NCBI RefSeq assembly: GCF_013376415.1
Contig: NZ_WYET01000009.1
Location: 62,001 to 126,000 of the forward strand
Length of the DNA stretch: 64,000 bases
Direction: 5' to 3'
From: Flagellimonas chongwuensis
Lineage (GTDB): Bacteria > Bacteroidota > Bacteroidia > Flavobacteriales > Flavobacteriaceae
Part shown: piece by piece, positions 1-64,000 of the stretch
Position numbering within the stretch: position 1 is the stretch's first letter
Layout: every line of letters begins with the position of its first letter
Program-made: the position numbers and the translations under genes
Notes under the pieces: generated by a model
What the model was told of the DNA's origin: nothing
Database searches by the model: none
What the model saw: only the letters and a program-made list of their open reading frames with translations

Positions 1-1632
1 GGGAACATTATCGTTTACCAAGATGTTAGGGGAAGATGGCTCAGCGAAGGCCATTACGTGAATATGCGCGCCTACATCCCCAATAAAACCTCCGATGATC
101 AAGTAGATGAAAGTTCGGATACCTACGATACCATTGAATGGTTGGTGAACAATGTGGAGAACAATAATGGCAATGTGGGCATCTGGGGTATTTCGTATCC
201 CGGACATTATGCCACCTATGCCACGGTGGATGCGCACCCAGCCTTAAAAGCAGCTTCTCCCCAAGCCTGTATCGGAGATTTCTTTTTTGATGATTTTCAT
301 CATAACGGTGCCTATTTGTTGAGTTATTTTAGGGCTACTTCGCTATTTGGAACTCCGCGGCCGAATGGTGATGCTCCCATAGATACGGCGTGGTACACCT
401 TGCCAAGTTTGCCCACGGAAGACCAGTACCAGTTCTTTTTGGATGCAGGACCGCTTAAAAATCTGGATTATTTCTTTGAATATGATACCGCCGATACTCC
501 TACCATGCGTCCAGAAGGGGTGACCGATGATTATTTTTGGAATGAACTCAAAGAACATCCAAATTATGATGAAATGTGGCAGAGCCGCGGCCTGATCCAG
601 CACCTTAAAAATGTGAAGAGCAGCGTCGCCACCATGATCGTTGGGGGGTGGTTTGATGCTGAGGACCTGTACGGACCATTGGAAACCTACAAAAATATTG
701 AAAGATATAACGAAGGCAACTACAATACCATGGTGTTCGGTCCTTGGGATCATGGAGGTTGGGCAAGAGACCGAGAAAGAAATGTGGTAGGAAACTACTA
801 CTTCGGTGACTCTATTTCGTTGTTTTTTCAGAAGGAAATCGAGACCAAGTTCTTTAACCACTTTTTGAAGGGTGAGGGTGATAAAAATTCTGGGTTGCCC
901 GAAGCATATGTTTTTGATACAGGTAAAAAGGAATGGAAAAAGTACGATACGTGGCCTCCGGAGAATGCGACAAAACAGACCATGTTCCTTTCGGATGACC
1001 AACAACTTACCACTGAGCAAAAAGAGATCACAGAAATTCAATTTATCAGTGATGTGAAAAAGCCGGTCCCTTACTCCGAAGATGTGAAGACCGTTTTCAC
1101 ACCAAGAAAATACATGACGGACGACCAGCGTTTCGCTGCGCGCCGTTCCGATGTTCTGGTTTTTGAAACCGATGTGATGGAAGAGGATATGACCTTGGCC
1201 GGTGATATTTTGGCACAATTAAAAGTGGCCACTACGGGTACCGCAGCCGACTGGATTGTAAAAGTGATCGACGTGCACCCTGCAGATGCCGAGACCAATG
1301 ATGAAATGCAGGACCATCTTAAAATGAGCAATTATCACTTAATGGTTCGCAGCGAGGTGCTGCGAGGTCGTTTTAGGAACAGCTTCTCGGACCCCGAACC
1401 GTTTACGCCCAATGAAAAGACCGATGTGAACATCAAGCTTCAGGATGTGTTCCATACCATCAAAAAAGGGCACAAATTGCAGGTTCAGGTACAGAGCACG
1501 TGGTTTCCGCTTATCGATTTAAACCCACAAACCTATGTGGACAACATCTTTAAGGCGGACGAGTCGGATTTCAAGACCCAGACACATACCGTCTTCACCG
1601 ATTCCAATATTGAGTTTACGGTATTGAAATAA
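1..1632 (+). CDS. CocE/NonD family alpha/beta hydrolase (5' truncated by window edge)
   Basis: The reading frame is open from base 1, so the N-terminus lies outside the window; the first in-frame GTG at 58 is internal, because the upstream residues (VYQDVRGRW) already belong to the conserved alpha/beta-hydrolase core. The family (X-Pro dipeptidyl-peptidase S15, cocaine esterase, glutaryl-7-ACA acylase) hydrolyses peptide, ester or amide bonds with a Ser-Asp-His triad. The nucleophile elbow GISYPGH lies near base 190, the probable acid in GGWFDAED near 645-670, and the His in WDHGGWARD near 748. The C-terminal half (from about base 1080) is the jelly-roll domain typical of this family. Substrate cannot be told from sequence; secretion is likely in flavobacteria but the signal peptide is not visible here. 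A second family member lies at 42755-44596. Confidence 0.88.
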   Translation, partial: GNIIVYQDVRGRWLSEGHYVNMRAYIPNKTSDDQVDESSDTYDTIEWLVNNVENNNGNVGIWGISYPGHYATYATVDAHPALKAASPQACIGDFFFDDFHHNGAYLLSYFRATSLFGTPRPNGDAPIDTAWYTLPSLPTEDQYQFFLDAGPLKNLDYFFEYDTADTPTMRPEGVTDDYFWNELKEHPNYDEMWQSRGLIQHLKNVKSSVATMIVGGWFDAEDLYGPLETYKNIERYNEGNYNTMVFGPWDHGGWARDRERNVVGNYYFGDSISLFFQKEIETKFFNHFLKGEGDKNSGLPEAYVFDTGKKEWKKYDTWPPENATKQTMFLSDDQQLTTEQKEITEIQFISDVKKPVPYSEDVKTVFTPRKYMTDDQRFAARRSDVLVFETDVMEEDMTLAGDILAQLKVATTGTAADWIVKVIDVHPADAETNDEMQDHLKMSNYHLMVRSEVLRGRFRNSFSDPEPFTPNEKTDVNIKLQDVFHTIKKGHKLQVQVQSTWFPLIDLNPQTYVDNIFKADESDFKTQTHTVFTDSNIEFTVLK

Positions 1633-1710
1633 TAAAGCAACGAGTTTCGTGGGGCAAGGTAAATTGATGAAAATTTTCCAAAAGATTAGGAAAATCAATG
1701 TTTCCATCAG

Positions 1711-1718
1711 TATATTTG
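1711..1718 (+). promoter_or_regulatory. Promoter -7 box (TATATTTG) for the met riboswitch transcript
   Basis: TATATTTG matches the Bacteroidota -7 consensus TAnnTTTG exactly. It lies about 30 bp before the 5' strand of riboswitch helix P1, which puts the transcript start just ahead of the aptamer. No clear TTTG -33 element is visible at the usual spacing. Confidence 0.6.
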
Positions 1719-1746
1719 TCCCACGAAGTTCAAACACGTATTGTTA

Positions 1747-1881
1747 GTTATCAAGAAAGGTGGAGGGAATAGACCCGTTGAAGCCTTAGCAACCCTTGAC
1801 TCCCGTCATGAAGGTGCTACGTTCTATCCCTTTTGGGAATAGATAACATCACAGGTAGTTTCTGCCCCACTTTCTTATAAC
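1747..1881 (+). promoter_or_regulatory. SAM-I (S-box) riboswitch
   Basis: The aptamer core is readable: P1 5' strand ATCAAGAAAGGTGG, the GGAGGGA...GACCC segment, AAGCCTTAGCAACC, then AAGGTGCTA and the P3 hairpin (TCTATCCC, TTTT loop, GGGAATAGA) ending in GATAAC, with the closing P1 strand CCACTTTCTTATAAC. These are S-box hallmarks. It precedes the trifunctional methionine/threonine gene by 46 nt. No U-tailed terminator lies between aptamer and start codon, only a short GACCC/GGGTC hairpin at 1902-1914. Control of translation is therefore more likely than intrinsic termination, though this is inferred. Confidence 0.9.
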
Positions 1882-1927
1882 CATACTATTTATTAATTGT
1901 CGACCCACGGGGTCTATAGCTGTATAT

Positions 1928-4900
1928 ATGGATTTAAGGCATTTGGCCATATCGGATTTTAAGACATTGAGCGGTTCCGTTCAAGAAATAAAGTTGTCGT
2001 ACCAAGTTTTTGGGAAGCCCTTGGGCACCTCGCCCATTATTTTGGTGAACCATGCGCTTACAGGAAATTCCAACGTAGCGGGCAAGGATGGATGGTGGTC
2101 CGACCTGATTGGTGATGGGAAATGTATCGATACCGAGAAATACACTATCCTTTCCTTTAATATTCCGGGTAATGGATTCGATGGTTTCATTATTGAAAAT
2201 TACAAGGATTTTGTAGCTGCGGATATCGCTAGAATATTCCTCTGGGGATTGAAGGAATTGGAGATTGATAAGTTGTTCGCCATCATTGGAGGGTCTCTAG
2301 GAGGTGGAATTGCATGGGAAATGACAGCCATTAACCCCAAAATTACGGAGCATTTGATTCCGGTGGCCTCTGACTGGAAATCTACGGATTGGTTGATAGC
2401 GAACTGCCAGATTCAGGAGCAGTTCTTGGTCAACTCAAAACAGCCCGTCCACGATGCCCGTATGCACGCCATGTTGTGTTACCGAACACCAGAATCTTTC
2501 AAGGAGCGGTTCAAAAGAAGTACCAACGAGGAACTCAAGGTGTTCAATGTGGAATCTTGGTTGATGCATCATGGTAAAAAGTTACAGGAGCGTTTTCAAT
2601 TGTCAGCCTATAAGTTGATGAACCAACTCCTCAAATCCATCGATATCACCAGAAATGGTGAAGAAGCCTTCAGGGCATTGCAAGAAAGTGATACCAAAAT
2701 CCATATCATCGGAGTGAATTCCGACCTGTTCTTCACGGCCGAAGAAAATAAGGAGACCTTTAAGCGTTTGGCGCAGGCCAATACCAATGTCACTTACGGC
2801 GAGGTCCAATCCGTACATGGCCACGATGCTTTTTTGATGGAGTTTGAACAATTGGAGAAATTGTTGGAAACTGTTTTTCAAAAGAATACCGAACGTATCA
2901 AAATATTGAAGTTTGGAGGAAAGTCTCTAGCAAACGGTGAAGGCATTGAGCGCGTTTTGAATATCATTCGTAAAAGGCATGACGAAGAAGAGCACTTTGC
3001 AGTTGTGGTCTCTGCTCGAGGAAAGGCGACCGACCAACTCGAAAATCTTTTGGAGAAAGCGGCCAAAGGAGTTGATTTCAAAGCTGATTTGAAAAAGTTC
3101 GCAGACTATCAAAAAAACAATTTTGATGGCGTTGATATTGATGAAGAACTGGCCGCCATTGAAAAAATATTGAGTGGGGTTTCCTTGACTGGAGATTACA
3201 GCTTAAAGACTAAGGATGAGGTATTGTCCTTTGGGGAACTGTTGTCCGCAAAATATGTGACAGCTTCCCTAAACGCCTCTGGCTTACAAGCAAAGCTTTT
3301 GGATTCCAGAAAGTTGATCGCCACGGACGATAATTTTAGCAATGCGGAAGTAGATCAAAGTACGTCCAAAGAAAATGTTATCCGTCAGTTTCACGAATTG
3401 GATAAGGGTGTGATACCTATAGTAACCGGTTTTATCGGTTCCAATCGAGATGGTTCCACAACAACATTGGGAAGAAACGGAAGTAACTATTCCGCAGCCT
3501 TACTGGCCAACTTTTTGGATGCGGGCGAGTTGGTAAACTATACCCATGTGGATGGTATTTTTACCGCCAATCCGGATTTGGTAAAGGATGCCCGGTTAAT
3601 TGATGTGATATCCTATGGCGAGGCCAATGAGCTGGCCAATTTTGGAGCCAATATTTTGCATGCGAAGACCATTATTCCGTTAATCGAGAAAAATATTCCG
3701 TTGCGCATCTGCAACACCTTCAACGATGACAATAAGGGCACATTGATCGGCCCAAAAACTGACAATGGCGGAATAAAATCACTTTCGGTGCTGGACAACA
3801 TGGCCCTTATCAATTTGGAGGGTAGGGGATTGCTCGGTAAAGTTGGTGTCGATATGCGGATTTTTAGAGCGTTGGGCCAGAATGGCATCAGTGTGGGTAT
3901 TGTTTCCCAAGGATCGTCCGAACGCGGCATAGGCTTGGTAGTGGATGCATCCAAGGCGGACAAAGCTAAAAAAGTGTTGGACCAAGAATTTGAAACGGAT
4001 TATTCCTCACAGGACATCAACCAGATATCGGTAGTGAAGGATGTTTCGGTAATTTCTATAGTTGGGATGGATTTGAGCAGCTTCCATAAACCCTTCAACG
4101 CATTGGCCAAAAATCAGATTATACCATTGTTGTTCAACAACACCGTTACCGGTAAGAACGTGAGTATGGTGGTGAAGAAATCAGATTTGAACAAGGCCAT
4201 CAATGTGATTCATGGACAGATTTTTGGAATAGCCAAGAAGATAAATCTGGCATTGTTTGGTCACGGAACGGTTGGAGGAACCTTGATTAGTCAAATTCTG
4301 GATTCAAAAATGAGTATTGAGGACCGAAAGAGCATTGACTTAAAAGTGTTTGCCGTGGCAAATTCCAGAAAAGTGCTTTTAGATGCTTCGGGAGTGGGGT
4401 CGGATTGGAAAGAACGTTTGGAAAAGGAAGGACAGCCCTATCAAATTGAAGATATTACGGCATTTGCCAAGAAATACCATTTGGAAAACTTGATTGCTGT
4501 GGACAATACGGCGAGCAAAACATTTGTGGAGCAATATGAGCCGTTGATAGGGCACGGTTTTGATTTGGTCTCTTCGAACAAAATTGCCAACACACTGAGT
4601 TTTGAGAAGTACAAATCCATTCGGAAATGTTTGGATAAGAACCAGAAACAATATCTATACGAAACCAATGTGGGCGCTGGTCTTCCACTTATCGACACCA
4701 TAAAATTATTGCACCTCTCCGGAGAAAATATTACCCGAATCAAAGGAGTGTTCTCAGGATCGTTGAGTTATATTTTCAATACCTTTTCAGAGAAAGATGT
4801 TCCTTTTTCAGAAATTGTAAAGGAGGCCATGGAAAGTGGCTTTACCGAGCCGGATCCAAGGGAGGATTTATCCGGTAATGATGTGGGACGAAAATTGTTG

Positions 4901-5311
4901 ATTTTGGCAAGAGAACTAGATCTTCAGAATGAGTTTTCTGATATCAACGTACAAAATCTGATTCCGGAAGAACTTCAGACTTTGGATTTTGAAAGGTTCA
5001 TGGAGCGTATCGGGGAGATGGACAAAATGTATAAGGAAATCAAAGGGAACCAGGAGCCAGGTCATGTGCTACGCTATGTTGGCGACCTGCATGGGGATTT
5101 GCAACAGGACAAGGGGGTTTTAGAAGTGAAATTGATCTCTGTGCCCAAGGAAAGTGCTTTGGGGCAGGTAAAAGGCTCCGATTCCATCATTGAAATTTAT
5201 ACCGAATCTTATGGAGAACATCCATTGGTGATTCAAGGAGCTGGCGCAGGTGCCGCGGTAACGGCAAGAGGTGTGTTTGGAGACATTTTAAGAATAGCAG
5301 AAAAGATATGA
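1928..5311 (+). CDS. thrA: Trifunctional homoserine O-acetyltransferase-like / aspartate kinase / homoserine dehydrogenase
   Basis: This 1127-residue fusion covers three steps from aspartate to activated homoserine. Residues 1-320 are a MetX-like alpha/beta hydrolase with nucleophile Ser123 in GGSLGGG, probable acid Asp265 and His299 in GHDAFL. Residues 323-765 are aspartokinase, opening with KFGGKSL (KFGGTS in most enzymes) and carrying ACT-type regulatory repeats near 625-765. Residues 771-1127 are homoserine dehydrogenase, with the NAD(P) loop GHGTVGG at 778-784 and SSNKIAN plus GVFSGSLSYI further on. E. coli ThrA has only the last two modules (about 820 residues). The N-terminal MetX module adds the first committed methionine step, which fits the SAM riboswitch just upstream and the sulfhydrylase gene overlapping its 3' end by 4 bp. 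Acetyl versus succinyl specificity is not readable. Confidence 0.93.
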   Translation: MDLRHLAISDFKTLSGSVQEIKLSYQVFGKPLGTSPIILVNHALTGNSNVAGKDGWWSDLIGDGKCIDTEKYTILSFNIPGNGFDGFIIENYKDFVAADIARIFLWGLKELEIDKLFAIIGGSLGGGIAWEMTAINPKITEHLIPVASDWKSTDWLIANCQIQEQFLVNSKQPVHDARMHAMLCYRTPESFKERFKRSTNEELKVFNVESWLMHHGKKLQERFQLSAYKLMNQLLKSIDITRNGEEAFRALQESDTKIHIIGVNSDLFFTAEENKETFKRLAQANTNVTYGEVQSVHGHDAFLMEFEQLEKLLETVFQKNTERIKILKFGGKSLANGEGIERVLNIIRKRHDEEEHFAVVVSARGKATDQLENLLEKAAKGVDFKADLKKFADYQKNNFDGVDIDEELAAIEKILSGVSLTGDYSLKTKDEVLSFGELLSAKYVTASLNASGLQAKLLDSRKLIATDDNFSNAEVDQSTSKENVIRQFHELDKGVIPIVTGFIGSNRDGSTTTLGRNGSNYSAALLANFLDAGELVNYTHVDGIFTANPDLVKDARLIDVISYGEANELANFGANILHAKTIIPLIEKNIPLRICNTFNDDNKGTLIGPKTDNGGIKSLSVLDNMALINLEGRGLLGKVGVDMRIFRALGQNGISVGIVSQGSSERGIGLVVDASKADKAKKVLDQEFETDYSSQDINQISVVKDVSVISIVGMDLSSFHKPFNALAKNQIIPLLFNNTVTGKNVSMVVKKSDLNKAINVIHGQIFGIAKKINLALFGHGTVGGTLISQILDSKMSIEDRKSIDLKVFAVANSRKVLLDASGVGSDWKERLEKEGQPYQIEDITAFAKKYHLENLIAVDNTASKTFVEQYEPLIGHGFDLVSSNKIANTLSFEKYKSIRKCLDKNQKQYLYETNVGAGLPLIDTIKLLHLSGENITRIKGVFSGSLSYIFNTFSEKDVPFSEIVKEAMESGFTEPDPREDLSGNDVGRKLLILARELDLQNEFSDINVQNLIPEELQTLDFERFMERIGEMDKMYKEIKGNQEPGHVLRYVGDLHGDLQQDKGVLEVKLISVPKESALGQVKGSDSIIEIYTESYGEHPLVIQGAGAGAAVTARGVFGDILRIAEKI

Positions 5312-6480
5312 GCAAGCAAGGCAAAAAATTTGAGACACAGGCAATAAGGACGCAAATGGAGCGCAGTCAAAATTTGGAGCATTCCAGTCCCATTTATATG
5401 ACCTCCAGCTTTGTTTTTGAGGATGCAGAGGACATGCGTGCCTCTTTTGCAGAGGAAAAGCAGCGCAATATTTATTCCAGGTATTCCAATCCCAATTCCA
5501 ATGAGCTCATTGAAAAGGTGTGCTTGATGGAAGGTGCGGAGAACGGGTTTGCTTACGCTTCTGGTATGGCTGCCGTATTTTCTACACTGGCAGCATTGTT
5601 GGATGCTGGTGACCACGTGATATCCTCCAAAAGTATCTTTGGCTCAACGCATACGTTGTTCACTCAGTTTTTTCCGAAATGGAATATTGAAACAACTTAT
5701 TTTGATGCCAATGATCTGTCCCAAATTGAAGAGTTGATACAGCCCAACTCCAAAATTCTTTATGCGGAAACACCGACCAACCCCGGTGTGGATGTGCTGG
5801 ATTTGGAGTTGCTGGCGAGCATTGCCAAAAAGCACAACCTTATTTTTATTGTAGATAACTGCTTTGCGACACCGTATTTACAGCAGCCCATAAAGTATGG
5901 GGCAGATTTGGTCATCCATTCTGGAACTAAATTGATGGACGGTCAAGGGCGGGTTCTGGCCGGAATTACCGTCGGTAGTGGTGAATTGATGGACAAGGTG
6001 TACCGTTTTTCAAGAATAACAGGTCCTGCGTTATCACCTTTCAATGCATGGGTGCTTTCCCGGAGTTTGGAAACTTTGGCCATCCGTGTGGACAGACATT
6101 GCGAGAACGCTTTGAAGTTGGCAACCTATCTGGAAGCACACGATAAAATCGAATGGGTTAAATATCCATTCCTGAAATCACACCCTAAGAACGAAATAGC
6201 CAAAAAGCAGATGAAAGCAGGTGGTTGTGTTGTCGCTTTTGAGGTGAAAGGTGGTCTGGAAGCAGGTCGGGAATTTTTTGATAGCATCCAGTTATTATCC
6301 TTGTCGGCAAACTTGGGAGATGCAAGGAGCATTGTTACGCATCCTGCATCCACTACACACAGCAAATTGACCACTGAGGAACGCAACGCCGTGGGCATCT
6401 CTGACGGAATGGTTCGGGTTTCGGTAGGCTTGGAGCATATAGATGATATTATCGCCGATATCGAGCAGGCCTTGGGGTAA
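5308..6480 (+). CDS. metZ: Cys/Met metabolism PLP enzyme, O-acyl-homoserine sulfhydrylase (MetZ-like)
   Basis: Fold-type I PLP enzyme of 390 residues. The pyridoxal lysine is Lys208 in SGTKLMDGQGR, with ETPTNP at 154-159 and VDNCFATPY at 182-190. The GQGRVLAG segment after the lysine and the overall length resemble O-succinylhomoserine sulfhydrylases (MetZ) more than cystathionine gamma-synthases. It most likely condenses acyl-homoserine with sulfide to give homocysteine. Its ATG overlaps the stop of the trifunctional gene (ATGA), so the two are translationally coupled and share the SAM riboswitch. The acyl donor is probably acetyl-homoserine made by the fused MetX domain; family names based on succinyl may mislead. 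A 10-bp hairpin follows the stop codon. Confidence 0.88.
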   Translation: MSKQGKKFETQAIRTQMERSQNLEHSSPIYMTSSFVFEDAEDMRASFAEEKQRNIYSRYSNPNSNELIEKVCLMEGAENGFAYASGMAAVFSTLAALLDAGDHVISSKSIFGSTHTLFTQFFPKWNIETTYFDANDLSQIEELIQPNSKILYAETPTNPGVDVLDLELLASIAKKHNLIFIVDNCFATPYLQQPIKYGADLVIHSGTKLMDGQGRVLAGITVGSGELMDKVYRFSRITGPALSPFNAWVLSRSLETLAIRVDRHCENALKLATYLEAHDKIEWVKYPFLKSHPKNEIAKKQMKAGGCVVAFEVKGGLEAGREFFDSIQLLSLSANLGDARSIVTHPASTTHSKLTTEERNAVGISDGMVRVSVGLEHIDDIIADIEQALG

Positions 6481-6487
6481 TCTTTCC

Positions 6488-6512
6488 GCAACCTGTCGGT
6501 TAGGCGGGTTGC
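6488..6512 (+). terminator. Hairpin after metZ (weak terminator or dispersed palindrome)
   Basis: GCAACCTGTC pairs with GGCGGGTTGC over ten positions (two G-U pairs) around a GGTTA loop, starting 7 nt after the metZ stop. The following tract (TAAATTTCCC) is not U-rich, so termination would be weak. Similar palindromes are scattered through flavobacterial intergenic regions, so it could equally be a repeat unit. Confidence 0.45.
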
Positions 6513-6534
6513 TAAATTTCCCTATCTTCGTGTG

Positions 6535-6942
6535 ATGCTCTCCAAGAAGACAAAATACGGACTTAAGGCACTTACCTACCTTGCCAAGGTAGAGGGTAGG
6601 CAGCCGGTACAGATTGCGGAAATCGCCAAGTGTGAAAATATCTCCCAAAAGTTTTTGGAAAGCATATTACTTACACTTCGCCGTAATGGGCTGTTAGGGT
6701 CAAAAAAGGGAAAAGGAGGGGGCTATTATCTTATTAAGGAACCTCACGAGGTGCAAATGACTACTGTTATGCGGGTATTGGAAGGCCCTATTGCCATGGT
6801 GCCCTGTGTAAGTTTGAATTTTTACGAGAAATGTGAGGATTGTCCCGACGAAGGAGAGTGCTCCGTTCATAAACTAATGCTTCAGGTAAGGGACAGCGCA
6901 CTCGATGTCTACCGAAACAATACGCTGGCAGATTTGCTTTAA
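6535..6942 (+). CDS. Rrf2 family transcriptional regulator
   Basis: A 135-residue winged-helix regulator beginning MLSKKTKYGLKALTYLA, the standard Rrf2 start; the ATG at 6535 is preferred over the in-frame GTG at 6532. The recognition region (IAEIAKCENISQKFLESIL) and wing (GSKKGKGGGYYL) are clear. Cysteines near residues 91-111 (PCVSLNFYEKC, CPDEGEC) resemble the metal- or cluster-binding cysteines of IscR/NsrR-type members. Rrf2 proteins include the cysteine-metabolism regulator CymR and the Fe-S regulator IscR. Its position just before the sulfate-assimilation operon, which has an inverted repeat at its promoter, suggests it controls that operon, probably sensing O-acetylserine/cysteine status or an Fe-S cluster. 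The effector is not determinable here. Confidence 0.85.
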   Translation: MLSKKTKYGLKALTYLAKVEGRQPVQIAEIAKCENISQKFLESILLTLRRNGLLGSKKGKGGGYYLIKEPHEVQMTTVMRVLEGPIAMVPCVSLNFYEKCEDCPDEGECSVHKLMLQVRDSALDVYRNNTLADLL

Positions 6943-6993
6943 ATCAATGCTTCACGGTAAATTCTAGCTTAAAAATTCTCAAAATTTCCTATT

Positions 6994-7007
6994 GATTATC
7001 GATAATC
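6994..7007. repeat. Perfect 14-bp palindrome upstream of the cys operon
   Basis: GATTATCGATAATC is its own reverse complement. It lies 38 bp upstream of the -33 element of the putative cys promoter, in the 177-bp gap after the Rrf2 gene. It could be an activator or repressor site, but no second copy was found in the window. Confidence 0.4.
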
Positions 7008-7044
7008 TACTAAAACTATAGGGTAAAAGTAAATTTATGATTCA

Positions 7045-7080
7045 TTTTGCTTTTTCTTCGGGAAAATAATTTTACTTTTG
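7045..7080 (+). promoter_or_regulatory. Bacteroidota-type promoter of the cys operon
   Basis: TTTTG at 7045-7049 and TACTTTTG at 7073-7080 (exact TAnnTTTG) are separated by 23 bp. Transcription should begin near 7087, about 33 nt before the first operon gene. Confidence 0.65.
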
Positions 7081-7085
7081 AAATT

Positions 7086-7102
7086 CCTACCAATTCAGTA
7101 GG
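7086..7102. promoter_or_regulatory. Inverted repeat at the cys operon start site, candidate operator
   Basis: CCTAC and GTAGG flank a 7-nt centre exactly at the predicted transcription start, where a bound repressor would block RNA polymerase. A degenerate version (CTACTAAAACTATAGGG) sits at 7007-7023. The adjacent Rrf2 regulator is the natural candidate to bind it; this is inference. Confidence 0.45.
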
Positions 7103-7119
7103 GTAATAAAAGTTTAAAA

Positions 7120-7383
7120 ATGATTACCGATCAGTTGATTATAAAAAACGAAAAACAGCAAAGCACATACACTAAGGATAGTGCTTCGGAGAGTCCAAAG
7201 AGAAGTATTGTAAAATCCATAAGCTGGAGAATAGTAGGTACTATGGATACGATATTGATTTCTTGGATTGTTACAGGAACATTGAGTTTGGCATTTTCAA
7301 TTGGATTGGTGGAGCTGGTCACCAAAATGGTGCTTTATTTTTTTCACGAAAGAATTTGGAACTCCATTAAATGGGGAAAATAA
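7120..7383 (+). CDS. DUF2061 family small membrane protein
   Basis: An 87-residue protein with a soluble N-terminus of about 30 residues, then KSISWRIVGTMDTILISW and a further hydrophobic stretch to about residue 75, ending in HERIWNSIKWGK. The SWR...GT...D and ERxWxxIxWG signatures belong to DUF2061, a predicted two-helix membrane protein family. The family is often encoded with sulfate-activation genes, and here it is the first gene of the cys operon, 11 bp before cysH. Its function is unknown; a link to sulfate uptake or membrane association of the assimilation enzymes is only suggested by context. Confidence 0.75.
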   Translation: MITDQLIIKNEKQQSTYTKDSASESPKRSIVKSISWRIVGTMDTILISWIVTGTLSLAFSIGLVELVTKMVLYFFHERIWNSIKWGK

Positions 7384-7394
7384 ATTTATAGGCA

Positions 7395-8018
7395 ATGGCA
7401 TTGACACAAGAAGAAATACAGAAGTTGAACCTTCAGTTTAAGGGCATTTCTCCCGAAGAAATTATCTCATGGGCCGTTAAACACGGAAACAACCCTGTGG
7501 TCACTACCAATTTTAGGCCATATGAGGTGGCAATTTTGCACGCGGTGACCGAAGTGGATAAAAACATTCCCGTGATTTGGTGCGATACGGGGTACAATAC
7601 GCCTCAAACCTATAAACACGCAGAGGAACTGATTTCCACTTTGGGGCTCAATGTGAAACTATATGTCCCAAAACAAACAAGTTCACATCGTGATGCTGTT
7701 ATGGGCATTCCACAGATTGATGATCCCCGGCACAAAGAGTTTACCGAACAGGTAAAGTTGGAGCCGTTTAGAAGAGCAATGGAAGAGCACAAGCCAGATG
7801 TTTGGTTCACTAATCTGCGCAAAGGACAAACTGCCCATAGGGATTCATTGGATGTTTTGAGTATGAGCAAAGATGGGGTCTTAAAGGTAAGCCCTTTCTA
7901 TCATTGGAGCGATACCCAATTGGATGCTTATTTGAAAGAACGCAAATTGCCGAACGAGCATAAATATTTTGATCCAACAAAGGTTTTGGAGAACCGCGAA
8001 TGCGGTTTGCACACATAA
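7395..8018 (+). CDS. cysH: Phosphoadenylyl-/adenylyl-sulfate reductase (cluster-free CysH)
   Basis: A 207-residue PAPS/APS reductase that reduces activated sulfate to sulfite with thioredoxin. The PP-loop-like N-terminus, IWCDTGYNTPQTYKHAEEL, the segment WFTNLRKGQTAHRDSLDVL and the C-terminal catalytic ECGLHT (Cys203) match the enterobacterial CysH layout. Only two cysteines are present, so the CC...CxxC set that binds the 4Fe-4S cluster of bacterial APS reductases is absent. By family rules this predicts PAPS as substrate, yet no APS kinase (cysC) is seen in this operon. It is followed after 50 bp by cysD. Confidence 0.9.
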   Translation: MALTQEEIQKLNLQFKGISPEEIISWAVKHGNNPVVTTNFRPYEVAILHAVTEVDKNIPVIWCDTGYNTPQTYKHAEELISTLGLNVKLYVPKQTSSHRDAVMGIPQIDDPRHKEFTEQVKLEPFRRAMEEHKPDVWFTNLRKGQTAHRDSLDVLSMSKDGVLKVSPFYHWSDTQLDAYLKERKLPNEHKYFDPTKVLENRECGLHT

Positions 8019-8068
8019 GAAGAATGAATTGTCGCCAATTACGGTGATCGAACAAAAATGATATAGCC

Positions 8069-9016
8069 TTGAGCACACTTGCAGAAGAAATTAAAAAGCC
8101 AGAGAATTTGAACGGGGTCGAAAGACCGTCCGCAAATGCTTTGGAACACGAAGCCATTTACATTATCCGCGAAGTGGCGGCACAGTTTGAGAAACCTGTA
8201 CTGCTTTTTTCCGGAGGAAAAGATTCAATAACCTTGGTGCGCTTGGCGCAAAAGGCATTCTGGCCGGCCAAAATCCCATTTCCATTGATGCATATCGATA
8301 CGGGGCACAACTTCCCCGAAACTATTGAGTTTAGGGACAAATTGGTAGAGGAACTTGGTGTTGAATTGATAGTCCGTAATGTTCAGGATTCCATTGATGA
8401 AGGAAAAGTGGTGGAAGAAACTGGTAAGTACGCCAGTAGAAATATGTTGCAGACGACCACCCTTCTAGATGCCATTGAAGAATTTAAGTTCGATGCATGT
8501 ATCGGTGGGGCAAGACGTGATGAAGAAAAGGCAAGGGCTAAGGAGCGTATCTTTTCTGTGCGCGACGATTTTGGCCAGTGGGACGAAAAAAACCAAAGAC
8601 CAGAGCTGTTCGATATGTTGAACGGAGAGATAGAAATAGGTCAGAACGTAAGAGTGTTCCCAATCAGTAACTGGACGGAGCTCGACGTATGGAGCTATAT
8701 CCAAAAAGAAAGTATTGAAATTCCATCCATCTATTTTGCGCACAAAAGAAATACCTTCCTTAGGGATGGGTTGATATGGTCTGCAGAGGACGATGTGGTA
8801 TTTAGGGCCGATGACGAGCAAGTAGAGGAAAGAATGGTTCGTTTTAGAACCGTTGGGGATATGAGCTGTACCGCAGCAGTTGAGTCGCATGCCGATACGA
8901 TTGATAAGGTCGTATCCGAAATCAGGGATTCCAGAATCTCGGAAAGGGGCGCCCGTATCGATGATAAACGTTCGGAAGCGGCAATGGAAAAACGTAAACA
9001 GCAAGGATACTTTTAA
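8069..9016 (+). CDS. cysD: Sulfate adenylyltransferase subunit 2
   Basis: CysD makes adenylyl-sulfate (APS) from ATP and sulfate together with the GTPase CysN. The PP-loop LLFSGGKDSITLVRL (residues about 45-59), the segment LMHIDTGHNFPETIEFRD and the C-terminal RxxERGARIDDKRSEAAMEKRKQQGYF region are all typical. The start is a TTG at 8069: the only nearby upstream ATG (8058) runs into an immediate stop and no ATG occurs in frame until well inside the conserved domain. At 315 residues it is slightly longer than the usual 300. The cysN gene follows after 15 bp. Confidence 0.95.
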   Translation: MSTLAEEIKKPENLNGVERPSANALEHEAIYIIREVAAQFEKPVLLFSGGKDSITLVRLAQKAFWPAKIPFPLMHIDTGHNFPETIEFRDKLVEELGVELIVRNVQDSIDEGKVVEETGKYASRNMLQTTTLLDAIEEFKFDACIGGARRDEEKARAKERIFSVRDDFGQWDEKNQRPELFDMLNGEIEIGQNVRVFPISNWTELDVWSYIQKESIEIPSIYFAHKRNTFLRDGLIWSAEDDVVFRADDEQVEERMVRFRTVGDMSCTAAVESHADTIDKVVSEIRDSRISERGARIDDKRSEAAMEKRKQQGYF

Positions 9017-9031
9017 CAGGAAGAAAGACAA

Positions 9032-10279
9032 ATGGAAGTTTTAAAAATAGCAACAGCAGGAAGTGTAGATGACGGTAAAAGTACCTTGATCGGAAGATTG
9101 CTTTACGATACAAAATCTATGACCGACGATAAATTGGAGGCCATTGAAAGAACAAGTAAGCAGAAAGGATACGATTATCTCGATTTTTCATTGGCAACCG
9201 ATGGTTTGGTGGCCGAAAGAGAGCAGGGCATCACTATAGATGTGGCCCACATTTACTTCTCTACGCCATCCAAAAGTTACATCATAGCCGATACCCCAGG
9301 TCATGTGGAGTATACCCGAAACATGGTTACGGGAGCTTCGACCTCTCAAGCATCCATCATTTTGATAGATGCGCGAAAAGGAGTGATCGAGCAAACACAC
9401 CGTCACTTTTTTATCAATAACCTCTTGCGGGTGAAAGATGTTATCGTGGCCATCAATAAAATGGATTTGGTAGATTTCTCCGAAGAAACCTATAATAATA
9501 TCAAGGCCGATTTCGAGGAATTGATGAAAAAAAGAGATTATCAGGACCAAAACATAACTTTTATTCCCGTAAGTGCGCTTAAGGGCGATAATGTGGTAAA
9601 TCCATCAGAAAATACACCTTGGTACAAAGGCCAAACGCTTTTGGAGCATTTAGAGGAATTGGACCAAAAGGATATCTACAATACGGGTACCCCACGTTTC
9701 CCGGTTCAGTATGTGATTCGACCAAAAACGGAGGATTTTCATGATTTCCGTGGATTTGCTGGAAAGGTATACGGAGGCGAACTAAATGTTGGGGACGAAG
9801 TGGTAGTGTTGCCCTCGATGACACGTTCCAAGATCAAGGACATTTATTTTTACAATAAACAATACAAGACGGCTCCCAGAAGGTCTTCGGTTACCATAAC
9901 CTTGGAAGATGAGGTAAACGTAAGCAGGGGAGATATGTTGGTGAAAGTGGGTGATTTGCCAACGATTGACAAGCAACTCACTGCAACCATCTCTTGGATG
10001 GACAGTGACAATTTTACCCCGGGAGGAAAGTATTTGCTTCAGCATGGAGTCAACAAGGTCTTGGCCAAGGTCGATGCCATTGAACATAAAATACATCCTG
10101 ATTATTCTGGAATCGAGGAGAACGTTACCTCGCTTCAGATGAACGATATTGCCAAAGTACGCCTAAGGTTGAACAAACCTATTTTTTATGATAGGTTCAA
10201 AGACCACCGTACAAACGGATCCTTTATAATAATCGATAGCCGTACCAATACAACGGCAGGCGTCGGATTTATAGAATAA
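9032..10279 (+). CDS. cysN: Sulfate adenylyltransferase subunit 1 (GTPase)
   Basis: EF-Tu-like GTPase that drives APS synthesis by CysD. G1 is AGSVDDGKSTL (9-19), G3 is DTPGH (87-91) and G4 is NKMD (142-145), followed by beta-barrel domains with RPKTEDFHDFRGFAGKVYGG. At 415 residues it is shorter than the enterobacterial protein (about 475) and carries no C-terminal APS-kinase domain, unlike NodQ/CysNC fusions. It is separated from the sulfite reductase gene by 73 bp containing a small AGAGTT/AACTCT hairpin (about 10306-10328). Confidence 0.95.
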   Translation: MEVLKIATAGSVDDGKSTLIGRLLYDTKSMTDDKLEAIERTSKQKGYDYLDFSLATDGLVAEREQGITIDVAHIYFSTPSKSYIIADTPGHVEYTRNMVTGASTSQASIILIDARKGVIEQTHRHFFINNLLRVKDVIVAINKMDLVDFSEETYNNIKADFEELMKKRDYQDQNITFIPVSALKGDNVVNPSENTPWYKGQTLLEHLEELDQKDIYNTGTPRFPVQYVIRPKTEDFHDFRGFAGKVYGGELNVGDEVVVLPSMTRSKIKDIYFYNKQYKTAPRRSSVTITLEDEVNVSRGDMLVKVGDLPTIDKQLTATISWMDSDNFTPGGKYLLQHGVNKVLAKVDAIEHKIHPDYSGIEENVTSLQMNDIAKVRLRLNKPIFYDRFKDHRTNGSFIIIDSRTNTTAGVGFIE

Positions 10280-10352
10280 AGACGTGCACTTAGGTGCTGG
10301 AACAGAGAGTTTATTTGATTTAACTCTATAAAATAGATAGGAAAACTAGATT

Positions 10353-12443
10353 ATGCAAAGCTTTAGAACAGAGATAGAAAACCCAGTTGTAGAAAAGGAC
10401 ATCATTGAATTGGAGAAAAAAATCCGACAGTTCAAAGGTGGGGAAGTGGATGAGGAAAAATTCCGTAGCCTACGTTTGGCCCGAGGGGTTTATGGACAGC
10501 GTCAACCGGGGGTGCAAATGATTCGGATAAAATTGCCTTACGGTAAGGTAACCTCCAATCAGTTGCTTCGAATCGCAGATGTATCCGATGAATACTCTCG
10601 TGGACGCTTGCATATCACCACACGTCAGGATATCCAGATTCACTACGTGGATTTGGAGCGTACCCCTGAACTTTGGGCACAATTGGAAAAGGATCAAGTA
10701 ACCTTAAGGGAAGCTTGTGGAAATACCGTTCGTAACGTAACGGCCAGCGAAACTGCAGGAATCGATGTGGACGAACCCTTTGATGTATCTCCATACGCTC
10801 AAGCGGTTTTCGAATACTTTTTAAGAAACCCGATAGGTCAGGAAATGGGAAGAAAATTCAAAGTTTCCTTCTCTGCAAGTGATGCCGATACGGGACTGTC
10901 CTATATGCATGATCTTGGTTTTATCGCCAAAGAAAAAGATGGTGAGCGTGGATTTAAAGTGATGTTGGCCGGAGGCCTAGGTTCGCAACCGCGCCATGCC
11001 GATGAATTGTACAGCTTTTTGCCAACGGATAAAATTATTCCTTTGATGGAAGGTGTTATCCGTGTATTCGATAGATATGGAGAGCGTAAGAGTAGGGCAA
11101 AGGCGCGCATGAAGTTTTTGTTGAAAGATTTGGGATTGGATGGTTTCAAAGAATTATTGGAAGAAGAACAAACGGCTATTCCAAACAAAACCTATCCTAT
11201 TCATATAGAAGATTATCCGAAGGTAAAGGTGGCCGAGGTCGAAGCTCCCAAAGTTTCCATCGAAGACCAAAACGCTTTCGAAGAATGGAAGTCTACCAAC
11301 TTGGTACCTCAAAAACAAGAAGGCTACGTGGCCATCGGAATCAAAGTGCTTTTAGGTGATTTTTATACCGATAAGGCCCGATTATTGGCCAAATTGGTTC
11401 AGGATTACGCAGCAGGCGAAATCCGTTTGTCCTTGAGACAAAATATCTTGGTTCCCTATGTTAAAGAAGAGTTGGTTCCTTTCTTTTATCAAGAGTTGAA
11501 AAAACTTGGCTTTGCGGAAGCTGGATACAACAAGGCATTGGATATCACCGCATGTCCTGGAACAGATACCTGTAACCTAGGAATTGCCAGTAGTACCGGA
11601 ATTGCCGATGAGTTGGAACGAGTCATTAAAGCGGAATATCCACAATACATCAAAAACCCTGATGTGGTCATCAAGATCAGCGGTTGTATGAACGCCTGCG
11701 GTCAGCACAATATGGCACATATCGGATTCCAAGGAATGTCCGTCAGAACCAAGGATAAATTGGTAGCTCCAGCGCTTCAGGTTTTGTTGGGAGGAGGAAA
11801 CTTTGGAGATGGCAAAGCACGATTTGCCGATAAAGTAGCCAAGATTCCAAGTAAAAGAGGGCCACAGGCGTTACGTTTAATCTTAGATGATTTTGAAGCC
11901 AACGGAAATGGAGCATCATTTACGGATTACTACGAGGAAAAAGGACAGATTTATTTCTACGATTTCTTGAAGCCTTTGACCGATGTGGACAACCTTACCC
12001 AAGAAGATTTTATCGATTGGGGGAACGAAGAAAAATATAAAAAAGAGATTGGCGTCGGCGAATGTGCCGGTGTTATCGTGGATTTAGTTGCAACCCTCTT
12101 CCTTGAAAGCGAAGAGAAAATCGAAAATGCTGAGGAAGCTCTCACAGAAGGTAAATGGGCAGCAAGTATCTACTATTCCTACCAATCCATTGTGAACTCT
12201 GCCAAAGCATTGTTGACAGCGGAAAAAGTTAAGACGAATACCCATGCAAGCATCATCAAGGATTTTGATGAACTGTATGTGGCAACCGATAAAGTGGCCT
12301 TTGAGGGCGGGTTCGAAAAAGTGGCCCTTCAGTTGAAAAAGAACGAACCATCAGAAGCTTTTGCAAAAAGCTATCTGGAAGATGCCAAAATTGTTTTGAG
12401 CAAGTTGGAAACGTTCAGAAAAATGGAGTTGGAACATGCTTAG
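10353..12443 (+). CDS. Siroheme sulfite (nitrite) reductase with C-terminal HEPN-like domain
   Basis: A ferredoxin-type sulfite/nitrite reductase of 696 residues. The 4Fe-4S/siroheme cysteines are Cys401 and Cys407 (ACPGTDTCNLG) and Cys445 and Cys449 (SGCMNACGQH). Two ferredoxin-like half-domains and a paired siroheme fold fill residues 1-560. Residues about 570-696 are extra relative to classical enzymes: an alpha-helical HEPN-like segment (GKWAASIYYSYQSIVNSAKALLT, then THASIIKDFDELY). In this operon between sulfate activation and CobA, reduction of sulfite to sulfide is the likely job, with electrons from ferredoxin supplied through the reductase at 13257. The role of the HEPN tail is unknown. 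Its stop overlaps cobA by 8 bp. Confidence 0.88.
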   Translation: MQSFRTEIENPVVEKDIIELEKKIRQFKGGEVDEEKFRSLRLARGVYGQRQPGVQMIRIKLPYGKVTSNQLLRIADVSDEYSRGRLHITTRQDIQIHYVDLERTPELWAQLEKDQVTLREACGNTVRNVTASETAGIDVDEPFDVSPYAQAVFEYFLRNPIGQEMGRKFKVSFSASDADTGLSYMHDLGFIAKEKDGERGFKVMLAGGLGSQPRHADELYSFLPTDKIIPLMEGVIRVFDRYGERKSRAKARMKFLLKDLGLDGFKELLEEEQTAIPNKTYPIHIEDYPKVKVAEVEAPKVSIEDQNAFEEWKSTNLVPQKQEGYVAIGIKVLLGDFYTDKARLLAKLVQDYAAGEIRLSLRQNILVPYVKEELVPFFYQELKKLGFAEAGYNKALDITACPGTDTCNLGIASSTGIADELERVIKAEYPQYIKNPDVVIKISGCMNACGQHNMAHIGFQGMSVRTKDKLVAPALQVLLGGGNFGDGKARFADKVAKIPSKRGPQALRLILDDFEANGNGASFTDYYEEKGQIYFYDFLKPLTDVDNLTQEDFIDWGNEEKYKKEIGVGECAGVIVDLVATLFLESEEKIENAEEALTEGKWAASIYYSYQSIVNSAKALLTAEKVKTNTHASIIKDFDELYVATDKVAFEGGFEKVALQLKKNEPSEAFAKSYLEDAKIVLSKLETFRKMELEHA

Positions 12444-13212
12444 AGGAAAATTGACTGTTGTGGGCGCTGGCCCGGGCGATGTAGATTTAATCACGCTTAA
12501 AGGTATAAAGGCCTTGCAAAGTGCCGATGTTGTTTTGTATGATGCCTTAGTGTCGCCAGAGCTATTGGATTATGCGACCAAAGCTGAAAAAGTGTTTGTT
12601 GGCAAGCGCAAAGGATGCTACTCCTATCAACAAAATCAAATCAACGATTTGATTGTTGAACGTGCTAGTCAAGGATTACATGTAGTACGGTTAAAAGGCG
12701 GAGACCCTTTTGTATTTGGTAGAGGTGCCGAAGAAATGGAATACGCTGCCGGATTTGGTGTGGAGGTTGAGGTCGTTCCCGGAATATCATCATCGGTATC
12801 GGTGCCTGCATCGCAAAACATTCCTGTGACCAAAAGAGGTGCGGCAGAAAGCTTTTGGGTGATTACCGGGACCACCAAAGAGCACAAATTATCCAATGAT
12901 GTGGCTCTGGCTGCTAAATCCAATGCAACTGTCATCATTCTCATGGGTATGTCCAAATTGGGTGAGATTATGGAACTTTTTAAAAACGAAGAAAAAGAAA
13001 ATACACCAGTGGCCATCATTCAAAACGGCACCACTGAAAACGAGAAGATTGGAATTGGCACTGTTGCTTCAATTGAGCACAAGGCAAAGGAGCAGCAGCT
13101 GTCAAATCCAGCTATCATTGTAATTGGCGAAGTGGTAAACCACCGTCAACGTGTATTGGATATTCAAAGAGAATATCAGTTTCAGGGAGAAAAATTGCAA
13201 GAGAGAGTTTAA
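12436..13212 (+). CDS. cobA: Uroporphyrinogen-III C-methyltransferase
   Basis: SAM-dependent enzyme that doubly methylates uroporphyrinogen III to precorrin-2, the precursor of siroheme for the sulfite reductase encoded just upstream. Signatures: VGAGPGDVDLITLKG near residues 8-22, VRLKGGDPFVFGRG near 83-96, VPGISS and VPVTKRG-type segments. Its 258 residues match stand-alone SUMT; no CysG-like dehydrogenase/ferrochelatase domain is fused. The ATG overlaps the end of the reductase gene by 8 bp, indicating coupled translation. The precorrin-2 dehydrogenase/ferrochelatase needed to finish siroheme is not in this window. Confidence 0.93.
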   Translation: MLRGKLTVVGAGPGDVDLITLKGIKALQSADVVLYDALVSPELLDYATKAEKVFVGKRKGCYSYQQNQINDLIVERASQGLHVVRLKGGDPFVFGRGAEEMEYAAGFGVEVEVVPGISSSVSVPASQNIPVTKRGAAESFWVITGTTKEHKLSNDVALAAKSNATVIILMGMSKLGEIMELFKNEEKENTPVAIIQNGTTENEKIGIGTVASIEHKAKEQQLSNPAIIVIGEVVNHRQRVLDIQREYQFQGEKLQERV

Positions 13213-13256
13213 AATCAGTCAGGTCTCGCCAGATGGGGCCATATAAAAGTAGAATT

Positions 13257-14318
13257 ATGATCAAAACAGATATCATTATAATCGGAGCGGGACCTACGGG
13301 TTTGTTCACTGTTTTTGAAGCAGGATTGCTCAAATTAAAATGTCATTTAATCGATGCCTTGGCACAACCAGGAGGACAATGTTCAGAGATTTACCCAAAG
13401 AAACCCATCTATGATATTCCTGCTTATCCAGAAATTTTAGCAGGTACCTTGGTGGATAACCTTATGGAACAAATCAAGCCATTTGAACCTGGTTTTACTT
13501 TGGGAGAACGTGCCGAAACCTTGGATAAACAAGAAGATGGTTCTTATATCGTTACCACAAACAAAGGCACTCAACACCACGCTCCTGTAGTTGTTATAGC
13601 TGGTGGGCTTGGTTCTTTTGAACCTAGAAAACCGATAATTCCGAACATTGAGCTCTTTGAAAGTAAGGGTGTGGAATATATGGTAAAAGATCCCGAACAG
13701 TTCCGAGATAAGAAAGTGGTGATTTCAGGTGGAGGTGATTCTGCATTGGATTGGGCCATTTTCTTGGCCGATGTTGCTTCCGAAGTTTCTTTGGTACACA
13801 GAAGAAATGAGTTCCGAGGAGCTTTGGACTCTGTGGAAAAAGCTCGTGAACTTGCCAAGTTGGGCAAAATTCGATTGTTCACCAAGGCAGAGGTCACTGA
13901 GATCCATGGTCAGGAAGATTTACATGCCGTGGTCATTAAGTACAACGATGAGGAAAAAGAGTCTACCTACGTAGAGACCGATTTCTTTATTCCATTGTTC
14001 GGATTGTCCCCAAAATTAGGCCCGATAGGCGATTGGGGATTGGAAATCGAGAAAAATGCCATCAAGGTGAACAATGCGATGGACTATCAGACCAATCTTC
14101 CTGGAGTGTTTGCCATTGGTGATGTGAATACCTACCCAGGTAAGCTTAAGTTGATTTTATCAGGATTTCATGAGGCGGCCGTGATGTGCCAATATGCCTA
14201 TCAGATTATCAATCCAGATAAAAGATTTGTAATGAAGTACACCACGGTTGGCGGAGTTCAAGGATTTGACGGTTCCAAGAAAGAAGCCAAAAAAGAAGTG
14301 GTGCAGAGTATCGATTAA
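13257..14318 (+). CDS. Ferredoxin-NADP reductase, thioredoxin-reductase type
   Basis: FAD- and NAD(P)-binding flavoprotein of the bacterial/Bacillus YumC-type FNR group. The FAD loop IIGAGPTGLF follows directly on MIKTD; PGGQCSEIYPKKPIYDIPAYPEI is characteristic. The NADP loop is SGGGDSALDWA and the C-terminal FAD site is GVFAIGDVNTYPGKLKLILSGFHE. It lacks the CxxC of thioredoxin reductase. The start at ATG 13257 (353 residues) is preferred over ATG 13233 because homologues begin at the MIKTDIIIIGAG segment. As last gene of the operon it most plausibly supplies reduced ferredoxin to the sulfite reductase. A hairpin terminator follows. Confidence 0.88.
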   Translation: MIKTDIIIIGAGPTGLFTVFEAGLLKLKCHLIDALAQPGGQCSEIYPKKPIYDIPAYPEILAGTLVDNLMEQIKPFEPGFTLGERAETLDKQEDGSYIVTTNKGTQHHAPVVVIAGGLGSFEPRKPIIPNIELFESKGVEYMVKDPEQFRDKKVVISGGGDSALDWAIFLADVASEVSLVHRRNEFRGALDSVEKARELAKLGKIRLFTKAEVTEIHGQEDLHAVVIKYNDEEKESTYVETDFFIPLFGLSPKLGPIGDWGLEIEKNAIKVNNAMDYQTNLPGVFAIGDVNTYPGKLKLILSGFHEAAVMCQYAYQIINPDKRFVMKYTTVGGVQGFDGSKKEAKKEVVQSID

Positions 14319-14341
14319 AAGTTTTGTTTTTAGAAGTGAAG

Positions 14342-14380
14342 ACACCTTTCAAGAGTAATTTTGAAGGGTGTTTTTTATTT
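14342..14380 (+). terminator. Terminator of the cys operon
   Basis: ACACCTTTCAA pairs with TTGAAGGGTGT (11 bp, one G-U) and is followed by TTTTTTATTT. It lies 23 nt after the reductase stop codon. Confidence 0.8.
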
Positions 14381-14393
14381 TAGGGTATATTTG
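14359..14393 (+). promoter_or_regulatory. Promoter of the AraC-type gene
   Basis: TTTTG at 14359-14363 and TATATTTG at 14386-14393 are 22 bp apart. The upstream element lies inside the 3' half of the preceding terminator, so the two signals share sequence. The start codon follows 14 bp after the -7 box. Confidence 0.65.
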
Positions 14394-14407
14394 AATTTTA
14401 CAAACGT

Positions 14408-15325
14408 ATGGATGTAGCTTTTACTCTTAACGATTTCTACGGAAAGCTTGGCCTGCCCATTCCAGAGAACATTGGAAAGGATATCGGACACTTTAATGTT
14501 TTCAATATTGCCGAATATCGTACCCGATTGAGCAAGGGTGAGATGCGCTATGATAGACGGGCCTATTTTAAAATTAGCCTTATCAATGGGAAAAACCGGG
14601 CAGAATATGCAAATAAGGTTATCGATATTGATAACAAGGCGCTGTTGTTTGCATCTCCTAAAATCCCGTACAATTATGTTCCTCAAGATGATGAGCAGTC
14701 AGGATATTTTTGTGTGTTCACAGAAAGTTTCTTGTCAAAGGACAAAAGTGGTGTCATATTGGAAACCCTACCGATTTTTCACCCTGGGGGGTATCCTGTT
14801 CTAAGCCTTTCGAATGATGAATACCCTGAGGTTGAACAACTGTTTGTTAAAATGGAAAAGGAAATTTCTTCAGATTATCCCTTTAAGTTTGATTTAATTC
14901 GGGCTTACGTAATCGAACTGTTGCATATGGGGCAAAAATTGCATCCAGTTCAACCGAACGAAGGCGGAAAAAATGCCGCTGTTAGAATCACGGATATGTT
15001 CGTGGAACTGTTGGAGCGTCAATTCCCGATAAATACACCAGCTCAGCGGTTAATGTTAAAAACAGCAAATGATTTCGCTGAACAACTTGCGGTGCATCCC
15101 AACCACCTCAACAAAGTTCTCAAAGAAACTACGGGAAACACAACTACCGAGATCATTCATTCAAGAATAGTTGAAGAGGCGAAGCTACTTCTTAATGGTA
15201 CGGACTGGAATATATCTGAAATTTCATACAGCCTTGGGTTTGAAGAGGTGGCTCATTTTTCCAATTTCTTTAAAAAGCGTGCGGATCAATCCCCATTGAA
15301 GTTCAGGTCCGCCGTCAAAATTTGA
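14408..15325 (+). CDS. AraC family transcriptional regulator
   Basis: A 305-residue regulator. The N-terminal 190 residues are a cupin-like sensing domain without a recognised ligand. The C-terminal 100 residues hold the AraC double helix-turn-helix: FAEQLAVHPNHLNKVLKETTG, then ISEISYSLGFEEVAHFSNFFKKRADQSPLKFR, the family signature. It lies 84 bp upstream of a short-chain dehydrogenase on the same strand, a common regulator-target pairing in flavobacteria, so activation of that enzyme gene in response to a small molecule is a reasonable guess. The intergenic gap contains no exact TAnnTTTG box. Confidence 0.88.
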   Translation: MDVAFTLNDFYGKLGLPIPENIGKDIGHFNVFNIAEYRTRLSKGEMRYDRRAYFKISLINGKNRAEYANKVIDIDNKALLFASPKIPYNYVPQDDEQSGYFCVFTESFLSKDKSGVILETLPIFHPGGYPVLSLSNDEYPEVEQLFVKMEKEISSDYPFKFDLIRAYVIELLHMGQKLHPVQPNEGGKNAAVRITDMFVELLERQFPINTPAQRLMLKTANDFAEQLAVHPNHLNKVLKETTGNTTTEIIHSRIVEEAKLLLNGTDWNISEISYSLGFEEVAHFSNFFKKRADQSPLKFRSAVKI

Positions 15326-15409
15326 TTTTTGCAAAAAACAGATTGATGCATGCAACCCTGTAGATAACTTGCGGTGCTAATTTTGTTTCGAATTCAAAAA
15401 TCAATTAAC

Positions 15410-16171
15410 ATGAGCAAAGCAAAAATAGCATTGGTTACCGGTGGAAGCCGTGGACTTGGAGAAAACATGGCCATTAACTTGGCCAAAAAAGGATTGAACG
15501 TCCTATTGACTTACCGCAGTAATAGGGAAGAAGCCGACAAAACCGTAAGTGAAGTTGAAAAGCTGGGTCAAAAAGCCTATGCATTGCAACTGGATGTGGC
15601 AGAAAGCAAAACTTTCGATGCCTTTGTGGATGAGGTCAAAAATGTGCTCGAATCCCATTTTGATTCAGCAACATTGGATTATATGGTCAATAATGCAGGT
15701 ATTGGGATTAATACACCAATTACCGAGACCACGGAGCAAGACTTCGACACTTTGATGAACATTCATTTTAAGGGAGCCTTCTTTCTTACTCAGAAACTTC
15801 TTCCTATCATGGAAAATGGTGGAGGCATTGTGAACATTTCAAGTGGATTGGCACGCTTTTCATTTCCGGGCTATTCTGTTTATGGCTCCATGAAAGCTGC
15901 CATTGAAACATTGACCAGATATCAGGCCAAAGAATTGGGATCACGTCAAATTAGGTCCAATGTGGTCGCACCGGGCGCCATTGAGACAGATTTTGGTGGC
16001 GGCACCAACAAAAATGATGGGGATAAAAGAACTGCAATTGCAAACTTTACAGCTTTGGGTCGAGTCGGTATCCCGAGTGATATTGGTGGAGTAGTGGCTT
16101 TTCTTTGCACGGACGATGCCAAATGGGTAAATGCGCAGCGCATTGAAGTTTCCGGAGGAATGATGGTATAA
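15410..16171 (+). CDS. Short-chain dehydrogenase/reductase (SDR)
   Basis: Classical SDR of 253 residues. Cofactor loop TGGSRGLG lies near residues 10-17, NNAG near 97-100, and the catalytic Ser in NISSG and Tyr/Lys in YGSMKAA are present. Sequence after the Rossmann beta-2 strand (TYRSNREEA) favours NADP. The ATG at 15410 gives the standard SDR N-terminus MSKAKIALVTGG; a longer reading to 15374 would add residues with no homology logic. The substrate is unknown. Its partner is probably the AraC regulator upstream. A strong terminator follows. Confidence 0.9.
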   Translation: MSKAKIALVTGGSRGLGENMAINLAKKGLNVLLTYRSNREEADKTVSEVEKLGQKAYALQLDVAESKTFDAFVDEVKNVLESHFDSATLDYMVNNAGIGINTPITETTEQDFDTLMNIHFKGAFFLTQKLLPIMENGGGIVNISSGLARFSFPGYSVYGSMKAAIETLTRYQAKELGSRQIRSNVVAPGAIETDFGGGTNKNDGDKRTAIANFTALGRVGIPSDIGGVVAFLCTDDAKWVNAQRIEVSGGMMV

Positions 16172-16195
16172 CACCTATAACAAAAAAGCGAGTGA

Positions 16196-16225
16196 AAACG
16201 GGTTGAGCGATCAACCCGTTTTTTT
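16196..16225 (+). terminator. Intrinsic terminator after the SDR gene
   Basis: AAACGGGTTGA, loop GCGA, TCAACCCGTTT, then a T run: an 11-bp perfect stem 24 nt after the stop codon. It opens the 358-bp gene-free stretch that also holds the next promoter and riboswitch. Confidence 0.9.
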
Positions 16226-16257
16226 ATTGTTGCATTTCTAAAAATTCAGGGGCTTTT

Positions 16258-16289
16258 TTTGCTTTTCACTAAGGAGTGCCGTTTCTTTG
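16258..16289 (+). promoter_or_regulatory. Putative promoter of the metH riboswitch transcript
   Basis: TTTG at 16258-16261 and TTTCTTTG at 16282-16289 (one mismatch to TAnnTTTG) are 20 bp apart, and lie about 30 bp before the aptamer, the same geometry as the first riboswitch. Confidence 0.5.
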
Positions 16290-16317
16290 CAGTTCAGTTC
16301 ATTTATAAATTGAAAGT

Positions 16318-16495
16318 GTTATCAAGAAAGGTGGAGGGATTGGACCCTTTGAAGCCTTAGCAACCCTCGACTTCGAGAAGGTGCTACATTCTACCCTTGC
16401 CTTGGAAAAAACCCAAGGCCATTTAGAAAGCTTAATCTGTAAGGGGAAGGATAACGTAAAGTATTCAACACAGTACCTACGCACTTTTCTTGATT
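16318..16495 (+). promoter_or_regulatory. SAM-I (S-box) riboswitch, long variant
   Basis: The 5' half is nearly identical to the copy at 1747: ATCAAGAAAGGTGGAGGGA, then AAGCCTTAGCAACC and AAGGTGCTA. P1 closes with CACTTTTCTTGAT near 16482-16494. The P3 arm is expanded: after CTACCCTT comes an added hairpin GCCTTGG/CCAAGGC and a run of about 25 nt before AAGGGGAAGGATAAC returns to the core. The metH start follows 34 nt downstream; no terminator hairpin lies between, while GAAGGGA at 16514-16520 looks like a ribosome-binding site. Confidence 0.9.
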
Positions 16496-16529
16496 TAACT
16501 ATACCTTTATTTTGAAGGGAAATTATACT

Positions 16530-17531
16530 ATGGAAAAAATTGAAGATATATTGAAGAAACGGATTTTAGTGTTGGATGGAGCCATGGGTACCATGTTGCA
16601 GCGCTATAAATTCAATGAGGAAGATTTTAGGGGCGAACGCTTCAAGGATTGGCCAAGCGATTTACAAGGAAACAATGATTTGCTGTCTTTGACTCAACCA
16701 GAGGCCGTAAAAGAGGTACACCGGAAGTTTCTGGAAGCAGGCGCAGACATTTTAGAAACCAATACATTTTCGGGAACTACCATAGCCATGGCGGATTACG
16801 GTATGGAAGAACTCGTTTATGAACTGAATTACGAATCGGCCAAACTGGCAAAGCAAGTAGCTGAAGAGTTCACTGAAAAGGACCCAAGCAAACCACGGTT
16901 TGTAGCCGGTAGTATTGGTCCGACCAATAAAACGGCCAGTATGTCCCCAGATGTGAACGACCCGGGATTCCGTGCCATATCTTTTAATGAATTGCGTATT
17001 GCATACAAGCAGCAAATAGAGGCACTTTTAGATGGAGGTGTCGATATTTTGTTGGTAGAGACCATTTTTGATACGTTAAATGCCAAAGCGGCCCTTTTTG
17101 CCATTGAGGAAGTAAAGGATGAGCGCAATATAGAAGTGCCCGTTATGGTCAGTGGAACCATCACCGATGCTTCGGGAAGAACTTTGTCTGGACAGACCGC
17201 CGAAGCGTTTTTGATTTCCATTTCTCATATCCCCATTTTATCGGTCGGCTTTAATTGTGCCTTGGGAGCCAAACAATTGGTGCCACATTTGGAAGTTGTT
17301 TCAGCAAAATCAGGGTTTGCCGTTTCCGCGCACCCCAATGCCGGACTGCCCAACGCCTTCGGCGAATACGACGAAACACCAGCGCAAATGGCCGCCCAGA
17401 TCAAGGAATATGTAGAAAAAGGATTGGTGAACATTGTCGGCGGTTGCTGTGGGACCACTCCAGAACATATAAAGGCCATTGCCGATGTGGTGAAGGATTA
17501 TGAACCGAGAAAACTTCTGACCCCAGCATAG
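16530..17531 (+). CDS. metH: Methionine synthase, homocysteine-binding module (MetH part 1)
   Basis: Homocysteine S-methyltransferase domain encoded as its own 333-residue protein. The zinc/homocysteine cysteines are Cys243 (GFNCALG), Cys306 and Cys307 (GGCCGTTP), matching the three zinc ligands of E. coli MetH in order and spacing. The N-terminus [13 protein letters not shown] is typical. ATG 16530 is chosen over the in-frame TTG at 16512 because the GAAGGGA motif at 16514 then sits at ribosome-binding distance. The pterin, cobalamin and activation domains are encoded 3 bp downstream as a separate protein, so the two must assemble to make an active cobalamin-dependent synthase. Confidence 0.92.
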
Positions 17532-17534
17532 TTT

Positions 17535-20210
17535 ATGGCAGCGAACAACGAACAACGATATTTGAAACTGAGTGGCTTGGAACCACTGGTGGTAACCCCG
17601 GATAGCAATTTCATAAATGTGGGGGAGCGAACCAATGTGGCTGGTTCCAAACGGTTTTTAAGGCTCATCAAAGAAGAAAAATTCGATGAGGCACTTGATG
17701 TGGCACGCGATCAAGTGGAAGGTGGTGCCCAAATCATCGACGTGAACATGGATGATGGTTTGATCGATGGAAAAGAGGCCATGGTCAAATTTTTGAACCT
17801 GATTGTTTCAGAGCCCGATATTGCTCGTGTGCCTATCATGGTCGATAGTTCCAAGTGGGAAATTATCGAAGCTGGATTGCAAGTAGTGCAAGGCAAATGT
17901 GTGGTAAATTCCATAAGCCTAAAGGAAGGAGAGGAAGAATTTATCCACCATGCCAAATTAATCAAGCGCTACGGCGCCGCTGTGATCGTTATGGCTTTTG
18001 ATGAAGTGGGCCAGGCCGATAACTTGGAACGCCGGATTGAAATTGCCAAACGGTCATACGATGTCCTTGTCAACAAGGTGAATTTTCCTCCGGAAGATAT
18101 CATTTTCGACCTTAACATTTTTCCGGTGGCAACGGGAATGGATGAACATAGACGCAATGCTGTCGATTTTATAGAAGCCACTCGCTGGGTAAAGGAAAAC
18201 CTGCCCTATTGTAGCGTAAGTGGAGGAGTGAGCAATGTTTCCTTTTCATTCAGGGGGAACAATCCAGTTCGTGAGGCCATTAACTCCGCATTTTTGTTTC
18301 ATGCCATTAAAGCAGGCATGAACATAGGTATCGTAAACCCGACCATGTTGGAAGTGTATGACGATATTCCCAAAGACCTCTTGGAATATGTGGAAGATGT
18401 ATTGTTGGACCGACGGGATGATGCTACTGAACGATTGTTGGACTTTGCGGAAACGGTTGTAGGTACCAAAAAGGAATCCAAAGTGGACCTGTCTTGGAGG
18501 GAAGAGCCACTTCAGGATAGGATCACACGCGCTCTGGTCAAAGGCATAGACCAATATATTATAGAAGATGTGGAAGAGGCGCGTCAACAAGCCGCGAAAC
18601 CTTTACATGTCATCGAAGGCAACTTGATGACTGGGATGAATGTGGTCGGTGACCTTTTCGGAAGCGGAAAAATGTTCTTGCCCCAGGTAGTGAAATCCGC
18701 CAGGGTCATGAAAAAAGCCGTAGCCTATCTGACTCCTTACATCGAAGCATCCAAAGATAAAAATGCGAAGGCCGCAGGTAAAATTTTAATGGCTACCGTA
18801 AAGGGAGACGTGCACGATATTGGCAAAAACATTGTAAGTGTCGTATTGGCTTGTAACAATTATGCGATTGTGGATATGGGGGTGATGGTGCCACCGGAAA
18901 AAATCATCAATAAGGCCAAGGAAGAGCAGGTGGATATTATTGGATTGAGCGGACTGATTACCCCTTCGTTGGATGAAATGGTATTTCTGGCCAAGGAGAT
19001 GGAACGCCAAAACTTTGAAGTGCCGCTTTTGATAGGCGGGGCTACCACGAGCAAGGCGCATACTGCGGTTAAGATAGACCCTCAGTACAGTCAATCCGTG
19101 GTACACGTGAACGATGCATCCAGAGCGGTAACGGTTGTGGGCAATTTGCTTCAAGATGAGTCTTCCGTTCAGTATAAAAAATCCATCAAACTGGATTATG
19201 AGAGTTTTAGGGAGAAGTTTTTAAAGCGAGGAAAGCAGAAGGAATATTTGACCTTGGAACAGGCTCGTAAAAACAAATTTCAAATCGATTGGAATCCATC
19301 GGACATCAAAAAACCCAACCAGTTGGGTATTGAGGTCTGGTATGATTTTGACCTGACCAAATTGGAGGACTACATTGATTGGTCACCCTTTTTTCGAAGC
19401 TGGGACCTGCATGGTAAATACCCAAATATTTTGACGGATGATGTGGTAGGTGAACAGGCTAAAGAACTTTTCAAGGATGCCAAAACACTTTTGAAAAAAG
19501 TTTTGGATGAAAAATTGTTGAAGGGCAAAGCCATCTTTGGACTGTTGCCGGCAAACCAAATTAATGAGGATGATATTGAGGTGGACAAGGATGGGGAAAC
19601 CTTTATTTTTAGGACTCTTCGCCAGCAATTGAAAAAGCGTGAGGGAGTACCGAATATTGCATTGGCGGATTTTATTGCGCCAAAGGGTTCCGGAATTCAA
19701 GATTATATGGGCTTTTTTTGTGTAAGCACCGGATTTGGAACGCAGGAATTGGCCGCTGAGTTCGAGAAAAACCACGATGATTACAATTCTATCATGATCA
19801 AAGCTTTGGCCGACAGACTTGCAGAGGCTTTTGCCGAGTATCTGCACAAAGAAGTACGAACCAAATATTGGGGCTACGCGGTTGATGAAAACTTGGACAA
19901 CACTGAATTGATCAAGGAAAAGTATAGGGGGATCCGGCCGGCTCCGGGTTATCCCGCATGTCCAGATCACTTGGAAAAATTGACCATTTGGGATATGTTG
20001 GAAGTTAAAGAAAAGATAGGAGTAAAGTTGACGGATAGTTTGGCCATGTGGCCTGCAGCCAGTGTCAGTGGCTATTATTTTGCGCACCCAGAGGCAAAGT
20101 ATTTTGGATTGGGTAAAATAGAACAAGATCAAGTTCAGGATTTTGCAAAACGAAAAAATATGAAACTAGAGGAAGCCCAAAAGTGGCTGGCCCCGAATAT
20201 TGTTGATTAA
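17535..20210 (+). CDS. metH: Cobalamin-dependent methionine synthase, folate/B12/activation modules (MetH part 2)
   Basis: An 891-residue protein with three MetH modules: methyltetrahydrofolate (pterin) binding from about residue 22 ([31 protein letters not shown]), cobalamin cap and Rossmann domain with the base-off motif D425-x-H427-x2-G430, and the C-terminal SAM-dependent reactivation domain with [12 protein letters not shown]. It starts 3 bp after the homocysteine module and lacks that domain itself, so E. coli's single MetH is split here. The segment [20 protein letters not shown] near the end is the conserved activation-domain terminus. It transfers a methyl group from methyl-folate to homocysteine. 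metF follows after 5 bp. Confidence 0.95.
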
Positions 20211-20215
20211 GACCG

Positions 20216-21169
20216 ATGAAAATTACCGACCACATAAAAAAGGCAAACGGAGAAACACTTTTCAGTTTTGAGATTGTGCCGCCCGTAAAAGGAAAGAGCA
20301 TTCAGGAGCTGTACAATAACATAGACCCTTTGATGGAGTTCAAGCCTCCGTTTATTGATGTGACTACCTCCCGAGAGGAGTACATATATAAAGAAAAGGA
20401 TGGATTGTTGGATAAAAAACTGACCCGTACCCGTCCCGGTACTTTGGGTATCTGTGCCTCATTAAAACATAAATACGATGTGGATACAGTGCCACATGTG
20501 CTTTGTGGAGGATTTACCAAAGAGGAGACTGAATACCTTCTGGTGGATTGCCAATATTTAGAGATTGAAAATGTGATGGCGCTCCGCGGTGATGCCCGTA
20601 AAGAGGAAAAGTATTTTGCCCCGACCAAAGGGGGACATCAATACGCCACAGAACTGGTAAAACAGATTCAAGACATAAACCAAGGGAATTATCTGCATGA
20701 CACCATCAAATCGAGCGATTTGAGCACTTTCTGTATTGGAGTTGCGGGCTATCCAGAAAAACACATGGAAGCACCCTCTTTGCAAACCGATTTGAAACGT
20801 TTGAAGCAAAAAGTGGATTTGGGGGCGGACTATGTGGTGACCCAAATGTTTTTCGATAATCAGAAATTCTTTGCATTTGTAGAAGCGGCCCGTGAGATGG
20901 GAATAGAAGTGCCGATAATACCGGGAATCAAACCCATCGCAGTAAAAAGGCACCTTCAATTACTTCCCCATGTTTTTAGTATAGACCTTCCAGAAGATTT
21001 GATCAATGCTGTCGAGGCTTGTAAAGACAATAAGGAAGTGCGACAAGTAGGAGTGGAGTGGGCCATCCAGCAGTCCAAGGAATTAAGGGAGGCAGGGGTG
21101 CCCGTACTACATTATTATTCCATGGGTAAATCGGATAATGTGAAGGCAATTGCCAAGGAACTTTTTTAA
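20216..21169 (+). CDS. metF: Methylenetetrahydrofolate reductase
   Basis: FAD-dependent TIM-barrel enzyme of 317 residues making 5-methyltetrahydrofolate, the methyl donor for MetH encoded just upstream. Signatures are FSFEIVPPVKG near the N-terminus, the DVTTSRE segment, LRGD (NVMALRGDARKEEK) and AGYPEKHMEAPSL followed by DLKRLKQKVDLGADYVVTQMFFDN. Length and domains match bacterial MetF, without the eukaryotic regulatory domain. It is translated as part of the riboswitch-controlled metH operon (5-bp gap). The next gene starts 19 bp on and may be read through. Confidence 0.95.
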   Translation: MKITDHIKKANGETLFSFEIVPPVKGKSIQELYNNIDPLMEFKPPFIDVTTSREEYIYKEKDGLLDKKLTRTRPGTLGICASLKHKYDVDTVPHVLCGGFTKEETEYLLVDCQYLEIENVMALRGDARKEEKYFAPTKGGHQYATELVKQIQDINQGNYLHDTIKSSDLSTFCIGVAGYPEKHMEAPSLQTDLKRLKQKVDLGADYVVTQMFFDNQKFFAFVEAAREMGIEVPIIPGIKPIAVKRHLQLLPHVFSIDLPEDLINAVEACKDNKEVRQVGVEWAIQQSKELREAGVPVLHYYSMGKSDNVKAIAKELF

Positions 21170-21188
21170 TTTCCTACTTTAGTGCCCC

Positions 21189-22289
21189 ATGAGGTACCTG
21201 CTTAGCCTATTATTATTGTCGATTTCATTTTGCGGACTTGCGCAAACCGATGAGGCCCCCAAGAAATATGTGTTGGATGTAACCCAGTTTTATGGTTCCA
21301 TTTTGCTGCACAATACAGATATTTCCCATTTGATCACCAATCATCCTGCTGGTGTTATTTTAGGAGTGAGCCGAAAAACGTATGGTCATAAGGAATGGGA
21401 GACAGGTTTTGGTTATCCTGATACGGGTTTCACTTTTGCCTATCAAAATACCAATAACCCCACTTTGGGAGAGCATTTTGGCCTGTATGGCCATTATAAC
21501 TTCTATTTTTTAAAACGAAACGTGCAATTACGTGTCGCACAAGGATTGGCATACAATACCAATCCCTACGACAAGGAAGAAAATTTTAGGAACAACGCCT
21601 ACGGAAGCCATATTTTGAGCAGTACTTTGTTGATGCTGAATTATCATAAAGAGAATTTGGTAGCAGGATTGGGCGTGCACGCAGGACTATCCTTCATACA
21701 TTATTCCAATGCCAATTTTAAGGCCCCCAACACATCCACCAACACTTTCGCCTTTAATCTGGGGTTGAACTACACATTGGATAACGAAACTGAATATGAA
21801 TATCTAAGACCGGAATCAACAGGAAAAATTAACGAACCGTTACGGTATAATTTGGTCTTTCGCGGGGGTGCCAATGAAAGCGATGTCATCAATATGGGGC
21901 GATATGGCTTTGCCATTGTTTCTGCATATGCCGATAAAAGATTGGGCAAGCGCAGTGCCATTCAGTTGGGGACGGATATATTCTTTTCCAATTTTTTAAA
22001 AGAACTGATTCGATACCAATCCATAGCTTTTCCGGAGCTGGATGTTGCTCCTGATACCGACTACAAACGAGTGGGAGTATTTCTGGGGCACGAACTTTTC
22101 GTCAACAAAATGAGTGTGGTCGCCCAATTGGGGTATTATGTCTATTACCCTTTTGATTTTGAAGGAAGAATGTACAACCGAATAGGAATGAAACGCTATT
22201 TTGGGGATAAAGTCTTTGGAGCACTCACGTTAAAGTCTCACGGAGCTAAAGCAGAGGCGGTCGAATTTGGAATAGGGATACGATTATAG
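21189..22289 (+). CDS. Acyloxyacyl hydrolase / PagL-like lipid A deacylase family protein
   Basis: A 366-residue predicted outer-membrane beta-barrel protein. A signal peptide covers residues 1-18 (MRYLLSLLLLSISFCGLAQ). The PagL-type active-site motif HYSNANFKAPN is at 171-181, with His171 and Ser173 at the catalytic positions, followed by alternating hydrophobic strands. PagL enzymes remove the 3-O-acyl chain of lipid A. The protein is about twice the size of the Pseudomonas enzyme, mostly through a long C-terminal extension, so the same reaction is not certain. It lies 19 bp after metF, but no metabolic link to methionine synthesis is evident. Confidence 0.72.
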   Translation: MRYLLSLLLLSISFCGLAQTDEAPKKYVLDVTQFYGSILLHNTDISHLITNHPAGVILGVSRKTYGHKEWETGFGYPDTGFTFAYQNTNNPTLGEHFGLYGHYNFYFLKRNVQLRVAQGLAYNTNPYDKEENFRNNAYGSHILSSTLLMLNYHKENLVAGLGVHAGLSFIHYSNANFKAPNTSTNTFAFNLGLNYTLDNETEYEYLRPESTGKINEPLRYNLVFRGGANESDVINMGRYGFAIVSAYADKRLGKRSAIQLGTDIFFSNFLKELIRYQSIAFPELDVAPDTDYKRVGVFLGHELFVNKMSVVAQLGYYVYYPFDFEGRMYNRIGMKRYFGDKVFGALTLKSHGAKAEAVEFGIGIRL

Positions 22290-22303
22290 TATTGAGATTT
22301 GAG

Positions 22304-23107
22304 ATGTTAGTATTGAGAAAATTTTATAAGAAAGTAGTTGTCACCTCGAGCGCAGTCGAGAGGTTCCTGTTGTCATCTATATTCCTAGTATTGGTTTCCT
22401 GCAATGGCGACAATGTTCCAGATTGTTTTCAAAATGCAGGTGACATGGTACGTCGACCAATTGATGTGCCGGAGTTTAGCACTATAACCGTGTTCGAAAA
22501 TCTAAATGTGGTTATAAAACAAGGGGAAGAACAACAGGTAGAGGTAGAAACAGGAGAGTACCTCTTTAACGATGTTTCCGCTGTAGTAGAGGATAACCGC
22601 CTAGTGCTTCGAAATGAAAACAGTTGCAATTATGTTAGGGATTATGGATTAACAACCATTTACATTACTTCGCCTAACATTACTGAAATCCGAAGCGGCA
22701 CGGGATTGTTGATTTCCAGTGATGGAATATTGGAATACCCAACTTTAAGTTTGATTGCGGAGAGCTTCATAAATCCAGAGACCGAAACAACGGACGGTTC
22801 TTTTGATTTAAACCTTAATTCAACCACGGTCAGAATTGTGGTAAATGGAATAGCTTATTTTAAGCTACGGGGCAACACTGAAAATTTTAATGTAAATGTT
22901 GCAGCTGGTGATTCTAGAATAGAGGCGGAAGGATTGATGTCGGAAAATGTAACGGTAAACCACCGTGGTTCCAATGATGTTTTTGTGAATCCGCAACAGT
23001 CTTTGAACGGAGTAATACGGGGAACCGGAGATATCATCAGCGTAAACACACCTCCTGAGATTGATGTGGAGGAACTATTCAATGGTAGATTGATTTTTCA
23101 GGATTAA
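22304..23107 (+). CDS. GIN-domain (DUF2807) putative lipoprotein
   Basis: A 267-residue protein. The hydrophobic stretch LLSSIFLVLVSC ends in a lipobox-like LVSC, predicting a lipid-anchored Cys about 33 residues from the ATG. The rest is a repeat-rich right-handed beta structure (FENLNVVIKQGEEQQVEVET, then short beta repeats with Asn/Gly turns), characteristic of the putative auto-transporter adhesin head/GIN domain of Bacteroidota. The region just before the hydrophobic segment is encoded by an intergenic-type palindrome (22341-22364), so the N-terminus may have been remodelled by a repeat. ATG 22304 is chosen over TTG 22292. Function unknown. Confidence 0.7.
   Translation: MLVLRKFYKKVVVTSSAVERFLLSSIFLVLVSCNGDNVPDCFQNAGDMVRRPIDVPEFSTITVFENLNVVIKQGEEQQVEVETGEYLFNDVSAVVEDNRLVLRNENSCNYVRDYGLTTIYITSPNITEIRSGTGLLISSDGILEYPTLSLIAESFINPETETTDGSFDLNLNSTTVRIVVNGIAYFKLRGNTENFNVNVAAGDSRIEAEGLMSENVTVNHRGSNDVFVNPQQSLNGVIRGTGDIISVNTPPEIDVEELFNGRLIFQD
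22341..22364. repeat. Palindromic dispersed-repeat unit inside a coding region
   Basis: The segment contains ACCTCGA and TCGAGAGGT arms around GCGCAG. This GAGCGCAGTCGAG core is a palindrome I recognise as frequent in intergenic DNA of flavobacteria. Here it encodes the residues TSSAVER ahead of the lipoprotein hydrophobic segment. Copy number in this genome cannot be judged from one window. Confidence 0.55.
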
Positions 23108-23128
23108 TCTTATAGAGTTGCACTATTC

Positions 23129-23160
23129 TTGTCTAGCGTCACTATTTCTCTTTAATTTTG
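23129..23160 (+). promoter_or_regulatory. Promoter of the serine hydrolase gene
   Basis: TTG at 23129-23131 and TAATTTTG (exact TAnnTTTG) at 23153-23160, 21 bp apart. The TTG start codon of the next gene is 18 bp downstream. Confidence 0.6.
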
Positions 23161-23177
23161 AGGCTTAAACCAAGTTT

Positions 23178-24257
23178 TTGGCAAATTTTCTCACACATAT
23201 TAAGAACCTATTTTCACCATTTCCAAAGGTCAGGTCACTCGATGGATTGATGGGATTGGAGAAAGCGGATGCACTTTTCCATAATCTAGTTGCGGAAAAA
23301 AAGGTTCCTGGGTTAGCGGTTGCCATTTTGGATAAAGGGAACGTGGTGCTTCAAAAAGGGTATGGTTTCTCCAATTTTGAAAATAGAGAAACGGTGGATG
23401 CCCAACGTACGGTTTTTCGCATCGCGAGTATTTCCAAATGCATTACTGGCTTGGCTTTGGGTAAAATGATGGAAGACGGCATCTTGGATTTGGATGAATC
23501 CATCTACACTTATCTGCCATATTTCCCAAAAAAGAAATATGATTTTACCTTACGGCAACTGGCGGGCCACACCGCGGGTATTCGTGGGTATCGGGGCAAG
23601 GAATATGCTTTGAATCAAGATTACTCGATAAAAGAGGGTATTGATGTGTTTAAAAACGATCCGTTATTCTACGAACCAGGAACGAGCTATCTCTACAACA
23701 GTTTTGATTTTGTATTGTTGTCCCTGGCTATACAAGAAGCTAGTGGTGTTCCCTTTCATGACTATGTTAAGGAACACATTTTGAACCCTTTGGGAATGCA
23801 AAGCACCTTTTCTCCAGATGAACTTGAGAATACCGCTAGCTCAGATACCTTTAAAGCACAATTCTACACGAAGAGGTCACTGTGTTTTACGGATGCTGCT
23901 CAGGTAAACAACACCTACAAATTGGCAGGTGGGGGCTACTTGTCCACTTGCGAGGATGTAGCGAACCTGGGACAGGCTATTTTGATGCAAAAACTTCTTA
24001 AAAAGGAAACCTACAGGGAATTACTGACATCCCAAATTATAGAAGATAAACCCACGTATTATGGCTTAGGATTTCAGGTCAGCCAAGACTCTGTAGCTAG
24101 GAAATTTGTGGGTCACATCGGAAGCAATGTTGGGGCATACACGAATCTTTTTGTTTATCCAGAGCAAGATAAAGTGTTTGCAGTCCTAATAAATTGTACG
24201 GACCCAAAGGTGCAACCGATTTTAGATGAGGCGATTGATGCTGTTTTAACGAGATGA
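23178..24257 (+). CDS. Serine hydrolase, beta-lactamase class C-like
   Basis: A 359-residue member of the penicillin-binding-like/AmpC-type family. The nucleophile motif SxxK is S84-I-S-K87 in RIASISKC, the YxN-like motif is in YLYNSFDF, and HIG near residue 314 stands for the KTG triad (GHIGSNVGAY). Such enzymes are usually esterases or D-aminopeptidases rather than resistance beta-lactamases. The start is uncertain: TTG 23178 follows an in-frame stop and an upstream promoter, while the first ATG is 23250, residue 25. No clear signal peptide is seen with either. It converges with the decarboxylase gene, leaving only 2 bp between stops. Confidence 0.85.
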   Translation: MANFLTHIKNLFSPFPKVRSLDGLMGLEKADALFHNLVAEKKVPGLAVAILDKGNVVLQKGYGFSNFENRETVDAQRTVFRIASISKCITGLALGKMMEDGILDLDESIYTYLPYFPKKKYDFTLRQLAGHTAGIRGYRGKEYALNQDYSIKEGIDVFKNDPLFYEPGTSYLYNSFDFVLLSLAIQEASGVPFHDYVKEHILNPLGMQSTFSPDELENTASSDTFKAQFYTKRSLCFTDAAQVNNTYKLAGGGYLSTCEDVANLGQAILMQKLLKKETYRELLTSQIIEDKPTYYGLGFQVSQDSVARKFVGHIGSNVGAYTNLFVYPEQDKVFAVLINCTDPKVQPILDEAIDAVLTR

Positions 24258-24259
24258 GT

Positions 24260-25711
24260 TTAGACTTTCTTGACCAATTCCTCCTCAACCTCTAACGCAT
24301 ACTTTTTGCACAAATCAAAAGTCTCGGTAACATCTTCCATTATGGTTCTAGGGTTGATTAGGCACATGCGAAGCACAATCTGTCCATTCAAAATGGTGGT
24401 AACAAGCAAAGCCTTGCGCGAATCCACCACTTTTCCAGAAATGTATTGGTTGATTTTGTCCAATTCCTTTTCCGAATAATTTTTATTGATGGGATTGTAC
24501 CTAAAGTTGATAACAGCCAAGGTAGCAGGGAACACAACCTCCCAACTTTTGCTGCCTCGAAGCTTATTTTCCACTTCTTCGGCCAAATCAATATTGTAAG
24601 TAATCGCATCACGAAACTCCTTTAAGCCAAAGGTTTTTAGGGACATGTAAAACTTCAAGGCACGGAACCTACGCGTTAATTGGATACCGTGGTCATAAAA
24701 ATTAATTTCGGAAGTGTTGCCCTCAATATCTCTCAAATATTCAGGTTTTTCGGTAAAAGTATGGCTTAGGTTTTTGTGGTTTCGTACTAAAAGACAGCCC
24801 ATTTCGTAGGGTTGGAAGAACCATTTGTGTGGATCTACCGTCAACGAATCTGCTTTTTCAATGCCTTTCATCGCCTGTTTGCCCTTTTGGGACAAAATGG
24901 CCGCACCACCGTAGGCACCATCAATATGGAACCAAATATCTTCTTTCTTACATATTTTTCCTAATTCCACCAATGGGTCAACAGTACCGGTATTGGTTGT
25001 TCCCGCCGTAGCAATCAAACAGAAAGGATAAAGACCTTCCAATCGGTCTTTAGCGATACAGTTCTTCAATTTATTTACGGAAAACTTGAGCTCGCTATCT
25101 GTTGGAATAATTCTGATTTGTTCTTTTTTAAAGCCGAGGACACGAATCGCCTTTATATTTGAAGAATGTGCTTGGTCCGACAGATAAATAACGGCTTTGG
25201 AAAAATCATCGCCACATTTTATTCTTCTAGCAGTGACCACGGCGGTTAAATTGGCCATGGAACCACCACTGGTAAAAATGCCCCCACCTTTCTTCTTGGG
25301 GAAGCCGAAAATTTTTAACAACCACTGAATGGTGACTATTTCTAGTTCGGCAGCGGCCGGGCTAGCTGCCCATCCACCAGAAAAGATGTTGTAACCCGTT
25401 GCCAAGGCGTCTGCCATTACACTCACATAATTACTAGGGCCCGGAACAAATGAAAATGACCTTGGGTGCGCCATATTGGCACTATTGGTCATTACCTTGT
25501 CTAGAACAAAATCGAGTACTTTAGAAGGATCCATTCCTTGTTCGGGAGCTTCTTCCAAGAACAAAGAGTCCATTTCCTCCCGTGAGCCTAGCGCTACGGG
25601 GAGTTTTTCATGTTGAGTGGCGTGATGGTCCACAATGGCATCAATAATTTGATAACCATAGCTTTTCATTTCTTCCTTGGAAAGTTCCAATCTGGCGGTA
25701 TTCTTCTTCAT
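24260..25711 (-). CDS. PLP-dependent (aromatic/glutamate-type) amino acid decarboxylase
   Basis: Group II PLP decarboxylase of 483 residues. TSGGSMANL at 148-155, HIDGAYGG at 262-269 (Asp264 binds the pyridine nitrogen) and the cofactor Lys296 in DPHKWFFQPYE are diagnostic. The sequence resembles the aromatic-L-amino-acid / tyrosine decarboxylase branch (AHPRSFSFVPGPSNYVSVMADALATGYN). The substrate is not certain and could be Tyr, Phe, Trp, Glu or 2,4-diaminobutyrate. It is a single gene on the minus strand with a candidate -7 box TATTTTTG on the minus strand at 25734-25741. Confidence 0.88.
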   Translation of the reverse strand: MKKNTARLELSKEEMKSYGYQIIDAIVDHHATQHEKLPVALGSREEMDSLFLEEAPEQGMDPSKVLDFVLDKVMTNSANMAHPRSFSFVPGPSNYVSVMADALATGYNIFSGGWAASPAAAELEIVTIQWLLKIFGFPKKKGGGIFTSGGSMANLTAVVTARRIKCGDDFSKAVIYLSDQAHSSNIKAIRVLGFKKEQIRIIPTDSELKFSVNKLKNCIAKDRLEGLYPFCLIATAGTTNTGTVDPLVELGKICKKEDIWFHIDGAYGGAAILSQKGKQAMKGIEKADSLTVDPHKWFFQPYEMGCLLVRNHKNLSHTFTEKPEYLRDIEGNTSEINFYDHGIQLTRRFRALKFYMSLKTFGLKEFRDAITYNIDLAEEVENKLRGSKSWEVVFPATLAVINFRYNPINKNYSEKELDKINQYISGKVVDSRKALLVTTILNGQIVLRMCLINPRTIMEDVTETFDLCKKYALEVEEELVKKV

Positions 25712-25792
25712 AGGTCCGTTTTCTTCTGAACCGCAAAAATACCATATTTGGAACGGTTTTCCATCCCATTTAGCAAGGTTGTTGAGAGGAAA

Positions 25793-26686
25793 TTAGGCGG
25801 TCAGCTCAGTGAAAAGACTTTCCAAATTTTTGTTTTTTCTACTGAGTTGAAGTGTTTTTAGTTTATTGTCGTGAGCAAAATCGAACACGGCTGGCCGCAT
25901 GTCTTTTGAAGTGTTGAAGGTGATTTCATAAACGAATCCACCTATATTTTTAACGTTGGAAACATTGGGCATTTGTTGTAGAAGTTGTTCTTCCACACGA
26001 TAATCAAATTCCACTTCGATGATTTGTTCCTCAGCTTCACGGAGTTCCTCCAGTTTTTTGTCGGCCACCAATTCTCCTTTGTTGATGATGATTACTCGGT
26101 CACAAACTGCCTCGACTTCCTTCATGATATGTGTGGAAAGCAAAATGGTTTTCTCCTTTCCTATTTCACGAATCAGTTTTCTAATTTCAATCAATTGATT
26201 TGGGTCGAGCCCCGTGGTGGGCTCGTCCAGGATCAAAACCTCCGGGTCGTGCAGCAGTGCAGCTGCGAGCCCGACTCGCTGACGGTATCCTTTGGATAAC
26301 TGTCCAATTTTTTTGTGGGCTTCGGGAGACAATCCGGTTTGCTCTATAACCTCATTTATTTTGGCTTTGTCCACTTTATAAACATCGGCGTTGAAGGCCA
26401 AGTATTCCTTAACGTACATCTCCAAGTACAGCGGATTGTGCTCTGGTAGATAACCGATACTTTTCTGAACATCTTTTTCGGCCTGTAAAACATCGAACCC
26501 GTTTACATTTGCTTCGCCTTCATCTGCCTTGTAATAGGTGGTCAAAATTCGCATCATGGTCGACTTTCCCGCGCCATTGGGTCCCAAAAAACCCACTACC
26601 TCACCCTTGTTGATGGTAAATGAAACATTGTTCAATGCTTTTTGTGCGCCAAAGGTCTTTGTAATGTTCTGTACGGTGATGGACAT
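25793..26686 (-). CDS. gldA: Gliding-motility ABC transporter ATP-binding protein GldA
   Basis: ABC ATPase of 297 residues. Walker A is GPNGAGKST (35-43), the signature is LSKGYRQ (130-136) and Walker B is LILDEP (151-156). The C-terminal 80 residues follow the DrrA/NatA-like extension. The N-terminus MSITVQNITKTFGAQKALNNVSF and the whole pattern fit GldA, the ATPase that with the membrane proteins GldF and GldG forms an ABC transporter needed for gliding in Flavobacterium. GldF/G are not in the window. A minus-strand -7 box (TATTTTTG) lies at 26709-26716. Confidence 0.82.
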   Translation of the reverse strand: MSITVQNITKTFGAQKALNNVSFTINKGEVVGFLGPNGAGKSTMMRILTTYYKADEGEANVNGFDVLQAEKDVQKSIGYLPEHNPLYLEMYVKEYLAFNADVYKVDKAKINEVIEQTGLSPEAHKKIGQLSKGYRQRVGLAAALLHDPEVLILDEPTTGLDPNQLIEIRKLIREIGKEKTILLSTHIMKEVEAVCDRVIIINKGELVADKKLEELREAEEQIIEVEFDYRVEEQLLQQMPNVSNVKNIGGFVYEITFNTSKDMRPAVFDFAHDNKLKTLQLSRKNKNLESLFTELTA

Positions 26687-26932
26687 TCAAGTTGAATTTA
26701 AGGTATTCCAAAAATACACTTTTACTTGTTTTAATCATTGGTTTTCAAAAGCAAGGATTTTGCAAATGGAATTTATATGTAAATGCTCTTATGGTAAGAA
26801 TTCTCAAAAAAGAGTCCATTCTGTAAAATAATGTGCAGTGAAAATCTCTTTTTTGAAAAAAATCAAAAAAAATTTAGGAATCTCTGTCTGTTTCCGATTG
26901 AATACCTAAATTAGCCGACAATTAACAATGAG
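26687..26932. other. Intergenic region between gldA and the aromatic leader
   Basis: First part of a 377-bp gene-free stretch. It holds the candidate gldA -7 box on the minus strand (26709-26716) and A/T-rich DNA. A plus-strand promoter for the leader must lie here; TAAATTAG at 26907-26914 is the nearest -7-like element but has a mismatch and no convincing -33 partner. Nothing else was recognised. Confidence 0.5.
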
Positions 26933-27004
26933 ATGACAAACACGTATTTCTGGAACCGTTTTTATTTTTACTTCTTTTTTGAGAGAGGTACGGGACTATT
27001 ATAG
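26933..27004 (+). CDS. Phe/Tyr-rich leader peptide (attenuator of the aromatic operon)
   Basis: A 23-codon reading frame, ATG at 26933 to TAG at 27002. Ten of its residues are aromatic (six Phe, three Tyr, one Trp), concentrated in the core YFWNRFYFYFFF. It stands directly before the prephenate dehydratase operon and ends 26 nt before an intrinsic terminator. Composition and position are those of the enterobacterial pheL leader (Phe-rich, ahead of pheA) although the sequence is unrelated. The expected role is to time transcription: scarce charged tRNA-Phe or tRNA-Tyr stalls the ribosome in the codon run and lets an antiterminator form. A second ATG at 26928 is followed at once by a stop and is not the start. 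Confidence 0.82.
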   Translation: MTNTYFWNRFYFYFFFERGTGLL

Positions 27005-27039
27005 ATACGTTTAAAGTATAACCAATTTATAAAGTCCCG
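26991..27039 (+). promoter_or_regulatory. Predicted antiterminator pairing
   Basis: CGGGACT at 26991-26997, within the last leader codons, is complementary to AGTCCCG at 27033-27039, the 5' arm of the terminator. Pairing of these two segments excludes the terminator. A ribosome that reaches the leader stop codon (27002) would cover the first segment. Additional weak pairings ACGTAT (26942) with ATACGT (27005) and CCGT (26956) with ACGG (26990) could act as the protector helix. Confidence 0.65.
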
Positions 27040-27060
27040 ATACATCGGGACTTTTTTTTT
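27031..27060 (+). terminator. Attenuator terminator before pheA
   Basis: AAAGTCCCGA, loop TACA, TCGGGACTTT: a 10-bp perfect stem followed by a run of T to 27060. It lies only 3 bp before the prephenate dehydratase start codon. No upstream gene on this strand would need it, so it is a regulatory terminator in the leader. Confidence 0.92.
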
Positions 27061-27063
27061 GCA

Positions 27064-27891
27064 ATGGAATTAAAAGTTGCCATACAAGGAATAAAAGGGT
27101 CGAACCACCATCAGGTGGCCACGGATTTTTTCGGAGAAAACATTGAATTGCTCGAGTGCAACTCTTTTGATGCCGTAATCGATAGTTTGATCATAGGTGC
27201 TGCGGACAAAGGTATTATGGCCATTGAGAATTCTATAGCCGGTTCTATTATTCCAAACTACAATTTAGTGTACCACAACAATATCCATGTGATCGGGGAG
27301 CATTACTTGAACATTCACCATAACCTTATGGTTATGAAAGGGAAAACTTTTGATGACATCCAAGAGGTACATTCGCACCCTATGGCATTGTTGCAGTGTA
27401 AGGAGTTTTTCAAAGCGCATCCACAAATCAAATTGGTGGAAAGTGTGGACACGGCCGAGACAGCGAAAAGAATCAAAGAGGAAGAACTGGGCCATATTGC
27501 TGCAATTGCACCAAAAATGGCAGCTGAATTATATGATTTGGAAATTATTGCCGATAACATCCAGACCATAGTGAACAATTCTACGAGGTTTATTGTTCTT
27601 AAAAAACAGAATAAAGTGTTGCCAGAGGAAGAAATCAACAAGGCATCAATACGATTTATCACAGATCATAAAAGAGGTAGTTTGGCAACGGTTTTAAATG
27701 TGATGAGCGATTGCAATATGAACCTGACCAAAATCCAGTCCCTACCTGTAATCGAGACCCCTTGGAAGTATGCTTTTTTCGTTGACGTGACTTTTGATAA
27801 GTACAAGCATTTTGCCAAAACCAAATCTTTAATGCAGATCATGGCAGAGGATTTCACGGTTTTGGGAGAATATAAAAATGCATTGTTGTAA
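27064..27891 (+). CDS. pheA: Prephenate dehydratase
   Basis: Converts prephenate to phenylpyruvate, the committed phenylalanine step. It is a stand-alone dehydratase of 275 residues: catalytic domain 1-185 with ENSIAGSI (55-62) and the TRF motif (NNSTRF, 172-177), then an ACT domain 193-275. In Phe-binding ACT domains the motifs are GALV and ESRP; here they read GSLA (205-208) and QSLP (225-228), so feedback by phenylalanine may be weak or different. No chorismate mutase is fused; that domain is on the DAHP synthase three genes downstream. The gene is first in a tight operon under the leader attenuator and overlaps the next gene by 1 bp. Confidence 0.92.
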   Translation: MELKVAIQGIKGSNHHQVATDFFGENIELLECNSFDAVIDSLIIGAADKGIMAIENSIAGSIIPNYNLVYHNNIHVIGEHYLNIHHNLMVMKGKTFDDIQEVHSHPMALLQCKEFFKAHPQIKLVESVDTAETAKRIKEEELGHIAAIAPKMAAELYDLEIIADNIQTIVNNSTRFIVLKKQNKVLPEEEINKASIRFITDHKRGSLATVLNVMSDCNMNLTKIQSLPVIETPWKYAFFVDVTFDKYKHFAKTKSLMQIMAEDFTVLGEYKNALL

Positions 27892-29033
27892 TGATAACAG
27901 CAGATAGATTAAATACCGTACAGGAGTATTACTTCTCCAAAAAACTGAGAGAAGTGAGGGAATTGATGGCCCAAGGAAAACCAATCATCAATATGGGGAT
28001 TGGCAGTCCAGATTTGGCTCCATCACCACAGGTGCTGGAAACCCTTCGGGATTCCATTATCGAGGCTGGGGCACATCAGTATCAAAGCTATCAAGGGTTG
28101 CCGCAGCTACGGGAGGCCATTGCAGATTTCTATCAGCAGAAATTTGAGGTAAGCGTAGACGCATCCACGGAGATTTTGCCATTAATGGGTTCCAAAGAAG
28201 GAATCATGCACATCAGCATGGCCTTTTTGAATGAAGGCGATGAGGTTCTGCTGCCCAACCCAGGATACCCAACATATGCATCGGTGACCAACTTGGTGGG
28301 CGGAAAAGCTGTTACTTACGATTTGAAGGCTGAAAATGGTTGGTTTCCAGATTTAGGGGAACTGTCCGAAAAAGACCTATCCAAGGTAAAATTGATGTGG
28401 GTCAGTTATCCACATATGCCCACAGGTGCAACAGCGACCAAGGAGCAATTGGTATCGTTGGCGGAGTTTGCCAAACAAAATGAGATTCTTTTGGTAAACG
28501 ACAATCCGTACAGTTTTGTGCTGGCGAATAATCCGACCAGCATACTTTCAATCGAGGGAGCGAAAGAATGCACCTTGGAATTGAACAGTTTAAGCAAGAC
28601 ATTCAACATGGCAGGTTGGCGTGTTGGGATGGTACTAGGGAGTGCAGAGCACATCAACGCAGTGTTGAAAGTAAAGAGTAATATGGATTCTGGAATGTTC
28701 TACGGCATTCAAAAAGGCGCCATTGCAGCATTACAAAGTGGACCTGAATGGTTCGAAGAGTTGGACAAGGTGTATACCAAGCGACGTGAATTGATGTTCC
28801 AATTGGCCGATAAATTAGGTTGTACGTATGATAAAAATGCCGTAGGCATGTTTGTATGGTGCAAGTTACCGGAAGGCGCCAAGGCTTCGGAAGAATTCAT
28901 AGATGAAGTGCTGCACGATAAAGATATTTTTATTGCTCCGGGAACCATATTCGGAAGCAATGGCGAAGGCTACATTCGTTTTTCACTTTGCGTGAGCGAA
29001 GAAAAAATCAAAGAAGCCATAGAAAGATTTTAA
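27891..29033 (+). CDS. Class I/II aminotransferase (aromatic)
   Basis: Fold-type I PLP aminotransferase of 380 residues. GIGSPDLAPSP near the start, NDNPYSFVL (pyridine-binding Asn/Asp region) and the cofactor lysine in NSLSKTFNMAGWRVG are clear. Its ATG overlaps the stop of pheA. Position between prephenate dehydratase and prephenate dehydrogenase strongly suggests it transaminates phenylpyruvate and 4-hydroxyphenylpyruvate to Phe and Tyr, or prephenate to arogenate. By sequence alone it could also be grouped with LL-diaminopimelate or aspartate aminotransferases. Confidence 0.88.
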   Translation: MITADRLNTVQEYYFSKKLREVRELMAQGKPIINMGIGSPDLAPSPQVLETLRDSIIEAGAHQYQSYQGLPQLREAIADFYQQKFEVSVDASTEILPLMGSKEGIMHISMAFLNEGDEVLLPNPGYPTYASVTNLVGGKAVTYDLKAENGWFPDLGELSEKDLSKVKLMWVSYPHMPTGATATKEQLVSLAEFAKQNEILLVNDNPYSFVLANNPTSILSIEGAKECTLELNSLSKTFNMAGWRVGMVLGSAEHINAVLKVKSNMDSGMFYGIQKGAIAALQSGPEWFEELDKVYTKRRELMFQLADKLGCTYDKNAVGMFVWCKLPEGAKASEEFIDEVLHDKDIFIAPGTIFGSNGEGYIRFSLCVSEEKIKEAIERF

Positions 29034-29035
29034 TT

Positions 29036-29896
29036 ATGAAAGTAGTCATCATAGGAGTTGGGTTGATTGGCGGTTCTTTTGCCAAGGATGTAAAAAAGGT
29101 GCATCCTGAAGCGGAAATTATTGGAGTGGACAAAAGTGATGCTCATTTGGAAGAGGCACTTCAACTTCAAATCATAGATAAAAAGGGCGACTACCAAGAT
29201 TTGGCGACCGCTGATTTGGTCTACGTAAGCATCCCTGTGAACGTCTTAGTGGCCGAACTATCTAAAATTTTGGATGCTGCCGGAGATGAAACCGTGGTGA
29301 TGGATGCAGGCTCCACCAAACGCTTGATTTGTCAGCAAGTTGCCGACCATCCTAAACGAAGAAATTTTATGGCCTGTCACCCCATTGCAGGAACCGAGTT
29401 TTCTGGTCCGACCGCAGCTTTGGAAGGATTGTATAGTGGCAAAACCATGATTATTTGCGAGGTCGAAAAAACTGCCTTTAAACTTCAGGAACCAGCATTG
29501 GCCATTTTTCAGGAGATTGGTATGCGAATCCGCTATATGAACCCAGAGGCCCATGACAAACACATTGCCTACGTCTCTCATTTATCACACATTAGCTCTT
29601 TTATGTTGGGAAAGACAGTTATTGAGAAAGAAAAAAATGAGCGTGATATTTTTGACATGGCCGGGAGTGGTTTTGAAAGCACCGTTCGACTTGCAAAAAG
29701 TTCACCGGATATGTGGACACCGATTTTTGAGCAGAACAAGGACAATGTTGTGGAAACGTTGGAAGAGTATATCGAGAACCTCACAAGGTTCAAACAACTG
29801 ATCGTGGACAACGATTTTGAAAATGTCCATCAAGAAATGAGTAATACCAATAAAATAAAACAAATACTAAAAGGAATACCACTTACAAAAAAATAG
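29036..29896 (+). CDS. tyrA: Prephenate dehydrogenase
   Basis: NAD(P)-dependent oxidative decarboxylation of prephenate (or arogenate) toward tyrosine. The 286-residue protein has the nucleotide loop GVGLIGG (7-13), the catalytic-region HPIAGTEFSGP and the helical domain SHLSHISSFML. ATG 29036, 2 bp after the aminotransferase stop, gives the family start MKVVIIGVGLIGGSF; an upstream in-frame GTG would only add residues overlapping the previous gene. It has no ACT domain, so tyrosine feedback through such a domain is not expected; control may rest on the attenuator. Confidence 0.92.
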   Translation: MKVVIIGVGLIGGSFAKDVKKVHPEAEIIGVDKSDAHLEEALQLQIIDKKGDYQDLATADLVYVSIPVNVLVAELSKILDAAGDETVVMDAGSTKRLICQQVADHPKRRNFMACHPIAGTEFSGPTAALEGLYSGKTMIICEVEKTAFKLQEPALAIFQEIGMRIRYMNPEAHDKHIAYVSHLSHISSFMLGKTVIEKEKNERDIFDMAGSGFESTVRLAKSSPDMWTPIFEQNKDNVVETLEEYIENLTRFKQLIVDNDFENVHQEMSNTNKIKQILKGIPLTKK

Positions 29897-29904
29897 AGAG
29901 TATT

Positions 29905-30987
29905 ATGGAAAACAAAAAGGAAATGAGGAAATGGTTGGATGACATGAATTTAGATCATCCCTTGGTAATTGCAGGTCCATGTAGTGCCGAAACCGAAGAT
30001 CAAGTGCTGAAGATTGCACATGAACTTAAAGATACCGACGTGAATTACTATCGCGCCGGAATCTGGAAACCAAGAACTCGTCCTGGAAACTTTGAGGGAG
30101 TTGGAGCCATTGGATTAAAGTGGTTGCAAAAAGTCAAGGAAGAAACAGGTTTGAAAACCGCTACCGAGGTGGCCAATAGGGCACACGTTGATTTGGCATT
30201 GGAGTATGATGTGGATTTGTTATGGATCGGTGCACGTTCCACCGTAAGTCCATTTATTATCCAAGAAATTGCAGATGCATTGGAAGGGACCGATAAAATT
30301 GTGTTGGTAAAGAACCCGGTAAATCCGGACCTTTCCTTGTGGTTGGGTGCTGTTGAGCGTTTGTACTCTGCCAATATTGAAAAATTGGGAGTGATCCACA
30401 GAGGGTTCTCCACATATGAAAAGACGAAGTATAGAAACATTCCAGAATGGCAATTGGCCATTGAATTGCAAACCAAGTTTCCTGACCTTCCCATCATTAA
30501 TGACCCTAGCCACATTACCGGTAAGCGTGATATGATTTTTGATGTATCCCAAACCGCATTGGACCTGAACTTTGATGGTTTGATGATCGAAACACACTAC
30601 GATCCGGACAATGCTTGGAGTGATGCTGCACAGCAAGTAACCCCCAAAACATTGGTTCAGATTATGAAAGATCTTCGAATTAGAAAGGAAACTGATGAGG
30701 AAGCCGAATACAACAGCAAGTTGACCAACCTTAGGGCACAAATTGATGTGTTGGACAATCAATTGATTGATTTGCTAGGTAAAAGAATGAAGGTTTCCGA
30801 TGGCATCGGTGAATTGAAAAAACAAAAGAACGTTGCCGTACTTCAGAGTAACCGATGGAACGCCATTTTGGGAAACATGATCTTGGAAGGAGAGCAAAGA
30901 GGCTTGAGCGAAGAGTTTATCTTAAAAATGTTCAAAGCGATTCACCAAGAATCCATCAACCACCAAGAAAAGATAATCAACGCATAA
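29905..30987 (+). CDS. aroF: Bifunctional DAHP synthase / chorismate mutase
   Basis: A 360-residue fusion. Residues 1-265 are a type I-beta (KDO8PS-like) DAHP synthase, with AGPCSAE at 23-29, RAGIWKPRTRPG and NDPSHITGKRD, catalysing the first shikimate step from PEP and erythrose 4-phosphate. Residues about 270-360 are an AroQ chorismate mutase (LRAQIDVLDNQLIDLLGKRMKVSDGIGELKKQKN). The fused mutase provides prephenate for the pheA and tyrA products of the same operon. In such fusions the mutase domain commonly makes the synthase sensitive to prephenate or chorismate. The gene is last in the operon, 8 bp after tyrA, and a long terminator follows. Confidence 0.93.
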   Translation: MENKKEMRKWLDDMNLDHPLVIAGPCSAETEDQVLKIAHELKDTDVNYYRAGIWKPRTRPGNFEGVGAIGLKWLQKVKEETGLKTATEVANRAHVDLALEYDVDLLWIGARSTVSPFIIQEIADALEGTDKIVLVKNPVNPDLSLWLGAVERLYSANIEKLGVIHRGFSTYEKTKYRNIPEWQLAIELQTKFPDLPIINDPSHITGKRDMIFDVSQTALDLNFDGLMIETHYDPDNAWSDAAQQVTPKTLVQIMKDLRIRKETDEEAEYNSKLTNLRAQIDVLDNQLIDLLGKRMKVSDGIGELKKQKNVAVLQSNRWNAILGNMILEGEQRGLSEEFILKMFKAIHQESINHQEKIINA

Positions 30988-31013
30988 CAAGATTTTTTAA
31001 GCTGGTATTTCTA

Positions 31014-31062
31014 AAGCCGCCCTTGGTTAAAATTAATTTGACACCAAGGGCGGTTTTTTTTG
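31014..31062 (+). terminator. Terminator of the aromatic operon
   Basis: AAGCCGCCCTTGGT pairs with ACCAAGGGCGGTTTT across a 19-nt loop, followed by T-rich sequence. It lies 26 nt past the operon's last stop codon. Confidence 0.85.
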
Positions 31063-31120
31063 TTTTAAACTGTAACAATCAAGAAAAAGGGTCATCTTTC
31101 AAAAGTAAAAACACTCTATC

Positions 31121-31795
31121 ATGAAAAAAATATACACACTGAGCCTTCTATTGTTGCCATTAGTCATGTTTTCACAACGAATCATTGATACGGAAGTGGG
31201 GGAATTCAACAAAATCAAGGTTTTTGATTTAATCGAGGTCAATTTGATTCAATCTGATGAGAACAGGATTATGATCAAAGGCTGGAATGTTGACGATATC
31301 CAATGGGTCAACAAAAACGGGGTCTTGAAACTGAGAATGCAATTGGACAAAAAGTTTCAGGGCGAGGATACTATGATCGAAGTCTATTATACCAATCTCG
31401 ATGTTATAGATGGTAACGAAGGTGCCCAAATCACCTGTAACGAGATGGTGCAAAAGAGTAAAATTGAGTTGCGGGCCCAAGAGGGCGCTATGATCCGCAT
31501 AGGTATGGATGTTGATTACGCAGAAGTGCGTGCCGTTACAGGAGGAATTGTAAAAGCATCCGGATTGGCCAAAAACCAGAGTGTTGTATTGAACACGGGC
31601 GGAATTTTTGAAGGTCGTGAGCTTAGGACCACTACTACCGATGTTAAAATTTCAGCCGGTGGCGAAGCCGATGTATTTGCTTCGGAAATGGTAGATATCA
31701 ATGTAAAGGCCGGGGGCGATGTTTATGTATACGGAAATCCAGAAACGGTCCATAAAAAAACTTTTGTAGGCGGAAGAGTCTATATTAAGGATTAA
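31121..31795 (+). CDS. GIN-domain (DUF2807) secreted protein
   Basis: A 224-residue protein with signal peptide MKKIYTLSLLLLPLVMFSQR (cleavage near residue 19) followed by a repeat-rich beta structure: FNKIKVFDLIEVNLIQSDEN, then Gly/Asn-turn repeats such as RAQEGAMIRIGMDVDYAEVRAV. The same fold family as the lipoprotein at 22304-23107, but without a lipobox Cys, so it is probably periplasmic or surface-exposed. Function unknown. It stands alone between two strong terminators. Confidence 0.8.
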   Translation: MKKIYTLSLLLLPLVMFSQRIIDTEVGEFNKIKVFDLIEVNLIQSDENRIMIKGWNVDDIQWVNKNGVLKLRMQLDKKFQGEDTMIEVYYTNLDVIDGNEGAQITCNEMVQKSKIELRAQEGAMIRIGMDVDYAEVRAVTGGIVKASGLAKNQSVVLNTGGIFEGRELRTTTTDVKISAGGEADVFASEMVDINVKAGGDVYVYGNPETVHKKTFVGGRVYIKD

Positions 31796-31812
31796 TGAAA
31801 CTTGTTGCCAAC

Positions 31813-31843
31813 AAAAAGCCCTCCAAATTTGGAGGGCTTTTTT
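31813..31843 (+). terminator. Terminator between convergent genes
   Basis: AAAAAGCCCTCCAAA, then TTTGGAGGGCTTTTTT: a symmetrical hairpin with A and T tails, so it can end transcription from both the GIN-domain gene and the minus-strand gene at 31865. Confidence 0.9.
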
Positions 31844-31864
31844 CTTTTCGGCAATCGCCCATAT

Positions 31865-32305
31865 TTATTTTTTAAAGATGTATCGGGTAATAAAAATCCC
31901 TTGCCCGTCACCTTTTCCACCTTCGCTTTCCACGCCACTTACCACAAAGGCCAGTTCCCATCCGTTGGAAACCATGTCGTTGATCATGGAAGTAATCATG
32001 GCGTCGTTGGCCGCAATGTTCTGGAAACGAATACCGCCGATGTTATAAAAGTTCAAAAGTTTGGTTTCCTCGAAATTTTTCACTCGAATCTCGCTCCTGT
32101 CAGATTTGTTCCTTGAGTTATCATCCTCGGTCTGGACACTCGTAAATTCTTTGTAATCTTTCTCTTCCAGCGCATTAATGATTCTTGATCTTCCCAATCC
32201 ATTGGGTACAATGGACTCCACACTGGTAATTACATGGTACTGTTGCGCACTCATGGTAAACGTAGCTGCAAAAAGTACTACTGCAGCCAAAACGATTTTT
32301 TTCAT
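31865..32305 (-). CDS. Secreted protein of unknown function
   Basis: A 146-residue protein with a clear signal peptide (MKKIVLAAVVLFAATFTMSAQ). The mature part is polar and charged, with SIVPNGLGRSRII, a segment rich in Asp, Glu and Lys, then FYNIGGIRFQNIAANDAMI and NDMVSNGWELAFV. No known domain was recognised. The GWELAFVVSG...FITRYIFKK tail resembles small conserved flavobacterial secreted proteins. Divergent from rsgA; a TATCTTTG -7 box lies on the minus strand at 32340-32347. Confidence 0.75.
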   Translation of the reverse strand: MKKIVLAAVVLFAATFTMSAQQYHVITSVESIVPNGLGRSRIINALEEKDYKEFTSVQTEDDNSRNKSDRSEIRVKNFEETKLLNFYNIGGIRFQNIAANDAMITSMINDMVSNGWELAFVVSGVESEGGKGDGQGIFITRYIFKK

Positions 32306-32339
32306 AATAGATTAAGTTAATGATTGTTAAAACTGTTAA

Positions 32340-32347
32340 CAAAGATA
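32340..32347 (-). promoter_or_regulatory. Promoter -7 box (TATCTTTG, minus strand)
   Basis: Exact TAnnTTTG on the minus strand, 35 bp before the start codon of the secreted protein gene. No clear -33 partner. Confidence 0.45.
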
Positions 32348-32400
32348 TACGACGAATAAGCAGTAATATTGTTTCTTTGTAATCAAAATATAAACAAATA

Positions 32401-33339
32401 GTGAACGGAACTGTTTATAAATCAACTGGAAGCTGGTATACCGTAAAATCTTCGGATGGAGAGTTTTACGAATGCCGTATCAAAGGAAAGTTCCGGACAC
32501 AGGGCATAAAAAGTACCAATCCTGTTGCTGTGGGAGACGTGGTCGAATTCCATCTGGAGAATATTGGAGATGAGACCATCGGTGTAATTTCTGAAATCGG
32601 GGAGCGTAAGAATTATATCGTCCGTAGATCGGTAAAACTATCCAAACAGACCCATATCATTGCATCCAATCTGGACCAAGTATTTCTATTGGTCACATTG
32701 AACAACCCTCCAACATTTACCAGTTTTATTGACCGTTTTCTGGTAACTGCGGAAGCTTATGACATTCCCGTGATATTGTTGTTCAATAAGATGGATTCCT
32801 ATTCCGAAGAAGAAAAATTCGAAGTTCATTGGTTGATGGACCTTTACTCGAAAATCGGGTACAAGTGCATACCGATTGAGGCCAAGCAGGGCAAGAACGT
32901 GGATAAGGTCAAGGAATTGATGCTCGGTAATACGAGTATGTTTGCAGGACATTCCGGAGTGGGCAAATCAACTTTGGTGAACGCTTTGGAAACGGGGCTC
33001 GAATTAAAGACAGCGGAGATTTCCGAACAGCACATGCAAGGACAGCACACCACCACCTTTGCCGAAATGTACGACCTATCTTTTGATGCACGTATTATTG
33101 ATACACCCGGTATAAAGGGATTCGGTATCGTGGATATGGACAAGTATGAAATTGGTGATTATTTCCCAGAATTCTTTGAATTGAAATCCGACTGTAAATT
33201 CAATAATTGCCTGCACTTGGATGAGCCAAAATGTGCGGTAAAAGAAGCCTTGGAGAATGATGAGGTTGCAGCCAGCCGGTACAGGAGCTACGTGCAAATG
33301 GTAACAGGAGATGAAGATAATCCATACAGGGAAAGATAA
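32401..33339 (+). CDS. rsgA: Ribosome small-subunit-dependent GTPase A
   Basis: Circularly permuted GTPase of 312 residues that helps mature the 30S subunit. An N-terminal OB fold is followed by G4 (LLFNKMD), then G1 (GHSGVGKST) and G3 (DTPGIKGFG), and a C-terminal zinc knuckle CKFNNCLHLDEPKCAVKEAL. The order G4-G1-G3 is the YjeQ/RsgA hallmark. It begins with GTG at 32401. The dtd gene starts immediately after the stop with no gap. Confidence 0.93.
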   Translation: MNGTVYKSTGSWYTVKSSDGEFYECRIKGKFRTQGIKSTNPVAVGDVVEFHLENIGDETIGVISEIGERKNYIVRRSVKLSKQTHIIASNLDQVFLLVTLNNPPTFTSFIDRFLVTAEAYDIPVILLFNKMDSYSEEEKFEVHWLMDLYSKIGYKCIPIEAKQGKNVDKVKELMLGNTSMFAGHSGVGKSTLVNALETGLELKTAEISEQHMQGQHTTTFAEMYDLSFDARIIDTPGIKGFGIVDMDKYEIGDYFPEFFELKSDCKFNNCLHLDEPKCAVKEALENDEVAASRYRSYVQMVTGDEDNPYRER

Positions 33340-33792
33340 ATGAGGACAGTATTACAAAGAGTTTCAAAAGCCAGCGTAACCGTTGAGGGAGAATTGATGT
33401 CGTCCATAGGTCATGGGCTTTTAATATTGTTGGGCATTGAAGATGCCGACACCAAAGAGGATATTGATTGGTTGACCAATAAAATTCTCAACCTCCGTAT
33501 TTTCAATGATGAAAATGAGGTAATGAACCGTTCCGTTGTGGATGTGGAAGGCGATATTATCGTGGTAAGTCAATTTACCCTACATGCCCAGACCAAAAAA
33601 GGAAATCGTCCTTCCTACATTAAAGCGGCAAAACCGGATATAGCGATTCCCTTGTATGAAGATTTTGTTCAGGTTTTGGAAGAAAAAATCGGTAAAAAGG
33701 TGGGCACCGGAGTTTTTGGTGCGGACATGAAAGTGGAATTGCTCAATGATGGTCCGGTTACCATTACAATGGATACAAAAAACAAAGAATAA
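33340..33792 (+). CDS. dtd: D-aminoacyl-tRNA deacylase
   Basis: A 150-residue DTD that hydrolyses D-aminoacyl-tRNAs (and Gly-tRNA-Ala), protecting translation. It starts MRTVLQRVSKASVTVEGE, with SQFTLHAQTKKGNRPS and the Gly-Pro motif in NDGPVTITMDT near the C-terminus. It abuts rsgA with no spacer and overlaps the MazG-like gene by 1 bp, forming a small housekeeping operon. Confidence 0.93.
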   Translation: MRTVLQRVSKASVTVEGELMSSIGHGLLILLGIEDADTKEDIDWLTNKILNLRIFNDENEVMNRSVVDVEGDIIVVSQFTLHAQTKKGNRPSYIKAAKPDIAIPLYEDFVQVLEEKIGKKVGTGVFGADMKVELLNDGPVTITMDTKNKE

Positions 33793-34118
33793 TGAATATT
33801 TCAGACGCACAAAAAGCCGTTGATGAATGGATAAACAATCACGGTGTCCGATACTTTAACGAACTGACCAACATGGCACAGCTTACGGAAGAGGTCGGGG
33901 AAGTGGCTCGAATCATTGCAAGACGATATGGTGAGCAGAGTGAAAAGGAATCCGATAAGGCCAAGGATCTGGGAGAGGAGCTTGCCGATGTTGTTTTTGT
34001 GGTACTTTGCCTGGCCAATCAAACAGGTATCGATCTTCAAGAGGCGTTCGAAAAAAAATTGGACTTAAAGACCAAACGCGACCACGACCGTCATCAGAAT
34101 AACAAAAAACTAAAATAA
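33792..34118 (+). CDS. MazG-like nucleotide pyrophosphohydrolase
   Basis: A 108-residue single-domain MazG/all-alpha NTP pyrophosphatase. The metal-binding acidic motifs are EEVGEVARI (near residues 34-42) and GEELADVVFVV (near 65-75). Such proteins hydrolyse non-canonical dNTPs or dUTP-like nucleotides to the monophosphates. The start ATG overlaps the dtd stop by 1 bp. The preferred substrate is not readable from sequence. Confidence 0.88.
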   Translation: MNISDAQKAVDEWINNHGVRYFNELTNMAQLTEEVGEVARIIARRYGEQSEKESDKAKDLGEELADVVFVVLCLANQTGIDLQEAFEKKLDLKTKRDHDRHQNNKKLK

Positions 34119-34160
34119 AGTTGTTCCCTTAAAAGGAGTTTAAGCCCGTTTTTTCTAGTT

Positions 34161-35417
34161 TTGACAATTCATTCAAACTATAAAGAATTGAGACTCCAGC
34201 TTTCTTCTCCCGACAATAGAAAAATTCAAAAATCAATAGCGATTACGGGCTCAAAAAGTGAAACCAATCGGTCACTTTTGTTGCAGGCCTTGTTTCCAAA
34301 CCTCAAAATTGAGAATCTTTCCAATTCAGATGATGGAGAAGTTATGCAAAAGGGCTTGGTAAAATCCAAGGGTGAAGTGGATATACACCACGCCGGGACG
34401 GCGATGCGATTTTTAACAGGCTATTTTGCCACCCAAGAGGGAAAGCAAGTGGTGCTGACAGGGTCTCAACGCATGCAGGAACGCCCGATCAAAGTCTTGG
34501 TGGATGCTTTAAGGTCACTTGGTGCGGATATTGAATATGTAAAGGAAGAAGGTTATCCCCCTTTAAAGATTACGGGGAAAAAACTGGAAAAAAGCTCGGT
34601 GTCTCTACCTGCAAATATCAGTAGCCAATATATTTCTTCGCTATTGTTGGTGGCGCCAAGTCTCCAGAATGGAATAGAATTGGAACTAGTCGGCAAGATT
34701 ACTTCAGTGCCCTACATAAAAATGACCTTGGCACTTCTTGAACAAATAGGTGTGGAAATCTCGTTTGAAGGAAATAGTATCAAGGTGTCACCAAAAACAA
34801 ACGTTGAGGATACCACTTTGGTGGTCGAATCGGATTGGAGTTCGGCAAGTTATTTTTACAGCATTGCCGCAATGAGCGAAATCGGTACCGAGCTACAATT
34901 GTCTTCTTACAAAGAAAGTTCTTTGCAAGGTGATAGTGTGTTGGCCAACATCTATAAAGATTTTGGAGTGCAGACCGAATTTTCCAACAATACCATTCTT
35001 CTCAAAAAAACTTCCGAAGTAAAATCGGCTCATTTGGAGTATGATCTTTCCAATGCCCCTGACATCGCCCAGACCATATCGGTAACTTGTTTAGGTTTAG
35101 GAATTGGATGTCGTCTTACGGGCTTACATACACTGCCCATCAAAGAAACTGATCGTTTGGCGGCTTTACAGACCGAACTTGGAAAATTTGGTGCCACTGT
35201 TGCCATTGATTCAGAAAGCCTAACCCTTACCGCCCAATCACAGCTAAATAATGGGGTCGAAGTTGATACCTATAACGATCACAGAATGGCAATGGCGTTT
35301 GGACCGTTGGCGCTCAAAGCGGATTTTGTGGTGAATGATGCCGAAGTGGTCTCCAAGTCGTACCCCGATTTTTGGAACGATCTGGTTACACTAGGATTTG
35401 GTGTAAAGGAAATGTAA
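34161..35417 (+). CDS. aroA: 3-phosphoshikimate 1-carboxyvinyltransferase (EPSP synthase)
   Basis: Sixth shikimate step, joining PEP to shikimate 3-phosphate. The 418-residue protein shows SKSETNRSLLLQALFP near residue 30, GTAMRFLTGYFA, ERPIKVLVDALRSLGA, and the C-terminal KETDRLAALQTELGKFG and YNDHRMAMAF, all AroA landmarks. There is no ATG near the start: TTG 34161 and TTG 34188 are the options. TAGTTTTG at 34156-34163 matches the -7 consensus and overlaps the first TTG, so if it is a real promoter the start must be the second one (409 residues). Confidence 0.92.
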   Translation: MTIHSNYKELRLQLSSPDNRKIQKSIAITGSKSETNRSLLLQALFPNLKIENLSNSDDGEVMQKGLVKSKGEVDIHHAGTAMRFLTGYFATQEGKQVVLTGSQRMQERPIKVLVDALRSLGADIEYVKEEGYPPLKITGKKLEKSSVSLPANISSQYISSLLLVAPSLQNGIELELVGKITSVPYIKMTLALLEQIGVEISFEGNSIKVSPKTNVEDTTLVVESDWSSASYFYSIAAMSEIGTELQLSSYKESSLQGDSVLANIYKDFGVQTEFSNNTILLKKTSEVKSAHLEYDLSNAPDIAQTISVTCLGLGIGCRLTGLHTLPIKETDRLAALQTELGKFGATVAIDSESLTLTAQSQLNNGVEVDTYNDHRMAMAFGPLALKADFVVNDAEVVSKSYPDFWNDLVTLGFGVKEM

Positions 35418-35440
35418 TCCACAATTAATCATCAAATTAC

Positions 35441-35472
35441 TTGACATCCGCTATCGGTAGGTCGTATATTTG
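35441..35472 (+). promoter_or_regulatory. Promoter of queA
   Basis: TTG at 35441-35443 (in TTGACA) and TATATTTG at 35465-35472, separated by 21 bp. Transcription should start near 35479, 26 nt before the queA ATG. Confidence 0.75.
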
Positions 35473-35504
35473 CCCCTCTTTAAAAAAATCGAAAAAAAGC
35501 CCAG

Positions 35505-36554
35505 ATGAAATTATCAAACTTCAATTTTGAATTGCCCAAGGAATTATTGGCAGAATATCCCGCAGAACACAGGGACGAATCCAAACTTATGGTGATTCAC
35601 CGGGATTCCGGAAAAATTGAACATAAAATGTTCAAAGACCTAGTCGACTATTTTGATGAAGATGACGTAATGGTCTTGAACAATACAAAAGTTTTTCCTG
35701 CCAGACTTTTTGGTAACAAGGAAAAAACCGGCGCCAGAATCGAGGTTTTCTTGTTAAGGGAGCTTAATCAAGAACAACGTCTTTGGGATGTTTTGGTGGA
35801 TCCAGCCAGAAAAATAAGAATCGGGAACAAACTTTATTTTGGTGACGACGAAAGTTTGGTGGCAGAAGTAATCGACAACACCACATCCAGAGGAAGAACA
35901 TTGCGTTTCCTTTACGATGGTTCCTACACCGATTTTAGAAGAAAACTAAGGGAACTGGGCGAGACCCCACTACCAAAATATATTAAGCGCGAGGTAACTC
36001 CGGACGATGAAGAACGTTACCAGACCATTTATGCAAAGCACGAAGGTGCCGTAGCTGCTCCAACGGCCGGTCTTCACTTTAGCAAGCATTTGTTGAAGCG
36101 TTTGGAAATAAAGGGAATCAACTTTGCAGAGGTTACACTTCACGTTGGTTTGGGAACATTTAATCCGGTTGAAGTAGAAGATTTGTCCAAACATAAAATG
36201 GATAGCGAAGAGTTGGTGATCGATGAAAAGGCAACCGAAGTAGTGAACAATGCCAAGGCCAATAAGAGAAAAGTTTGTGCCGTGGGGACCACTGTGATGA
36301 GAGGTTTGGAAAGCGCGGTTTCTTCCGAGCATACATTGAACACGTTTGAAGGTTGGACCAACAAGTTTATCTTCCCTCCATACGATTTCAGCATCGCAAA
36401 CTGTATGATCACAAATTTCCACTTGCCAAAATCCACTTTGTTGATGATGGTCTCCGCATTTGCCGGTCATGATCTGATCAAGAAAGCATACAAGCAGGCC
36501 ATTTTGGAAGGATACCGATTCTATTCCTACGGTGATGCCATGTTGATTCTTTAA
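35505..36554 (+). CDS. queA: tRNA preQ1(34) S-adenosylmethionine ribosyltransferase-isomerase
   Basis: QueA converts preQ1 in the tRNA anticodon to epoxyqueuosine, taking ribose from SAM. The 349-residue protein begins [29 protein letters not shown] and carries [28 protein letters not shown] and [13 protein letters not shown], and ends in [18 protein letters not shown], all family signatures. It has its own promoter and a terminator after it, so it forms a single-gene unit. Confidence 0.95.
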
Positions 36555-36575
36555 AAACAAAATTTCATAGAAGAG

Positions 36576-36609
36576 AAATCCCGTTTGCCAATTGCCAGCG
36601 GGATTTTTT
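36576..36609 (+). terminator. Terminator after queA
   Basis: AAATCCCG and CGGGATTT arms around a 15-nt loop, followed by a T run, 21 nt after the queA stop codon. Confidence 0.85.
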
Positions 36610-36627
36610 CTTGCTTATCTTTAAGAG

Positions 36628-37668
36628 ATGGAAACCAAGAAAAGGGACATACGGGCATTGACAAAGGAGCAGCTTCGAAACTTTTTTGTGCAGCAGGGGG
36701 ACAAGGCATTTCGGGGAAATCAAGTGTATGAATGGTTATGGCAGAAATCTGCCCACGATTTTGATGCAATGACCAATATTTCCAAGGAGACCCGGCAGAT
36801 GTTGGAAGATAACTTTGTTATCAACCACATACGCGTGGATCAGATGCAACGTAGTTCCGATGGTACCATCAAAAATGCCGTTCGCTTGCATGATGGTTTG
36901 GTAGTGGAGTCCGTATTGATTCCAACGGAAACTCGAACCACTGCCTGTGTCTCCAGCCAAGTTGGGTGTAGTCTGGATTGCCGATTTTGCGCTACCGCCC
37001 GTTTAAAACGGATGCGGAATTTGAACCCGGATGAGATCTACGACCAAGTAGTGGCCATAGATAATGAAAGCCGCCTGTATTTTGACAGACCCTTGAGCAA
37101 TATCGTTTTTATGGGTATGGGCGAACCGTTGATGAACTACAATAACGTGCTGAAGGCGATAGATAAGATTACTTCCCCTGAAGGATTGGGGATGTCTCCC
37201 AAAAGGATCGTAGTGTCCACTTCAGGAGTGCCTAAAATCATCAAAAAAATTGCCGATGAGGATGTAAAATTTGGATTGGCCGTGTCCCTACATTCCGCTA
37301 TTGATGAAGTGCGAACCTCCATTATGCCGTTTAATTCCACATTTCCGTTAAAGGATCTTAGAGAGGCCTTGGAATATTGGTACAGTAAGACCAAGAACAG
37401 GATTACCTACGAATACGTAGTTTGGAAAGGTATCAATGATACGCAGGAAGCCGCCGATGCATTGGTGAAATTCTGCAAGTTTGCACCATCAAAAGTCAAT
37501 ATCATCGAGTACAATCCCATTGATGATGGCGAGTTCCAACAGGCACATGGCAGTGCGGTGGAGATGTATCAAAATACCTTGGAGCGCAACGGGATAACGG
37601 TTACTGTAAGAAGGTCCCGTGGCAAGGACATTGATGCCGCCTGTGGACAGTTGGCCAATAAAAGCTAA
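36628..37668 (+). CDS. rlmN: 23S rRNA (adenine(2503)-C(2))-methyltransferase
   Basis: Radical-SAM methyltransferase of 346 residues that methylates A2503 of 23S rRNA (and A37 of some tRNAs). The cluster motif CxxxCxxC is Cys114, Cys118 and Cys121 (GCSLDCRFCATA); FMGMGEPLMNYNN and SLHSA follow, and RGKDIDAACGQLA near the C-terminus supplies the methylated cysteine region. The length matches RlmN rather than Cfr resistance enzymes. A 171-bp gap without a recognised element except a TACTTTTA -7-like box follows. Confidence 0.94.
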   Translation: METKKRDIRALTKEQLRNFFVQQGDKAFRGNQVYEWLWQKSAHDFDAMTNISKETRQMLEDNFVINHIRVDQMQRSSDGTIKNAVRLHDGLVVESVLIPTETRTTACVSSQVGCSLDCRFCATARLKRMRNLNPDEIYDQVVAIDNESRLYFDRPLSNIVFMGMGEPLMNYNNVLKAIDKITSPEGLGMSPKRIVVSTSGVPKIIKKIADEDVKFGLAVSLHSAIDEVRTSIMPFNSTFPLKDLREALEYWYSKTKNRITYEYVVWKGINDTQEAADALVKFCKFAPSKVNIIEYNPIDDGEFQQAHGSAVEMYQNTLERNGITVTVRRSRGKDIDAACGQLANKS

Positions 37669-37839
37669 TGTTATGTTTCCCGGACAGGAAATATGTCAAA
37701 GTGATTTTAACCCTTGATCATCCCACCATGCAGGTCATCGATGGTTTTAGGTATGTATCTTAAAACTTAGAATTCATTCCTACAACTCTGTCATTTTCCC
37801 TACTTTTATAGATTCAAAACCAAACACCACACCGTTACG

Positions 37840-38814
37840 TTGAAAATCGTTTCGCAGATAAGAGAACCCATAGAGGATGAGATGCAGCTTTTTGAGGAAA
37901 AATTCCTCAAATCCATGTCCTCCAAAGTGGCGCTCTTCAATAGGATAACCTATTATATAGTCAACAGAAAGGGTAAGCAAATGCGCCCAATGTTTGTTTT
38001 TTTGACCGCCAAATTATTGAACGGCGAAGTCAATGAGCGGACCTACACAGGAGCATCGATTATTGAACTAATTCACACGGCTAGTCTGGTACACGACGAT
38101 GTCGTGGACGATAGCAATAAGCGAAGAGGGTTTTTCTCCATTAATGCCTTATGGAAGAATAAAATTGCCGTTTTGGTCGGCGATTTTCTATTCTCTAAAG
38201 GTCTTTTGGTATCCTTGGAAAACAAGGATTATGATTTGCTTCATATTATTTCCAATGCGGTACGCGATATGAGCGAAGGGGAATTGCTCCAAATTGAAAA
38301 GGCCCGTTTATTGGATATTACAGAAGACGTTTACTACGATATCATCCGACAGAAAACTGCGACCTTAATTGCTGCGTGTTGCAGCATGGGCGCTTGTTCG
38401 GTACGACCTGATTCCGATGAGGTCGAAATCTTCAGAAAGTTCGGAGAGCTTTGCGGAATGGCCTTTCAAATTAAGGATGATCTGTTTGATTACGGTGCGG
38501 AGAAAATCGGAAAACCTACGGGAATCGATATTAAGGAACAGAAGATGACCCTTCCTTTAATATACGCTTTGAACAATAGTGATAAGGATAAGAAGAAGTG
38601 GTTGATCAATTCCATCAAAAAGCATAACAAGAACAAGAAACGGGTAAAAGAGGTAATCGAGTACGTCAAGGAAAAAGGCGGACTGGATTATGCCGTGGTC
38701 AAAATGTTGGAGTTTAAGGACGAAGCTCTGGCCATTTTGGATAATTATCCCGATTCTGAGTACAAAAGTGCCCTCACACTTATGGTTAACTACGTAGTGG
38801 ATCGTAAAAAATAA
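37840..38814 (+). CDS. Trans-isoprenyl (polyprenyl) diphosphate synthase
   Basis: A 324-residue polyprenyl synthase. The first aspartate-rich motif is in LVHDDVVDDSNKRRG and the second in IKDDLFDYG; KQMRPMFV and GEL.Q lie where expected. It extends isoprenoid chains by IPP condensation, probably for the menaquinone side chain or undecaprenyl-like carriers; the size fits long-chain (octaprenyl-type) enzymes. The start is TTG 37840 (MKIVSQIREPIEDEM), matching the flavobacterial N-terminus; the first ATG lies 15 codons on. Confidence 0.9.
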   Translation: MKIVSQIREPIEDEMQLFEEKFLKSMSSKVALFNRITYYIVNRKGKQMRPMFVFLTAKLLNGEVNERTYTGASIIELIHTASLVHDDVVDDSNKRRGFFSINALWKNKIAVLVGDFLFSKGLLVSLENKDYDLLHIISNAVRDMSEGELLQIEKARLLDITEDVYYDIIRQKTATLIAACCSMGACSVRPDSDEVEIFRKFGELCGMAFQIKDDLFDYGAEKIGKPTGIDIKEQKMTLPLIYALNNSDKDKKKWLINSIKKHNKNKKRVKEVIEYVKEKGGLDYAVVKMLEFKDEALAILDNYPDSEYKSALTLMVNYVVDRKK

Positions 38815-38925
38815 ATTTTTAAATTATTGATTATCAAATAAATACTGAAATTTTTTTATTTTCAGGCAACTATTCGTGTCCATATCCCGTCTATGTAAAT
38901 AGAGACACCAATGTAAACCAAACTT

Positions 38926-39501
38926 TTGAAGATCATTACGCTACATAGCAACGAAAAACAATTGATCAAAAAATCAATCAAAGGGGACCAACAGGCCCAA
39001 AGGTTGTTGTACGATAAATTTTCGCCCAAGATGTTGGGGGTTTGTAGGCAGTACATCAAGGACCTTCAATTTGCGGAAGATGTAATGATTCATGGTTTTG
39101 TCAAGGTGTTTAACCATTTAAGTTCATACCAACATAAAGGGAGTTTTGAAGGTTGGATCAGAACAATAATGGTCCGGGAAAGTATCTCCTATTTGCGGAA
39201 AAGACAGTTCGTGGTATATGACGACGCCGTGGTGGATTCAAATACAATAGTCTCAACCACCAACGATGGAATTTTGGATGTCGAGTACGTGCAACATTTG
39301 ATTGATGAACTTCCGGAGGGCTATAAGGCGGTATTTTTACTTTATGCTATTGAAGGGTATGGCCATAAAGAGATTGCGGAGCTATTGGAAATATCCGAGG
39401 GAACCTCAAAATCGCAACTGTTCAAGGCCAGAAAGATGCTTCAGGAAAATTTAAGTTTAAAGGGAATGTCGCCCAAGTCACATTCGGCGAACAAAATATA
39501 G
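38926..39501 (+). CDS. ECF-type RNA polymerase sigma factor
   Basis: A 191-residue sigma-70 family factor of the extracytoplasmic-function group. Region 2 spans about residues 25-90 (YDKFSPKMLGVCRQYIKD, AEDVMIHGFVKVF, GSFEGWIRTIM) and region 4 about 125-180 (LPEGYKAVFLLYAIEGYGHKEIAELLEISEGTSKSQL). The start is TTG 38926, as no ATG lies close upstream of the conserved region. It is followed after 4 bp by a single-pass membrane protein that could act as its anti-sigma factor, and then by a predicted outer-membrane protein. The 110-bp gap upstream is AT-rich with no clear TAnnTTTG. Confidence 0.88.
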   Translation: MKIITLHSNEKQLIKKSIKGDQQAQRLLYDKFSPKMLGVCRQYIKDLQFAEDVMIHGFVKVFNHLSSYQHKGSFEGWIRTIMVRESISYLRKRQFVVYDDAVVDSNTIVSTTNDGILDVEYVQHLIDELPEGYKAVFLLYAIEGYGHKEIAELLEISEGTSKSQLFKARKMLQENLSLKGMSPKSHSANKI

Positions 39502-39505
39502 AGGT

Positions 39506-40222
39506 ATGGATAAACTCGAAAAACATATCAGGGAAAAACTGGAAGAGCGAACCATTGTTCCATCAAAAGGTTCTTGGGATCAAATTGCTTCGCAACTGGA
39601 ACATAAACCACAGCATAAGAAGAAGTGGTTCCCTTATGCCATAGCTGCAAGCGTTGTGGGCATTGTGCTGGTATCGGTCTTCTTTTTTACAAATAGTGAT
39701 ACGGAGATGGAAGCGCCACAAGTTGTAGAATCAGAAACATTGCAAGAAACCGATATAAAATTTATAGAAAAAGTTGAAGAGAAACTAACCCCGGAGATGG
39801 AAGCCAAAGTTGCCGTTACCGAAGTTGAGGCCAAAGGACCAAAGGAAACCAAAACGTTTAAACAGCCGGATTCCAATATACTGGTTGCCGAACAACAGAC
39901 CAAGGAGCCTTTGCAAGACGAAATCAAGATTAATTCTGATAAGCTGATCGCGCAAAAGGTGGAAGAAGTAGTGGCACAGGTGCAGCTAATGGAAAATACA
40001 AGCCAAGAGGTGACCGATGCCGAAGTGGATTCCCTTTTACGAGCAGCACAAAGACAGATTTTAACGGATAAGTTATTCACTGACGGTAGTTCCGTTGATG
40101 CCATGTCCCTCTTGGCAGAAGTGGAGGACGAACTGGACGAATCGTTCCGGGACCAAATCTTTGATGCTCTAAAATCTGGATACTTAAAAGTACGTACGGC
40201 AGTGGCGGACCGAAACCAATAA
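39506..40222 (+). CDS. Single-pass membrane protein, candidate anti-sigma factor
   Basis: A 238-residue protein with a cytoplasmic N-terminus of about 40 residues (MDKLEKHIREKLEERTIVPS, WDQIASQLEHK), one transmembrane helix at about residues 43-62 (WFPYAIAASVVGIVLVSVFFF) and a long acidic, low-complexity extracytoplasmic region rich in Glu and Val. This layout, directly after an ECF sigma gene (4 bp), is that of flavobacterial anti-sigma proteins, but no zinc-type or FecR domain is seen, so the call is from context. The C-terminal helix (AEVEDELDESFRDQIFDALKS) may be a partner-binding element. Confidence 0.62.
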   Translation: MDKLEKHIREKLEERTIVPSKGSWDQIASQLEHKPQHKKKWFPYAIAASVVGIVLVSVFFFTNSDTEMEAPQVVESETLQETDIKFIEKVEEKLTPEMEAKVAVTEVEAKGPKETKTFKQPDSNILVAEQQTKEPLQDEIKINSDKLIAQKVEEVVAQVQLMENTSQEVTDAEVDSLLRAAQRQILTDKLFTDGSSVDAMSLLAEVEDELDESFRDQIFDALKSGYLKVRTAVADRNQ

Positions 40223-40307
40223 AATTATTCATCAATCAAGTGGAACCTTCTGTAACTTCCTGTCCAAATGGGCAGGGAGGAGGGAGGTTTATAATCCAAA
40301 AACAATC

Positions 40308-41378
40308 ATGAAGACAATTACATTTTATTCGACCATTTTGCTTTTGTTCCTTGTTGCACATTCTGTTTGGGGACAAGAAGATTATCAAAAGAAAATAGAA
40401 GCGTTGAAAATTGAAAAACAGCGAATCATTGAACAGGAAAAGGATGCCCTAAAGTTCGAGGTTAGGGATATTAACCAGCGTTTGGAGGATGGTAATATCT
40501 CGGAAAACGAGGCTAGGATGTTAAAAGAAGAAGTGGCCAAACAGCGCGCCTTGAACATAGAGAACCGTGTTGCCATTGTTGAGAACCAAATTGCTTTGCT
40601 GGAGCGAAATAAAGGAGACGTACTAACATTGAGAGAAATAGATACTATTTACGGTGATCGTATGCGGATAGGTTTGCTCATTGATGGGAAACCCGCCATT
40701 ACTTTTAATTCCAATAGATGGAAAAAAGAGATTAAGTACGACAGGAGAACCTACTCCGACTTTGTGATGGCCATAGGGCTGAACAACGCCATTATAGAAG
40801 GACAGTCGCTTTCCGACTCCCCCTATAAAATTGGTGGAAGCCGTTTTTTTGAAATGGGATGGCAGTGGCGTACCAGAGTGTTCAAGAATTCGAATTGGCT
40901 GCGTTTCAACTACGGTTTCTCATTTCAGTTCAATGGATTAAAACCTGATGGAAACAGAATATTTGTACAGGAAGAGGGGCAAACCGTATTACAGGAATTC
41001 GAATACGATTTGGATAAATCCAAGTTTAGAATGGACAATCTAGTGTTTCCTGTTCATTTTGAGGTAGGCCCATCAAAATTGAGAAAAACGGAGCGTACCA
41101 TGCGTTATTCCATTAGAGATCAATTTAGACTTGGTTTTGGTGGATACGGGGGATTTAGTCTGGGAACCCGTCAGAAATTAAAGTACAACCGTGATGGGGA
41201 AAATGTCAAGGATAAACTAAAGCGCGATTACAACAGCAGTGATTTGATTTATGGGGTTAGCGGCTATATGGGTTTTGATGGCGTCCTACTTTATTTAAAA
41301 TATGATCTTAATCCAATCTTTAAGGATGCAGAAGTAAAGCAAAACAATATTTCATTGGGCCTTCGGTTCGATATTTAA
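40308..41378 (+). CDS. Secreted protein with coiled coil and predicted beta-barrel
   Basis: A 356-residue protein with signal peptide (residues 1-23, ending VWGQE), a charged coiled coil at about 25-105 (EKQRIIEQEKDALKFEVRDINQRLEDG, with further heptads), and a C-terminal part of alternating polar and hydrophobic strands (FFEMGWQWRTRVFKNSNWLRFNYGFSF, RLGFGGYGGFSLGTRQK) ending in SLGLRFDI, a typical outer-membrane barrel terminus with Phe and Ile. It lies 85 bp after the putative anti-sigma gene, and may be the sensed or regulated envelope component of the module. No named family recognised. Confidence 0.68.
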   Translation: MKTITFYSTILLLFLVAHSVWGQEDYQKKIEALKIEKQRIIEQEKDALKFEVRDINQRLEDGNISENEARMLKEEVAKQRALNIENRVAIVENQIALLERNKGDVLTLREIDTIYGDRMRIGLLIDGKPAITFNSNRWKKEIKYDRRTYSDFVMAIGLNNAIIEGQSLSDSPYKIGGSRFFEMGWQWRTRVFKNSNWLRFNYGFSFQFNGLKPDGNRIFVQEEGQTVLQEFEYDLDKSKFRMDNLVFPVHFEVGPSKLRKTERTMRYSIRDQFRLGFGGYGGFSLGTRQKLKYNRDGENVKDKLKRDYNSSDLIYGVSGYMGFDGVLLYLKYDLNPIFKDAEVKQNNISLGLRFDI

Positions 41379-41400
41379 CCATTTTTGAACCTTGAAGAAA

Positions 41401-41428
41401 GGCGGTCAGGTTATCCTGGCCGTTTTTT
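41401..41428 (+). terminator. Terminator after the sigma-factor module
   Basis: GGCGGTCAGG, loop TTAT, CCTGGCCGTT and a T run. The T run overlaps the last codons of the convergent minus-strand gene. Confidence 0.85.
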
Positions 41429-41669
41429 ATTGCGATAGCGCCCGTTCCATTTCAGGGGTGAACTCCTCTTTGTAGTATACTTTTTTACAGTGGGAGCATT
41501 CCGCATAGCGAATGTTGTTGATGGTGAACAGCGGAATCCAGAACAAATGTGCGTAGTTCGGTTGGGCAACTGCGGTCAATGTTCCAGTTTGGCCGCAATG
41601 CGAGCAGGAAACATGGTTCAGTACTTTGGTTTCTTTTTTGCCAGGTCTTGTTCCGAAGAAGAGTATCAT
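41427..41669 (-). CDS. Small zinc-ribbon protein
   Basis: An 80-residue protein with two CxxC pairs, Cys22/Cys25 (SCSHCGQ) and Cys58/Cys61 (ECSHCKKVYYKEEF), separated by a hydrophobic hairpin (LFWIPLFTINN). The four cysteines probably bind one zinc. It resembles the short zinc-ribbon proteins common in Bacteroidota genomes; function unknown. The minus-strand stop overlaps the neighbouring terminator's T run. Confidence 0.78.
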   Translation of the reverse strand: MILFFGTRPGKKETKVLNHVSCSHCGQTGTLTAVAQPNYAHLFWIPLFTINNIRYAECSHCKKVYYKEEFTPEMERALSQ

Positions 41670-41775
41670 TAAACACCAATATTAATCCATCTCAAAGTTA
41701 GAGCTTTCAAGAGCGAATGAAAAAAATGATTTTCGTTTTTAAATATTTTCTACATTCGCCCACATTTTTGAAACA

Positions 41776-42405
41776 TTGAACGCCTACCACGCTTTGGAGG
41801 AATGGTTGTCTTGGATGGACGACATCTCCAGTAAGGATTATGTAATCGTAGACAATTTTCTACGTGACGAACTTTATACCGAGATCAAATCTTTTTTTCT
41901 GGGTAAGCTCCCCAATTTTAAGGAGGCAGGAATCGGCGCCCATTCCGAAAATCAGATTGATACGAAGATACGAGGTGATTTTACGTATTGGTTGGATAGA
42001 AACCGGGACGCCCATTTGAAAACGTACTGGGAATTGTTGGATGAAACCATGCATATATTCAACCGGTACTGCTATTTGAGTTTGTCAGGATATGAGTTTC
42101 ATTTGGCGCATTACCCTTCTGGAGGACATTATGACAAACATCTGGATCAGTTTGAAAATCGAAGCAACCGCATGATTTCAATGATTATTTATTTGAACGA
42201 TGATTGGAAGCCTGGTGATGGAGGAGAATTGGAAATTTTTGAAAAAGATGGGTCAAGTTTTCTAGTGGAGCCCTTGGCCGCCCGTTGTGTGATGTTCAAA
42301 AGTGCGGAGGTTCCCCATGCCGTCCTCGAGGCGCATAAAAGCAGGTTCAGCCTTACCGGTTGGTTATTGTATCAGCCTTCTTCTGTGGGCAAGCTCTATG
42401 TTTGA
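41776..42405 (+). CDS. 2-oxoglutarate/Fe(II) oxygenase, prolyl 4-hydroxylase-like
   Basis: A 209-residue 2OG-Fe(II) dioxygenase. The iron triad is His118-x-Asp120 (GGHYDKHLD) and His181 (VPHAVLEA), and Arg190 (SRFSLTGW) should bind 2-oxoglutarate. The jelly-roll core is complete (MISMIIYLNDDWKPGDGGELEIF). The fold is that of prolyl 4-hydroxylase/PiuC-type enzymes; possible targets are proline residues in proteins, for example ribosomal or EF-Tu-like, but this cannot be told. The start is TTG 41776, 18 bp after a TACATTCG -7-like box; ATG 41815 would remove 13 residues. Confidence 0.88.
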   Translation: MNAYHALEEWLSWMDDISSKDYVIVDNFLRDELYTEIKSFFLGKLPNFKEAGIGAHSENQIDTKIRGDFTYWLDRNRDAHLKTYWELLDETMHIFNRYCYLSLSGYEFHLAHYPSGGHYDKHLDQFENRSNRMISMIIYLNDDWKPGDGGELEIFEKDGSSFLVEPLAARCVMFKSAEVPHAVLEAHKSRFSLTGWLLYQPSSVGKLYV

Positions 42406-42717
42406 TTATTTCTTTCTAACAGGAATTTGACGAATGAGTTCTTCATTCTGCGCGGTCGAAGCTCCGTAGGAAATCACCAAGGTTCCCTTTGTGCCATCTT
42501 TTGCCTCTATAGCGAAGACAGTGGATTCATCGGCGGGGTCTGTCATGCCCTCAAAACGATATGAATCAATTATCAATAATTCATCCGGATTATATTCTTT
42601 CTTTGAGTACAGAGCCTTTATGGAGGACTCATCTGCTTCAAAGTCTTCCTTATAGCCCTCTTCTTGTGTCAAGTAATTGACAACTTCCGAGAGTGTGCTA
42701 AAACTATGTTTGTCCAT
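42406..42717 (-). CDS. Conserved small acidic protein of unknown function
   Basis: A 103-residue acidic protein: MDKHSFSTLSEVVNYLTQEE, then GYKEDFEADESSIKALY, then DSYRFEGMTDPADESTVFAIEAKDGTKG. This pattern, with YRFEG.(T/S)DP.D, recurs in small Bacteroidota proteins that databases sometimes mislabel as phosphoribosylpyrophosphate synthetase; nothing in the sequence supports that enzyme. No signal peptide or transmembrane helix. It converges with the oxygenase gene, with adjoining stop codons. Confidence 0.7.
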   Translation of the reverse strand: MDKHSFSTLSEVVNYLTQEEGYKEDFEADESSIKALYSKKEYNPDELLIIDSYRFEGMTDPADESTVFAIEAKDGTKGTLVISYGASTAQNEELIRQIPVRKK

Positions 42718-42754
42718 TATGATTAAATTTTCAGTGTTGTTGTAATTGAATCAA

Positions 42755-44596
42755 TCAATCATGTTCTACAAAATCAATACTTCCACCAACGATAGGCAGC
42801 ATAAGTTCAGTTCCATCCAAATCCACGGTCAGCTCTGTACCCGGATTTGGCCAAAGGGTAAATTCTTTATCACTGGAAAAAATCATCAGACCAATTTGCT
42901 GTCCTTTTGGAATTATTTGATCATCAGGCATTAATTCAAATTCCATTTCGTAGAATTTTCCGGGAACTAAAGGTTTACTTTCTGTCAATGAACTGTGGTT
43001 TTGAGGGTCGGCCCATCCACGGGTAATGATGTTGTCTGTTATTTTGCTGTTTAAAGCTTCAGACCATGGTAGCGAAACCACCCAAACCGATAGATTGGCC
43101 GCAGGTTTACTACTGGCCAGTTTTATTTTGATTTTGGGCACACCGGAAATATGTACATCTTCTGTCAGAGGAGCGGTTACATACAATAACCTATTTTGAG
43201 AGGATTCGGCATTTGCCAAATCTGCACCTGAAACGTTATGATCGTCCACCAAGGTTTCTTTGCCCTTATTTTTTGATTTTTTGGATGATAGCCCACCAAA
43301 TTGTAATCCGCCTTTTTGCAAGTACAATGTAATATCTTGGGCATCTGGATTTGGATAATCTGAGTACGGTGTGGGATTGTCCTTGTTGTCATTTTCTCTA
43401 ACAATCCATGCCTTTGGGTCGTTTTCTACACCATTTTCCACATCAAATAAATAGCGTGTGAACCATCGGTTCATCATAGAAATTGGAGGTGGTCCCCCAT
43501 GACCGTTTTGATGGTAGTAGATTTGGGTCGGAAGCCCCATCTCTTTGGCTTTTTTATAAATACGGTAACTGTGTTCGGGCATCACGTTCCAGTCATTAAA
43601 ACCGTGTGACATCAAAAGAGCTGCTTTCATGGGTTCCATATCGTTCAGATAGTCCCTTCCGGCCCAAAAATCGTTGTAATCCCCAGTTATACGGTCCTGT
43701 CCGTTCTTCATCTCCGTATCGCGAACCACTTCATTGTTTCTGGCCCGTTTGGATTCATCGCCACTGTGGATAAAATCATAGAGTACATCAATATCTTCGC
43801 CCAAGTATCCGCCAGGTGAACGAACCAATCCATTGGAGCGGTAATAGTGATAGTATGAAGTATTTGGTGCTATTGGAATAATGGCCTCAAGCCCATCAGC
43901 GCCTGTGGTTGCAGCTGCTAATGGTATAGTTCCGTTGTAGGAGGTACCCGTCATGCCCACTTTTCCGGTGGACCAATACGCTTTTACTTCTTTGTCTCCG
44001 TCTCTTTCAGTAAATCCTTTTGCCCTTCCGTTGAGCCAATCGATAACTGCTTTTGGTGCTAAGGATTCGTTGTCGCCCCCAACGGTTGGTGCTCCATCGG
44101 AGAGGCCAGTGCCTGGAGAAGAGGAATGAACCACGATGTAGCCTCTTGGAACCCATGTCATAATTTGCGAGTTGGATATGATAGGCCGTTCGCCCAAGCG
44201 GGTGACCTCAGGGTGCTTTCTAGGTTTTCCCGGTTCACCAAGTTCGTGTTTTACATCCCAAAAAACACCTTTGTCCAAGCCGGCCGTACCTGCATAATAA
44301 GGGCTCGATTCATAAATCACGGGAAGTTTTAAACCTTCTGATTCCGTTTGTTCGGGTCGGGTTACGTCTACGTGCATGCGGTCCAGTTTTCCATCACCAT
44401 CAGAATCAAAAGTGGTCTCTACCCAAAGATCATGACGTATCCATTTACTTGGGTCGGAGAAGGCTTCCACCACTTGAGCTTCACCATCTTCAATAATTGG
44501 AGCTGCTTTTTCTGCCATTTGGCCATGTGCCATCAATGAAAATACCAAAAAAAATGCTGCAAGTCCCCAATGTTTTTTAGATATGCTATTTATCAT
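42755..44596 (-). CDS. Secreted CocE/X-Pro dipeptidyl-peptidase-like hydrolase
   Basis: A 613-residue exported S15-type hydrolase. Signal peptide MINSISKKHWGLAAFFLVFSLMAHGQ; nucleophile in GMTGTSYNGT; probable acid Asp in SHGFNDWNV; His in NGHGGPP; C-terminal jelly-roll domain from about residue 450. SSPGTGLSDG is the typical oxyanion-region segment. The domain set and size resemble Lactococcus/Streptomyces Xaa-Pro dipeptidyl-peptidases, which cut dipeptides from X-Pro N-termini. Acidic repeats such as FDSDGDGKLD in the N-terminal part may bind Ca2+. It likely works in the periplasm or at the cell surface on peptides. It may be in the same functional group as the truncated gene at the window start. 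Confidence 0.88.
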   Translation of the reverse strand: MINSISKKHWGLAAFFLVFSLMAHGQMAEKAAPIIEDGEAQVVEAFSDPSKWIRHDLWVETTFDSDGDGKLDRMHVDVTRPEQTESEGLKLPVIYESSPYYAGTAGLDKGVFWDVKHELGEPGKPRKHPEVTRLGERPIISNSQIMTWVPRGYIVVHSSSPGTGLSDGAPTVGGDNESLAPKAVIDWLNGRAKGFTERDGDKEVKAYWSTGKVGMTGTSYNGTIPLAAATTGADGLEAIIPIAPNTSYYHYYRSNGLVRSPGGYLGEDIDVLYDFIHSGDESKRARNNEVVRDTEMKNGQDRITGDYNDFWAGRDYLNDMEPMKAALLMSHGFNDWNVMPEHSYRIYKKAKEMGLPTQIYYHQNGHGGPPPISMMNRWFTRYLFDVENGVENDPKAWIVRENDNKDNPTPYSDYPNPDAQDITLYLQKGGLQFGGLSSKKSKNKGKETLVDDHNVSGADLANAESSQNRLLYVTAPLTEDVHISGVPKIKIKLASSKPAANLSVWVVSLPWSEALNSKITDNIITRGWADPQNHSSLTESKPLVPGKFYEMEFELMPDDQIIPKGQQIGLMIFSSDKEFTLWPNPGTELTVDLDGTELMLPIVGGSIDFVEHD

Positions 44597-44734
44597 AAAA
44601 TCGATTTTACATTAAAATATACCGCAGTTATGCAAGGCGGTCCTAAGATACTAAATCTAAAAGAGGGAATTCCTTTTGGGGTTCATCAAAACTTTGTTTT
44701 TATTTACCTTTAACAGCTATTTTAACGGAACGCT

Positions 44735-46708
44735 TTGATTTCAAAAACCACCATAGACCAAGTATATGAAACCGCCCGATTGGAGGAGGTCATCGGTGAT
44801 TTTGTACAATTGAAAAAATCGGGTTCCAATTTTAAGGGACTGAGCCCCTTTACGGATGAGCGTACACCCAGTTTTATGGTATCCCCAGTTAAGCAGATAT
44901 GGAAGGATTTCAGTAGCGGCAAAGGGGGTAATGTGGTGGCTTTTTTGATGGAGCACGAGCATTTTACCTATCCTGAAGCCATAAAGTATTTGGCTAAAAA
45001 ATATAATATTGAAATAGAGGAGACCGAGCAAACGGATGAGCAGAAGGAACAGGCCAATGAGCGGGAAAGTATGTATTTAGTGTCCGAGTATGCACAAAAG
45101 TACTTTGCCGAAACGCTTTGGGATACTGAACCTGGCAAGGCCATTGGGCTAAGTTATTTTAAAGAGCGCGGCTTTACGGATGATACCATCAAAAAGTTTG
45201 GCTTGGGTTATGGCCTGGATGAGTGGGACGCCTTTACCACAACTGCACTCGATAAAGGCTACCAGCTGGAGTTTCTGGAGAAAACCGGTCTTACCATTGT
45301 TAAGGAGCAGGCTGGCGGAGAAAGCAGAAAATTTGATAGGTTCAAAGGCAGGGTCATGTTTCCTATCCATTCCATGAGCGGTAGAGTATTGGGGTTTGGA
45401 GGTCGTATTTTGACAAATGATAAAAAAGCCGCTAAATATCTGAATTCTCCCGAGAGTGACATCTATCACAAGAGTAAGGTGCTGTACGGTATTTACTATG
45501 CCAAGCAAGCCATTGCCAAAGAAGATAACTGTTTTCTGGTTGAGGGTTACACAGATGTCATCCAGATGTACCAAAGAGGAGTGGAAAACGTGGTGTCATC
45601 TAGTGGGACGGCATTGACGCCGGAGCAGATAAGACTCATTAACAGGCTTACCAAGAACATTACAGTTTTGTTTGATGGGGATGCCGCCGGATTACGGGCA
45701 TCTCTCCGTGGCATCGACCTTATTTTGGAGCAGGGCATGAACGTAAAGGTCTGTACATTTCCAGAAGGGGAGGACCCGGACAGCTTTGCCAAGAACAACA
45801 CTTATGAAGATTTGGTGGAGTACTTGACGGAGCATGCCATGGATTTTATCCAGTTCAAAACTTCTTTATTGGCCAAAGAGGCGGCCAATGACCCTATAAA
45901 ACGTGCAGATACGGTTAGGGATATCGTAAACAGCATCAGTAAGATTCCGGACCGTATCCGACAAGAAATCTACGTGCAGGAATGTGCAAAGATTATGCAG
46001 ATTTCCGAAGATGTGCTGTACAATACGTTGGCACAGATTGATAAGAAACAGCAAACAGATACCTCAAAAAAGGAAAAGCAGGAGCGTAAAGCCTTTGAAG
46101 TCGTAAAGAATGATGCTGTAGTCGAGAAGGTAGATGTGCAGTACGAATTGGAACGAAAAATCATTGAAGTGCTGTTGCTTTATGGAAACCAAAAACAGGA
46201 ATTCGAAGATTTAGTGCTCAAAGAAAATGAAGAGGGAGAGTTGGTACTCGAGCCCGAAGTCTCTGAGGCCAAAGTATATGAAAAGGTGTTCTTAGATCTT
46301 CAGGAGGACGAAATTGAACTCACCAATGAACAATTCAAGGCAATATATTATAAGTTGATAGAGCGATTGAACGAAGATTCCGATTTTTCGGTCAGTACTT
46401 TTTTGTCAGATTTGGATCAAGAAACCGTATCCCAAGTATCATCCATTTTAATGGAGGAGGAACAGTATGTTTTGCATGATTGGGAGCGGCGTGACATCTA
46501 CCCAAAGGAAAAACAGGTAGGTGTAGCGCAGTTGGTAGGAGAGACCATACTTACTCTACGCTGCAATTTGATAAAGAACCGAATCGAAAAACTTAAGGAA
46601 AGGACACAGGATAGCCAAGGGGACCACACAGAAATTTTGGAGGAAATCATGAACTATCTTCAGCTCAACAAATTGTTGAACGCTAAATTGAACCGTGTGC
46701 TTTCTTAA
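44735..46708 (+). CDS. dnaG: DNA primase without zinc-binding cysteines
   Basis: A 657-residue bacterial primase making replication primers. The TOPRIM core is present (VEGYTDVIQMYQRGVENVVSSSGTAL, then LFDGDAAGLRASLRGIDL). The N-terminal domain aligns with the CHC2 zinc-binding region, but the ligands are replaced: Ser37 and Thr40 in LSPFTDERTPSF, and Asp58 and Ser61 in KDFSSGKGGN. The helicase-binding C-terminal part is long and acidic. The start is TTG 44735 (MISKTTIDQVYETARLEEVIGDFV), which gives the conserved N-terminus directly. The cysteine loss appears to be shared by flavobacterial DnaG, so it need not mean a pseudogene. Confidence 0.93.
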   Translation: MISKTTIDQVYETARLEEVIGDFVQLKKSGSNFKGLSPFTDERTPSFMVSPVKQIWKDFSSGKGGNVVAFLMEHEHFTYPEAIKYLAKKYNIEIEETEQTDEQKEQANERESMYLVSEYAQKYFAETLWDTEPGKAIGLSYFKERGFTDDTIKKFGLGYGLDEWDAFTTTALDKGYQLEFLEKTGLTIVKEQAGGESRKFDRFKGRVMFPIHSMSGRVLGFGGRILTNDKKAAKYLNSPESDIYHKSKVLYGIYYAKQAIAKEDNCFLVEGYTDVIQMYQRGVENVVSSSGTALTPEQIRLINRLTKNITVLFDGDAAGLRASLRGIDLILEQGMNVKVCTFPEGEDPDSFAKNNTYEDLVEYLTEHAMDFIQFKTSLLAKEAANDPIKRADTVRDIVNSISKIPDRIRQEIYVQECAKIMQISEDVLYNTLAQIDKKQQTDTSKKEKQERKAFEVVKNDAVVEKVDVQYELERKIIEVLLLYGNQKQEFEDLVLKENEEGELVLEPEVSEAKVYEKVFLDLQEDEIELTNEQFKAIYYKLIERLNEDSDFSVSTFLSDLDQETVSQVSSILMEEEQYVLHDWERRDIYPKEKQVGVAQLVGETILTLRCNLIKNRIEKLKERTQDSQGDHTEILEEIMNYLQLNKLLNAKLNRVLS

Positions 46709-46715
46709 ATTATAA

Positions 46716-46748
46716 AACCCCTTCCAAAATTTTGCTTTGAAAGGGGTT
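46716..46748 (-). terminator. Terminator of the LuxR-type response regulator gene
   Basis: AACCCCTT/AAGGGGTT stem with a T-rich tail in the minus-strand direction (GGGGTTTTATAATTT). On the plus strand the tail is poor, so it mainly serves the minus-strand gene while dnaG reads into it. Confidence 0.65.
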
Positions 46749-46777
46749 CCCACAATAGTTGGTTTGGTTGGGTATTC

Positions 46778-47407
46778 CTAATATAGTTCCAAGGCTTTTG
46801 CCTGTTGGAGTAAGTCCACTAAATTATCCACGTTCAATTTTTTCATCAGACGGGCTTTGTATGTACTTACTGTTTTTTCATTGAGGTTCAGCCCCTCCGC
46901 AACCTCTTTGTTCCTTTTGCCGCTTGCCAATAATTTAAGTACTTCGACCTCTCGGGAAGAAAGTTTTCTAAAGAATCTACGTGGCTTTTGTGTTCCTTCG
47001 TCAAAAGCAAGGCGTTGGGCAAGTTCATTGGTAATGAACATATTGCCTTCACTTACTTTTTTAACTGCTGAAATAATATATTCCAAATCAGCAGTTTTGG
47101 ATAAGTATCCAAATGCTCCGGCGCGAATTGTACTAAGGGCGTAAACATCTTCGGACTGCCCGCTGTACATTAGCGTTTTAATGTCCGGAAACTCCAATTT
47201 CATTTTTCTTAGGGTGGCGATTCCGTTGATTTCCGGAATATCCATTTCTAAAATAACAACGTCTGGATTTACGTCTTTTAGTGTTTTAAAAAGCTCTTCT
47301 GTAGTAGATACATCTGCAATGACTTCAATATCTGAGCTCGTTTCAAGTACCTGTCTTATACCAAGCCTAACAATAGGATGGTTGTCAGCAATCAATACTT
47401 TAATCAT
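46778..47407 (-). CDS. NarL/LuxR-type response regulator with Glu at the phospho-acceptor position
   Basis: A 209-residue regulator: receiver domain (1-120) and a LuxR/GerE helix-turn-helix (about 143-205: LSSREVEVLKLLASGKRNKEVAEGLNLNEKTVSTYKARLMKKL). The acidic pocket residue is Asp8 (ADNH) and the conserved Lys is in YLSKTADL. At the phospho-acceptor site the sequence reads VVILEMDIPEING, so Glu54 takes the place of the usual Asp (the codon is GAA on the minus strand); Asp56 lies two residues on. Glu at this site often mimics the phosphorylated state. No sensor kinase gene adjoins it, and the next gene upstream in its direction is nadE. It may be active without phosphorylation. Confidence 0.88.
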   Translation of the reverse strand: MIKVLIADNHPIVRLGIRQVLETSSDIEVIADVSTTEELFKTLKDVNPDVVILEMDIPEINGIATLRKMKLEFPDIKTLMYSGQSEDVYALSTIRAGAFGYLSKTADLEYIISAVKKVSEGNMFITNELAQRLAFDEGTQKPRRFFRKLSSREVEVLKLLASGKRNKEVAEGLNLNEKTVSTYKARLMKKLNVDNLVDLLQQAKALELY

Positions 47408-47506
47408 TATGAAACGGTTTATTTAGTGAATGGTTAGCTGCTAATACTTAAAGTATATAGCGAGCAAGATAACAATTTAATCATGTAAAATTGTAACTTT
47501 TTTCTT

Positions 47507-47531
47507 AAAACCATAGTTTTTCTATGGTTTT
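47507..47531. terminator. Hairpin between nadE and the response regulator gene
   Basis: AAAACCATAG, loop TTTTT, CTATGGTTTT. In the nadE (minus) direction it is followed by TTTTAAG, weak but usable as terminator; in the plus direction the T tail is better. It lies 35 bp beyond the nadE stop. Confidence 0.6.
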
Positions 47532-47565
47532 TTTCGTCTTATACTGGGATTTTTCGGACGAATCG

Positions 47566-48354
47566 CTACTTTAATTCATTTGGAATCTCGCAAATAGGTA
47601 TAGGAACCATCTTATGCTTGTTTGCGGTATTATACCTTTTATATATGATGAAAATTTCCTTTTCCCTATCAGAAAAATCTTCAGATGTCTTGCCTTGTTC
47701 ATCCATTTCCATTGCCCATTCCAATTCTGGGTACGATGCTCCGATTTGGTCCTCATCGGTTCTACTATCTCCCCATAAGCCATCTGTTGGGGCTGCTTCC
47801 ATAATGTCTTGATTTACTCCAAGTACGCGTCCAAGCTCATAAACCTCGGTTTTGACCAAATCAGCGATTGGACTAAGGTCAACTCCTCCATCGCCATATT
47901 TTGTGTAGAACCCGATTCCAAAATCTTCCACTTTGTTTCCTGTACCGGCAACCAGATAGCCTTCCAAAGCAGCAAAATAGTAAAGCGTCGTCATGCGAAG
48001 TCTTGCCCGGGTATTTGCCAAGGACATAAATCGGTCTTCTTCTTTGTCCACCTTTGGAAAGGCATCTACCAATGAATCGAATACGGGTGTAAGGTCGACC
48101 GGTTGCCTGGATACATTTGGGTAGTTTTCAATCAACCAATCAATATGTCGGTCGGCACGTGTAACCTGGTTTGCACCTTGGTGAATGGGCATTTCCAGAC
48201 ATAAAAGGTCCAATCCAGTTTTTGCACATAAGGTAGAGGTTACGGCAGAATCTATTCCGCCTGACACGCCAATGACAAAACCTTTGCATTTTGCATTTTC
48301 GGCATATGTTTTTAACCAATCAACAATATGGTCTATTACCTTTTCTGTTTGCAT
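47566..48354 (-). CDS. nadE: NH3-dependent NAD+ synthetase
   Basis: Last step of NAD synthesis, amidating nicotinate adenine dinucleotide. The 262-residue protein has the PP-loop VSGGIDSAVTST (near residues 29-40), AGTGNKVEDFGIGFYTKYGDGGVD and PTDGLW, all typical of the ammonia-dependent NadE without a fused glutaminase domain. It starts at ATG 48354 on the minus strand, divergent from gldB with a 66-bp gap. Confidence 0.93.
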   Translation of the reverse strand: MQTEKVIDHIVDWLKTYAENAKCKGFVIGVSGGIDSAVTSTLCAKTGLDLLCLEMPIHQGANQVTRADRHIDWLIENYPNVSRQPVDLTPVFDSLVDAFPKVDKEEDRFMSLANTRARLRMTTLYYFAALEGYLVAGTGNKVEDFGIGFYTKYGDGGVDLSPIADLVKTEVYELGRVLGVNQDIMEAAPTDGLWGDSRTDEDQIGASYPELEWAMEMDEQGKTSEDFSDREKEIFIIYKRYNTANKHKMVPIPICEIPNELK

Positions 48355-48379
48355 ATCTTACTATTTAGATTCTATAAAT

Positions 48380-48387
48380 TACCTTTG
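48380..48387 (+). promoter_or_regulatory. Promoter -7 box (TACCTTTG) of gldB
   Basis: Exact TAnnTTTG, 33 bp before the gldB ATG. It supports the start codon at 48421, since longer reading frames would begin upstream of the transcript. No clear -33 element. Confidence 0.55.
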
Positions 48388-48420
48388 TGCCCTGTAAATT
48401 TAATCCCTGTGTTCTTAAAA

Positions 48421-49410
48421 ATGAAGCGGTTGTTGAAATACTTTACTATTCCCGTATTGAGATGTTTTATTTTGGTTATGATTTTATCGATTTCATCATG
48501 TGGTGAAACGGATAAAACCGAAGAGGAGGTCGCCAAAATTCCGGTGGATTTGAAAGTTTCAAGGTTCGATAGGGAATTTGCAAATGCTTCCGTTGATGAC
48601 ATTCCCAAATTGAAATCAAAGTATCCCTATTTGTTTCCGGAACAGTTTCCCGATAGTGTTTGGTCGGCCAAATTAACGGACACGCTTCAAATTGAGCTTT
48701 CCGAGGAAGTGGCAAAGGAATTTGGCAATTTTGAACAGGAATCGGCAGACTTGGAGTCTTTCTTTAAACATGTGAAATATTATTTTCCGGCAACAGAAAC
48801 CCCTCATATCATAACATTGACCTCTGATGTACGTTACGAAAGCCGCATCATTTTGGTAGACTCTTTATTGTTGATTGGACTTGATAATTATTTGGGTGAA
48901 GACCATCATTTTTATGAAGGCATGCAAAGGTATATTGCTACTTCCCTCGATAAAAAATTTATGACATCGGATGTCGCCAGTGCCTTTGCCAAAAAGGTTA
49001 TTTCCTATCCGCGTAACAGAACTCTATTGTCGAGGATGGTCTATTATGGCAAAGAACTTTATTTAAAGGATAAATTGATTCCCTCTGCATCCGATGCACA
49101 AAAAATAGGATATTCCGAAGAAGAAATAGAGTGGGCGCGAGCCAATGAGGAGCAAATGTGGAAATATTTTGTGGAGCGTGAATTATTATATAGTACCGAT
49201 ACGGGATTGGACCGAAAGTTTTTGGACCCTGCACCTTTTACAAAATTCGGACTGGAATTGGACAATGAGTCGCCAGGTCGTTTGGGCAGGTATATGGGAT
49301 GGCAGATTGTGAGGGCCTTTATGGAAAAGACCAATACAGGACTTGGACAAATGCTGGATACGCCCGCAGATGAAATTTTAAAACAGTCAAATTACAAACC
49401 AAAAAGATAA
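48421..49410 (+). CDS. gldB: Gliding-motility lipoprotein GldB
   Basis: A 329-residue lipoprotein essential for gliding in Flavobacterium. The signal ends in a lipobox (ILSISSCGE), followed by TEEEVAKIPVDLKVSRFDREFA and YPYLFPEQFPDSVW, segments characteristic of GldB. ATG 48421 gives a normal lipoprotein signal with Lys/Arg at the start (MKRLLKYF); an upstream in-frame GTG would add 31 residues lying before the predicted transcript. It is immediately followed by gldC (no gap), the arrangement known from Flavobacterium johnsoniae. Its biochemical role is not established. Confidence 0.88.
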   Translation: MKRLLKYFTIPVLRCFILVMILSISSCGETDKTEEEVAKIPVDLKVSRFDREFANASVDDIPKLKSKYPYLFPEQFPDSVWSAKLTDTLQIELSEEVAKEFGNFEQESADLESFFKHVKYYFPATETPHIITLTSDVRYESRIILVDSLLLIGLDNYLGEDHHFYEGMQRYIATSLDKKFMTSDVASAFAKKVISYPRNRTLLSRMVYYGKELYLKDKLIPSASDAQKIGYSEEEIEWARANEEQMWKYFVERELLYSTDTGLDRKFLDPAPFTKFGLELDNESPGRLGRYMGWQIVRAFMEKTNTGLGQMLDTPADEILKQSNYKPKR

Positions 49411-49746
49411 ATGGCAGTAGAACACACTTCGGAAATAACCTTAAAGGTTGGGTTGGATGAGAACCGAGTGCCCGAGGAATTGACCTGGTCGGCACAGGAT
49501 GGCGGAATTAAGGAAGAAGATGCCAAAGCAATGATGCTATCCGTGTGGGACAGCAAAAATCAAGAATCCTTAAAAATTGATTTATGGACAAAGGATATGC
49601 CGGTAGATGAGATGAAGGTATTTTTTCATCAAACCTTGGTATCCATGGCCGATACTTTTTACAAGGCCACACAAGACGAAAAAATGACAGCTACCATGAA
49701 GGATTTTTGCGAATATTTCGCGGAAAAACTGGAATTGAAAAAATAA
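49411..49746 (+). CDS. gldC: Gliding-motility protein GldC
   Basis: A 111-residue soluble cytoplasmic protein beginning MAVEHTSEITLKVGLDENRVPEELTW-like sequence (residues 1-26), typical of GldC. It starts directly after the gldB stop codon. In Flavobacterium the protein is needed for efficient gliding; no enzymatic motif is visible. It converges with the minus-strand membrane gene with only 1 bp between stops. Confidence 0.88.
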   Translation: MAVEHTSEITLKVGLDENRVPEELTWSAQDGGIKEEDAKAMMLSVWDSKNQESLKIDLWTKDMPVDEMKVFFHQTLVSMADTFYKATQDEKMTATMKDFCEYFAEKLELKK

Positions 49747-49747
49747 C

Positions 49748-50257
49748 TCAATCCACTGGTTCGTGTATGCGGTCGAACTTTGCCTTTTCGGCTCCTTTTA
49801 GGTCGAGGGCACTCTCAATTTTTGACTTGGTTGGTCTTTGTAGATATAAATAGCCAATCAGTACAACACCGATAATAAGGTAAGTGAGGTTTTGGGTATT
49901 CGAAAAAATAACAATGCTAAAAAGTGAGGCTCCCTCCAACAAGGCATATTTTATAATCGATGCCGTTTGAAATTTGGTCAACTTTTCCCTGAGCCCGTTC
50001 TTTTGGGATACGGACCTCAGTGTTTTTTTGAAAATCAAATCTCCCAAGAAAATACTTGTCAAGGCTACCACCGGAACGATTGCCAAAAATATATCGTTTG
50101 TGTCGGAAGTGCTGAGCTCTTGGGCGTCTGCATTAAAATAGAATAGGATGGCCAATATTACTGGGGTCGTTGCGATACCGAGATGTAAAAAGGACATTAC
50201 CTTAATAAATCCTCCGGGAGTGAATTGGTTCGATGTTTTTTGAGCCATTTGTGTCAT
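49748..50257 (-). CDS. Predicted four-helix membrane protein, unknown function
   Basis: A 169-residue integral membrane protein, start chosen at ATG 50257 (MTQMAQKTSNQFTPGG), as the GTG 30 bp upstream would only add an uncharacteristic Phe/Arg-rich tail. Four hydrophobic helices are visible (about VMSFLHLGIATTPVILAI, IFLAIVPVVALTSIFLG, YALLEGASLFSIVIF and YLIIGVVLIGYLYL). The charged C-terminus (RPTKSKIESALDLKGAEKAKFDRIHEP) would face the cytoplasm. No family recognised, but similar four-helix proteins are common in flavobacteria. Confidence 0.72.
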   Translation of the reverse strand: MTQMAQKTSNQFTPGGFIKVMSFLHLGIATTPVILAILFYFNADAQELSTSDTNDIFLAIVPVVALTSIFLGDLIFKKTLRSVSQKNGLREKLTKFQTASIIKYALLEGASLFSIVIFSNTQNLTYLIIGVVLIGYLYLQRPTKSKIESALDLKGAEKAKFDRIHEPVD

Positions 50258-50320
50258 ATTTATGGACCTAAAATACCTAAAAAGCACTTGGAATATAATT
50301 TTAAGTAAAAATCAGAATAA

Positions 50321-50344
50321 AAAAAGCCCCGATATGGGGCTTTT
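50321..50344 (-). terminator. Terminator of the pirin gene
   Basis: AAAAAGCCCC, loop GATAT, GGGGCTTTT; on the minus strand the hairpin is followed by a T-rich tail, 13 bp beyond the pirin stop codon. Confidence 0.85.
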
Positions 50345-50356
50345 CAATTTGTAAGC

Positions 50357-51085
50357 TTAACGTCCTATGTTGTCCAAGCTCATAGGGACTTCCATGAGCA
50401 AGACCCTGCTGTCTGTGTTGGATTTAAAATCGAACGAGTTCGTGTCCCAAATCCCAAATCCATCCCGTTTTTCGAGCTTTTGTCCATTGATTTCGACTTC
50501 ACCCTCCAAAACGAAGGCATACACGCCATTTCCTTCTTTTTTGATTTGATAGGAATCCGTTTTCCCTTCTTCGAATTTCCCTAAATGGAACCAAGCATCT
50601 TGATGGATCCAGACACCTTCATCTTCAGAACTAGGAGAAAGGACCTGGTAAAAGGCATTCTTCTTTGCAATCTCCCGAATAGAGATTTGGTCGTATCGAG
50701 GTTCAACATTGCGTTTGTTCGGAAAGACCCAAATCTGCAAAAACTTTACTTCTTGATCACTATTCTTGTTGTACTCGCTATGTTGAACTCCAGTACCGGC
50801 ACTCATCACCTGTACATCCCCTTCCTTAATAGTGGTAGTGTTGCCCATGCTATCCTTATGCTCCAAATCTCCTTCCAAAGGAATGGATATAATTTCCATA
50901 TTGTCGTGGGGATGCGTCCCGAAACCTCTTCCGGGCGCTACTTGGTCATCATTGAGTACGCGTAGTACCCCAAAATGCATTCGTTCGGGGTCGTGATACC
51001 CTGCAAAACTAAATGTATGGTGTGAATTCAACCAGCCATGGTCTGCATGGCCTCGGGTTGCTGCTTTGTGTAATACAGATTTCAT
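50357..51085 (-). CDS. Pirin family protein
   Basis: A 242-residue bicupin of the pirin family. Metal ligands lie in the N-terminal cupin: FGTHPHDNMEIISIPLEGDLEHKDSMGN (the histidines of THPH and Glu of the N-terminal metal site), preceded by SHHTFSFAGYHDPERMHFGVLRVLNDD, the pirin signature. Some bacterial pirins act as quercetinases or bind metabolic enzymes; the role here is unknown. It is the last gene in the minus-strand run after engB, 105 bp away, with its own terminator. Confidence 0.93.
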   Translation of the reverse strand: MKSVLHKAATRGHADHGWLNSHHTFSFAGYHDPERMHFGVLRVLNDDQVAPGRGFGTHPHDNMEIISIPLEGDLEHKDSMGNTTTIKEGDVQVMSAGTGVQHSEYNKNSDQEVKFLQIWVFPNKRNVEPRYDQISIREIAKKNAFYQVLSPSSEDEGVWIHQDAWFHLGKFEEGKTDSYQIKKEGNGVYAFVLEGEVEINGQKLEKRDGFGIWDTNSFDFKSNTDSRVLLMEVPMSLDNIGR

Positions 51086-51190
51086 TGTATCAATCTTTTT
51101 TAAATTAAAACTTGAGTTTTAGCTGGTTGATTTGTCGTAAAAACGAGCTATTTCTTACCAAATTGATTGATGGTGGTAAAGGGCTGATGC

Positions 51191-51805
51191 CTAAGTATTG
51201 CTTTTGAAGAAATCTTGGTTGATGCTGTCAATAAACTCCAAAAGTTCTTCGCGCCCCATACGGTTGGTTGATGAAGTGGTAAAATGTGGAGGGGCCTCCT
51301 CCCAAGCACCATCCAGTAGTTTTTGAAGGTAGGCATTGGCTTGCTTTTCGATAACGGCCGGCTTCAGTTTGTCCGCCTTTGTAAAGATTATCGCAAACGG
51401 AATCTGATTGCTGCCCAGCCATTCCATGAACTCCAGGTCCACGGGTTGAGGCTCATGACGTATGTCCACCAGTACAAAACCGCATACTAGTTGTTTTCTT
51501 TTTTGAAAATACTCGGTGATGTATTTCTGAAATGTTTTTTTGTCCTTTTTGGACACTCTTGCATATCCATATCCGGGCAAATCCACCAAAAACCAATTAT
51601 TATTGATTTTAAAATGGTTAATAAGCTGCGTTTTTCCCGGTCTTCCAGAGGTTTTTGCCAACGATTTGCGTTCCATCAACATATTGATCAAGGAAGACTT
51701 GCCAACATTGGACCTGCCGATAAAAGCATACTCCGGTAATGGTTCATTGGGGCACTTGGCAACATTGGAGTTGCTCATTACAAATTCTGCCGAGGTGATT
51801 TTCAT
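51191..51805 (-). CDS. engB: Ribosome-biogenesis GTPase EngB/YsxC
   Basis: A 204-residue GTPase needed for 50S assembly. G1 is GRSNVGKSS (near residues 28-36), G3 is VDLPGYGYA, and G4 is FTKADKL. RPGKTQLINHF and the C-terminal FTTSSTNRMGREELLEFI (G5-like SS) complete the set. It starts 2 bp after the alpha/beta hydrolase stop, so both are likely co-transcribed. Confidence 0.94.
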   Translation of the reverse strand: MKITSAEFVMSNSNVAKCPNEPLPEYAFIGRSNVGKSSLINMLMERKSLAKTSGRPGKTQLINHFKINNNWFLVDLPGYGYARVSKKDKKTFQKYITEYFQKRKQLVCGFVLVDIRHEPQPVDLEFMEWLGSNQIPFAIIFTKADKLKPAVIEKQANAYLQKLLDGAWEEAPPHFTTSSTNRMGREELLEFIDSINQDFFKSNT

Positions 51806-51807
51806 GC

Positions 51808-52572
51808 TTAGAAGTTACGTTTTTTCAACCAAGCTTCGAGAATATGGTTAAAATCGTTCGGATGTTCCATCATCGGTGCATGGCCACACTTTTCTATCCA
51901 GTATAAATCGGAGTCGGGGAGAAGTTCGTGAAATTCCTTTGCTACATTGGGTGGGGTAACTGTATCGTTTTCTCCCCAAATGATGCAAGTCGGTGTGTTC
52001 ATGTGAGGCAGATCCTTGGCCATATTATGGCGAATGGCACTTTTTGCTATGGCCAACGTCTTTACCAATTTCATTCTATCGTTCACCGTAGCAAAAACTT
52101 CGTCCACTATTTCCTTGGTGGCTACTTTTGGATCGTAAAATACGTCCTCTGCCTTTTTTTTGATGAATTCGTAATCACCTCGCCTTGGATATCCATCGCC
52201 CATGGCGCTTTCGTAAAGGCCCGAACTTCCAGTGATTACAAGTGCTCTTACCATTTCCGGAAACATTTTGGTGTGCAAAAGGCCAATGTGTCCGCCGAGA
52301 GAGTTTCCTAACAAGATGACGTCCTTCAGCCCTTTGTGCTCAATGAACCCTTCCAGAAAGTTGGCAAAGTTTTTTACCGTGGTTTTCAAAAGAGGCAAAT
52401 CGTAAATCGGCAATTCGGGAATCAGCACCTGATATCCCTTTGGGGGAAAATATTCGGATACGCCCTGGAAGTTGCTCAAACCCCCCATCAAACCGTGCAA
52501 TATGATCATGGGAGTCCCTTCTCCCTTTTCTATATATCGGTATTTGCCATCCTCGATTAAATGCTCTTCCAT
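51808..52572 (-). CDS. Alpha/beta hydrolase
   Basis: A 254-residue alpha/beta hydrolase. The oxyanion HGLMGG (HG at residues 25-26), nucleophile GNSLGGH, acid in GENDTVTPP and His in KCGHAPMMEHP make a full triad. The sequence resembles the MenH/BioH-like or lipase groups, but no substrate can be assigned. First gene of the hydrolase-engB pair; it is divergent from mraZ and has a TATATTTG box on the minus strand upstream. Confidence 0.86.
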   Translation of the reverse strand: MEEHLIEDGKYRYIEKGEGTPMIILHGLMGGLSNFQGVSEYFPPKGYQVLIPELPIYDLPLLKTTVKNFANFLEGFIEHKGLKDVILLGNSLGGHIGLLHTKMFPEMVRALVITGSSGLYESAMGDGYPRRGDYEFIKKKAEDVFYDPKVATKEIVDEVFATVNDRMKLVKTLAIAKSAIRHNMAKDLPHMNTPTCIIWGENDTVTPPNVAKEFHELLPDSDLYWIEKCGHAPMMEHPNDFNHILEAWLKKRNF

Positions 52573-52598
52573 CTATAGTCAGTTGGTAGTAAGAGGGG

Positions 52599-52606
52599 CA
52601 AATATA
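52599..52606 (-). promoter_or_regulatory. Promoter -7 box (TATATTTG, minus strand)
   Basis: Exact TAnnTTTG on the minus strand, 27 bp before the hydrolase start codon; the -33 region is not obvious. Confidence 0.55.
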
Positions 52607-52739
52607 GGAATTTCATATCACAAAGATTTTAGGTTTTGGTTTATCGGTAAGAAGTTTTTTCATTTTGATCAAAACTATTTTCAAATGGGCTCATGCCGCA
52701 ATAATCAATTTTCATATGCAAATCGGATGAAATAGGTCA

Positions 52740-52787
52740 AAAGTGGGGAATTTATTAACAAAAGTGGTGTTAAGTGGAGAAATGTGG
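52740..52787 (+). promoter_or_regulatory. MraZ-box repeats upstream of the dcw cluster
   Basis: AAAGTGG at 52740, AAAGTGG at 52761, TAAGTGG at 52771 and AATGTGG at 52781. The last three are exactly 10 bp apart (7-mer plus 3-nt spacer), and the first is 21 bp further up. This matches the GTG-containing 10-bp-spaced boxes to which MraZ binds in E. coli and mycoplasmas, ahead of its own gene. Binding to these sites, which overlap the -33 region, would autoregulate the cluster. Confidence 0.75.
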
Positions 52788-52799
52788 AAATAAAATCTA

Positions 52800-52807
52800 T
52801 ATATTTG
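52800..52807 (+). promoter_or_regulatory. Promoter -7 box (TATATTTG) of the dcw cluster
   Basis: Exact TAnnTTTG, 29 bp before the mraZ GTG start. Its -33 region falls within the third and fourth MraZ boxes (52771-52787). Confidence 0.7.
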
Positions 52808-52836
52808 AGTTGTATTAAGTAACCAATTGATTTCTA

Positions 52837-53292
52837 GTGACCCATATCATAGGACAACATGATTGCAAAGCGGACTCCAAGGGAAGGGTGTTGTTGCCCA
52901 TTTCTTTGAAGAATCAGTTGGTGCCCGTAATCAAGGATGGGTTCGTAATCAAGCGATCTGTTTTCCAGCAATGCTTGGAGTTGTATCCCAAGGCCGAGTT
53001 CGATGTGCTGATGCAGAAAGTGATGAAGAAAAGCAAAATCAACCGAAAGTACGATGCTTTTGTAAGGAATTTTGTTGCAGGGATGAAGGAGGTCAGTATT
53101 GACGGTGATTCCGGAAGGTTGCAGATTCCAAAAAACTTGGTGGAGTTTGCCGGAATTGAAAAAGAAGTGGTTCTGAATGCGGTTTTTGATAAAATCGAGA
53201 TTTGGAACAAAGATCTGTACGAGAAAGTCTTGGCGGAAGGGGAGAAGGATTATGCCGACCTGGCCGAGGAGATTTTTGACGACGATGAGTAG
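52837..53292 (+). CDS. mraZ: Transcriptional regulator MraZ
   Basis: A 151-residue AbrB-like DNA-binding protein that controls the division and cell-wall cluster. It contains two SpoVT/AbrB folds with the DxKGRVLLP motif (ADSKGRVLLP near residues 12-21) and the second copy DGDSGRLQIPKNL. It starts with GTG 52837, and overlaps rsmH by 8 bp. It probably binds the 10-bp-spaced boxes upstream of its own promoter. Confidence 0.94.
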   Translation: MTHIIGQHDCKADSKGRVLLPISLKNQLVPVIKDGFVIKRSVFQQCLELYPKAEFDVLMQKVMKKSKINRKYDAFVRNFVAGMKEVSIDGDSGRLQIPKNLVEFAGIEKEVVLNAVFDKIEIWNKDLYEKVLAEGEKDYADLAEEIFDDDE

Positions 53293-54187
53293 TGAATATC
53301 ATAATCCGGTACTGCTAAAGGAATCGGTGGACGGATTGAATATAAAGGATAATGGAGTGTATGTGGATGTCACCTTCGGTGGCGGCGGGCACTCCAAAGA
53401 AATTTTGAAAAGATTGGGTAGCGGCGGCAAGTTGTTCGCTTTTGATCAAGATGAGGATGCGCTTCAAAACGCAATAGATGATGAAAGGTTTCAATTGATC
53501 AATCAGAACTTTCGCTACCTCAAACAGTTTTTAAAGTTCTATGGCATTCGGAAAGTTGATGGAATCTTGGCGGATTTTGGGGTTTCCTCCCATCAGTTCG
53601 ATGAAGCCGAGCGCGGTTTCTCCATTCGGTTCAATGCGGATTTGGATATGCGGATGGACAAAAAAAGCGAATTGTCGGCCTTTCAGGTGGTGAACACCTA
53701 TTCCCAAGAAGATTTAGCATCGGTTCTTTTTCAATATGGCGAGTTGCGCAACGCAAATGCCATGGCCAAAACCTTGGTCGAGGCAAGATTGGAAGAGCCC
53801 ATCAAAACAACAGATGATCTTAAAAATGTATTGAAAAGGTTTTTGCCGAAAATGAAGGAGAATAAAATTTTGGCACAGATTTATCAAGCCATCAGGATTG
53901 AGGTCAATCAGGAAATTGAAGTGCTCAAGGAATTTTTTGAGCAAGTGCCAGAGATGTTGAACGAAGGTGGCAGGTTGAGTGTAATCAGTTATCATTCTTT
54001 GGAAGACCGTTTGGCAAAACGCTTTATCCGAGCAGGTAGATTTGAGGGTGAACCGGAGAAAGATTTTTATGGGAACATTAATGTTCCTTTAAAAAAGGTC
54101 GGGGGACTGATTGTTCCATCAGCAGAAGAAATAAAGAACAATAATAGGGCGAGAAGTGCAAAACTTCGCATAGCGGAGCGCATATAA
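53285..54187 (+). CDS. rsmH: 16S rRNA (cytosine(1402)-N(4))-methyltransferase
   Basis: SAM-dependent methyltransferase (MraW) acting on C1402 of 16S rRNA. The 300-residue protein starts MSSEYHNPVLLKESV (ATG 53285), with the SAM loop VDVTFGGGGHSKEIL and GILADFGVSSHQFDEAERGFS, and ends with the NNNRARSAKLRIAERI signature. A longer reading from 53177 would begin in a different region of mraZ and has no family match. It overlaps mraZ by 8 bp and is followed by ftsL after 8 bp. Confidence 0.95.
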   Translation: MSSEYHNPVLLKESVDGLNIKDNGVYVDVTFGGGGHSKEILKRLGSGGKLFAFDQDEDALQNAIDDERFQLINQNFRYLKQFLKFYGIRKVDGILADFGVSSHQFDEAERGFSIRFNADLDMRMDKKSELSAFQVVNTYSQEDLASVLFQYGELRNANAMAKTLVEARLEEPIKTTDDLKNVLKRFLPKMKENKILAQIYQAIRIEVNQEIEVLKEFFEQVPEMLNEGGRLSVISYHSLEDRLAKRFIRAGRFEGEPEKDFYGNINVPLKKVGGLIVPSAEEIKNNNRARSAKLRIAERI

Positions 54188-54195
54188 AATGTAAA

Positions 54196-54513
54196 ATGAG
54201 AAAAGGATTACTGGACATATTAAAAGGAAAGTTTTTGGTGAGCGGAGATGCGCCCAAGAACTGGATGTTTTTATTGTTTGCCTCTTTCTTGGCAGCATTG
54301 ATGATTTCCAGTAGTCACAATGCGGATAAAAAAGTATTGGAGATTGCCGAATTGAACGAAGAGGTTCGTAAGCTAAAGAGCGAGTTTTTTGAAGCCCGTT
54401 CCAGTGTACAACAACTCAAATTAGAATCAACCTTGCGAGAGGTGGTTGCGGAGAAAGGCTTGATGCCATCACAAAACCCTCCAAGAAAAATTAAAGTTAA
54501 ATCAGCGGAATAG
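54196..54513 (+). CDS. ftsL: Cell-division protein FtsL-like
   Basis: A 105-residue bitopic protein. A short cytoplasmic segment is followed by one transmembrane helix at about residues 24-40 (MFLLFASFLAALMISS) and a periplasmic coiled coil (about 48-80: LEIAELNEEVRKLKSEFFEARSSVQQLK in heptads). Position between rsmH and the PBP gene and this topology identify FtsL of the FtsQLB divisome scaffold, though sequence identity to E. coli FtsL is expected to be low. Its stop overlaps the next GTG by 1 bp. Confidence 0.83.
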   Translation: MRKGLLDILKGKFLVSGDAPKNWMFLLFASFLAALMISSSHNADKKVLEIAELNEEVRKLKSEFFEARSSVQQLKLESTLREVVAEKGLMPSQNPPRKIKVKSAE

Positions 54514-56522
54514 TGGCCATAACCGAAAAAAATATCATGAACAGATTGTACCTCGTAGCCGGGGGACTTCTTGTTTTGGCCATAGCCGTAGTGGTGAAGT
54601 TGGTGGATATTCAGATGGTGCAGGGCGAAAAGTACAAGGAGCTGGCGCTCAGCAAAACCGAAAAGATGTTCACCATAGAGCCCAATCGAGGAAATCTTTA
54701 TTCTGAAGATGGTAGCTTGTTGGCGGCATCTGTTCCAAAATATGATATTCGGTTCGATGCTCAGACCGTTTCGCAAGAAAACTTCGAGAACAATGTTGCT
54801 GCATTGTCCGATTCCTTGGGCAAATTGTTCGAGAGACCTTCATCTTATTACAGGCAATTGTTCCGTAAAGCACGGGCAAACGGTAACCGATATAAGCTTG
54901 TGGCCCGCAATGTAGGCTATCTGGATTATGTGCGCATTAAGCAGTTCCCATTATTCAATCTTGGGCCCTACAAAGGAGGGTTCATTGAAACGCATCGCGT
55001 GGTCCGTGAATATCCTTTGGGCAAGATGGCCGCAAGGAGCATTGGTTACGAGCGTGTGGACGAAAACGGATATTACACCCGCGTAGGATTGGATGGTGCG
55101 TTCGGTGAAACCTATTTGCGCGGCAAGGAAGGGAAGCGCCTAAAGCAAAAAATAGCCAAAGGGCAATGGAAACCTGTCGGGTTGGACAATATAGTGGAAC
55201 CCAAGGATGGTTTGGATGTGGTTTCGACAATCGATGTGAACATTCAGGATATTGCGCATCACGAATTGTTGAAACAATTGGAAAAATATAAGGCCGACCA
55301 TGGTTGTGTGGTCGTCATGGAAACGCAAACCGGGGAAATCAAGGCAATTTCCAATCTAGGAAGAACTTCCGAAGGAAAATATTATGAAAAGTTGAACTAC
55401 GCTGTTGGTGAATCCCATGAGCCCGGTTCTACTTTTAAATTGATGTCAATGGTTGCCGCTTTGGAGGATAAAGTGGTCGATACCAGTACGGTCATCGATA
55501 CCGAAAAAGGTAGGTACCGTATTTATGATGGGGTTGTAAAGGATACCAAATGGGGAGGCTATGGAAAAATAACGTTGTCCAAGGCATTTGCTGTTTCGTC
55601 CAACGTAGCTTTTGCAAAAATCATCAATGAAAATTATAAAGAACAGCCTGAAAAATTTGTGAACCGCTTAATGAATATGGGTCTTCATAAAAAGTTGGGC
55701 TTGCCCATTATTGGAGAAGGCGATCCGGTAATCCGATATCCTGGGGATAAGGGTTGGTCGGGGATTTCCTTGGGTTGGATGTCGCACGGCTACGAAGTAT
55801 CGTTGACCCCTATTCAAACCTTGGCTTTCTATAATGCCATTGCAAATGATGGTGAGTATGTGAAGCCCCGGATGATTCAAGAGGTGAGAGAAGGCAATAA
55901 AGTGGTGCAGCAATTTGATAAAGAGGTGTTGAACTCTTCCATCTGCTCAAAGGAAACGGTAAAAAAGGTTCAACAACTACTGAAGGATGTTGTGGAGAAG
56001 GATTATGGGACGGGACATAGAATGTACTCCAAAAACTTTTCCATGGCGGGCAAAACTGGTACAACGCAGAAAAACTATGTGGAGAAAAACCCTGATAAAT
56101 TGGCCTACATCTCCTCGTTTGCTGGCTATTTCCCGGCAGACAATCCAAAGTATTCCTGTATCGTGGTCATTCATGAGCCAGATAAGCAAGAGGGGTATTA
56201 CGGAGCGGATGTTTCAGGTCCGGTATTTAAATCCATGGCCCAAAAAATACATGCCATTTCTCCCATGGTGGATGAAGTGGATAGTAGGATTAGAGAGAAT
56301 ATTGATTTGGACAAGGACTATCAGCAGTACTATGTCCAAGTCCAAAAAAAGTACAGTACCGTGCCGAATGTGAAGGGGATGAGTGGAATGGATGCCATTT
56401 CCCTTTTAGAGAATTTAGGGATTGAGGTGGAAGTGCACGGCAATGGAAAAGTTAAAAATCAGTCGGTAAACCAAGGGACCAATATCAAACAGGTCAAAAA
56501 AATAGTATTGGAGCTTTCATGA
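54513..56522 (+). CDS. ftsI: Division-specific transpeptidase (PBP3/FtsI) with PASTA domain
   Basis: A 669-residue class B penicillin-binding protein for septal peptidoglycan cross-linking. N-terminal membrane anchor (residues about 9-28), dimerisation domain (about 45-215), then the transpeptidase with SxxK at Ser306-Lys309 (EPGSTFK), SSN (AVSSNVAFAK) and KTG (AGKTGTTQ), and a C-terminal PASTA domain (about 617-669: VPNVKGMSGMDAISLLENLG). PASTA domains are usual in Gram-positive PBPs and in Bacteroidota. The GTG 54513 start overlaps the ftsL stop; ATG 54537 is an alternative. Overlaps murE by 4 bp. Confidence 0.93.
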   Translation: MAITEKNIMNRLYLVAGGLLVLAIAVVVKLVDIQMVQGEKYKELALSKTEKMFTIEPNRGNLYSEDGSLLAASVPKYDIRFDAQTVSQENFENNVAALSDSLGKLFERPSSYYRQLFRKARANGNRYKLVARNVGYLDYVRIKQFPLFNLGPYKGGFIETHRVVREYPLGKMAARSIGYERVDENGYYTRVGLDGAFGETYLRGKEGKRLKQKIAKGQWKPVGLDNIVEPKDGLDVVSTIDVNIQDIAHHELLKQLEKYKADHGCVVVMETQTGEIKAISNLGRTSEGKYYEKLNYAVGESHEPGSTFKLMSMVAALEDKVVDTSTVIDTEKGRYRIYDGVVKDTKWGGYGKITLSKAFAVSSNVAFAKIINENYKEQPEKFVNRLMNMGLHKKLGLPIIGEGDPVIRYPGDKGWSGISLGWMSHGYEVSLTPIQTLAFYNAIANDGEYVKPRMIQEVREGNKVVQQFDKEVLNSSICSKETVKKVQQLLKDVVEKDYGTGHRMYSKNFSMAGKTGTTQKNYVEKNPDKLAYISSFAGYFPADNPKYSCIVVIHEPDKQEGYYGADVSGPVFKSMAQKIHAISPMVDEVDSRIRENIDLDKDYQQYYVQVQKKYSTVPNVKGMSGMDAISLLENLGIEVEVHGNGKVKNQSVNQGTNIKQVKKIVLELS

Positions 56523-57982
56523 AGTTATTGAAGGACATATTATATGGAGTAAGTCTTTCCGCAGTGAGCGGGGATACCAATGTAATGGTGAACAACGTTC
56601 ATTTTGATTCCAGAAAGGTCGAAATGGACGATGTGTTCGTCGCCATTCGAGGTACTGTTACCGATGGACATGGATATATCCAAAAAGCCGTGGATTTAGG
56701 GGCAAGGGCCATTGTATGTGAAGAGCTTCCCGAACTCATGGTAAATGGAGTTACCTATTTGCAAGTGGATAATTGCAATAGCGCACTTGCGGTGATAGCT
56801 TCCAATTTTTATGGCAACCCGTCCAAGAACCTAAAATTGGTAGGCGTAACGGGTACCAATGGAAAAACTACCGTTACCACATTATTGTATAATCTGTTCA
56901 AAAAAGCTGGTTTTAAAGTGGGATTGATTTCCACTATCAAGGTGCTGGTGAATGACAAAGAATTCAAAACTTCACATACCACCCCAGATGTGATTACCAT
57001 CAATAATTATCTTTCCATGATGAGCGAAGTTGGGGTGGAATTCTGCTTTATGGAAGTGAGTTCCCATGGAATCCATCAAAAAAGGGCGGAAGGCCTGCAT
57101 TTTGAAGGAGCCATTTTCACCAATCTGTCCCATGATCATTTGGATTATCATAAAACCTTTGCTGAGTACAGGGACACCAAGAAGATGTTGTTCGATGGGC
57201 TGCCCAAAACGGCTTTTGCCTTGGTCAATATCGATGACAGGAACGGATTGGTAATGTTGCAAAACACCAAAGCCAAAAAATATACTTACGCCTTAAAAAC
57301 CTTCGCCGATTACAGGGCACAAATTTTGGAAAGGCAATTCAACGGTCAGCTTTTAAAAGTTGACGACAATGAGTTGTGGTCCAGGCTTATCGGGGACTTT
57401 AATGCGTATAATTTGCTTGCCATATACGCCACGGCCGATATCCTTGGTCTCGAGAAGATGGAGATTTTAAGGTTGATGAGCGAGTTGGAGAATGTGGATG
57501 GCAGGTTTCAATATTACATATCAAAAGATAAAATAACAGCTATTGTTGATTATGCCCATACGCCGGATGCACTAAAAAATGTGTTGGTTACTATCAATGC
57601 GTTGAGGACTGGAAATGAAAACGTCATCACCGTAGTGGGGTGTGGTGGTGACAGAGACAAGTCTAAGCGTCCGGTTATGGGTCATATCGCATCAGAAATG
57701 AGCAATCAGGCCATTTTTACATCGGACAATCCGAGAACAGAGTCGCCGACCACCATAATTGAAGAGATGGAAGCCGGTGTTGAGGCGCAGAACGTTCGCA
57801 AAGTGTTGTCCATTGAAAATAGAAAACAGGCCATAAAAACCGCATGCAAGCTTGCGATGGCCAACGATATTATCCTAGTGGCGGGAAAGGGCCACGAGAC
57901 CTATCAGGAGACCAATGGTGTCCGGGTCGATTTTGATGATTTTAAAGAAGTGAAAGAAGCTCTGGAGAGCCTTAAAAAATAA
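56519..57982 (+). CDS. murE: UDP-MurNAc-tripeptide synthetase (MurE)
   Basis: Adds the third residue of the peptidoglycan stem peptide. The 487-residue ligase has the ATP loop VTGTNGKTTVTTLL (about residues 109-122), SSHGIHQKRAEGL and FTNLSHDHLDYH, and near the C-terminus DNPRTE, the motif of enzymes specific for meso-diaminopimelate rather than lysine. ATG 56519 overlaps the ftsI stop (ATGA). No murF follows; that gene must be elsewhere. Confidence 0.95.
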   Translation: MKLLKDILYGVSLSAVSGDTNVMVNNVHFDSRKVEMDDVFVAIRGTVTDGHGYIQKAVDLGARAIVCEELPELMVNGVTYLQVDNCNSALAVIASNFYGNPSKNLKLVGVTGTNGKTTVTTLLYNLFKKAGFKVGLISTIKVLVNDKEFKTSHTTPDVITINNYLSMMSEVGVEFCFMEVSSHGIHQKRAEGLHFEGAIFTNLSHDHLDYHKTFAEYRDTKKMLFDGLPKTAFALVNIDDRNGLVMLQNTKAKKYTYALKTFADYRAQILERQFNGQLLKVDDNELWSRLIGDFNAYNLLAIYATADILGLEKMEILRLMSELENVDGRFQYYISKDKITAIVDYAHTPDALKNVLVTINALRTGNENVITVVGCGGDRDKSKRPVMGHIASEMSNQAIFTSDNPRTESPTTIIEEMEAGVEAQNVRKVLSIENRKQAIKTACKLAMANDIILVAGKGHETYQETNGVRVDFDDFKEVKEALESLKK

Positions 57983-57990
57983 TGTAGTCC

Positions 57991-59211
57991 ATGTTATACT
58001 ACTTGTTCGAATTTTTAGAGAAACAATACCAACTGCCAGGTGCGGGACTATTTCAGTTCCTTACGTTCCGGGCTGCGCTATCCGTATTGTTGTCCCTATT
58101 GATTGCCATGGTCTACGGAAAACGCATCATATTATTCTTGCAGAAAAAGCAGATAGGGGAAAGCATCCGTGACCTCGGTCTCGAAGGACAAAAGCAAAAA
58201 GCTGGAACTCCAACCATGGGCGGATTGATTATCATCATGTCAACCTTGCTGCCCGTTATTCTTTTTGCGGACATCAAAAATATTTATGTCATCCTGTTGA
58301 TAGTGACCACTGTTTGGATGGGTATCATTGGGTTTATCGATGACTATATCAAAACATTCAAAAAAGATAAGCAAGGCCTTAAGGGTAAATTTAAGGTGAT
58401 GGGTCAAGTGGGATTGGGATTGATTGTGGGGCTGACGCTTTACTTTCATCCTGCAGTTACCATAAAAGAGAAAGACACCACCACCATAACCGAGACCTTT
58501 AAGGTGGAAAAGGTATTTGGCGAAGAGACCAAGTCCGTTCGTACCAATGTGCCCTTTTTTAAGAACAACGAATTGGATTATGCCGATTTTATATCATGGA
58601 TGGGCGAGGGTGCCGAAGATTATGCATGGCTCATTTTTATCCCTGTTGTGATTTTAATTGTGACCGCAGTTTCCAACGGGGCCAATTTAACCGATGGCAT
58701 CGATGGCCTGGCAGCGGGTTCTTCAGCTATTATTGTAATGACACTGGGGATATTCGCCTGGGTGTCGGGGAATATTCAATTTTCTGATTATCTCGATATT
58801 TTCTACTTGCCCCGTGTGGGCGAATTGGTGGTTTTTATTGCTGCTTTTGCGGGAGCGTTGGTTGGATTTTTATGGTACAACACCTTTCCGGCCCAAGTTT
58901 TTATGGGCGATACGGGTAGTTTGACCATTGGAGGGGTAATCGCAGTAATTGCCATCATAGTTAGAAAGGAATTATTGATACCAATTTTGTGCGGAATCTT
59001 CTTTGCTGAATCATTATCCGTAATGCTTCAGGTGGGCTATTTCAAACGGACCAAGAAGAAGTATGGGGAAGGAAGACGAATTTTTTTGATGGCACCATTA
59101 CACCATCATTATCAGAAGAAATTATATCACGAGAGCAAAATAGTGACCCGTTTTTGGATTATTGGAATCATGCTGGCCATCATCAGTATTGTTACGCTAA
59201 AAATTAGATAA
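57991..59211 (+). CDS. mraY: Phospho-MurNAc-pentapeptide-transferase
   Basis: Integral membrane enzyme that makes lipid I. The 406-residue protein has AGTPTMGG (residues 71-78), FIDDYIK (115-121, with the aspartate pair 117-118), NLTDGIDGL (232-240) and the histidine-rich [11 protein letters not shown] segment. About 55 residues at 155-210 (from [16 protein letters not shown] to the tract before AWLIFIPVV) are an extra loop compared with E. coli MraY (360 residues). murD follows 2 bp downstream. Confidence 0.95.
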
Positions 59212-59213
59212 CA

Positions 59214-60548
59214 ATGGGTCGCTTGGTGATACTTGGTGGTGGAGAAAGTGGCGTAGGAACCGCCATTTTGGGAAAACAAAAAGGATTTGAAGTCTTTGTT
59301 TCTGACAAAGGCGAAATCCAAGAGAAATACAAAGAAGTTCTTGAACATTTTGAGATTGAATGGGAGTCCGGTGAGCATACCGAAGCCAAAATTTTGAATG
59401 CCGACGTGGTAATGAAGAGTCCAGGTATTCCGGATAAAGTATCATTGGTAAAGGCGTTGGTTGAAAAAGGAGTGTCCGTGATTTCGGAGATTGAGTTTGC
59501 ATCAAAATATACCGATGCGACTTTGATTGGAATCACAGGAAGCAACGGAAAAACCACCACCACCATGTTAACCAATCATTTATTGGTAGATGGTGGGTTG
59601 AATGTGGGCATGGCCGGAAACATTGGTGATAGCTATGCTAAAATGGTGGCCGAACAAGACTTTGACCACTACGTGCTGGAAATAAGCAGTTTTCAGTTGG
59701 ATGGTATTGTGGATTTTAAACCCCATATCGCCATCATTACCAACATTACGCCCGATCACTTGGACAGATATGAGTACAAGTTCGAAAACTACATCGCATC
59801 CAAATTTAGAATTGCGATGAATCAGAATGAAGATGATTACTTGATTTACGATGCAGATGACGAAGTGATTCGGGATTGGTTAAAAGAACACCCTGTTCAA
59901 TCCAAATTATTACCTTTTTCGGTGAAGCAAAAGCTTAACGAGGGTGCTTGGTTGGAGAATAAAACGATTAAAATAAAATTAGAAAATAAAACCTTGGAAA
60001 TGAGTGAAGATATTTTGGCCTTGGAAGGTCAGCACAACGTAAAGAATACAATGGCGGCAAGTATGGCGGCCATGCTGGTTAAGGTCAGAAAAGAGACGAT
60101 TCGCAATAGCATCCAATCTTTTCAAGGGGTGCCCCATAGATTGGAGAAGGTGTTGAAGATCAACCATGTGGAGTATATCAATGACTCTAAGGCGACCAAT
60201 GTAAATGCTACGTATTATGCTTTGGACGGCATCAAAAGACCTATAGTGTGGATTGTTGGAGGTGTGGACAAAGGGAACGATTATTCCGAGTTGATGCCGT
60301 TGGTCCGCGAGAAAGTCAAGGCGATTGTTTGCTTGGGTGTGGATAACGCCAAGTTGTTGGATGCCTTTGGGAATGTAATCGACCTTATGGTAGAGACCTA
60401 TTCCATGCAAGAGGCGGTTAAAGTGGCCTACAAGGTAGCGGAACGAGGAGATGCAGTTTTGCTTTCCCCGGCATGTGCGAGTTTTGACCTGTTCAAAAAT
60501 TATGAAGACAGGGGAGATCAATTTAAAAACGCAGTCAAAAATTTGTAA
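59214..60548 (+). CDS. murD: UDP-MurNAc-L-alanine--D-glutamate ligase
   Basis: Adds D-glutamate in stem-peptide synthesis. The 444-residue ligase has an N-terminal UMP-binding Rossmann domain (LVILGGGESGVG), the ATP loop GITGSNGKTTTTML (about residues 103-116), ITPDHLDRY and the C-terminal NDSKATNVNATYYAL, all typical of MurD. It overlaps neither neighbour; ftsW begins 3 bp later. Confidence 0.95.
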   Translation: MGRLVILGGGESGVGTAILGKQKGFEVFVSDKGEIQEKYKEVLEHFEIEWESGEHTEAKILNADVVMKSPGIPDKVSLVKALVEKGVSVISEIEFASKYTDATLIGITGSNGKTTTTMLTNHLLVDGGLNVGMAGNIGDSYAKMVAEQDFDHYVLEISSFQLDGIVDFKPHIAIITNITPDHLDRYEYKFENYIASKFRIAMNQNEDDYLIYDADDEVIRDWLKEHPVQSKLLPFSVKQKLNEGAWLENKTIKIKLENKTLEMSEDILALEGQHNVKNTMAASMAAMLVKVRKETIRNSIQSFQGVPHRLEKVLKINHVEYINDSKATNVNATYYALDGIKRPIVWIVGGVDKGNDYSELMPLVREKVKAIVCLGVDNAKLLDAFGNVIDLMVETYSMQEAVKVAYKVAERGDAVLLSPACASFDLFKNYEDRGDQFKNAVKNL

Positions 60549-60551
60549 AAC

Positions 60552-61757
60552 GTGTTTGCAATTTTCAAAAATCTGAAAGGTGATAAAGCCATTTGGGGCG
60601 TAGTGGCCCTATTGGCACTTTTCTCATTTTTGCCAGTGTACAGTGCCAGTACCAATTTGGTTTACGTCAATGGTGACGGGACCACATTGGGTCATTTGGT
60701 AAAGCATGCTGTGCTCTTGTTTTTGGGCTTCGGTATTATTTATGCCGTACACAGGATACCTACACATTATTTTAAGGGGCTTTCCATCATAGCCATGCCC
60801 ATAGTTATATTGCTTTTGATATACACCTTGACCGTGGAAACTCGAATTGGCGGTGTGACGGCAAACCGTTGGATAAAAATTCCTTTGGTGGGGGTCAACT
60901 TTCAGACATCAACATTAGCCGCAGTGGTTTTAATGATTTGGATAGCCAGATATCTAACCAAGATCAAGGACGTGAAGATAACGTTCAAAGAGAGTATCCT
61001 TCCGCTTTGGTTGCCGGTTGCCCTAGTGGTTTTGTTGATTTTGCCGGAGAACTTTTCAACAGCGGCAATTATTTGTTTTATGGTGTTGGTATTGTGTTTT
61101 TTGGGGGGATATCCCTTAAAATATTTGTTCGCCATGGTGGCTACGGGAATCATATTTGCAGGAATGTTCCTGTTTGTACTGTTCAAAGCACCAGAAGTAT
61201 TGCCGCAACGTGCAGGAACTTGGAAATCAAGGATAGAGACCTTTATCCATCCCGAACAAGCGGATAGAGATGATTTGCACCAGTTGACCTTGGCTCAGAT
61301 TGCCGTGGCCGAAGGTGGTGTTGTGGGCAAAGGAGCAGGAAAAAGTGTGATGAAGAATATGTTGTCCCAGAGTACGTCGGATTTCATTTTTGCTATCATC
61401 ATAGAAGAATATGGATTGTTGGGTGGAGGAGCATTGCTCTTTTTCTACCTGTTGTTATTGTTTAGAATCGTTGTTGTGGCGCATTCGTCCAAAACGGTTT
61501 TTTCAAAATTATTGGTGATAGGGGTCGGACTGCCGATTGTGTTCCAAGCCTTCATCAATATGGCCGTAGTGGTGCAGTTGTTTCCCGTTACGGGTCAACC
61601 GTTGCCATTGATCAGTATGGGAGGAACTTCCATTTGGATGACCTGTATGGCGATTGGAATCGTGTTGAGCGCCAGCAATAAAAAAGAAAATTTAGAGGAG
61701 CAATCCCATGGAATAGATGAAACGAATCCTTTAAAAGTATTGAGTGGACAGATATAG
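60552..61757 (+). CDS. ftsW: Peptidoglycan glycosyltransferase FtsW
   Basis: A 401-residue SEDS-family polymerase for septal peptidoglycan. It has about nine to ten transmembrane helices, and the motifs [16 protein letters not shown] (SEDS catalytic-loop region) and [21 protein letters not shown] (signature of FtsW/RodA). The GTG start is at 60552. The last 14 bp overlap the murG start. Its partner PBP is the ftsI product encoded upstream. Confidence 0.93.
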
Positions 61758-62832
61758 GTTTATACTTTCTGGAGGAGGAACGGGAGGACATATTTATCCC
61801 GCCGTGGCCATAGCGAATGAATTGAAGCGAAGGTATCCCGATGCTGAATTTTTGTTCGTAGGCGCCAAGGATAAAATGGAAATGGAAAAAGTGCCGCAAG
61901 CAGGATATAAAATAAAGGGCTTGTGGATAAGTGGAATACAACGGAAACTGACATTGAAGAATCTCATGTTTCCATTAAAACTGATAAGTAGTTTGTTAGA
62001 AGCACGCAAAATAGTGAAGCAGTTCAGACCCCATGTGGCCATCGGCACGGGAGGTTTTGCTAGCGGACCATTGTTACGGATGGCCGAAAGCTCGGGTGTT
62101 CCATGCGTGCTGCAAGAACAGAACTCCTTCGCGGGAATCACGAACAAACTATTGGCGGGAAAAGCGGATAAAATCTGTGTGGCATACGACGGAATGGAGC
62201 GCTTTTTTCCCAAGGAAAAGATTATAAAGACAGGAAACCCTATCCGAACGGATTTGGTCGAAATAAAGGAAAGCAAGAAAGAGGCGACTGCATTTTTTGA
62301 ACTTGATTGTGATAAAAAGACTGTCTTGATTTTGGGCGGGAGCCTTGGGGCAAGGAGAATCAATCAATTGATTGAAAAGGAGCTTGATTTTTTTGCTGAA
62401 CAGGGATTACAAGTGCTTTGGCAGTGTGGTAAACTGTATCATGAAGAATACAAAAAGTATGAATCGGATAATGTCAAAGTATTGGCTTTTGTAAATAGAA
62501 TGGATTTGGCCTACGCTGCTGCAGATGTCATCATATCAAGAGCGGGAGCAGGGTCGGTCTCTGAGCTTTGTTTAGTGGGCAAACCTGTGGTTTTTATCCC
62601 ATCGCCCAATGTGGCCGAGGACCATCAAACGCAAAACGCAAAAGCATTGGTAGCTAAGGATGCCGCCATCATGCTAAGAGAAAATGATTTGGATGCTGAA
62701 TTTGAAAATAGCCTTTCTCATTTGATGAACTCAAAAGGGCTTCAGGAAGAATTGGGAAGGAACATCAAAAAAATGGCCATGCCAAAGGCTACGGAACATA
62801 TTGTGGACGAAATAGAAAAGTTGTTGAAGTGA
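61744..62832 (+). CDS. murG: UDP-GlcNAc--undecaprenyl-PP-MurNAc-pentapeptide GlcNAc transferase
   Basis: Makes lipid II from lipid I. The 362-residue GT28 enzyme has the N-terminal loop [38 protein letters not shown] (acceptor region) and [23 protein letters not shown] with [12 protein letters not shown] (donor binding). The start is GTG 61744, inside the end of ftsW (14-bp overlap). murC overlaps by 4 bp. Confidence 0.95.
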
Positions 62833-64000
62833 ATTTGAAGGATATACATAGCGTTTATTTTATCGGTATTGGTGGTATCGGGATGTCCGCCTTGGCACGC
62901 TATTTCAAATTTGTAGGGAAAGAAGTGGCCGGCTATGACCGTACACCGACGCCTATCACCGATGGATTGGTTGAAAATGGGATATCCGTTCATTTTGAGG
63001 ATAATATCGATTTGGTTTCGGATACTTTTAAGCATCCAGATACTTTGGTGGTGTATACGCCTGCAGTACCATCCAAACATACCGAATATCAATATTACAA
63101 AACTGGTGGATTCAACCTTAAGAAGCGTTCCGAGGTGTTGGGCATCATTACCAAGGATTCGTTTTGTTTGGCGGTGGCGGGTACACATGGAAAGACTACC
63201 ACATCAAGCATCTTGGCCCATTTGCTCAAAGAGTGCGATTTGCCAATGACAGCTTTTTTGGGAGGTATATCCGAAGATTTTGATAGCAATTTTGTGCTGG
63301 ATGGCACAGAGTATTCCGTGGTGGAAGCGGATGAGTTCGACCGGTCATTTTTACGGTTGACGCCTACCATTGCCTGTGTCACATCTATGGATGCCGATCA
63401 TTTGGATATTTATGGAACCAAAGAGGAACTTGAGCATTCTTTTAGGGAGTTCGTGGATAGAATTAAACCTAACGGAAAATTGTTCGTGCGCAAGGGACTT
63501 CCTTTGGAGGGAATCACTTTTGGTATAGAAGATGGGGCCGATTACCGAATAGAAAATATAGAAATTGAACATGGAGCCTACATATTTGATCTCATAACGC
63601 CTTCCGAGGTTATTGAGAACGTAAAGTTCAACAAACCGGGAAGACACAATTTGCTCAATGGATTAGCTGCTTTTGCGATGGCGGTGCAAACCGGTTGCCC
63701 ACCACACCGCCTTGCCGAAGCTTTGGCCACTTTTAAAGGCGTTCAACGTAGGTTCTCTTACCAGATAAAAGAAAAGGATTTTGTGTTTATCGATGATTAT
63801 GCACATCACCCCACAGAAATCAGTGCGGTGCACCAAGCCATTCGGGAAATGCACGCTGGAGAAAAGGTAACGGTGATTTTTCAACCACACCTTTTTTCGA
63901 GGACACAGGATTTTGCCGATGATTTTGCGGCAAGTCTTTCGGATTTTGATGAAATCATTCTACTGGATATTTATCCAGCAAGGGAAGAGCCAATCGAGGG
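62829..64000 (+). CDS. murC: UDP-MurNAc-L-alanine ligase (3' truncated by window end)
   Basis: Adds L-alanine to UDP-MurNAc, the first ligase step. The visible 390 residues include the N-terminal [16 protein letters not shown], the ATP loop [33 protein letters not shown] and YAHHPTEI with [12 protein letters not shown] near the end, all typical of MurC. It starts with GTG 62829, which overlaps the murG stop (GTGA). The reading frame stays open to base 64000, so about 60 residues are missing beyond the window. In related genomes ftsQ, ftsA and ftsZ come next. Confidence 0.95.

Follow-up and report, generated by a model that had tools for sequence, protein, structure and literature searches.

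Among the described systems, enterobacterial pheL combines a leader ORF, a terminator before pheA and competing pairings, and this layout is shared by the element described here. Attenuation by a ribosome requires that the ribosome keeps pace with RNA polymerase. The leu/phe leader of Lactococcus is likewise a leader RNA ahead of amino-acid genes, and a comparative attenuator study published in 2004 by Vitreschak and colleagues reportedly touched on the Bacteroidetes as well.

In 2010, leader peptides were held, in the passage concerned, to be unshown outside the Proteobacteria and Actinobacteria before that report's own case from the Firmicutes (PMC2965389). The Bacteroid-trp motif and an actinobacterial pheA motif are both listed in Table 1 of a survey (PMC2864571), and Bacteroid-trp has been noted in Flavobacterium psychrophilum (PMC6414381). 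Leader genes have been counted in several phyla including the Bacteroidetes, in the relevant section without pheA (PMC4833913), and two Phe/Tyr uORFs of shikimate genes are mentioned among five genomes (PMC6429828). Of direct relevance is a study from 2021 which reported a conserved structured 5′ element without Rfam hit upstream of pheA in F. psychrophilum and suggested leader-peptide attenuation for amino-acid operons (PMC9723704). The main-text parts of this paper name the pheA element in one sentence and give no leader sequence, pairings or spacing. Among the matches listed in our literature searches it alone names an element before pheA in the Flavobacteriaceae, and this element is most probably the same as ours. 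The statement of the initial annotation that attenuation is much less described in Bacteroidota than in enterobacteria therefore needs tempering, as Bacteroid-trp (RF01692) is in Rfam and the pheA element is in print. In principle the element works like pheL, trpL and hisL, and it is partly anticipated (PMC9723704, main-text parts); the present analysis adds a description of the leader family, of its alternative pairings and how they co-vary, and of the spacing, and extends the element to genomes outside the family.

The element lies in a window of 64,000 nucleotides from Flagellimonas chongwuensis (contig NZ_WYET01000009.1). In coordinates of this window its parts and the genes behind it are as follows.

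26907..26914, plus strand: candidate −7-like promoter box TAAATTAG (TAnnTTnG), 18 nt before the leader ATG.
26933..27004, plus strand: leader ORF of 23 codons and a TAG stop, peptide MTNTYFWNRFYFYFFFERGTGLL, ten F/Y/W residues; an aromatic leader is found in 30/30 genus loci and in 80/80 named loci, the two sets overlapping.
26943..26951, plus strand: segment 1, tentatively a partner of 26984–26992 (protector or pause hairpin).
26960..26980, plus strand: putative sensor run F Y F Y F F F, seven codons (codons 10–16), conserved in the genus.
26991..26997, plus strand: segment 2, CGGGACT, 5′ strand of the predicted antiterminator, exact complement of 27033–27039 and co-varying with segment 3.
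27005..27019, plus strand: small hairpin ATAC...GTAT within the antiterminator loop, 95.6% of cells paired in the genus (genus only).
27031..27041, plus strand: segment 3, terminator 5′ arm and antiterminator 3′ strand, from complementarity, terminator scan and alignment.
27044..27060, plus strand: segment 4, terminator 3′ arm with T run, from the stem alignment over 58 distinct sequences.
27064..27891, plus strand: pheA, prephenate dehydratase; best NCBIfam family NF008865 with 199.1 bits, under the cut-off of 219.
27891..29033, plus strand: PLP aminotransferase, by context probably aromatic; aminotransferase families, all those shown under their cut-offs.
29036..29896, plus strand: prephenate dehydrogenase; NF006307 with 391.6 bits, above the cut-off of 295.
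29905..30987, plus strand: DAHP synthase–chorismate mutase fusion; each domain has NCBIfam matches, under the cut-offs.

The initial annotation had described the ORF at 26933–27004 with 23 codons and ten aromatic residues and a terminator at 27031–27060, 26 nt behind the ORF and 3 nt before pheA. On recheck these coordinates and counts hold: the stem comprises 27031–27054, the T run extends to 27060, and the pheA ATG follows at 27064. The pairing that it had proposed between CGGGACT and the 5′ arm of the terminator also stands, being an exact 7-nt complement. When all 1283 short frames of the window are considered (14–45 codons including the stop, one per stop codon, both strands, the 3′ ends of longer frames included), the leader ORF is the only one with at least eight aromatic residues per 12, having ten. 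A terminator scan of 26687–27200 yielded two sites compared to 0.2 expected by shuffling; the site at 27031–27060 is the stronger one, and the other lies on the minus strand within pheA. An overlapping start–stop, ATGAGATGA at 26928–26936, was set aside as a feature, because its first ATG is present in only two of the 30 genus loci (L001 and L006, by eye).

The operon behind the terminator was said to make exactly Phe and Tyr. It may be added that, by the established pathway, the DAHP synthase in the same operon feeds all three aromatics. Of the four gene names only that of the dehydrogenase is backed by a score above cut-off, the other three being best family plus context. The upstream neighbour (25793–26686, minus strand), by the look of its sequence an ABC transporter ATPase, is divergent from the leader, so that no upstream transcript needs a terminator at 27060.

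The locus thus has a leader ORF enriched in codons for the end products of its operon, a predicted intrinsic terminator between the leader and the first structural gene, and a predicted antiterminator which is incompatible with this terminator, has one strand beneath the leader ribosome or immediately in front of it, and is maintained in evolution. We consider it highly probable that 26933–27060 is a ribosome-mediated transcription attenuator of the aromatic operon.

No family of Rfam reaches its cut-off at this putative attenuator. At gathering score, a scan of the window with Rfam 15 gave nothing at the leader and terminator; two SAM riboswitches (RF00162) were found elsewhere, at 1745–1849 (plus strand, 71.8 bits) and 16316–16412 (plus strand, 59.1 bits). 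The second of these lies ∼1.1 kb before 17535–20210 and 20216–21169, which by eye resemble metH and metF, and therefore probably heads a methionine operon. A permissive scan of 501 bases (26700–27200) gave 11 matches, all under their gathering scores. The enterobacterial Phe_leader model RF01859 matches 26932–27060 over its full length, but with 33.1 bits against a gathering score of 55 it was rejected as the identity of the element: about half of the pairs in the long stem of the model are non-standard here, and the alignment rests mostly on the AUG, the U-runs and the terminator. Unlike pheL, the leader is also rich in Tyr and Trp, the antiterminator strand lies within the last codons of the leader, and the operon has four genes. 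Also rejected from the permissive scan were the rimP leader (27.2 bits, cut-off 47) and STnc180 (22.1 bits, cut-off 50). The Lactococcus leu/phe leader RF01743 matched on the opposite strand only (15.4 bits, cut-off 70). Bacteroid-trp RF01692 is similar in being a Bacteroidetes leader of an amino-acid operon which occurs in the same genome over cut-off; nevertheless, the element differs from it in leader sequence and RNA, and RF01692 had no match at 26700–27200 up to E 10. The terminator/antiterminator layout would also suit a riboswitch or a T-box that binds the amino acid or the tRNA directly. We regard this as extremely unlikely, given that no such family matches at gathering score, nor up to E 10 in the 501 bases, and that no conserved structured domain is seen beyond the alternative hairpins.

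The short ORF and the alternative pairings, which according to the initial annotation should recur in relatives, are indeed kept: throughout the family we see conservation and co-variation of the ORF, the terminator and segment 2. Using one fixed pipeline, we found a leader and a terminator before pheA in 160 of 169 upstream regions: 30/30 in the genus (Allomuricauda/Flagellimonas), 124/129 in other genera of the family Flavobacteriaceae, and 6/10 in the order. PheA is present in 35 of the 36 genus genomes, own genome included; 30 of these 35 loci were fetched and five left out. The family sample comprises one genome per genus, and 129 of the 148 genomes from other genera contain PheA (29 + 56/70 + 44/49). 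In four family genomes (L082, L093, L100, and L166) no leader is recognizable in the 300 nt before pheA, perhaps because of leader losses or moved promoters, and L077 was scored as a miss as its contig starts inside the leader, the leader tail and terminator being present. Among the ten order genomes with PheA the pipeline missed L117 (five aromatic residues), L120, L125, and L126. In the wider class, where PheA loci outside the order number 36, we fetched 26 and left out ten; of those fetched, 17/26 have a leader with at least six aromatic residues in 12 and 14/26 also a pipeline terminator; three of these 14 terminator calls are doubtful (L177, L190, and L196). The call failed for L184, L192, and L197, where a mismatched stem is visible by eye.

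These counts are based on PheA and are independent of the covariance model R1, which was built from the 30 genus loci and at E ≤ 0.01 matches 95 of the 149 genomes of the family sample, with one match in the own genome. At this threshold R1 also matched genomes without PheA match (G113, G120, and G136), so that not all weak R1 matches are this element; the best 29 loci from other genera all have an aromatic leader and PheA downstream. The named PheA records nearest to ours are from Allomuricauda, Flagellimonas, and Muricauda, followed by Croceivirga, Maribacter, Arenibacter, and others. Of 118 named records 80 were kept, and in every one of them the 500 nt upstream contain an ORF with at least seven aromatic residues in 12; this set, many members of which are the same genomes as in the other sets, was checked for the ORF alone.

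As the region is A+T-rich, so that Phe and Lys codons are favored wherever a frame is open, such an ORF could in principle be a chance product next to the terminator of another transcript, with no regulatory link between them. We give this a probability close to nil. An ORF with at least eight aromatic residues in 12 is found upstream of pheA in 149 of 159 genus and family regions, but in only 6 of 795 shuffled sequences and in none of the 159 reverse strands; in addition, the upstream gene is divergent and segments 2, 3, and 4 co-vary. A chance arrangement is thus contradicted by conservation.

The distance between hairpin and gene bears on a further explanation. In this genus the terminator stem ends 104 nt (L008) or 87 nt (L019 and L024) before the PheA match in three loci and 8–12 nt before it in the remaining ones, and in L051 the distance is 337 nt. 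The hairpin with its T run ends 3–4 nt before the ATG in most genus loci, and the stem end is less than 20 nt from the PheA match in 72 of 160 loci, so the hairpin could act mainly on translation by hiding the pheA start site, to be opened by the leader ribosome. We judge this to be very unlikely: in the other 88 of the 160 loci the stem lies 20 to more than 300 nt before the PheA match and still carries a T run, although it must be added that the terminator search requires one. Of the 160 loci with leader and terminator, 159 have fewer than 140 nt between the terminator end and the beginning of the PheA match. A transcriptional terminator, as demanded by attenuation, remains our preferred reading of the hairpin.

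In an alignment of 58 distinct sequences, 98.6% of the cells of the terminator stem are paired and eight of its ten pairs have both-sided changes, a result that none of 500 shuffles equals. This alignment was fitted to the terminator stem and, apart from two flanking columns, not to the antiterminator. For the antiterminator pairing of segments 2 and 3, 95.1% of cells are paired, compared to at most 58.8% when one strand is slid by one to three columns, but both-sided changes occur in only three cells while slid versions reach up to seven. The 58-sequence alignment alone is therefore no proof of antiterminator co-variation.

Better evidence comes from segments 2, 3, and 4 having changed jointly in whole groups of genera, from CGGGAC/GTCCCG/CGGGAC to CGAGAC/GTCTCG/CGAGAC. 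Rarer sets of segments 2 and 3 are AAGGCT/AGCCTT in L058 and GAGCGGTC/GACCGCTC in L122. A terminator 5′ arm of the form GTC[C/T][C/T]G is present in 136 loci, six of them without a segment 2 motif at the fixed place; in the other 130 the variable arm base and the facing base of segment 2 are C–G in 63, T–A in 62, T–G in three, and C–A in two loci, so that the facing base fits in 128 of 130. This switch between C–G and T–A largely follows clades, and since related sequences inflate the counts the independent events are fewer. Leaders of the GTCTCG group pair better with their own arms (mean score 16.7) than with GTCCCG arms (10.5), while leaders of the GTCCCG group are less specific (18.2 with their own arms, 16.1 with those of the other group) because G–U pairs are allowed. 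Over all loci the mean pairing score of segments 2 and 3 is 17.8 as opposed to 11.4 in shuffles, with p ≤ 0.05 in 134/160 loci. Perfect pairs of at least six bases between them are found in 89 loci; there are 27 different ones, in part longer or shorter reads of the same sequences.

For segment 1 the picture is less clear. RNAalifold proposed a hairpin between 26943–26951 and 26984–26992 on the genus alignment, where 91.9% of cells are paired, a value in which codon constraint is not separated and which codon constraint alone could yield. Over the 58 distinct sequences 83.4% of cells are paired, and several pairs are often broken outside the genus. The 1:2 hairpin may add basal termination in this genus, and a protecting role in the untranslated state is possible, again mainly in this genus.

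One distance stays nearly constant. From the last aromatic codon to the start of segment 2 there are 9–12 nt in 140 and 8–13 nt in 149 of the 160 loci (10 nt in the window). This spacing is kept despite differing leader lengths, stop positions and peptides, the end of the stop codon being as little as 9 or as much as 36 nt away from the last aromatic codon; in leaders that stop early, segment 2 extends over or past the stop codon. In the 14 class loci the spacing is wider, 7–14 nt, with the exception of L190. In L008 (1276–1402) one base is missing near the leader end, which puts the last codons into another frame and moves the stop 9 nt further away from the aromatic run; this run, segment 2, and the terminator are kept. 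The toeprint of a ribosome usually lies ∼15–16 nt from the first base of the P site. Together with the spacing of 9–12 nt, this would place the front edge of a ribosome whose A site is occupied by the last Phe codon just before segment 2, whereas a ribosome at the stop codon would cover it. The masking of segment 2 by a ribosome at the leader stop, as proposed initially, agrees with this geometry in most loci. It is difficult to account for such a constant spacing unless a ribosome decides whether segment 2 is free.

Folding gives a more differentiated result. In the window the antiterminator is obtained when folding starts from the edge of the stalled ribosome (−21.2 kcal/mol) and the terminator when it starts from the stop edge (−14.4); with no ribosome placed, the terminator forms together with a folded leader (−31.9). 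In minimum-energy folds of the stalled state with segment 4 included, the antiterminator is favored in 47 of 160 loci compared to 8 of 800 shuffles, and in the other 113 it is unsupported by equilibrium folding. When only segment 3 is out and segment 4 is still unmade the antiterminator forms in 159/160 loci, but also in 331/800 shuffles. In most species the antiterminator must therefore win by forming first.

The putative sensor itself is strongly conserved near home, each of its positions (26960–26980) showing one residue in all 30 genus loci or in 29 of them. The initial annotation called the leader a Phe/Tyr leader peptide. The dense Phe/Tyr core agrees with this, but the window leader also has a Trp codon, and W is present in 113 of 154 leaders, so that Trp has to be included. 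In many genera the core YFWNGFYFYFFF is kept beyond mere aromatic content (N8, G/R9). This would speak for an arrest peptide similar to TnaC: the nascent chain itself, acting with an aromatic amino acid in free form or with another signal, would halt the ribosome, and the RNA switch would follow. On the contrary, other genera of the family have different cores, for example, YTYYNWFYFFF and FTYFNFWFFYF, and F, Y, and W interchange at like positions while the aromatic run persists (by eye), which is what codon sensing predicts. In addition, the near-constant feature is the distance to segment 2, and the C-terminal residues are accounted for by the RNA pairing they encode. An arrest peptide thus appears very unlikely to us.

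We therefore return to attenuation of the pheL type with an unrelated leader sequence, as first proposed and now supported by the conserved parts, the co-variation and the spacing. From these we infer that the leader is translated and that stalling and termination respond to the amino-acid supply as follows. The leading ribosome would reach the leader stop and cover segment 2 (26991–26997) as long as there is sufficient charged Phe-, Tyr-, and Trp-tRNA; segment 3 would then pair with segment 4 to form the terminator, and RNA polymerase would stop at about 27060. A shortage of any of them would make the ribosome wait in the aromatic run (26960–26980) with its front edge just before segment 2. 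The free segment 2 could then catch segment 3 as it emerges from the polymerase, no terminator would form, and the whole aromatic operon would be transcribed.

The candidate box at 26907–26914 would provide the promoter of the leader transcript. It agrees except for one letter with the −7 motif TAnnTTTG of the Bacteroidetes (PMC7366714). A box of the pattern TAnnTTnG, which is looser than the published one, is present in the 60 nt ahead of the leader ATG in 140 of 148 loci compared to 110 of 740 shuffles, and the commonest distance to the ATG is 18 nt, the same as in the window. The 5′ leader ahead of the ATG would then be only about ten bases long. In Bacteroidota translation is largely initiated without Shine–Dalgarno pairing.

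Further leaders are apparent in the same genome. Bacteroid-trp RF01692 matches L198 (G000:C7:35776-35888) with 62 bits at a cut-off of 49, and this element bears a short ORF with WWW, MNNRIANNWWWNNLCQTS (by eye). A candidate His leader, MRNRNTHHHFYTCPQAR, is followed by a strong terminator before hisG (L279; by eye, own genome alone), ∼300 nt before the HisG domain match (G000:C1:86950). Likewise, upstream of ilvD (L280, G000:C1:278527-279480, minus strand) a strong terminator comes after the candidate Ile/Val leader MNTNKQVIIEVVIIPEME, whose end is by eye able to pair with the terminator arm.

On balance we think it rather probable that the aromatic leaders form a lineage-wide attenuator family outside Rfam, spread across the Flavobacteriaceae and other orders of the Bacteroidia, in which the leaders have widely diverged and the ruler from the last aromatic codon to the antiterminator strand is held (9–12 nt in most of the family, mostly 7–14 nt in the class), and that this family, taken with the candidate leaders of his, ilv, and trp, implies that in Bacteroidota the first ribosome closely follows RNA polymerase as soon as the first codons are made, on 5′ leaders that are very short. 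The geometry of the element makes most sense under coupling, and transcription–translation coupling thereby becomes testable in this phylum. Beyond this, the element would offer a ready amino-acid sensor for Bacteroidota and would assign a mode of regulation to the aromatic operon throughout a large family; as an RNA family it could be added to Rfam.
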